This document shows, one piece after another, positions 1 through 32,251 of a stretch of 32,251 bases of DNA. The translations under genes and the position numbers were made by a program. The stretch is from Chlorobaculum sp. (GTDB lineage Bacteria > Bacteroidota > Chlorobiia > Chlorobiales > Chlorobiaceae), in NCBI GenBank assembly GCA_013334855.1, contig JAAXWU010000013.1, positions 1 through 32,251 on the forward strand, read 5' to 3'. Numbering within the stretch: the first letter of the stretch is position 1; every line of letters starts with the position of its first letter. The notes under the pieces are model-generated. The model searched no databases and was not told the DNA's origin. It was given only the letters and a program-made list of their open reading frames with translations.

Positions 1-7
1 GCGCAAC

Positions 8-559
8 ATGACGCCTGACGCTGAAGAGCTGAAACTCTTGGAACTGATCGACAAGGAATACACCAGGCATCCGTTCTATGGAAGCCGTAAAATCGAGCAT
101 TACCTGTGCAGCCTCGGATACTGCATCGATCGCAAGCGCGTGCAGCGGCTGAAGCGAGTGCTCGGACTGGCGGCCATAGCCCCCGGCCCAAACACCAGCA
201 AGCCGCATCCCCAGCACAAGATTTATCCGTATCTGTTGCGGGGCATGACGATAAAGCGCCCCAGGCAGGACTGGTCGATCGACATCGCCTGGTGCCCGAC
301 GCCGCAAGGGTTTATGTATCTGGTGGCCATCATCGACTGGTACTCGCGCAAGGTGCTGGCCTGGCGGCTGTCAAACTTGATGGAGGGCAGTTTTTGCGTA
401 GATTGTGTTGAGGAGGCGTTCCAAAACTACGGCATTCCGAAAATCTTCAACAGCGATAAGGGTTCACAGTTTACCAGTGACGTATTTATCAGGGGGTTCA
501 GGAGGTATCCGACGCTTCGCATCAGCATGGACGGCAGAGGCCGGGCGCTGGTTAAGTAG
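8..559 (+). pseudogene. IS3-family transposase (OrfB, DDE integrase core), C-terminally truncated
   Basis: Translation has HTH_21-like HPFYGSRKIEHYL, then DWSIDIAWCP, YLVAIIDWYSRKVLAWRLSN and NSDKGSQFTSDVF. The reading degrades at FIRGFRRYPTLRISMDGRGRALVK* where full-length relatives continue (about DNIFVERLWRSVKYE). Confidence 0.85.
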
Positions 560-875
560 CATTTGATGAAAAAAAAGAGGCAGCGCCTTCCCGCTGCATA
601 AACAGCCCGTTACCAACTTAAACTCGGCACCATTTTGTCTGCCGGGCGGGGGCCAGTTCAGATGTTGACCGTTGATTATATTTTTCAAAAGGGGCTGCAT
701 GAATATCGCATCTGTTATGTGGAGTAAAATAATATCTTGCGCTATTCATGCTCCCCTTTTTCAGTTCACTCGTGAATTATGCAGCTTAGATAACTCGTGA
801 GGTGAATTTCCCTTGTCAAATCTATCCGAGCGTTCATAACATGCCCTTCACTTGAGCGTATAGTGAGTAACAAGA

Positions 876-1724
876 TTACTGCGAGTTAGCACGTCGCCGC
901 ATAAGCCAGAGGGCGCACGCAATGATCAGCGCGTACCAGTGCCCGCTCGGCTCTGGAACTACTGATAACGCCTGTCCACTTTGTTTCAAAATAGTATTGA
1001 TATCGTTGGCGTATGGCGGAATAAACGAGTCGCCGGATTGAATGTAAAGATCACTTACCCAGTGGATGCCGACCAGGGCAAGACCCGAACCGGTAGCGAC
1101 GAAACTCGGGGCGCCAGAATCGCCCACCTGCAACAGGGTTTCATCGCCACCCACCGAAGGGGTATCATTGTTGTCGTAATCGTACCAGGCAATTAGATTT
1201 GTCGAGCCTCCATATGAGCCTTCGCGTATAGTATCCACAACATTTCGTCCGACAATGTCTTGACTTCCGTAATTATATAGCACTCTTCCAAGATAGTCGC
1301 TCTGTTTGGGTAGTTCCAGAATGGGATAACGCGCGATGGAGCTGTCGACCGCCGTGTTGAGCCGTCCGATCCAGATGTCTGTCGTACCTACACGCGTTCC
1401 CGCCGCCACTGAGTATGTATAGTGTTGCCCCGACTTGCTGTTGGTTGCATAGAAGGTCACCGTCTCGCCAATTGCGGGCGCATAATGGGTTGCTGTTATA
1501 AAGTAATTATCCGAGAGTAGCGTCCCCCAATGCCCCGCACTGAACTGACCAACCCCCGAGAAATTGTAAGCAGCGCCGATAAAATTTTTATCGCTCCCGG
1601 TGTAAAACCGGTTATTTCGCGCAGCCGAATAGGAACGAATGGTCATTGTACCGCGGCTTTCCGCAGGCGACAGCGCGAACATCGCGATTATTAATGAGAT
1701 CAATAAACCTTTCATTGTTGTCAA
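876..1724 (-). CDS. PEP-CTERM-anchored trypsin-like serine protease-fold protein
   Basis: N-terminal signal peptide, TATHYA and GDSGAPSF motifs (trypsin His and Ser regions), C-terminal VVPEPSGHWYALIIACALWLMRRRANSQ (PEP motif, TM helix, Arg cluster). The start may be the second Met (about 1715). Confidence 0.8.
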   Translation of the reverse strand: MTTMKGLLISLIIAMFALSPAESRGTMTIRSYSAARNNRFYTGSDKNFIGAAYNFSGVGQFSAGHWGTLLSDNYFITATHYAPAIGETVTFYATNSKSGQHYTYSVAAGTRVGTTDIWIGRLNTAVDSSIARYPILELPKQSDYLGRVLYNYGSQDIVGRNVVDTIREGSYGGSTNLIAWYDYDNNDTPSVGGDETLLQVGDSGAPSFVATGSGLALVGIHWVSDLYIQSGDSFIPPYANDINTILKQSGQALSVVPEPSGHWYALIIACALWLMRRRANSQ

Positions 1725-2737
1725 GGTTTTATGAGTTACTGCAACTTCAGTCTTTTTTTTAAGGGAGAAACAATGGTATGAAGTATTCTTTTTTACTGCT
1801 TAAGAATGATTTTTACTTCGGGGGCTTGTAGGCGCGTGATCTCGTCAGGTTTTTACTACAAACTTCCCTAAATAACAATTGTTTTTTTTATTTATGCTAT
1901 TTTTATTGCGTAATCAAGATGCATTACTTGAGCATTCAACTACTTAGAGCTATTACTCGCCAATCCAAACCATATCGCCTTTTCAATAAACAGTAAATCA
2001 ATATTACTTCACAAGAGACGTTTAATAGTCTTGAAGCAATTCAATGCGAGCAAAAACGAGTAATAAATCACTTAACGTATTAATTATGAAAGAGTTAAAT
2101 AAAAGTCTCATCATCAAGTTTAAAAAAAATTTCCGTTTTCTATAACATAAAAATTTCATGATTTGTTTCTTTTTAGTAGCAAAAACTGCGCGAAAATTGA
2201 TTTATTTTTGCGCTAATTGTCCGTACGAGAGAGCAATATAAAGTCAGTAAAAAACATCATCTGATTCGTGACTTATCGTTTTAATATGAAAATGAAATTT
2301 TATTTTGTTCGAATCAGGCAAAGCTACGAAACGCACATATATATATTATTGATTAAGAGCATTAATAGCTTGTCGTTATTAAGAAATAATATGCACGACG
2401 TTGAGTATCGATGTTTTGATATGAGTCTGATTCGGCATTTTTATCATTAATATAAATACTTTATATGCTTTCAATGGGTGGCTTGTGGTGGTGTGTATAA
2501 GCAACTGTTGCATTGCAAGGCCGGAATCTTTTTCGGCAAGAGGTCGATGATTATGCTCCGATTTTTTGATCGCGGAATTATTGCGCAATATCAGCGAGTC
2601 CATCCCCCGGCTGTCTCGACGTTAAGGGATTATTCGACCTGCAAGCCCGGTTCCATTCAACTCGTGAATAGTAGAGTGTTAAGCCAAAATGACGGTTGAT
2701 TGTTTCAGCTTGCCTTTCGAATAACGGGGATTTGTCA

Positions 2738-2770
2738 TCGCGGCCCGACAAGTCGGGAGGTGGCGATCCA
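2738..2770. repeat. Short palindromic element: CCCGAC-AA-GTCGGG core nested in an outer ATCGC/GCGAT pairing
   Basis: CCCGACAAGTCGGG at 2744-2757; a related palindrome occurs at 22901-22918. Confidence 0.5.
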
Positions 2771-2953
2771 AGGCTATGGAGTGATGTGTTCAAGGTTCGC
2801 GGGCGGCAACAGACCGGATACGGGCAGCTCGTAGTGACAGGGGATACAGAACTTTTTAGCTTTCATACAGCCAATTGTTTGGGCGCAGGTTCAGATGCGC
2901 CATGATGCGGATATGCGGGGGATTTTGCATCTTCTGGTTAAAAAGCGGCCTGT

Positions 2954-3949
2954 ATGAATTCTCTTTTCACCATGCTCACCGGTATCCGGTTCGACAATCC
3001 CTGGTGGCTTTTGTTGCTGCCGGCGGCGGCTGGCGGCTCGGCATTGTACCGGTTGCTCTGGCGGAAAAACCAGCCGGGGGTGCTGTTTCCATCGGTTCCG
3101 GCTCTTCGCGCCTCCGGGTTTGCCGCCCTTTCGCTCTTCTCGAAATTTCCCGAATGGCTGCACTGGCTGGTGCTTGCGCTCGTCGTGCTTGCGCTCTCTG
3201 GCCCAAGAGCGCCGTTTCCGCCATCCACGCGCGACACCGTCGGCATCGATATCATGATCGCGCTCGATGTTTCGGAATCGATGAACACGCCCGATTTTGG
3301 CGGCAAGAGCCGCTTCACGGGGGCGCGAGAAGCGGCGATGCGCTTTATCGACAATCGTCCTGCCGACCGCATCGGGCTGGTTGTGTTCAGCGGCGGAAGC
3401 TTTACGCGCTGCCCGCTGACGCTCGATCACGACGTGCTCGAACGACTGTCGGAAACGGTAGCTCCGGGCTTTCTCGACGAACCGGGCACGGCGATCGGCA
3501 CGGCGATTCTGACGGCCACCAACCGGCTCAGAGCCTCTCCATCCAGAGAAAAAGCGCTGGTGCTGATCACCGATGGCGAAAACAACGCGGGCGAGGTCTC
3601 TCCTGAGACGGCGGCCCGGCTGGCAGCCAAATATGGCATCAGAATCTATACGGTACTGGCCTCCAGAGAGGCAGGTCTGTTCGATAGCGGCAAGAAATCG
3701 TTAAGCCTGAAGGGGCGCAGCGAGATTGAAACGGTGGCCCGCATCAGCGGCGGACGCATGTTCCGCGCCGGTGATGCGTTCGGGCTGCTGAAGAGCTTCC
3801 GCGACATCGACCGCCTCGAAAAATCACGCCTGAAAGGCAGAACGCCCGGCAAAAACATGGAGATCTATCCGTGGCTGCTCCTTTCGGCGGTGTTGCTGCT
3901 CTTTGTCGAACAGGCGCTTTCGGCAACCCGATTCATCAGGATTCCATAA
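2954..3949 (+). CDS. BatA-like VWA-domain membrane protein
   Basis: N-terminal TM pair, MIDAS motif DVSESM, VVFSGGSFTRCPLT, C-terminal TM; typical aerotolerance BatA architecture. Confidence 0.8.
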   Translation: MNSLFTMLTGIRFDNPWWLLLLPAAAGGSALYRLLWRKNQPGVLFPSVPALRASGFAALSLFSKFPEWLHWLVLALVVLALSGPRAPFPPSTRDTVGIDIMIALDVSESMNTPDFGGKSRFTGAREAAMRFIDNRPADRIGLVVFSGGSFTRCPLTLDHDVLERLSETVAPGFLDEPGTAIGTAILTATNRLRASPSREKALVLITDGENNAGEVSPETAARLAAKYGIRIYTVLASREAGLFDSGKKSLSLKGRSEIETVARISGGRMFRAGDAFGLLKSFRDIDRLEKSRLKGRTPGKNMEIYPWLLLSAVLLLFVEQALSATRFIRIP

Positions 3950-3951
3950 CC

Positions 3952-4959
3952 ATGTGCTTTTCAAGGCCCGGCTATCTCATCCTTTTGTGGGTGCTCATTC
4001 CGCTCTCGGTGCTGGTTTTCTACGGAGTTCGCCGAAAGATCTCGCTCTGGAAGAAGATCGACGCTACCGGCGGAGTTGCAGGCATCCTGCCGTCGATGAG
4101 CTTTCGTAAACTCTTGCTGCGCCGCCTCATGCTGCTCTTCTCCGTGGCGATGATGATCGTGTCGATTGCCGGGCCGCAACTGTGCAGCGGTCAGAAACCG
4201 GTGCGGCAGAAGGGGATCGATGTCGTTTTCATGCTCGATATTTCAAACTCCATGCTGGCCAGGGATATTGCGCCCGACCGGCTGGGTCGCGCCAAGTCGG
4301 AGCTGCTGCAAATCAGCCGTAGCCTTGGCGAAGGGCGCAAAGCGCTGCTGCTCTTTGCGGGCGCGCCCGTCGTACAGTGCCCGCTGACCAGTGACGAGGA
4401 GGATTTCGAAACCCTGCTCGATATGGCGACCCCCGACCTGATTTCGGCGCAGGGCACCGATTACCGCCGTGCGTTCGAAATGGCGCTCAGGCTTGCGGAT
4501 TCAGGACGCGGCGCGTCGGGCAGCGAGACGGTGCTGGTGCTCTGCAGCGACGGAGAGGATCACGGGATCGACCTCGGCGATATTGCCGAGACAATGAAAA
4601 AGCAGGGGGTGTATCTCCATGTCATCGGTCTTGGAGGCGTTCAGCCCGTGCAGATTCCGATGCCAGGCGGAGCGAAGCGCGACCAGCAGGGCCGTGTCGT
4701 TCTGACCTCGTTCCGGCCCGAACTGCTTGCCTCTCTCATCAAGTCGGCAAACGGCAAGTTCTACTACAGCCGTCCCGATGCGCCGGTGCAGGAGGCCGTC
4801 GCTGCCGACATCGCCGACGAGGCCGCTACCGCCCGGTGGATCATGGTGCCGGGTCAGCGAGTGCCGATCCACGAGGAGACGATTCTTGCCGCTCTCTTGC
4901 TCTTTGTGTCGGGATCGATGATGACCGATGTCCGTCGTCCCGCCAAACAGAGCGCATGA
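3952..4959 (+). CDS. BatB-like VWA-domain membrane protein
   Basis: MCFSRPGYLILLWVLIPLSVLVF TM start, MIDAS DISNSM, LLLFAGAPVVQCPLT; ATG 2 nt after the BatA stop. Confidence 0.8.
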   Translation: MCFSRPGYLILLWVLIPLSVLVFYGVRRKISLWKKIDATGGVAGILPSMSFRKLLLRRLMLLFSVAMMIVSIAGPQLCSGQKPVRQKGIDVVFMLDISNSMLARDIAPDRLGRAKSELLQISRSLGEGRKALLLFAGAPVVQCPLTSDEEDFETLLDMATPDLISAQGTDYRRAFEMALRLADSGRGASGSETVLVLCSDGEDHGIDLGDIAETMKKQGVYLHVIGLGGVQPVQIPMPGGAKRDQQGRVVLTSFRPELLASLIKSANGKFYYSRPDAPVQEAVAADIADEAATARWIMVPGQRVPIHEETILAALLLFVSGSMMTDVRRPAKQSA

Positions 4960-5085
4960 ACTCGCGAACAAGTCAGTGCCCGTCGCTGGTTTCTTGCCTG
5001 AAAGATTGTTAAATTCCGTAAGGCTGGAGCTAAAAAAAGCTCTCGCCGCCTCTCTTGTTTTACTCCACCAGAAAAACGCAGCGAT

Positions 5086-5373
5086 ATGGAGCAGTCAGCA
5101 ACGGGCCAGAAAATTCTCGATCCCATCGAACGCGCCAAACTTGGCGTGAAGGTTTTAAATCTGCCCTACAGCCAGGCCGAAGTGCTCATCGACGAGTACG
5201 TGAGCGGCAAGAATTACGACCAGGCGAGCGTCGATTATTTCAAGGATCAGGTTGCCACGCAGATTCATATCCGCGAGAAGGGAGCCGAACTTCTGGTGAC
5301 CGGTGGGGAGATCGTCAAGCTCATCGCACGCTCTTTCATGCAAAACCTGCCGAAGACAATCAATCGCAGTTGA
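5086..5373 (+). CDS. conserved hypothetical protein (95 aa)
   Basis: ATG ORF with balanced protein-like composition (MEQSATGQKILDPIERAKLGVKVLNLPYSQAEVLIDEYVSG...). No family recognised. Confidence 0.6.
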   Translation: MEQSATGQKILDPIERAKLGVKVLNLPYSQAEVLIDEYVSGKNYDQASVDYFKDQVATQIHIREKGAELLVTGGEIVKLIARSFMQNLPKTINRS

Positions 5374-5563
5374 TCGAAACTGCGTTGCTCTGACGCGCAG
5401 AGATGCTTGGCTCACGGAGTCGCGCACGTCAGATTCCGGGCTTCACGGTGTGACGTTTTCGCTGTTTTGGTGGTTATTATGATTGATAACACAATGCGGA
5501 CAAAGCTCTTGAGCTTTCCGCCACCATGAAAAAAGTACCGAAAACAGCAAGAAACGATCAGCC

Positions 5564-6892
5564 ATGCATTTCGATCCGAACAAATTCACCGTCAAGGCGC
5601 AGGAGGCGCTTCAGGCGGCCTCGCTGCTGGCCAGCAGCAAGCAGAATCAGCAGGTCGAACCCGATCACCTGCTCAGCGTCATGCTGGGTGATCATGATAA
5701 TATCGCCTGCCAGATCGCCCGAAAACTCGAAGCGCCGGTCGATACGCTGCTCAGCGTCATCGACCGCGAGATCGACCGCATCCCGAAAGTGACCGGCGCG
5801 TCCGCGACCGGCCAGTATATCTCCAACGACCTCGGCAAGGTCTTCGACACGGCGCTCAGGGAGGCCGAGCAGCTCAAGGACGACTACATCAGCTCTGAGC
5901 ACCTCTTCATCGCCATGAGCGAGGCGGGCGTCAAGGCCTCGAAACTGCTGAAAGATGCAGGCATCGACCGCAACGCCATCCTCAAGGTGCTGGCCTCGTT
6001 CAGGGGCTCGCAGCGCGTCACCAGCCAGAACGCCGAAGAGAGCTACCAGTCGCTCAAAAAATATTCCCGCAACCTGAACGACCTGGTGCGCAAGGGCAAG
6101 CTCGATCCGGTGATCGGGCGCGACGACGAAATCCGCCGTGTGCTCCAGATTCTCTCCCGCCGCACCAAGAACAACCCGGTGCTCATCGGCGAGCCGGGCG
6201 TCGGCAAGACGGCCATCGTCGAAGGCATCGCCCAGCGCATCGTGGGCGGCGACGTGCCGGAGAACCTCAAGTCGAAGCAGGTCGCCGCGCTCGACATCGC
6301 CGCGCTGGTGGCTGGCACCAAGTTTCGCGGCGAATTCGAGGAGCGCCTGAAGGCACTCGTCAAGGAGGTGCAGGCCGCTGAAGGGGAGGTGATTCTCTTC
6401 ATCGACGAGCTGCATCTCTTGGTCGGGGCGGGATCGGCGGAAGGGTCGATGGACGCGGCCAACATTCTCAAGCCCGCGCTTGCCAGAGGCGAATTGCGCT
6501 GCATCGGCGCGACGACGCTTGACGAGTATCGCAAGCATATCGAGAAGGACGCCGCGCTCGAACGGCGCTTCCAGACGGTCGTGGTCGATCAGCCGAGCGT
6601 GGAGGATACCGTGTCGATTCTGCGCGGTCTGAAGGAGAAGTACGAAATCCACCACGGCGTACGCATCAAGGACGCCGCGCTGGTGGCCGCCGCCGAGCTG
6701 TCGAACCGCTACATCGCCGACCGCTTCCTGCCCGACAAGGCCATCGACCTGATCGACGAGGCTTCGTCGCGCCTACGGCTCGAAATCGACAGCGAGCCGG
6801 AAGAGCTTGACCGCATCAACCGCGAACTTCGCCGTCTCGAAATCGAGCGCGAAGCGCTCAAGCGCGAACTCGAAGCCAACGGCGGCGTTTGA
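5564..6892 (+). CDS. clpB: ClpB-type chaperone, N-terminal half only (Clp_N + NBD1, ends in the start of the middle domain)
   Basis: [37 protein letters not shown] Walker A, ILFIDELH Walker [24 protein letters not shown]; stops at [21 protein letters not shown]. Confidence 0.9.
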
Positions 6893-6923
6893 TTCTTCCG
6901 AAGCGCTTCGGGCAGTATCCAAA

Positions 6924-6951
6924 GAGGCGGCTGAATTCTAACGGCCGCCTC
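6924..6951 (+). terminator. hairpin downstream of the clpB half-gene
   Basis: GAGGCGGC (6924-6931) / GCCGCCTC (6944-6951), 8 bp perfect; T-tract is weak (AGCTTTGGG). Confidence 0.45.
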
Positions 6952-7013
6952 AGCTTTGGGTGAATCGCACGTCCTTCATGGTCTGTCGGAATCGAGGATA
7001 ATCACGCAAAAGC

Positions 7014-7157
7014 GGTTATTACTTCGGCGACAATAAATCGCAAAAGACACCACAGCAAAAGATTGGGATAAAGCCCTCATTTATTGGGCTTTATCTGCAA
7101 ACCTCGGACTGAAGTCCGGGGCAATTATTAAGAGTTTTAATCGCCGGAGTAATAACC
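7014..7157. repeat. MITE-like or structured-RNA element with 17-bp terminal inverted repeats enclosing two hairpins
   Basis: GGTTATTACTTCGGCGA (7014-7030) versus TCGCCGGAGTAATAACC (7141-7157), 16/17 complementary. Internal hairpins: GATAAAGCCC/GGGCTTTATC (7067-7076/7086-7095) and CCTCGGAC/GTCCGGGG (7102-7109/7114-7121, one G.T). Confidence 0.6.
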
Positions 7158-7571
7158 AACGGCTATTCGCCAAGATAAATGCAATCGAGGGTCTCGGCTT
7201 TTCTGCGCGGATGCTCAGGCCGCAAGCTCTGTATTATTTATATGTCAGCGCCCGCAGTGTCGGCATGTTGATGCCGTAACTGACTGTCGCCAACTGACAA
7301 GCTGTTGCTGAAGCCGCACGGGTTTACCTGCTCGCAAATTGCGACGACCACGCGGTACGACTGGATGATTTCAGATTCTTAACGAAAGCGCTTTGCCGTC
7401 GCAGGCGTTGGAGCCGATGACCCCGTGTTGATGTCAGCCCGTGCGATCCAGGCAGCATCAAGGCGCGTCACAGTCGTCGAACGCAAAGTGGATGTTGCAG
7501 ATGCTATGGCGTTGTCCGAGAAGATCCGACCTCATCGGCCCCGATCATCGAACTCCGTCCAATTAATTCTC

Positions 7572-8177
7572 TCATCGGTACACCGATTCGATTTTCACTC
7601 TCGCGGTGCCCTGGCCGTAGAACCCGAGCTGTTTGGCGGCTTCGGCGCTCAGGTCGATCACCCGGCCATCGACGAATGGTCCTCGGTCGTTGACGCGAAC
7701 GATGATCGAGGCGTTGTTATCGAGGTTGGTGACCCTGACGATCATGGGGAGCGGCAGATATTTGTGCGCGGCGCTGGGCAGACCGGGATCGAAGATTTCG
7801 CCATAGGCGGTGGGCTGGCCGTTGTGCTGGTCGAGCGTCTCCTGGCCATACCACGAAGCGAGGCCGGTCTCTTCGTAAGCGTATACCTGATCGAAGCTCA
7901 TGGGCACGTAAAGCCGCCCGTCGATGAGATAGGGGTTGTTCTTGAGCTTGCCGAGCCGGTATGCCTCTACGGGGGATATTCGCTGGAGGCTGCTCGGTCG
8001 TATGGGTGTGGTGGTCGTTGTGCCCCGATAGCTCGAACAGGCCTGAAGAGCGAGGAGCAACGTGAGCAGCAGGGCTCCGGTACGCTGGTTGGTCTTCATG
8101 ATGTGGCGCATTTCTGATGATCGCGTGGCTGCATATCTGACATCGTTTCGCTGTTTGTCTGATGAAAAAATAACCAT
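7572..8177 (-). CDS. rlpA: RlpA-family septal ring lytic transglycosylase / rare lipoprotein A
   Basis: Lipoprotein signal (LLLALQACSSYRG), GLASWYGQETLDQHNGQPTAYGEIFDP, RVTNLDNNASIIVRVNDRGPFVDGRVIDLSAEAAKQLGF. The likely start is an internal Met (MKTNQRTGALLLTLL, about 8099). Confidence 0.88.
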   Translation of the reverse strand: MVIFSSDKQRNDVRYAATRSSEMRHIMKTNQRTGALLLTLLLALQACSSYRGTTTTTPIRPSSLQRISPVEAYRLGKLKNNPYLIDGRLYVPMSFDQVYAYEETGLASWYGQETLDQHNGQPTAYGEIFDPGLPSAAHKYLPLPMIVRVTNLDNNASIIVRVNDRGPFVDGRVIDLSAEAAKQLGFYGQGTARVKIESVYR

Positions 8178-8239
8178 TCCGGGAGAATATTCGAGTCTGT
8201 AAGCTAAAGTATGAAATGGTCATAGATTCCAGTCAACCA

Positions 8240-8815
8240 ATACTGAGAACAACTATGACCAGAAAGCAAAAAAAACACCGGATGTATCAGGCGAAATGAT
8301 CAAGCAACTGCTGCGTGAAAACGGCGGCCCGCAGGCGCTGTTCAACAAGGGGGGCTGTATGACCAGCTCAAAAAGCGCTTCATCGAAATGGTGCTCAACG
8401 CTGAAATAGACTAGCACCTCGGCTATCCCAGGCACCAGCCGGTCGAGCGGAACAGCGGCAACAGCCGCAACGGGCGCGGCAGCAAAACCATCATCGTCGA
8501 TCAGGAACAGTTCGAAATCCAGCCGCCTCGTGACCGTAACGGCAGCTTTCAGCCGCAGTTAATCCCGAAGCCATTGCCGCCGTGTTCCCGGAGAGCGAGG
8601 TGCAGCTCTGCATCGTGCACATGGTGCGCAACTCGACGAAATACGTGTCGTGGAAAGACCGCAAAGAGCTATGTGCCTATCTGAAAACGATTTACGGCGC
8701 ATCAATCGCGCGGGAGGCGGAACTGAACCTGCAAGCATTCGGCGAAAAATGGGATGCGAAATACGCCTCGGTCAGCAAACTGGGGCGCGGTGCTGAACGT
8801 CCTTTCGATTAAATT
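8240..8815 (+). pseudogene. IS256/mutator-family transposase remnant (multiple frame breaks and deletions)
   Basis: Fragments in shifting frames: EMIKQLLRENGGPQALF, LYDQLKKRFIEMVLNAEID*, IIVDQEQFEIQPPRDRNGSFQPQLIPK, VFPESEVQLCIVHMVRNSTKYVSWKDRKELCAYLKTIYGA. Downstream sequence near 8850-8875 resembles an IS256-type end. Confidence 0.75.
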
Positions 8816-9470
8816 CAAGGGGAGGATTCCCATTTGAAAATGGCCGTTTACACTGTTTGTTGAACAGACCCGAAACCGCCAGTAGTCGTTTATCCGTCAC
8901 ATTCCACTGCGCCTTCATTGCCTGCGTGCTTTTACCGAACAAGGAGTGATCGCCTTTGCTTCGAATCAAGGCGAAATTCTCGGTGTCGCCCGTCTGCTCG
9001 AAAATGACGCCCGACAGCTCCTTCTCAGTTTCACTGAGCTTTTTGCTGGCGGACACTCGCTCCGCTTCGAGCAGGCGCTGCTCGATAACTTTGGCTCGCC
9101 GAGTCTGAATGGCGAAGTAGGTCTGCGCGAAGGCGATCTCCTGCTTTCGCGGATCGCCGTTCTGCGCGACGAGATAGCAGGCATACTGGGTCGCATGATG
9201 TCCGGGACTTCTTTTGTCGCGCTTTTTGGCATCTGGATCGTTTTGCCGACGTCGGCAAAATGATCGGACACCAGATGGCCGGAAAGTTCACATGCGGTTT
9301 CCGCCTTGGTCACTACGTTCACAAAGTTATCCCATTTGCTGTAACCGAAAAGTTGCTGAAGGTCACGGCCAAGCCAGAATTCGACGCCGCTTTCGGTTTG
9401 CCGCGCATGGGCTTCAAATAAGGCTGTCAGCGAATGAATCTGTTCGGTTTTCTTGATCCAAGAATTTAGG
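8790..9470 (-). pseudogene. DinD-like (DNA damage-inducible protein D family), frameshifted and C-terminally truncated
   Basis: Minus-strand reading: [87 protein letters not shown] | frameshift | [98 protein letters not shown]. No ATG is visible at the expected start. Confidence 0.8.
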
Positions 9471-9480
9471 GGTTGGGTCC

Positions 9481-9633
9481 TTAATACACGATTACATCTT
9501 CGTCGATGAGGGGTTCATCAGGGGCAACGCCTGAGCGGTGACGCAGCACGGAGATGATTGGCTCATCGTCACCCCTCCAACGTAAAGAATCTACATCTAA
9601 CGCGCAATGGATTGCGAATGTTGAAATACTCAT
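9481..9633 (-). CDS. small 50-aa ORF downstream of feoB, function unknown
   Basis: ATG-to-TAA ORF read by eye: MSISTFAIHCALDVDSLRWRGDDEPIISVLRHRSGVAPDEPLIDEDVIVY*. Below the size cutoff of the supplied ORF track. Confidence 0.3.
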   Translation of the reverse strand: MSISTFAIHCALDVDSLRWRGDDEPIISVLRHRSGVAPDEPLIDEDVIVY

Positions 9634-9665
9634 CTCTCGCCATCAACCTCGATTTCGATGACGCC

Positions 9666-11801
9666 TCACATCCACAGCAGCGCGAGGCGGTAGGTGATAA
9701 ACGACGCGATCCATGCTACCAGCATGACGTAGGCGGAGTAGAAGAGCACCGGCTTCCACGCGCCGATCTCCTTTTTCATCACCCCCACCGCCGCCACGCA
9801 CGGAATGTAGAGCAGCACGAAGACCATCAGGCTCAGCGCCGTGGCGCGGCTGAATGCTGGATCGCTTCGGAGAATACCGGAAAGAGTGGTATCCCCGGAG
9901 GTGTGGCCGATTGAAAAGATCGTGCCAAGCGTCGAAACCACCACCTCTTTGGCGGCAAGCCCCGTCACCAGCGAGATGCCGATGCGCCAGTCGAAGCCGA
10001 GCGGGCGGATGAGCGGTTCGAGCAGCTTGCCGCTCCGTCCGGCGAGCGAATATTCGAGCTGGCTCGCGTCGATCCTCGCCTGAAGCGTACGGAGTTGCTC
10101 CGCTTTCGCTTCCGGCGCAACCCCTGTCGCCTCGATCTTCGCCTTCCTGGTCGCCAGCTCCGCTTCGAGCGCCTTGCTGTGCGGGAAGTTGCTCGCCGCC
10201 CAGATCAGGATCACCGCGCCGAGAATGAGCGTTCCGGCCTTTTTCAGATACATCACCGCCTTCATCCGCGCCTGAAAGATCACTGAGGTGAAGGTAGGCC
10301 AGCGGTAGGGCGGCAGCTCCATGACGAACGGCTCCGAGTCGCTCTTGAGCACGGTGGATTTGAGTAGCCAGGCCGTCCAGAGGCCGATGACGATGCCAAG
10401 CAGATAGATGCCGAACATCACATTGGCTGCCGTCGCGGGCGGGAAGAAGGCTCCGGCGAGCAGCACATAGACCGGCAGCTTCGCGCCGCAGCTCATGAAG
10501 GGAATGGTCATGATGGTCGCCAGACGGTCGGAGCGGCTTTTCAGTGTGCGCGTGGCCATGATGGCCGGAATCGAGCAGCCGAAGCCGGTGATCATCGGAA
10601 TGAACGACTTTCCGTGCAGCCCGAAGCGGTGCATCACCTTGTCGATCACGAAGGCCGCTCGCGCCATGTAGCCCGAGGCTTCGAGGAACGACAGCCCCAT
10701 GAAGAGCAGCACGATGTTGGGCAGGAACACCACCACGCTGCCGACGCCGGAAATAATGCCATCAACGAAAATCGAGCGTATCATCCCCTCCGGCAGATGC
10801 GGCGCGACGGTGTCCGACAGCAGCCCGAAGGCGTAGTCGAGCGCGTCCATGAGCGGTGAGCCGAGGGTGAAGGTGAGCTGAAAGATCGCCCAGACAACCA
10901 GAAAAAAGACCGGCAGGCCGAGCACCCGGTTCAGCACCACCATGTCGATGTAGTCGCTCGCCGATGCTCGCGGGGCTTTCGGCTTGCGCACGCACTCCTG
11001 CATCGCGCCGCGCACGAAGGCGTGGCGATCCTCGGTGATGAGCGCTTCGGGATCGGTGCTGTGCAGCCGTCCGCACTCCGCAATCGCCTCCTGCAAAGCC
11101 AGCTCGATTTTGACCCAGACCGGATATTTCTGAGTCTGCGTGTAGATTTCGCGGTCGTTTTCGAGCAGCTTGATCGCCATCCAGCGGTGGTTGGCTCCAT
11201 CGAGTTCACGCTCGCGAGCGAGCAGAGCGGCGATCCTGTCGATTGCCCTCTCGACCTCGGCGCTGAAGGTTATCTTGTTTTTCCGTATTGTAATACGCCC
11301 TTCGCTGACGCTGACGACGTGGTCGAGCAGCTCGTCGAGTCCCTTGCGGTTCCGGGCGGAGATCGGCACGATATGGCTGCCGAAGAGCTGTTCGAGCTGA
11401 TCGAGATCGATGGCAATGCCCTTCTGCTCGACCTCGTCCATCATGTTGAGCGCCACGAGCAGATCGACCTCCATCTCCATGAGCTGCACGGTGAGCATCA
11501 GGTTCCGTTCGAGGTTGGTGCCCTCGACCACGTTCACCACCACGTCTGGCTTTTCGTCGATGATGAAGCGGCGCGTGACGATTTCCTCCGGCGAGTAGGG
11601 CGTCAGCGAATAGGTTCCGGGCAGATCGACCACGGTAATGCGATACTCCTTGTAATCGAGATAACCCTCGTGCTTTTCGATGGTTACGCCGGGGAAGTTG
11701 CCCACCCGCTGGTGAGCGCCGGTCAGCGCGTTGAAGAGTGAGGACTTGCCCGCGTTCGGATTTCCGGCAAGGGCGACCGTGATGGATTTCTGCGTGCTCA
11801 T
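9666..11801 (-). CDS. feoB: ferrous iron transport protein B
   Basis: MSTQKSITVALAGNPNAGKSSLFNALTGAHQRVGNFPGVTIEKHEG G1-G3 motifs, GTYSLTPYSPEE, NMMDE (NxxD-type), Gate/Nucleos_tra TM domains (GFGCSIPAIMATRTL). Confidence 0.97.
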   Translation of the reverse strand: MSTQKSITVALAGNPNAGKSSLFNALTGAHQRVGNFPGVTIEKHEGYLDYKEYRITVVDLPGTYSLTPYSPEEIVTRRFIIDEKPDVVVNVVEGTNLERNLMLTVQLMEMEVDLLVALNMMDEVEQKGIAIDLDQLEQLFGSHIVPISARNRKGLDELLDHVVSVSEGRITIRKNKITFSAEVERAIDRIAALLARERELDGANHRWMAIKLLENDREIYTQTQKYPVWVKIELALQEAIAECGRLHSTDPEALITEDRHAFVRGAMQECVRKPKAPRASASDYIDMVVLNRVLGLPVFFLVVWAIFQLTFTLGSPLMDALDYAFGLLSDTVAPHLPEGMIRSIFVDGIISGVGSVVVFLPNIVLLFMGLSFLEASGYMARAAFVIDKVMHRFGLHGKSFIPMITGFGCSIPAIMATRTLKSRSDRLATIMTIPFMSCGAKLPVYVLLAGAFFPPATAANVMFGIYLLGIVIGLWTAWLLKSTVLKSDSEPFVMELPPYRWPTFTSVIFQARMKAVMYLKKAGTLILGAVILIWAASNFPHSKALEAELATRKAKIEATGVAPEAKAEQLRTLQARIDASQLEYSLAGRSGKLLEPLIRPLGFDWRIGISLVTGLAAKEVVVSTLGTIFSIGHTSGDTTLSGILRSDPAFSRATALSLMVFVLLYIPCVAAVGVMKKEIGAWKPVLFYSAYVMLVAWIASFITYRLALLWM

Positions 11802-12091
11802 GCGCTTTTTCCGAAACGATGGCGTTTGCGCAATCCCGGCCATCCGCTCTGTCTTGCCTCCGCAGCTTCAAGTTTGTTGACGGTGATCCCCTGCGCCTCG
11901 TTCAGCCGCATCGTCAGAAGCAACCCTTTGCAGTTGATCTCGATGGGATCGCCAAGCGGCGCGAACCGCAACACCTCCAGCTCCGTGCCTCGCACAAGCC
12001 CGAGATCCATGAGCCGCCGCCTCACCGCCGGTTCCGCTGCGACCGAAGTCACTTCAGCCCGATCCCCAGCCTTTAAATCTGATAATCTCAT
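11798..12091 (-). CDS. feoA: ferrous iron transport protein A
   Basis: MRLSDLKAGDRAEVTSVAAEPAVRRRLMDLGLVRGTELEVLRFAPLGDPIEI...; 4-bp ATGA overlap with feoB. Confidence 0.93.
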   Translation of the reverse strand: MRLSDLKAGDRAEVTSVAAEPAVRRRLMDLGLVRGTELEVLRFAPLGDPIEINCKGLLLTMRLNEAQGITVNKLEAAEARQSGWPGLRKRHRFGKSA

Positions 12092-12165
12092 ATATCCGTA
12101 TATCTTAAAACAGGTTCTGATTCGCGTCACGCGAGCTTAAATAGACTAAATCTAAATAACAGGAT

Positions 12166-12190
12166 AAACAGGACAAAAGGTTTCCTGTTT
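12166..12190 (-). terminator. hairpin downstream of the HIT gene
   Basis: AAACAGGA (12166-12173) / TCCTGTTT (12183-12190), 8 bp perfect, between the HIT stop and feoA. Confidence 0.4.
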
Positions 12191-12230
12191 TGGCGGTGAG
12201 CGGCGATTCCTCGAAAAAACGTTTGCCCGG

Positions 12231-12617
12231 TCACTCCTCGCCGTGGGCCACTTCGCGGCCTGCAAAGGGCGGCCAGCCCATCGTTTTGCCGCCGATCAGG
12301 TGGGCATGGATGTGCCCGACGCTCTGCAGGGCGTCCGCGCCATTGTTGAACACCAGCCGATAGCCCGATTCGAGCACCCCGGTCTTCTCCGCCACAACCC
12401 GCGCCGCAAGCAGAATCTCTGCGGCAATCTCCGAATCGCCCGCCGTCAGATCGCTCAGCGAAGCAATATGCTCCAGCGGAATGATCAGCGCATGGACGGG
12501 TGCCGTCGGATTGAGGTCGTGAAACGCGACCACGTGGTCGTTGCGGTAGATCAGTTTGGCCGGAATCTGCCCGGCGGCAATCTTGCAGAAGATGCACTCT
12601 GGATCGTGACGTGTCAT
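12231..12617 (-). CDS. HIT-family (HINT-like) nucleotide-binding protein
   Basis: ECIFCKIAAGQIPAKLIYRNDHVVAFHDLNPTAPVHALIIP..., HIHAHLIGGKTMGWPP (HxHxH). Confidence 0.93.
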   Translation of the reverse strand: MTRHDPECIFCKIAAGQIPAKLIYRNDHVVAFHDLNPTAPVHALIIPLEHIASLSDLTAGDSEIAAEILLAARVVAEKTGVLESGYRLVFNNGADALQSVGHIHAHLIGGKTMGWPPFAGREVAHGEE

Positions 12618-12643
12618 GGTGTTGGCGATTTATGGATGCTGAA

Positions 12644-13141
12644 CTACAGTTTCTTGATGATCGACAGGCTCATGCTGCGGCCCGATCCGATCAGCACCAC
12701 CGAAATCGGCCCTTTGATCCCGGTCACGCTGCCCCGGTCACCCTCCTTTTCAGCGACGATCATCGAGGTGGTCTCGAAGCCTTTCGCCTTGAGCGAAACT
12801 TCGTAGTCGCGGAGAACATGTTCCGGCAAACCATCGATGGCCATATCCCAACTGTCGGCTTCGGGGGTTTCTGTGCGGATGATCTTGCGGATCGTGCCGT
12901 ATGGAATCTTCGGCACCTCGGCAGGCGCATTGTCCGGCCAGGGTTTGGCCGCTTCGATGATCTCGACCGAACCTTTGCCGGATTCAATCATGACGGCTCT
13001 TACGGCGCTGTCTGTCGCCGCCGGAACCGCTTCAGGAGCGGCGGATGGATGTTCAGGCGTCTTTTGCCTGCAAGCGCCGAGAATGGCTGCAAGGATGACG
13101 AGAAAGAGTCGTCCCGTGGTTTTCGTAAATACGTTTCTGCT
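12644..13141 (-). CDS. hypothetical lipoprotein
   Basis: MSRNVFTKTTGRLFLVILAAILGACRQKTPEH lipobox LGAC; no family recognised. Confidence 0.6.
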   Translation of the reverse strand, partial: SRNVFTKTTGRLFLVILAAILGACRQKTPEHPSAAPEAVPAATDSAVRAVMIESGKGSVEIIEAAKPWPDNAPAEVPKIPYGTIRKIIRTETPEADSWDMAIDGLPEHVLRDYEVSLKAKGFETTSMIVAEKEGDRGSVTGIKGPISVVLIGSGRSMSLSIIKKL

Positions 13142-13341
13142 CATGATCGGTCGTAATGGATGGATAACAACGGCTTCATACTGCAAATGTAACAAAAAAA
13201 GCGCGTGGTGCGTGACAACCCTCGCTCAGGGGAGTAGCATAAAGCCGTTGCTATCGCTACATTGTCAGCGATAAACTCCGTTAACATGCGTTCCTGAGTC
13301 AGACAAAACCGTAGAGCGCATTCAATCAATGGAACCCAACA

Positions 13342-14025
13342 ATGCTCAAACCACGCAGAGTCAATATGAAAGTGGCGATGACGCCGTTCCTCCTCGCCTC
13401 CCTGCTGATGGCTGGCTGCAACGGCAACGGGCCGAAATCAGTCACCGACATTGATGGGAACCGCTACGGAACCGTGAAAATCGGCGACCATCTCTGGATG
13501 AGCGAAAATCTGCGAGTCACCCGATACCGGAACGGCGATCCCATTACGGAAGTCAAGGACGATGCGGCTTGGGCCGCGCAAACTGGCGGGGCGCGATGCG
13601 CATACGAGAACAAGACGGAAAACGCAAAATCTTACGGGATGCTCTACAACTGGCGTGCGGTGAACGACCCGAGAGGCATCGCGCCCGAAGGGTGGCACGT
13701 TGCCTCCGACAGGGAGTGGCAGGAACTGGCCGAAGCGGTTGACGGAGAGGAGTCGGCGGGCAGCGCCCTGAAAGCTCCCGGCAAATGGACTGATCCGGCA
13801 AGCGACAGCGGCAAGAGCATCGGCTTCGACGCCCTGCCCTCCGGCGCGAGGCGCGATGCCGATGGCGTCTTCCTCATGCTCGGACAGTTCGCCCGCTTCT
13901 GGACATCCACGCCCGCCAGCAACGGCAAAGCCCTCGCCCGCGCTCTCGGCTTCTACGACAACGCCCTGCGCGGCGGCGAGGTCGGCCCGAAAAACGGCTT
14001 CGCGGTACGCTGCGTCAAGGATTGA
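13342..14025 (+). CDS. FISUMP-domain (Fibrobacter succinogenes major paralogous domain) lipoprotein
   Basis: LLMAGCNGNG lipobox; DIDGNRYGTVKIGDHLWMSENLRVTRYRNGDPI; GMLYNWRAVNDPRGIAPEGWHVASDREWQEL; FWTSTPASNGKALARALGFYD; GFAVRCVKD. Confidence 0.9.
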   Translation: MLKPRRVNMKVAMTPFLLASLLMAGCNGNGPKSVTDIDGNRYGTVKIGDHLWMSENLRVTRYRNGDPITEVKDDAAWAAQTGGARCAYENKTENAKSYGMLYNWRAVNDPRGIAPEGWHVASDREWQELAEAVDGEESAGSALKAPGKWTDPASDSGKSIGFDALPSGARRDADGVFLMLGQFARFWTSTPASNGKALARALGFYDNALRGGEVGPKNGFAVRCVKD

Positions 14026-14357
14026 GGAAACGTTGTTCGGGCGAACCGTGAACATCATTCATCCCGGCAGGCTCAAGCATCGATGGGGAGCGCCACGCTT
14101 ATGACAGATGCGGATGCCGCGAGACGATATTTCTCCACTATGCAGAATCTCCTGAATTTCTGTATATCGCTTCGACTAAAATCATACCAAGCTGTGTATG
14201 AAGCTTCGATCAATGCAAATCACCCGGCACATCTTGTCATATTGATTTCCGCACAATCTGTTGCAATCAATATCTTTTATTTTCCTGAATCATATATCCG
14301 GATATTGCCGGGTGATTATCATTTGCTCCTGAGAGTGTTCGATGTTTCTTTCCTGCG

Positions 14358-14945
14358 CTATAACTCGATCTTTGTTCCGAGCACTTGCAGGAATCTGGCG
14401 AGCCAGTCAGGATGCGCTGGCCAGGCGGGGGCGGTCACAAGATTGCCGTCAACATGACACTGATCGACCGGAATATCCACATAATGGCCCCCGGCGCGAT
14501 TCACATCCGGGCCGACAGCCGGATAGGCCGAACAGCTTCTCCCTTCGATGACTCCGGCGGCGGCGAGCACCTGCGCACCGTGGCAGATGGCCGCAATCGG
14601 CTTGTTTGCCTCTGAAAAGTGGCGCACCATGTCGAGCACGGTCGCATTCAGCCGGATGTATTCAGGCGCACGTCCGCCGGGAATAACCAGCGCGTCGTAC
14701 TCTTCGGCATCGATCTCCGCGAAGGTTGCGTTCAGCGTAAAATTGTGGCCGGGTTTTTCGGTGTACGTCTGATCTCCCTCGAAATCATGCACGGCAGTGC
14801 GAACCTTGTCACCCGCTTTTTTGTCCGGGCAGATGGCGTGGACGGTATGTCCGACCATTGAAAGCGCCTGAAAAGGCACCATGACTTCGTAATCTTCGAC
14901 GAAGTCACCGACAATCATAAGAATTTTCTTTGCACTCATGGTCAA
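14358..14945 (-). CDS. DJ-1/PfpI family protein
   Basis: [60 protein letters not shown] (Cys nucleophile elbow). Confidence 0.93.
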
Positions 14946-15192
14946 CTCTTTTTCGTTGATTGTTATGAATAGTTACGAATAAAGAACAGTGATACATTTC
15001 GTGTTTCACAATGAAACGATTTCAGCATCGGACATCGCTTTCGCTTCTGAATTAATCATCGTTTGGACATAAATATTGTCAGATTGATTTCGATACGATT
15101 ATTCGATTGCTCCGCGATAAAACACTGAAGCGGAGCCTTCCCACGACTTTCAATCGCGGCAATGAGTCGACAGAAAAAGATTCAATGGGGAA

Positions 15193-15207
15193 ACGGGCTT
15201 CACCCGT
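15193..15207 (-). terminator. small hairpin downstream of DUF190 gene
   Basis: ACGGG-cttca-CCCGT; on the minus strand it is followed by TTCCCC. Confidence 0.3.
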
Positions 15208-15224
15208 CACCATTCAAACGCTTC

Positions 15225-15560
15225 TCACGTCGTCCACTGCCGTACCGACTCTCGCGTCACCAGCGCCTGCGCCTCGGCTTCCCGCAGGATCGACTCGACG
15301 AGCGGCAGGAACTCCTCGATTTTTTCGGTGCTGTCCACGATTTCGACGACCATCGGAAGCTCTCCGGCGAGTTCGAAAATCTTGGAGGTGTGCACTTTGT
15401 GGCGCAGGCCGAAGGAGAGGAGGCCGCGAAAGACCGTGGCTCCGGCCATACCGCGCTCCAGCGCTTCGCTGACGAAGAGTTCGTAGAGCGGGCGGTGATG
15501 CAGTTTTTCCTGCTCGCCGATGAATATCCGCAGGAGTTCAGATTCGATGAAGTTCATCAT
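15225..15560 (-). CDS. DUF190 family protein
   Basis: LLRIFIGEQEKLHHRPLYELFVSEALERGMAGATVFRGLLSFG, LPMVVEIVDSTEKIEEFLPLVESIL; adjacent to crcB with ATGA overlap. Confidence 0.88.
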   Translation of the reverse strand: MMNFIESELLRIFIGEQEKLHHRPLYELFVSEALERGMAGATVFRGLLSFGLRHKVHTSKIFELAGELPMVVEIVDSTEKIEEFLPLVESILREAEAQALVTRESVRQWTT

Positions 15561-15931
15561 TGCCAGAGTTTTGCGAGAAGCGTTCCGGATACAATGCAGA
15601 CCATGCCGCCCGCGAGGCTTCCGGCGACATACAGCCCGGCGTAGAGCGCCTGGCCGTCGCGAAGCAGTCCGTTGGTTTCGTACATCGCCGTGGAAAAGGT
15701 GGTGAATCCGCCGCAGAAGCCGGTCGTGAGCAGAAGGCGGGTGTCGGGTGAAATGAGCGTGGTCGATAGGGCCAGCTCGCTGATGAAGCCGATCAGGAAC
15801 GACCCCAGCAGATTGACCGCGAGCGTGGCGTAGGGAAAGCCGGTGCCTGAAAAGGGCACGGCAAGCGCCACGAGGTAGCGGGCTACCGATCCGGCGAATC
15901 CGCCCGCGCCGACCAGAAGCACGTTTTTCAT
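15557..15931 (-). CDS. crcB: fluoride channel CrcB/FluC
   Basis: MKNVLLVGAGGFAGSVARYLVAL, YATLAVNLLGSFLIGF, TTGFCGGFTTFSTAMYE. Confidence 0.95.
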   Translation of the reverse strand: MKNVLLVGAGGFAGSVARYLVALAVPFSGTGFPYATLAVNLLGSFLIGFISELALSTTLISPDTRLLLTTGFCGGFTTFSTAMYETNGLLRDGQALYAGLYVAGSLAGGMVCIVSGTLLAKLWQ

Positions 15932-15938
15932 CGCCGCC

Positions 15939-16166
15939 TCAGCGATCCGGGCAGGTCTGGCGATCCTCGATGCGCTTGTGGGCGCAACACATCTCGTCGT
16001 GGATGTTCATGAGGATGTTGAAAACGCCGAGGCAGATGATGGTCGGCGCCCAGAGGCCGATAAAGATCGCCATGAGCTGACTGTTGGCCCATGTACCGAA
16101 AATAAACACGTAGATCGAGAGCATGATCGACAGGGCTGCGGCCACGAGGTAAAAGATCGGCTTCAT
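15939..16166 (-). CDS. small membrane protein, hypothetical (75 aa)
   Basis: Two predicted TM segments (FYLVAAALSIMLSIYVFIFGTW; MAIFIGLWAPTIICLGVFNIL), then a Cys/His-containing tail. Confidence 0.6.
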   Translation of the reverse strand: MKPIFYLVAAALSIMLSIYVFIFGTWANSQLMAIFIGLWAPTIICLGVFNILMNIHDEMCCAHKRIEDRQTCPDR

Positions 16167-16224
16167 AACGGGAGCTGGTTGGTTGATCGAATCTCTTGTA
16201 TGAATGTAATTAATTTGGCGCTGT

Positions 16225-17043
16225 TCAGCACTCCGTTCGGCGGTGCTTTCCGGCTCCGAAAAGCGCGTTCAGGAGGAACACCAGCGCCGCGACGACGATG
16301 ATGGTAGCGCCCGAGGCGAGATCGAACACCCACGAAAGCCACAGTCCCGCGATGCTGAACAGGCTCGCCAGCAAAGCGCCCACGGCCATCATCCGGTAGA
16401 GGTTGTGGCTGAAGCTCCGGGCGACGGCGGCGGGAATCGTGAGCAGGGCGATCACCATGACGATGCCGACCACCCGCACCATGATCACCACGGTGAGCGC
16501 GATGAGGCAGAGCATCAGGAGATCGAGCGCCACGGTTTTCAAGCCCGATATTCGCGCATACTCCTCGTCGAAGGAGATGGCGAGGAACTCCTTGTCGAAG
16601 AGCCACACCATGGCGATGATCAGAACATCAAGTCCCATGATGAGTTGCAGATCGGAGTTTGGCACAGTCAGGATGTTGCCGAACAGGTAGCTGAAAAGGT
16701 TCGGCGCGTAGCCCGGCGTGAGGCCGATCAGAATCACGCCAATCGACATCCCTGCCGCCCAGAAGGCACCGATGGCTGTGTCCTCGGCGATCTTCGCCTT
16801 ACGCGACAACAGGCCGATGCCGATGGCGGCGGCGAGGCTGAAGGGGATGATGCCCGCGAGGGGATTCAGGCCGAGGTAGTAGCTGAGGCCTATGCCGCCG
16901 AAGGCTGTGTGGGCGATGCCGCCGCTGATGAAGCCGAGTCGCCGGACGACGACGTACGCGCCGATGATGCCGCAGGCGACGCTCGACAGGATGGCCGCCA
17001 GAAAGGCGTTGCGCATGAACTCGAAGTGCAGGAAATCAGGCAT
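16225..17043 (-). CDS. zinc/manganese-type metal ABC transporter permease (ABC-3 family)
   Basis: MPDFLHFEFMRNAFLAAILSSVACGIIGAYVVVRRLGFISGGIAHTAFGGIGLSYYLG; VVGIVMVIALLTIPAAVARS. Confidence 0.93.
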   Translation of the reverse strand: MPDFLHFEFMRNAFLAAILSSVACGIIGAYVVVRRLGFISGGIAHTAFGGIGLSYYLGLNPLAGIIPFSLAAAIGIGLLSRKAKIAEDTAIGAFWAAGMSIGVILIGLTPGYAPNLFSYLFGNILTVPNSDLQLIMGLDVLIIAMVWLFDKEFLAISFDEEYARISGLKTVALDLLMLCLIALTVVIMVRVVGIVMVIALLTIPAAVARSFSHNLYRMMAVGALLASLFSIAGLWLSWVFDLASGATIIVVAALVFLLNALFGAGKHRRTEC

Positions 17044-17791
17044 GGCGGTGGGGCGTTTGCGTTTCGCGATGCTCGACCACATCGACCGGAAAGTGGTAGA
17101 GTTTTTCGAGAGCCGCGCGGCCAAGCGTCGAGCCGGGTTCGTGCATGTCGAGCGTGCAGTTCAGGCAGGCGATGCGCGAGACGTGCCGCCCGATGGTGCC
17201 GGTGTCGTGCGTCACCAGCACAATGGTGTGCCGCTTCCTGAGCTGGTCGAGCAGGTCGTAGATGGTGGTCTTCATGTCGGGATCGACGCTCGCCGTCGGT
17301 TCGTCGAGGAGCAGCAGCTCCGGCTCTCCGGCCAGCGCCCGTGCGATGAGCGCCCGCTGTAGCTCGCCGCCGGAGAGCGCACCGATGCGCCGCTGGGCAA
17401 GCGAGGCGAGACCGGTGGTTTCGAGCGCTTCGAGCGCCTTGCGGCGATCCTCCCGCACGTAGCGCTGGAAGAGCTTTTTGCGTGACAGGCGGCCCATCAG
17501 CACCACCTCCATCGCGCTGATCGGGAAGGTGCGGTCAAAGTCGAGGCGTTGCGGCACGTAGCCGATCCGTCCCGACGCCTGCCCCGGCTCCTTGCCGAAC
17601 ACCGTGACGCTGCCGGATGACGGCTTGACGAGGCCAAGCATCACCTTGAGAAGCGTGGTTTTGCCGCCACCGTTCGGCCCAAGCACGGCGAGAAAATCCC
17701 CCTCGTGCACCGAGAGCGACAGGCCGTCGAGCACCTTCGCGCCACCGAGTTCGACGCAGAGCCGGTTGCAGGCGATCAGCGGCTCCGTCAT
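17036..17791 (-). CDS. metal ABC transporter ATP-binding protein (ZnuC-like)
   Basis: GPNGGGKTTLLKVMLGL Walker A, LSGGELQRALIARAL signature, LLLLDEPTASVD Walker B. Confidence 0.95.
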   Translation of the reverse strand: MTEPLIACNRLCVELGGAKVLDGLSLSVHEGDFLAVLGPNGGGKTTLLKVMLGLVKPSSGSVTVFGKEPGQASGRIGYVPQRLDFDRTFPISAMEVVLMGRLSRKKLFQRYVREDRRKALEALETTGLASLAQRRIGALSGGELQRALIARALAGEPELLLLDEPTASVDPDMKTTIYDLLDQLRKRHTIVLVTHDTGTIGRHVSRIACLNCTLDMHEPGSTLGRAALEKLYHFPVDVVEHRETQTPHRHA

Positions 17792-18729
17792 TGCATCCCC
17801 TGCACGAAGGCATCCGTTGCCTCGCGGAGATTTTCCGCGTAGTTCCGCGAAAGGGGATCGACCGTGACCGTGCGCCCGTCAATGTCCCGTGCGATGGCGT
17901 CGGCCTGCGCCGAGCTGAACTGCGGCGAGACGAATACTACGCTGATGCCCGCGCTCCTCGCCTGCTCGATCACCCGCTCCATCTGGCGCGGCGTCAGCGT
18001 CTTGCCCTCCGCCTCGGCGGCGATCTGCTCCAGTCCATACTCATGGGCGAAGTAGCCCCACGCGGGATGAAAGACGAGGAATCGGCGGCTCTTCACGCCC
18101 TTCAGATGCCCGCGAATCTCGCCGTCGAGCGTCTGAAGCTCCCGGTCGAGTGCCGCACGGTTGGCCGCGTAATAGGCTTTTCCGGCAGGATCGAGCGCCA
18201 CGAGCGAGCGCTCGACGTTCGAGGCGATCGGGCGGGCGTTTGCCGGAGAGAGCCAGAAATGGGGATCGAGATGGCCGTGCTCGTGGCGCGGCTCTCCGGC
18301 GACGGGTTCGTGCGCCTGATTCGCTTCGCCCATCGGCAGCAGCGTGACGCCCGCCGAAGCATTGCACACTGCGATGTCGCGATTGAGCGCAAGCAGGCGA
18401 TCCATCCAGTCAAGCTCGAACTCGACCCCCGATCCCGCCTTGACGAAGAGGTTCGAGCGGCTGAAGAGCGCCATCTGCTGCGGCGTCGGCTCGTAGGTGT
18501 GCGGATTGCCGCCAGCCTGCACCATCACCGACACCGAGACCCGCTCGCCGCCGATGCGCTCGACGAACCACGCAAGCGGCTCGATGGAAGCGATCACCTG
18601 CACCTTGCCGGAAGTTGGTTGCTTTGCCGCGCATCCCGTCAGCACTGCGGCGCAAAGCAGCAACAGCAGCGCGAGGCTTCGAGCGGTGAAATAGGCGAGA
18701 CGTGTCGTATGGCGTGGTTTGATCGTCAT
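17788..18729 (-). CDS. metal ABC transporter substrate-binding lipoprotein (ZnuA-like)
   Basis: Lipobox LTGCAAK; ASIEPLAWFVERIGGERVSVSVMVQAGGNPHTYEPTPQQM; HEHGHLDPHFWLSPANA; 4-bp overlap with the ATPase gene. Confidence 0.93.
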   Translation of the reverse strand: MTIKPRHTTRLAYFTARSLALLLLLCAAVLTGCAAKQPTSGKVQVIASIEPLAWFVERIGGERVSVSVMVQAGGNPHTYEPTPQQMALFSRSNLFVKAGSGVEFELDWMDRLLALNRDIAVCNASAGVTLLPMGEANQAHEPVAGEPRHEHGHLDPHFWLSPANARPIASNVERSLVALDPAGKAYYAANRAALDRELQTLDGEIRGHLKGVKSRRFLVFHPAWGYFAHEYGLEQIAAEAEGKTLTPRQMERVIEQARSAGISVVFVSPQFSSAQADAIARDIDGRTVTVDPLSRNYAENLREATDAFVQGMQ

Positions 18730-18815
18730 GCCGGGTCTCCGGATTCGTTGAATGAGAGGCGGAAAAGGCGTCTTTGTAAAGATAGGGCAAGAAAGGAAAT
18801 ACAAAAAGAGTGCAT

Positions 18816-18848
18816 CGGCAGGAGGCTCCGGGTGGCGGCCTCCTGCCG
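18816..18848 (-). terminator. leuA downstream intrinsic-type hairpin
   Basis: CGGCAGGAGGC (18816-18826) / GCCTCCTGCCG (18838-18848), 11 bp perfect, immediately after the leuA stop. Confidence 0.65.
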
Positions 18849-18856
18849 GGATGCGA

Positions 18857-20542
18857 TCAACTCCGCTTGTAGCGGTTCAGGGCGCTGACGATGGCCTTGA
18901 TGGAGGCGAGGCTGATGTTCGAGTCGATGCCCGAACCGCAGACCAGCGCGCCGTCATCGAAGGCGAGACGGATGTAGGAGATGGCGAGCGCGTCGGAGCT
19001 GTGGCCGATGGAGTGCTCCGAGTACTCGTCCACATGGAACCCGATGCCGGTGTGGCTCGTCATGCCGCGCACGAAGGCGTCGAGCGGCCCGTTGCCTTTG
19101 GCCTTGAAGCTGAACTCGCCATCAGGCCCCACCATCGAGGAGCTGACAAGCGTCGCCACCTCGTCGTTGCGATCCGGGTCTTCGTCGCTCCAGCTTATGG
19201 TGCACTTTTTCATCAGATACGGCTTCGCGCCGCCGATATACGCCTTCTGGAACAGCTCGTGAATCTGCTCCGCCGAAAGCTCGTCGCCCGTCCGGTCGGT
19301 CACCTCCTGCACGACGGAGCCGAAATCGGGCTGCATCCACTTGGGAATCTGGATGCCGTACTCCTTTTCGAGCACATAGGCGACGCCGCCCTTGCCCGAC
19401 TGGCTGTTGATCCTGACGATGGCCTCGTAAGTACACCCCACATCCTGCGGATCAATCGGCAGATAGGGCACGTCCCAAACGTCAGGCGCTCGTTTGTGCG
19501 CCTTCATCCCCTTGCTGATGGCGTCCTGATGCGAGCCGGAGAAGGCCGTGTAAACCAGATCGCCGGAGTAGGGATGGCGCGGATGCACCGTCATGCGGGT
19601 GCAGCGGCTGTAAACCTCCCGGACATGCGGCAGGTTGGAGAAGTCGAGCTTCGGATCGATCCCTTGCGTCATCAGGTTCAGCGCCATGATGATAATATCC
19701 ATGTTGCCGCACCGCTCGCCATTGCCGAACAGCGCCCCCTCGATGCGATCCGCGCCCGCCATCATCGCCAGCTCGGAGGTTGCGACCGCCGTACCGCGGT
19801 CGTTGTGGGCGTGAACGCTGAAGAGCACCGCGCTGCGATCCTTGATGTGGCGGCAGAACCACTCGATGCGGTCGGCATAGACGTTCGGCGTCGAAAGCTC
19901 GACGGTCGAAGGCAGGTTCAGAATTACCTTGTTCTCTGCCGACGCGCCCCATTCGTCCATCACCGCATGGCACACGTCGAGCGCGTAATCCAGCTCCGTG
20001 CCGGTGAAGCTCTCGGGGCTGTACTCGAAGCGGATGCCCGGATTGCCGCTCGCCTCCTTCAGCTCCCGCACCAGCCGCGTTCCGGCCACGGCGATGGTGA
20101 TGATCTCCTCCCGGCTCATGCGGAACACCACGTCACGCTGCTGGCGCGAAGTCGAATTGTAGAGATGCACGATAGCGTTTTTCGCGCACTTGATCGCCTC
20201 GAAGGTGCGGCGGATGAGATGCTCACGTGACTGGGTCAGCACCTGGATGCTCACGTCGTCGGGGATGAGATTGTTTTCGATCAGCTTGCGCGCAAAGGCG
20301 AACTCCGTGGCTGAAGCGGAGGGGAAGCCCACCTCGATCTCCTTGAAGCCGACGGATACCAGCAGTTTGAAAAACTCCACCTTTTCATCGACGCTCATCG
20401 GAATCGGCAGCGCCTGATTGCCGTCGCGAAGATCGACGCTGCTCCATATCGGCGCTTTGGTGATGGTCTTGTCGGGCCAGGTTCTGTCTGTCAGCCCGAC
20501 GGTCGGGTAGGATGCATATTTCCAGTAATTCATAGTACTCAT
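18857..20542 (-). CDS. leuA: 2-isopropylmalate synthase
   Basis: APIWSSVDLRDGNQALPIPMSVDEKVEFFKLLVSVGFKEIEVGFPSAS; SVHAHNDRGTAVATSELAMMAGADRIEGALFGNGERCGN; ~561 aa type-2 LeuA. Confidence 0.95.
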   Translation of the reverse strand: MSTMNYWKYASYPTVGLTDRTWPDKTITKAPIWSSVDLRDGNQALPIPMSVDEKVEFFKLLVSVGFKEIEVGFPSASATEFAFARKLIENNLIPDDVSIQVLTQSREHLIRRTFEAIKCAKNAIVHLYNSTSRQQRDVVFRMSREEIITIAVAGTRLVRELKEASGNPGIRFEYSPESFTGTELDYALDVCHAVMDEWGASAENKVILNLPSTVELSTPNVYADRIEWFCRHIKDRSAVLFSVHAHNDRGTAVATSELAMMAGADRIEGALFGNGERCGNMDIIIMALNLMTQGIDPKLDFSNLPHVREVYSRCTRMTVHPRHPYSGDLVYTAFSGSHQDAISKGMKAHKRAPDVWDVPYLPIDPQDVGCTYEAIVRINSQSGKGGVAYVLEKEYGIQIPKWMQPDFGSVVQEVTDRTGDELSAEQIHELFQKAYIGGAKPYLMKKCTISWSDEDPDRNDEVATLVSSSMVGPDGEFSFKAKGNGPLDAFVRGMTSHTGIGFHVDEYSEHSIGHSSDALAISYIRLAFDDGALVCGSGIDSNISLASIKAIVSALNRYKRS

Positions 20543-20587
20543 GACCGAGTCTCCTGTTAATCTCTTTGATAATAAAGTCCTGTAAAG

Positions 20588-20624
20588 TAAAAAAGCCGCT
20601 TACCCTGAGAGGATTGCGGCTTTG
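20588..20624 (-). terminator. leucine attenuator: intrinsic terminator upstream of leuA
   Basis: Minus strand AAAGCCGC-AATCCTCTCAGGGTAA-GCGGCTTTTTT: 8-bp stem plus U6. Confidence 0.8.
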
Positions 20625-20673
20625 AAATCGAATTCCGTGCAGTCAACAAAACTACAATGCGCTCCCCCTCAGG
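20604..20673 (-). promoter_or_regulatory. leucine attenuator: putative antiterminator pairing
   Basis: Minus-strand CCTGAGGGG (fwd 20665-20673, end of leader ORF) pairs with CCTCTCAGG in the terminator loop (fwd 20604-20612): 9 bp, one G.U. It extends by CTTAC/GTAAG across a 3-nt bulge. Confidence 0.7.
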
Positions 20674-20729
20674 CAGGTAAGGCCCGTTAGCGATAGGGTA
20701 AGAAGCAGCATGTTGTTGACCGTGTTCAT
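20652..20729 (-). CDS. leuL: leu leader peptide (25 aa, 8 Leu)
   Basis: ATG AAC ACG GTC AAC AAC ATG CTG CTT CTT ACC CTA TCG CTA ACG GGC CTT ACC TGC CTG AGG GGG AGC GCA TTG TAG = MNTVNNMLLLTLSLTGLTCLRGSAL*; directly followed by the terminator and then leuA. Confidence 0.75.
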   Translation of the reverse strand: MNTVNNMLLLTLSLTGLTCLRGSAL

Positions 20730-20929
20730 ACAAGATAAAGTACCGTTAAAATCGGTGGTGTACGGATTTGACAGCTAATATACACAATTCTCCCACCTCT
20801 GCAACGCCCTCGCGCGAACTGACTCTGATTGTCCGAGTCGGATGGGAATCTGGCACAAGAACCGCGATGCGGGGCAGGAGGTTCCCCACTACACTTGGCA
20901 AGCAACTGAAAGATAACATCCCGCACTTA

Positions 20930-21544
20930 TCAGCTAAACGATAACAATGCATCGATGCCCTGGCAAAAATGGCGGAAACTCCTCGACTTGTTACGTGATA
21001 GATCCATGTGCGGCGCGATTTTGCGGGCGGCTTCGATCTTGGGGTAGTTGCTCTTGTAAATGCCCTTGCTTTTCAAAAATCTGTGCAGGTGCTCCCAGGT
21101 TCCTGAGTTGTCCGGATTGTTGAAAGACTTCGGGAATGCCTCGCCGCGCAAACCCGAAAATGCGCCTTTCAGCGCCTCGGTATCGCCGATGAACCAGGCT
21201 TCGAGTTCTTCTATCGCGATCCGGTTGACAACCTGAAAGTGGCCATGCTGGTCCGGACTTGTTCGGGTGAACAATCCGGCATCGTGCGCTATTCGTTCGA
21301 GTCGAGCCTTGAGATTTTCGCAATTATCCCGGTCACGATCCACGAGCACGACGATGCGCAAATCCTCGCCGTTCTCAAGCCGTTTGTAACCAAGCAATCT
21401 TTTCGGCAATTCACCGATCAATCGGCTTTTGTTGCGCATGTTGATGAGCTTGAACTTCGCTTTTCGGGCAAGAATTTTCGGCAGGATGATTCGCAATGCC
21501 TCCTCGGCTGAAGGCTCCTCAAGCAGCACGTCGATCTGCATCAA
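20930..21544 (-). CDS. DUF4276 family protein with TOPRIM-like acidic motifs
   Basis: [19 protein letters not shown] (N-terminal Glu), [22 protein letters not shown] (DxD), [23 protein letters not shown] overlap with the upstream ATPase gene. Confidence 0.8.
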
Positions 21545-22746
21545 TCAGCCTCCCCGGACGCAAACGGATCGCCAACCTCGAAATATCCCTCCATCCACAA
21601 ATCTCCAAGGGACGCCCCCGCGTCAAGCATGGCAGTGACTCCGGTCATGTCTGAAATCCGCTTGGAACGGGTATAACCATCGATGTCACGATACAGGACA
21701 CGAACCTGACTGTCTCTCAACTGATTGATGAAAAACGGCGAATGGGTCGTTACGATCAACTGCGTACGTTCGGAAGCCTGTACGCACTCCTCGGCAAGTT
21801 CTGGCAACAAGCGCGGGTGGAGATAGTTTTCCGGCTCTTCGATGCCGATCAGACGAGGCGGCTCCGGATCATAGAGTAGCGTCAGATACGCCAGCATTTT
21901 CAGTGTGCCATCCGAAGCGAAACGCGCCAGAATGGGGGTTGAGAACGGCGCGTCCTTGACCTGTAACAAGAGGCGGCCATCATCGAGAATTCTCGAATCG
22001 ACCTTCTCTATCCGGGGAATACGACGACGCAAGGTCTCGAAAATTCTCTCCAGCCGTTCGGGATACTGATCTGCAAGATATTGAATGACATTCGGCAGAT
22101 TGTCGCCCGTGGCTGACAACCGCTCTTCGGCTCCGGCTTCAGGACGCCCTCTGGCCGCTTCGGCGGAAAGATAGGAGAGGTGCCAACCAGTGATAAACTC
22201 ACGAAGCGCGATGACTCGGGGATTCTCGGCCAACTGTCCGAGCGTGTTGACTGCAAGAACATCCGGGCCAGCAAGCGGTTTATCTATGCGCTGATCTTTG
22301 GATTCAGGCTGCTCCCCACTTATCACCATTCCTTCACCCTTCCTGTAATCAAGAAAATAGAAAGGAGCTCCGGGATGCGTTCGTTTCCATCGGAGAAATT
22401 CCCGAATGACGACAGGGCCTTTCGACTCTTCCCCGATCTCAAGATGGTAGGTGATCAATGGCGTGCCGGGCCGCTCGCGGTACTGAAGCTCGATGACTAT
22501 CGCCCCTTCACAATCCCGGCTTCTCAGCTCGCGAAACCGTCCGCGACGATCCCAAGCCTTGCGCAACCCTTCGGTAAAACACTCGGAAAGAAAGGCAAAT
22601 ACATCGAAAACCGTGGATTTCCCGCTCCCGTTAGGGCCAAGTAATACCGTCAGCGGGGTAAGGTCTAGAAAAGAAATATCCTTGAGTGCCCGGTAATTCC
22701 TGACCCTGAGGCTTTCTATGCGTGGCGGTTCAATGAAACTGTTCAT
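21541..22746 (-). CDS. AAA family ATPase (OLD/RecF-SMC-like, AAA_21 type)
   Basis: [42 protein letters not shown] Walker [25 protein letters not shown] Walker [17 protein letters not shown]. Confidence 0.9.
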
Positions 22747-22830
22747 CGTGGTACGCTACCCTCAGTGAGTTATTGATCTTGTACAAAAATATAATAATAA
22801 GGGGAGTGGTATTCGGTAGGGGGTACAAAC

Positions 22831-22867
22831 AAAAAAAGGAAGCGCCGCGTACTCAAGCACTTCCTTT
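22831..22867 (-). terminator. intrinsic terminator downstream of tRNA-Asn
   Basis: Minus strand AAAGGAAGTGC-...-GCGCTTCCTTTTTTTG: 11-bp stem (one G.U) plus T tract. Confidence 0.7.
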
Positions 22868-22872
22868 CTTTG

Positions 22873-22935
22873 TGACTCTGCGATCAGGATTCGAACCTGC
22901 ATCCCGACAGGTCGGGATAACAGCCGAATGCTCTG
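22873..22935 (-). pseudogene. partial tRNA-Asn-like pseudogene (lacks 5' acceptor and most of D-arm; palindrome in the anticodon-stem/variable region)
   Basis: Minus strand ...AGAGCATTCGGCTGTTA|TCCCGACCTGTCGGGA|TGCAGGTTCGAATCCTG...; AGAGCATTCGGCTGTTA is identical to the neighbouring intact tRNA-Asn. Confidence 0.65.
22901..22918. repeat. short palindrome ATCCCGAC-AG-GTCGGGAT
   Basis: 8-bp perfect arms; shares CCCGACA[A/G]GTCGGGA with 2744-2758. Confidence 0.6.
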
Positions 22936-22946
22936 CTCGTCTTAAT

Positions 22947-23021
<75 letters not shown>

Positions 23022-23190
23022 ATCTGGCCTCGTTCATCGCTGAACGGTCATAAATATACACCTCTCAAAAAATTTTCCAAACGGCGAGCAACTTTTTTTG
23101 CGAGATTTTCGTCCTGTAACACGGGGGTTGATTTTCTTTTTCGAATTTTATTTTTGTACATTGATGCTCTTTTATGGAAAAGAGGTGGTT

Positions 23191-23721
23191 ATGTCCAAAG
23201 AAAAAGCGCTGATTGAAATCCGCCTGGCTGGTCTTTCCGCAGGTACGCATGAGTTCGAGTTCACCTGCTCTGCGACTGATTTCGCCGATCCGGCACTTGT
23301 CGATGCGGGAGTCTCGAAGGGGATTTCGGTCAAGGTAACTGTCGAGAAGCTGGAGGATGAGCTGATCGTCACCCTGAAAACATCGGCGACTGCCAATCTG
23401 ACCTGTGACCTCTGCCTTGCGTCTGTCACCACCGAGCTGAAGGGTTCGTACCGTATCTGGTATGGTTACGAACAGGCTGGCGAGCCGGAGGATGAGCGTG
23501 ACGAAGAGTATCGCCTCATCGACAGAAACGCGCTCTCGCTCGATCTTACCGAAGACGCCAGAGAGACGCTGCTACTCTCCGTGCCTATGAAAGTCACCTG
23601 TAGGGACTATCCCGATTGCCGGGTGTTCCGTCAGGAGGAAGAGAGCGAACCGGGGGAGGAGGCATTGCCCGAAAGCTCTTGGCTGGAGTCGCTCGAAAAA
23701 CTGAAAAACAAGTATCGTTAA
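23191..23721 (+). CDS. DUF177/YceD-family protein
   Basis: Acidic protein with TCDLCLASVTTELKGSYRIWY and a CRDYPDCRVF tail; position directly upstream of rpmF is characteristic. Confidence 0.8.
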   Translation: MSKEKALIEIRLAGLSAGTHEFEFTCSATDFADPALVDAGVSKGISVKVTVEKLEDELIVTLKTSATANLTCDLCLASVTTELKGSYRIWYGYEQAGEPEDERDEEYRLIDRNALSLDLTEDARETLLLSVPMKVTCRDYPDCRVFRQEEESEPGEEALPESSWLESLEKLKNKYR

Positions 23722-23746
23722 CCGTTGATTCTAAACTGAATAGATT

Positions 23747-23938
23747 ATGGCCAACCCGAAAGCCAAGATGTCAAAGTCCAGAAGGGACAAGAGGAGAGCG
23801 CAGTACAATGCCCGCACCAAGGCTGCCGTTACGGTTCTCTGCCCGAACTGTGGCGAGCCGACCCTTCCGCATCGCGCATGCCGTCACTGCGGCCACTACA
23901 AAGGCCGTCAGGTTACCGGCAAGATCGTCGTCGCTTAA
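23747..23938 (+). CDS. rpmF: 50S ribosomal protein L32 (Cys4, Zn-binding form)
   Basis: [22 protein letters not shown]...[25 protein letters not shown]. Confidence 0.97.
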
Positions 23939-23968
23939 GCAGTTTCTGGTAAACAAGATCGCATCGAC

Positions 23969-24988
23969 ATGTTGACCATTGTCGTGGATGCCATGGGTGG
24001 CGACAATGCACCTGCCTGCGTTGTCGAGGGCGTCATCGAGGCTCTCAAGGAGAGCGAAAACCGATTTGAAATCCTGCTGATCGGGCAGGAGGAGAAGGTC
24101 ACGCCTCTCTTGCAGCAGCAGGATACCGCGGGCCTCAACCTCCGCTTCATGCATGCGCCAGAGGTCGTCACCATGGATGACATTCCGGCGATTGCCGTCA
24201 AGACCAAGCAGGAATCCTCCCTTGTCAAAGGACTCAAGCTCTGCAAGTCGAAAGAGGCTGACGCCTATGTGAGCGCTGGCAACACCGGTGCGCAGATGGC
24301 TGCGTCGCTCTTCGTGCTTGGCCGCCTTCCCGGCGTGCTTCGCCCGACCATCTACGCCTACTTCCCGCGACTCGGCGAGGGGCTGACCAACATCGTCGAT
24401 GTCGGCGCGAACGTGGACTGCAAGCCGGAGAATCTGGTGCAGTTCGCCGAGATGCTGACCATCTACCAGCGTTACGGTGCAAATATCGAAAATCCCGTGG
24501 TCGGCCTGCTCAACATCGGAGAGGAGGAGGGCAAAGGCCCCGATTACCTCAAGCAGGCGTGGAAAATGTTGCAGGAGGCGCACCGTGAGCAGAAAATCAA
24601 TTTCATCGGCAATGTCGAGGGGCACGATATTCTCTCAGGGAAGGTCACCATTGTGGTCTGCGATGGCCTTGTCGGCAACACCATCCTGAAGTTCGGCGAG
24701 AGCATTCCTCACTTTCTGGGCGCACTCTTCAAACCGGCGCTCGAAAAGCTGGTCATGGCGGGAAAGCTCGACCAGAATGCTGCGGCAGTGGCCGGCCAGG
24801 CGTTCAAGGCGATATTCGAGCCTTTCGATGTCGAAAAGTGGGGCGGCGTGCCGTTCCTCGGCGTCGATGGCATCTCGATCGTCGGCCACGGACGTTCGAC
24901 TTCACGCGCCATCAAGAACATGATCTACATGGCAGAGCATATGATCGAGCAGCGCGTCAACGAACGCATTGCGGAGATGCTCTCCTGA
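23969..24988 (+). CDS. plsX: phosphate acyltransferase PlsX
   Basis: [57 protein letters not shown]. Confidence 0.97.
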
Positions 24989-25109
24989 CTACTTCGACAC
25001 AGCAAGTGATTTTCCGGCGGAACCCCGTCCTGTCCAGCAAGCTTTGCAGAAAAAAGAGACCCTGCGCGATTCCGCCGCGCCCGTTCGTACATCAATGGAA
25101 AACCATACC

Positions 25110-26099
25110 ATGAAAGCAGCCATAACGACGACCGCCAAGTATCTGCCCGAAGAGGTGATGTCCAATCAGGACCTCGAACGCATGCTCGATACCAACGACG
25201 AGTGGATAACGAGCCGTACCGGCATCAAGGAGCGGAGAATTCTCAGGGATCCGGCCAAGGCCACGTCGTACATGTGCACCGAGGTTGCCAAGAGCCTGCT
25301 CGAAAAGCGTGGCATCTCTGCCGACGAGATCGACCTCATCATCGTGGCGACCATGTCGCCCGACATGATCTTCCCCTCGACAGCCTGCCTGGTGCAGGGA
25401 AATATCGGCGCACGTAACGCCTGGGGTTTCGACCTCTCCGCCGCCTGCTCGGGCTTTCTCTACGGCCTCTACACCGGTGCTCAGTTCATCGAATCGGGCA
25501 ACTGCAAGAAGGTGATCGTGATCGGCGCGGACAAAATGTCTTCGATCCTCGACTATACCGACCGTTCGACGGCGATTCTGTTTGGCGACGGCGCTGGCGG
25601 CGTCCTGCTCGAAGCCGCCGCAGAAGAAGGATACGGCGTGCTCGACGCGCGACTCTACTCGGATGGCCTCAACGGCCCGAATCATCTACTGATGCCGGGC
25701 GGCGGCAGCCTTCATCCTGCGTCGCATGAAACGGTCGACCAGCACATGCACTTCATCAAGCAGGATGGCAAGCAGGTGTTCAAGGCAGCGGTCATGGCGA
25801 TGGCCGATGTCGCCGCTGAGATCATGCAGCGCAACAATCTGACGGCGGAGAACATCGACTGGCTCGTGCCGCACCAGGCCAACCAGCGCATCATTCACGC
25901 CACCGCCGATCGGATGGGCATCACCGAAGAGAAGGTGATGATGAACATCGCTCGCTACGGCAACACGACTGCCGGAACCGTGCCGATCTGCCTGGCTGAG
26001 CTCGACGAGCAGGGCAAACTGCACAAGGGATCGAACCTCGTGCTGGTCAGCTTCGGAGCGGGATACACCTGGGGCGGCGTCTACGTCCGCTGGCAGTGA
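25110..26099 (+). CDS. fabH: 3-oxoacyl-ACP synthase III
   Basis: [85 protein letters not shown]. Confidence 0.97.
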
Positions 26100-26130
26100 G
26101 CTTCACCATTTATCACCGTAACAACAGGAT

Positions 26131-27048
26131 ATGAAAGCATTTGTTTTCCCCGGTCAGGGTTCCCAGTACTGCGGCATGGGTCGCGATCTGTACGAAAGCT
26201 TCCCCGAAGCGAAGGCGCTCTTGGATCGGGCCGACGCCATTCTCGGCTATTCGATCACAAGCATCATGTTCACCGGCAGCGAGGAGGAGCTGAAGCAGAC
26301 CCGCTACACCCAGCTCGCCATCTTCCTGCACAGCTACGCGGCGGCAACGCTGCTCGGACGCGACGGCGTCTCGATGGCGGCAGGCCACAGCCTCGGCGAG
26401 TACACGGCGCTCTGCTTTGCGGGCGCGATCTCCTTCGAGGATGCGGTGCGACTCGTGGCCAAACGCGGTGAACTGATGCAGAACGCCGGACAGCAGAACC
26501 CCGGCACCATGGCCGCGATCATCGGCATGGCGGACGAAGCGCTCGACTCGCTTTTGCAGGAAGCCAGTGCTTGCGGCATCGTGCAGGCGGCGAACTTCAA
26601 TTCTCCCGGCCAGATCGTCATCTCGGGCGACATCGCCGCCGTGAAGAAAGCGGTCGAACTCGCGCCCTCTAAAGGCGCAAGAATGGCTAAGGAGCTTGTC
26701 GTCTCGGGCGCGTTCCACTCGCCACTGATGAAGCCCGCCGAAAAGGAGCTTGCCGAAACGCTCGACACCATCTCGATCCGCGACGCCGAAATTCCTGTCT
26801 GCATGAATGTCGTGGCCAAACCGGTCACTTCGGCCTCAGAAATCCGAGCGAACCTCATCAGCCAGCTCACCAGCTCGGTGCTCTGGAGCCAGTCGGTGCA
26901 GGCGATGGTTGACGCTGGCGTCACCGAATTTGTCGAGGTCGGCCCGCAAAAGGTGCTTCAGGGCCTCATCAAAAGGATCAGCAAATCAGCGGCGTGCGCG
27001 GGAGTCGATACCGCCGATCAGGTTGCCGCCACGGGCAATCCTGCATAA
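26131..27048 (+). CDS. fabD: malonyl-CoA:ACP transacylase
   Basis: [55 protein letters not shown]. Confidence 0.97.
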
Positions 27049-27074
27049 TTCTCAGATAAACGCAAAGAAAGATT

Positions 27075-27818
27075 ATGACCATGTTCACAGGAAAAACCGC
27101 CATCGTCACCGGCGCGGCGCGCGGCATCGGCCAGACCATTGCCCTCGATCTCGCCTCGAAAGGCGCTGATCTCGTCATCGGCGACGTCAAGGCGGAGTGG
27201 CTGACGGAAACCGAAGAGGCGCTCAAGCAGCTTGGCGCGAAAGTGAGCTGCAAGGAGCTCGATGTCACCAGCACCGATGCCTGCCAGAAGGTTTTCGACG
27301 AAGTGGCTAAAGAGAATGGCCGCATCGATATTCTCGTCAACAACGCTGGCATCACCCGCGACGGTCTCCTCATGCGCATGAGCGAAGAGGATTGGGACGC
27401 CGTGCTGACGGTGAACCTCAAAGGCGTGTTCAACTGCACCAAGGCGGTCACGCGCACCATGATGAAGCAGCGCTCCGGCTCGATCATCAACATCGCCTCG
27501 ATCATCGGACTCATGGGCAACGCCGGTCAGGCCAACTACGCGGCTTCGAAAGGGGGCGTCATCGCCTTCACCAAGTCGATCGCCAGGGAGATTGCCTCGC
27601 GCAACGTCCGGGTCAACGCCGTCGCCCCGGGCTTCATCTCGTCGAAAATGACCGACGCTCTTTCCGAAGATGTTCGCCAGAAGATGCTCGAAGCGATTCC
27701 GCTGGGCGTTTTCGGCACGCCACAGCATGTGGCCGACGCGGTGGCGTTTCTGGCCAGCGACCAGTCCGCCTACATCACCGGTCAGGTACTGAGCGTCAAC
27801 GGCGGCATGTATATGTAG
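27075..27818 (+). CDS. fabG: 3-oxoacyl-ACP reductase
   Basis: [66 protein letters not shown]. Confidence 0.97.
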
Positions 27819-27831
27819 TCTAAGCTATCAA

Positions 27832-27879
27832 GAAACGATGGGTTACGGATACCGAAAAGTTCCGGACGCTCATCGTTTC
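27832..27879 (+). promoter_or_regulatory. inverted repeat in the fabG-acpP intergenic region
   Basis: GAAACGATG (27832-27840) / CATCGTTTC (27871-27879), 9 bp perfect. Confidence 0.5.
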
Positions 27880-27897
27880 GCCAGTCAGAGCCTCCCT

Positions 27898-27925
27898 TTG
27901 CCAGGCTGGTTTTTCTTTTTATATT
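27898..27925 (+). promoter_or_regulatory. candidate sigma70-type promoter for acpP
   Basis: TTGCCA (27898-27903) - 16 bp - TATATT (27920-27925), ~50 nt upstream of the acpP ATG. Confidence 0.4.
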
Positions 27926-27975
27926 AGCAAACTTGAATTTTATCGTTTTCAACCATAAACCCGGAGAACATTGTC

Positions 27976-28218
27976 ATGAGCGCAGACGAAATCAGAGATA
28001 AAGTGTACGATATCATCGTCAGCAAGATGGGTGTCAACAAAGATCAGATCAAGCCGGAATCGGAGTTTTCCAAAGACCTCGGCGCTGATTCGCTCGACAC
28101 GGTCGAACTGATCATGGAACTCGAAAACGAGTTTGACGTGAAAATTCCTGATGAAGCCGCCGAGAAGATCGGTAAGGTTCAGGAGGCTGTCGACTATATC
28201 GTCAACAACATCAAGTAA
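27976..28218 (+). CDS. acpP: acyl carrier protein
   Basis: [38 protein letters not shown] phosphopantetheine site. Confidence 0.98.
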
Positions 28219-28238
28219 TTGTAAAGGCATTCTTATCG

Positions 28239-28257
28239 GGCAGGGCTCGTCCCTGCC
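28239..28257 (+). promoter_or_regulatory. hairpin between acpP and fabF
   Basis: GGCAGGG-CTCGT-CCCTGCC, 7-bp stem, 5-nt loop, no T-tract. Confidence 0.45.
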
Positions 28258-28281
28258 TGAACCAACGTTAAATCTGAACAG

Positions 28282-29535
28282 ATGGGTCTTGAACTCAAAA
28301 GAATCGTCGTTACCGGAATCGGGATTCTGTCGCCAATCGGTCTTTCATTGGCTGATTTCTGGAACTCCCTCATGGAGGGCAAAAGCGGCGCCGCGCCGAT
28401 AACATACTTCGACACGACCGATTTCGCGACCACCTTCGCCTGCGAGCTCAAGAATTTCAAGGCCGATGAGTACATCGACCGGAAATCCGCCGACCGCATG
28501 GACCCATTCTGTCAGTACGGCGTGATCTCTGCCGATCAGGCCCTCAAGGATTCAGGCCTCGACCTGACCTCGATCGATCCCACCAGGATCGGCGTGGTGC
28601 ACGGCTCGGGCATTGGCGGTATGACCACTTACGACCAACAGTTCCGCCAGTATCTGGATCGCGGCCCACGCCGGGTCAGCCCGTTCTTCATCCCGATGCT
28701 CATTCCCGACATCGCCGCCGGACAGATTTCGATCCGCAACGGCCTCATGGGACCGAACTACGCAACCGCTTCCGCCTGCGCGACATCGCTGCACGCCGTC
28801 ATGGACGCCGTGATGCTCATCCAGATGGGCATGGCCGACTACATGGTCTGCGGCGGCTCGGAAGCGCCGATCACCGCAATGAGCGTGGCGGGCTTCAATT
28901 CCGCCAAGGCGCTCTCGACCCGGAATGACGCTCCGACGAAGGCTTCGCGTCCGTATGACGTGGATCGCGACGGCTTCGTGATGGGCGAAGGCGCGGGTTC
29001 GCTGGTGCTCGAAACCTACGAATCTGCCGTCAAGCGTGGCGCGAAAATCTACGCCGAGGTTGTCGGCATGGGCGCTTCCGCCGATGCGCACCACCTCACG
29101 GCTCCTCACCCTGAGGGACTTGGCGCGGTCAGCGCGATGACGACCGCCCTGAAGATTGCCGGTATTACGCCGGACAAGATCGATTACGTCAATACCCACG
29201 GCACCTCCACGCCTTTGGGCGACCTCGCTGAAATCAAGGCGGTCAAAAAGCTCTTCGGCGAACACGCCAGCAAGCTCAGCATCAGTTCGACCAAGTCCAT
29301 GACTGGTCATCTGCTCGGCGCGGCGGGCGTCGTCGAATCGATTGCCTGTATCCTTGCGTTGCAGAATCAGATCGTGCCGCCGACCATCAACCTCGACAAT
29401 CTCGATCCCGAGATCGATGTCGATGTAACACCGAACACGCCGAAAGAGCGCAGCATCGAATATGCGCTGAACAACGGATTCGGATTCGGTGGACACAACG
29501 GCTGCCTGATCTTCAGGAAAGCCCCTGCGGCCTGA
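28282..29535 (+). CDS. fabF: 3-oxoacyl-ACP synthase II
   Basis: [97 protein letters not shown]. Confidence 0.98.
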
Positions 29536-29551
29536 AGAAAATGGCCCGACG

Positions 29552-30385
29552 ATGGCGCACCTGTGGCAAAAGCTGATGTCACTCCCGTTCATTCGTTCAG
29601 AGGCGTCTGAAGCAGCCAGTGACTCTTCGGACGTCTATGCTTCCGAACTACTTCTCGACCCGCGTACGGCCGCGCACCTTGAGCGCTTGACCGGGCGTTC
29701 GTGCAGCAGACAGCTCATCTACCGGACAGCCATGACGCACCGCTCAGTCCTGCATGACCATCAGGGCGAGCAGGCCAAACCGGAATCGAACCAGCGTCTC
29801 GAATTCCTCGGCGACGCCGTGCTTGACCTCCTGATCTCCGACCACCTCTTCAAACTGTTTCCAGATAGCGACGAAGGACACCTGTCAAACAACCGCGCCA
29901 AAATCGTCAACCGCAAATCCCTGGCCGCATTCGCTCTCGAACTGCAACTCGGCGAACACCTCATCATCGGCGACTCCGCCGACAAACAGAAGATACGCAC
30001 CAGCGAATCGGCCCTCGCCGATGCCTTCGAAGCGCTGATCGGCGCGATCTACCTCGACCAGGGGCTGGCCGGAGCCGAGCGATTCGTCATGGAACACGTC
30101 ATCGGCCGTGTCGATCTGAACAAGCTTGTCGAAGCGGAATACAACTACAAAAGCCGCCTGATCGAGTACACCCAGTCACGCCAGTGGCCGCCGCCGCTCT
30201 ATACAGTCATAGCCGAAGAGGGGGCGGAGCACGAAAAAAGTTTCACTGTCGAAGTCTCGTGCAGCGCCTTCACCCTTGGTCGTGGCGTTGCGCCGAGAAA
30301 AAAAGATGCTGAACAGCTTGCCGCCAAAGAGGCCATGAGCCTGCTTGGCAGCAAGGACCCGTTCAGTTCGCCGTCAACGCCGTAA
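29552..30385 (+). CDS. rnc: ribonuclease III
   Basis: QRLEFLGDAVLDLLISDHLF; SESALADAFEALIGAIYLDQG; C-terminal dsRBD (YKSRLIEYTQSRQWPPPLYTV...KKDAEQLAAKEAM). Confidence 0.97.
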   Translation: MAHLWQKLMSLPFIRSEASEAASDSSDVYASELLLDPRTAAHLERLTGRSCSRQLIYRTAMTHRSVLHDHQGEQAKPESNQRLEFLGDAVLDLLISDHLFKLFPDSDEGHLSNNRAKIVNRKSLAAFALELQLGEHLIIGDSADKQKIRTSESALADAFEALIGAIYLDQGLAGAERFVMEHVIGRVDLNKLVEAEYNYKSRLIEYTQSRQWPPPLYTVIAEEGAEHEKSFTVEVSCSAFTLGRGVAPRKKDAEQLAAKEAMSLLGSKDPFSSPSTP

Positions 30386-30400
30386 TTCGAACCGTGCGCC

Positions 30401-31117
30401 GTGTCATTCTATTCGAAATTTGCCGGGTATTATGAACAGCTCTTTCCAATCAGGGAGGAGGTGTGGCGATTTCTGAAGGGATATGCTGGAAGCTCGACTG
30501 CTGTGCTCGACGTGGGATGCGGACCTGGACATTACTGTGGCCGGTTTGCTCGCGAAGGATTCCAGGCGACTGGAATAGATCTCGACGAGGCGATGATTGC
30601 CGAAGCGAAGCGCCGGTATCCCGAGGCTGAGTTCCGTTGTCTCGATATGCGCCGCGTCGATGAGGCTGGCAGGAAATTCGGTTGCATCTGGTCAATCGGT
30701 AACGTCATGGCGCACCTTCCTTGCGATGATCTTGCCCCGTTCATCTCCAGAATCCACGCACTGCTCGAAGATGGCGGTTACTGGATCATGCAGGTGATGA
30801 ACGGGGATGCCCTCATGACATTGACAGAGTACGACTTCCCGACACGCACCATCATCGCCGGTGGTACAGGAGCCACCTTTCACCGCCGCTATACATCAAT
30901 TTCGCCCTCGACGTTGCGCTTCACCTTCTCGCTCCGGAATGAAGCGGCAGCATTCTTCGAGGAGTCGATGATGCTCTATCCTGCCAGTTTGAATCGCTAC
31001 CTGTCGCTGCACGAAAGCACCGGATTCCGTCGCGAAGGCATCTTTTCCGATTTCAGCGGCAACTCGTTGCGGAACGATCCCGGCACGGGCCTGGTGCTGG
31101 TGTTCAGAAAAGCGTGA
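30401..31117 (+). CDS. class I SAM-dependent methyltransferase (GTG start)
   Basis: AVLDVGCGPGHYCGRFAREGFQATGIDLDEAMIAEAKRRYPEAEF. Confidence 0.9.
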   Translation: MSFYSKFAGYYEQLFPIREEVWRFLKGYAGSSTAVLDVGCGPGHYCGRFAREGFQATGIDLDEAMIAEAKRRYPEAEFRCLDMRRVDEAGRKFGCIWSIGNVMAHLPCDDLAPFISRIHALLEDGGYWIMQVMNGDALMTLTEYDFPTRTIIAGGTGATFHRRYTSISPSTLRFTFSLRNEAAAFFEESMMLYPASLNRYLSLHESTGFRREGIFSDFSGNSLRNDPGTGLVLVFRKA

Positions 31118-31315
31118 GCGGTTTGTGTGCACATGCTGTTCGCACTACCCTTTACATTAAAACAGGGCTTAGAGGACTGACTTGGGTTTGGGCATAAAGA
31201 CGCTATCCGTGATGACAAATACGGATATAAACGCTTGAAGAGGTGTATCGGGATGAGAATCGGAGATGTTTTGCGTAGTATGTACGTATGAATATCGATT
31301 TAGGGCCGGTGCATA

Positions 31316-31336
31316 CCCCGCAACCCAGTTGCGGGG
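31316..31336. repeat. perfect palindrome CCCCGCAAC-CCA-GTTGCGGGG
   Basis: 9-bp perfect arms with 3-nt spacer. Confidence 0.6.
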
Positions 31337-31396
31337 CAGCTCTTGCTGTCGAGCATGGTCATCGATTGGCGGAACTCAGGAGATTCATATACCGAC

Positions 31397-31537
31397 TCAA
31401 TAATACCCTGCGTTCTTGTCGATATGCCTCATTGCCAACCATACGCCCATCATTCCCAGCGCCAATACGGCTATGATCTGCAGCTTTGGAGGCAAGCTCG
31501 ACACCTCATTGAGGAGTGGTGTAATAAACTGTTGCAT
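31397..31537 (-). CDS. small single-TM protein (46 aa), unknown function
   Basis: MQQFITPLLNEVSSLPPKLQIIAVLALGMMGVWLAMRHIDKNAGYY*: amphipathic N-terminus, one hydrophobic helix, charged/Tyr tail; upstream AAGAGAATAGCC could act as a weak SD. Confidence 0.45.
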   Translation of the reverse strand: MQQFITPLLNEVSSLPPKLQIIAVLALGMMGVWLAMRHIDKNAGYY

Positions 31538-32034
31538 GGCTATTCTCTTTTTTATTTTCGTTAACATCTACCCTTATCATACCACACCTGACGCATATAT
31601 ATAGTCATGAGTGCTCAGTCAGGTATTTCTCATCTTATCTCGAAACATTATATCAACATTGTATGCGAAACTTCATGCTTATGCAAAAAGTTCCTATGAG
31701 CTTATAGGTTCTATTCAGGTGATACATAAACCGCAATTGCAAAGCATCTCAACAACACGGCACAGACTACTTTAACTCATTGTATGGCTGTTGTATAATA
31801 TATGTCACCGCGCATATAAGGTTCAGAAGCAGAAAAATTATTTTTTTTCTGGTTTCTGGTTTGAAATCAAAATCGCTTAAGCGCCTGCGCAACACCATCG
31901 TGCGTAGCCCCTCTGGCAAAGCGGAATGGCTGATGTCGGCTTAACTTGCCAATACACACTGACTTCAAAGCTCATCGCATAGCTTTCCCGGAAAGTACTC
32001 TGGAGCAGTATTAAGGAGAAGATGAAGGAGAGTG

Positions 32035-32103
32035 ATGTCTAAAAAATCTTTTGCCGTGTGTACCGAAGAAGATTTTCTGATTGATGACCCTTGTTGGCTG
32101 TAG
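32035..32103 (+). CDS. candidate micro-ORF (22 aa)
   Basis: AAGGAG SD-like sequence just upstream of ATG; MSKKSFAVCTEEDFLIDDPCWL*. Confidence 0.25.
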   Translation: MSKKSFAVCTEEDFLIDDPCWL

Positions 32104-32251
32104 TGAGAAGAGTGGTGGAAGAGTTGCTTGTGAGGAGAACCAGTCGATGTGGATATATATCTCTGTAATAGCTGTTGGCTGAAATCAGGCACGGCGCTGC
32201 GGTTTCATCTATATTCTCATGGACAATCATCTACTGCCTTTTAGACGTGGA

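Follow-up and report, generated by a model that had tools for sequence, protein, structure and literature searches.

A predicted ribosome-mediated leucine attenuator upstream of leuA in the Chlorobiaceae

The enterobacterial leu attenuator (leuL) lies upstream of leuA and combines a leucine-rich leader that contains rare CUA codons with mutually exclusive protector, antiterminator and terminator helices. Ribosome-mediated attenuation is best known from Proteobacteria, as the first-pass annotation of the locus described here stated; that is true, but attenuation of this type is also known in Firmicutes and has been suggested in Flavobacterium. The former case is a leucine-rich attenuator peptide for Staphylococcus aureus ilv-leu (PMC5794164), the latter a prediction of leader-peptide attenuators for amino-acid operons in Flavobacterium psychrophilum (PMC9723704), and leader-peptide attenuation outside Proteobacteria has also been described for Firmicutes hisS (PMC2965389). 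The actinobacterial LEU element before leuA forms a pseudoknot whose base stem takes in the Shine-Dalgarno box of leuA; its description mentions no terminator (PMC1262725). We found no paper on leuA attenuation in Chlorobi in the accessible literature; an earlier prediction may exist (Lopatovskaya 2010, as cited in PMC4833913).

A leucine-rich leader ORF and a terminator upstream of leuA

We analysed a 32,251-nt stretch of a Chlorobaculum sp. contig (JAAXWU010000013.1; hereafter, the window), in which a leader and terminator region on the minus strand (20588–20729) is followed by leuA from position 20542. The features are:

20777–20804, minus strand: candidate promoter, TTGCAG-16 nt-TATATT (direct reading)
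20652–20729, minus strand: leader ORF (leuL-like), 25 codons plus TAG (direct reading; present in 78/82 relatives)
20711–20720, minus strand: segment 1, 5' arm of the putative protector helix, GTCAACAACA (MFE fold; swap test)
20665–20673, minus strand: segment 2, antiterminator 5' arm within the leader ORF, CCTGAGGGG (10-pair column test; swap test)
20642–20651, minus strand: 3' arm of the putative protector helix, just past the stop codon, TTTTGTTGAC (MFE fold; swap test)
20589–20623, minus strand: terminator (segments 3:4), AAAGCCGC...GCGGCTTT plus T-run (direct reading; 93% of cells paired; swap z -7.0)
20604–20612, minus strand: segment 3, antiterminator 3' arm in the terminator loop, CCTCTCAGG (column and swap tests)
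18857–20542, minus strand: leuA, 2-isopropylmalate synthase, 561 aa (NCBIfam PRK03739, 840 bits, and TIGR00970, 725 bits, both above cut-off)

Direct reading bore out the earlier claim of a 25-aa minus-strand ORF with eight Leu codons including CTG CTT CTT. The ORF runs from an ATG at 20729–20727 to a TAG at 20654–20652 and encodes MNTVNNMLLLTLSLTGLTCLRGSAL, in which 8 of 25 residues are Leu, specified in order by CTG CTT CTT CTA CTA CTT CTG TTG, two of them the rare codon CTA. The window contains 295 ORFs of 15–40 aa, counting both strands; of these, the leader is the sole case with at least 32% Leu, and it alone combines that content with three consecutive Leu residues. We saw no obvious Shine-Dalgarno sequence at the leader start codon (upstream of 20729); leuA has AGGAG, and the structure of its RBS region is no greater than that of shuffles (z +0.98). 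An intrinsic terminator had also been claimed between the leader and leuA, and it is present at 20589–20623, with arms at 20623–20616 and 20599–20592 and a T-run at 20594–20589. Of 84 relatives, 69 have a promoter-like pattern, TTG[CT]-N17-20-TAWNTT, in the DNA preceding leuA.

We next considered how widely this arrangement occurs. A search of 98 genomes of the class found leuA in 88 of them; close homologues were confined to one family of two genera, and the named relatives are Chlorobaculum and Chlorobium. Upstream DNA was retrieved for 84 of these genes. In two it runs off the contig, and among the 82 Chlorobiaceae in which it could be read, 78 have a Leu-rich leader ORF and, after it, a terminator. 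The four genomes in which the leader is absent all belong to the genus Chlorobium: two have a tRNA-Asn gene and then the terminator (L068, L080), one has the terminator only (L074) and one has neither (L075). The genome behind L074 bears the title Chlorobium chlorochromatii, a name given to a consortium epibiont. A covariance model built from 40 leader regions gave a single strong match in each of 79 Chlorobiaceae genomes (E 7e-29 to 2e-9), in every case at leuA; 39 of these genomes had been left out of model building. It gave no strong match in 12 genomes of three sister families. These comparisons indicate that conservation of the predicted switch extends to the Chlorobiaceae as a whole. No such leader precedes the leuA homologues of Elusimicrobia, Omnitrophota or Aestuariirhabdus, and an Alcaligenaceae homologue is preceded by a Leu-rich ORF of its own. 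Because LeuA homologues examined in other phyla are without this leader, repeated origin of such attenuators is suggested.

Across 62 leaders, Leu content averages 26%, and 56 have three consecutive Leu residues. In close pairs of sequences, 55% of single-base codon changes are synonymous in the leader frame, compared with 29% and 26% for the two alternative frames, suggesting that the leader frame evolves as coding sequence does. Use of CTA is strongly biased: this codon accounts for 1.3% of Leu codons in ~50 Chlorobaculum genes and for 26% in 20 Chlorobaculum leaders (25.7% in a set of 14), an enrichment of ~20-fold, and each of the 20 leaders has at least one CTA. For Chlorobium, the corresponding values are 12% in leaders and 0.7% in genes (one Chlorobium genome). 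Leader peptides vary in length from 18 to 31 aa; their conserved C-terminal RGGAF overlaps the antiterminator arm, and the remainder drifts outside the Leu run and an NN motif.

A tRNA-Asn gene lies at 22947–23021 of the window, and many of the family's genomes have this tRNA gene upstream of leuA. In two relatives (L035 and L052) it directly precedes the leader, which suggests co-transcription from the tRNA promoter there. In the window, the interval between tRNA-Asn and the leader holds a two-gene candidate anti-phage system (20930–22746, minus strand), consisting of an HEC-01-like AAA ATPase and a DUF4276 protein. Related ATPases occur near leuA in genome G015 (96% identical) and elsewhere in genome G019 (81%); most of the genus is without this system.

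Mutually exclusive pairings and masked folding

We assessed the pairings in 63 aligned sequences, using counts of paired cells and a swap test that compares duplex energies of own and exchanged partners. The end of the leader had been claimed to pair with the terminator loop, and in the window CCTGAGGGG is indeed complementary to CCTCTCAGG. For the 10 antiterminator pairs, 79% of cells are paired, and 8 of the 10 pairs have changes on both sides. The covariation score of this helix (0.314) is best at slide 0, falls to at most 0.249 when the arms are slid, and was reached by 4 of 500 shuffles, which, like the permutations, ignore relatedness. The terminator is nearly invariant, with 93% of cells paired. 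Own partners were better than swapped partners for the antiterminator core (z -6.3), the terminator arms (z -7.0) and the Leu-side pairing of ACCUUC with GGAGGU (z -3.5); four of four decoy pairings, which control for relatedness only partly, were null. By the column and swap tests, the antiterminator and the terminator are mutually exclusive. An inner extension of the antiterminator, in which the leader end pairs with the terminator 5' arm, has 84% of cells paired and no significant or both-sided covariation, and hence is only suggestive. RNAalifold applied to the whole alignment returned the terminator alone, as expected for alternative structures, and we therefore relied on counts for named structures and on swap tests.

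The 150-nt RNA of the window folds better than shuffles (z -2.66). The helix between the leader start and the region after the stop codon had a swap z of -6.5, with 0 of 10000 permutations as good, and reads ACGAAC / GTTCGT in most Chlorobium; these results identify GTCAACAACA with TTTTGTTGAC as the putative protector. A hairpin after the stop codon (GTTC/GAAC) had a swap z of -4.2 and weak support overall. The first-pass annotation had also linked the Leu-codon run to the terminator through an 8-nt match, CTTACCCT/AGGGTAAG. The match is present in the window, but it is not conserved: the sequence is CTTACGCT or CTTGCGCT in close relatives, and pairing of the leader middle with the terminator, one of the four null decoys, had a swap z of -0.4. 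We rejected it as a functional pairing; it is probably an incidental match due to chance.

We then treated the ribosome as a ~30-nt mask in RNA folding. For window RNA in which the 3' arm of the terminator is not yet complete, the probability of the antiterminator was 0.985 for a ribosome positioned at the first Leu codon and 0.96 for one at the last permissive Leu codon, compared with ~1e-7 at the stop codon and 0.01 without a ribosome. Masked folding thus reproduced the geometry proposed at the outset, in which a stall at Leu codons frees segment 2 and a ribosome at the stop codon covers it. In this model, the CTA codons at positions 12 and 14 would be the last stall sites that leave segment 2 free. 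For the full window transcript, the probability of the terminator was 0.19 at the first Leu codon, 0.99 at the last permissive Leu codon, 0.92 at the stop codon and 1.00 without a ribosome. The terminator usually wins in finished transcripts, and timing must therefore matter. The early antiterminator was favoured by a stall over a stop-codon ribosome in 55 of 56 genomes; its mean probability across the 56 genomes was 0.35 when stalled and 0.04 at the stop codon, a weaker contrast than in the window.

Proposed mechanism and competing explanations

The leader, the terminator, conserved and mutually exclusive helices, coding constraint, rare-codon bias and an in-silico stall geometry are in hand. 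Every feature of a classical ribosome-mediated attenuator that can be tested in sequence is present, and we consider it very probable that the region before leuA is such an attenuator, sensing charged leucyl-tRNA; leader translation, stalling and the leucine response are presumed. The leucine attenuator proposed upstream of leuA in Chlorobi is borne out by comparison of leuA upstream regions, where the Leu-rich ORF is conserved in 78 of 82 genomes and the alternative pairings covary, and by the switch in masked folding. RNA polymerase would transcribe a leader with a short Leu-rich ORF. With plentiful leucine, a ribosome at the stop codon would cover segment 2, and on a leader without a ribosome the helix between the leader start and the post-stop region would hold it; in either case the terminator (3:4) would form and leuA would not be transcribed. 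A shortage of charged tRNA-Leu would stall the ribosome at CTG CTT CTT and then at the rare CTA codons 12 and 14. There it would cover segment 1 and leave segment 2 exposed, so that segments 2 and 3 could pair, the terminator would be blocked and leuA would be transcribed.

The strong conservation of RNA structure would also suit a riboswitch or a protein-bound RNA element resembling the LEU element of Actinobacteria, with the Leu run acting at the RNA level instead of through its codons; moreover, an actinobacterial leuA leader with Leu codons is thought not to act by classical attenuation (PMC1262725). We regard this explanation as very unlikely, given that the synonymous excess is specific to the reading frame, that a rare synonymous Leu codon is enriched, that a genuine terminator with a U-tract is present, which the LEU element lacks, that the RBS region of leuA is unstructured and that no Rfam family matches. 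Coding constraint on the frame is what would be expected if the leader peptide were a functional small hydrophobic protein, but its variable length, the drift of its sequence beyond the Leu run and the NN motif, and the coincidence of the conserved RGGAF with the antiterminator arm make that reading highly improbable.

We attach a similarly slight probability to an ordinary terminator of the upstream tRNA-Asn or another transcript, beside which the Leu-rich ORF would be incidental. tRNA-Asn is indeed upstream in many genomes, and only tRNA-Asn and the terminator are left in L068 and L080; nevertheless, the leader and a mutually exclusive, covarying antiterminator are conserved, a candidate promoter lies between the tRNA and the leader, and the covariance model matches at leuA only.

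A second candidate leader and comparison with known systems

In Chlorobiaceae and one sister family, ilvD is preceded by a longer Ile/Val/Leu-rich ORF (for example, ...GIVVTVVIxxxSIVL*; sequences L186, L187, L189, L190 and L195–L224). Its last 16 codons include 6 to 12 Ile, Val or Leu codons (32 sequences), and a conserved CCCAAGTCC...GGCTTCGGGAACGG hairpin region follows. The swap test lent some support to an antiterminator-like hairpin that begins immediately downstream of the stop codon (z -2.7), but a terminator-like one did not pass it (z +3.1); the ilvD leader region has no Rfam match. From its sequence, the ilvD leader is a probable second attenuator, and we offer it as a lead. A broader picture, which we put forward tentatively and hold somewhat short of even odds, is that green sulfur bacteria possess two leader-peptide attenuators of their own for branched-chain amino acids: the leuA switch, in which the leader end would mimic the terminator 3' arm and be able to sequester the whole 5' arm (GGTGCTTTT with AAAGCCACC), and an older ilvD Ile/Val/Leu leader of ~50–70 codons, common to the sister family, with an antiterminator beginning just after the stop codon.

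The leuA leader constitutes a sequence-based case of ribosome-mediated attenuation in Chlorobiota, for which the accessible literature holds no described case and Rfam no family. Searches of Rfam release 15 gave no match at gathering score, only three chance-level matches (E 2.9–5.9), and nothing credible up to E 10 for the leucine leader, T-box or riboswitches. The 78 aligned examples with covariation would suffice to define a new Rfam family and to annotate ~80 missed leader genes.

S. aureus ilv-leu (PMC5794164) is alike in having a Leu-rich leader, in its role in branched-chain amino acid synthesis and in lying outside Proteobacteria, but it belongs to a different phylum, and its operon is ilv-leu and is also under CodY. 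Leader-peptide attenuation has been suggested in F. psychrophilum, of the related phylum Bacteroidota; as presented in the accessible passages of PMC9723704, those attenuators are not leuA-specific and come without covariation analysis. The LEU element shares a leader ORF with a Leu run before leuA, whereas the Chlorobiaceae element has a U-tract terminator between leader and RBS and leaves the RBS free. We found no LEU-type pairing between the Leu run and the Shine-Dalgarno box of leuA, RBS structure being at shuffle level. The likeness to enterobacterial leuL extends to the Leu-rich leader with rare CUA, the three mutually exclusive helices and the position upstream of leuA, but the two belong to different phyla and have no detectable sequence homology (Rfam, E 10), and the Chlorobiaceae leader has three consecutive Leu codons plus spaced Leu codons and a putative protector reaching from the leader start to past the stop codon. 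The kind of switch is textbook, and the Chlorobiaceae element, as judged from its sequence, matches no catalogued RNA family.
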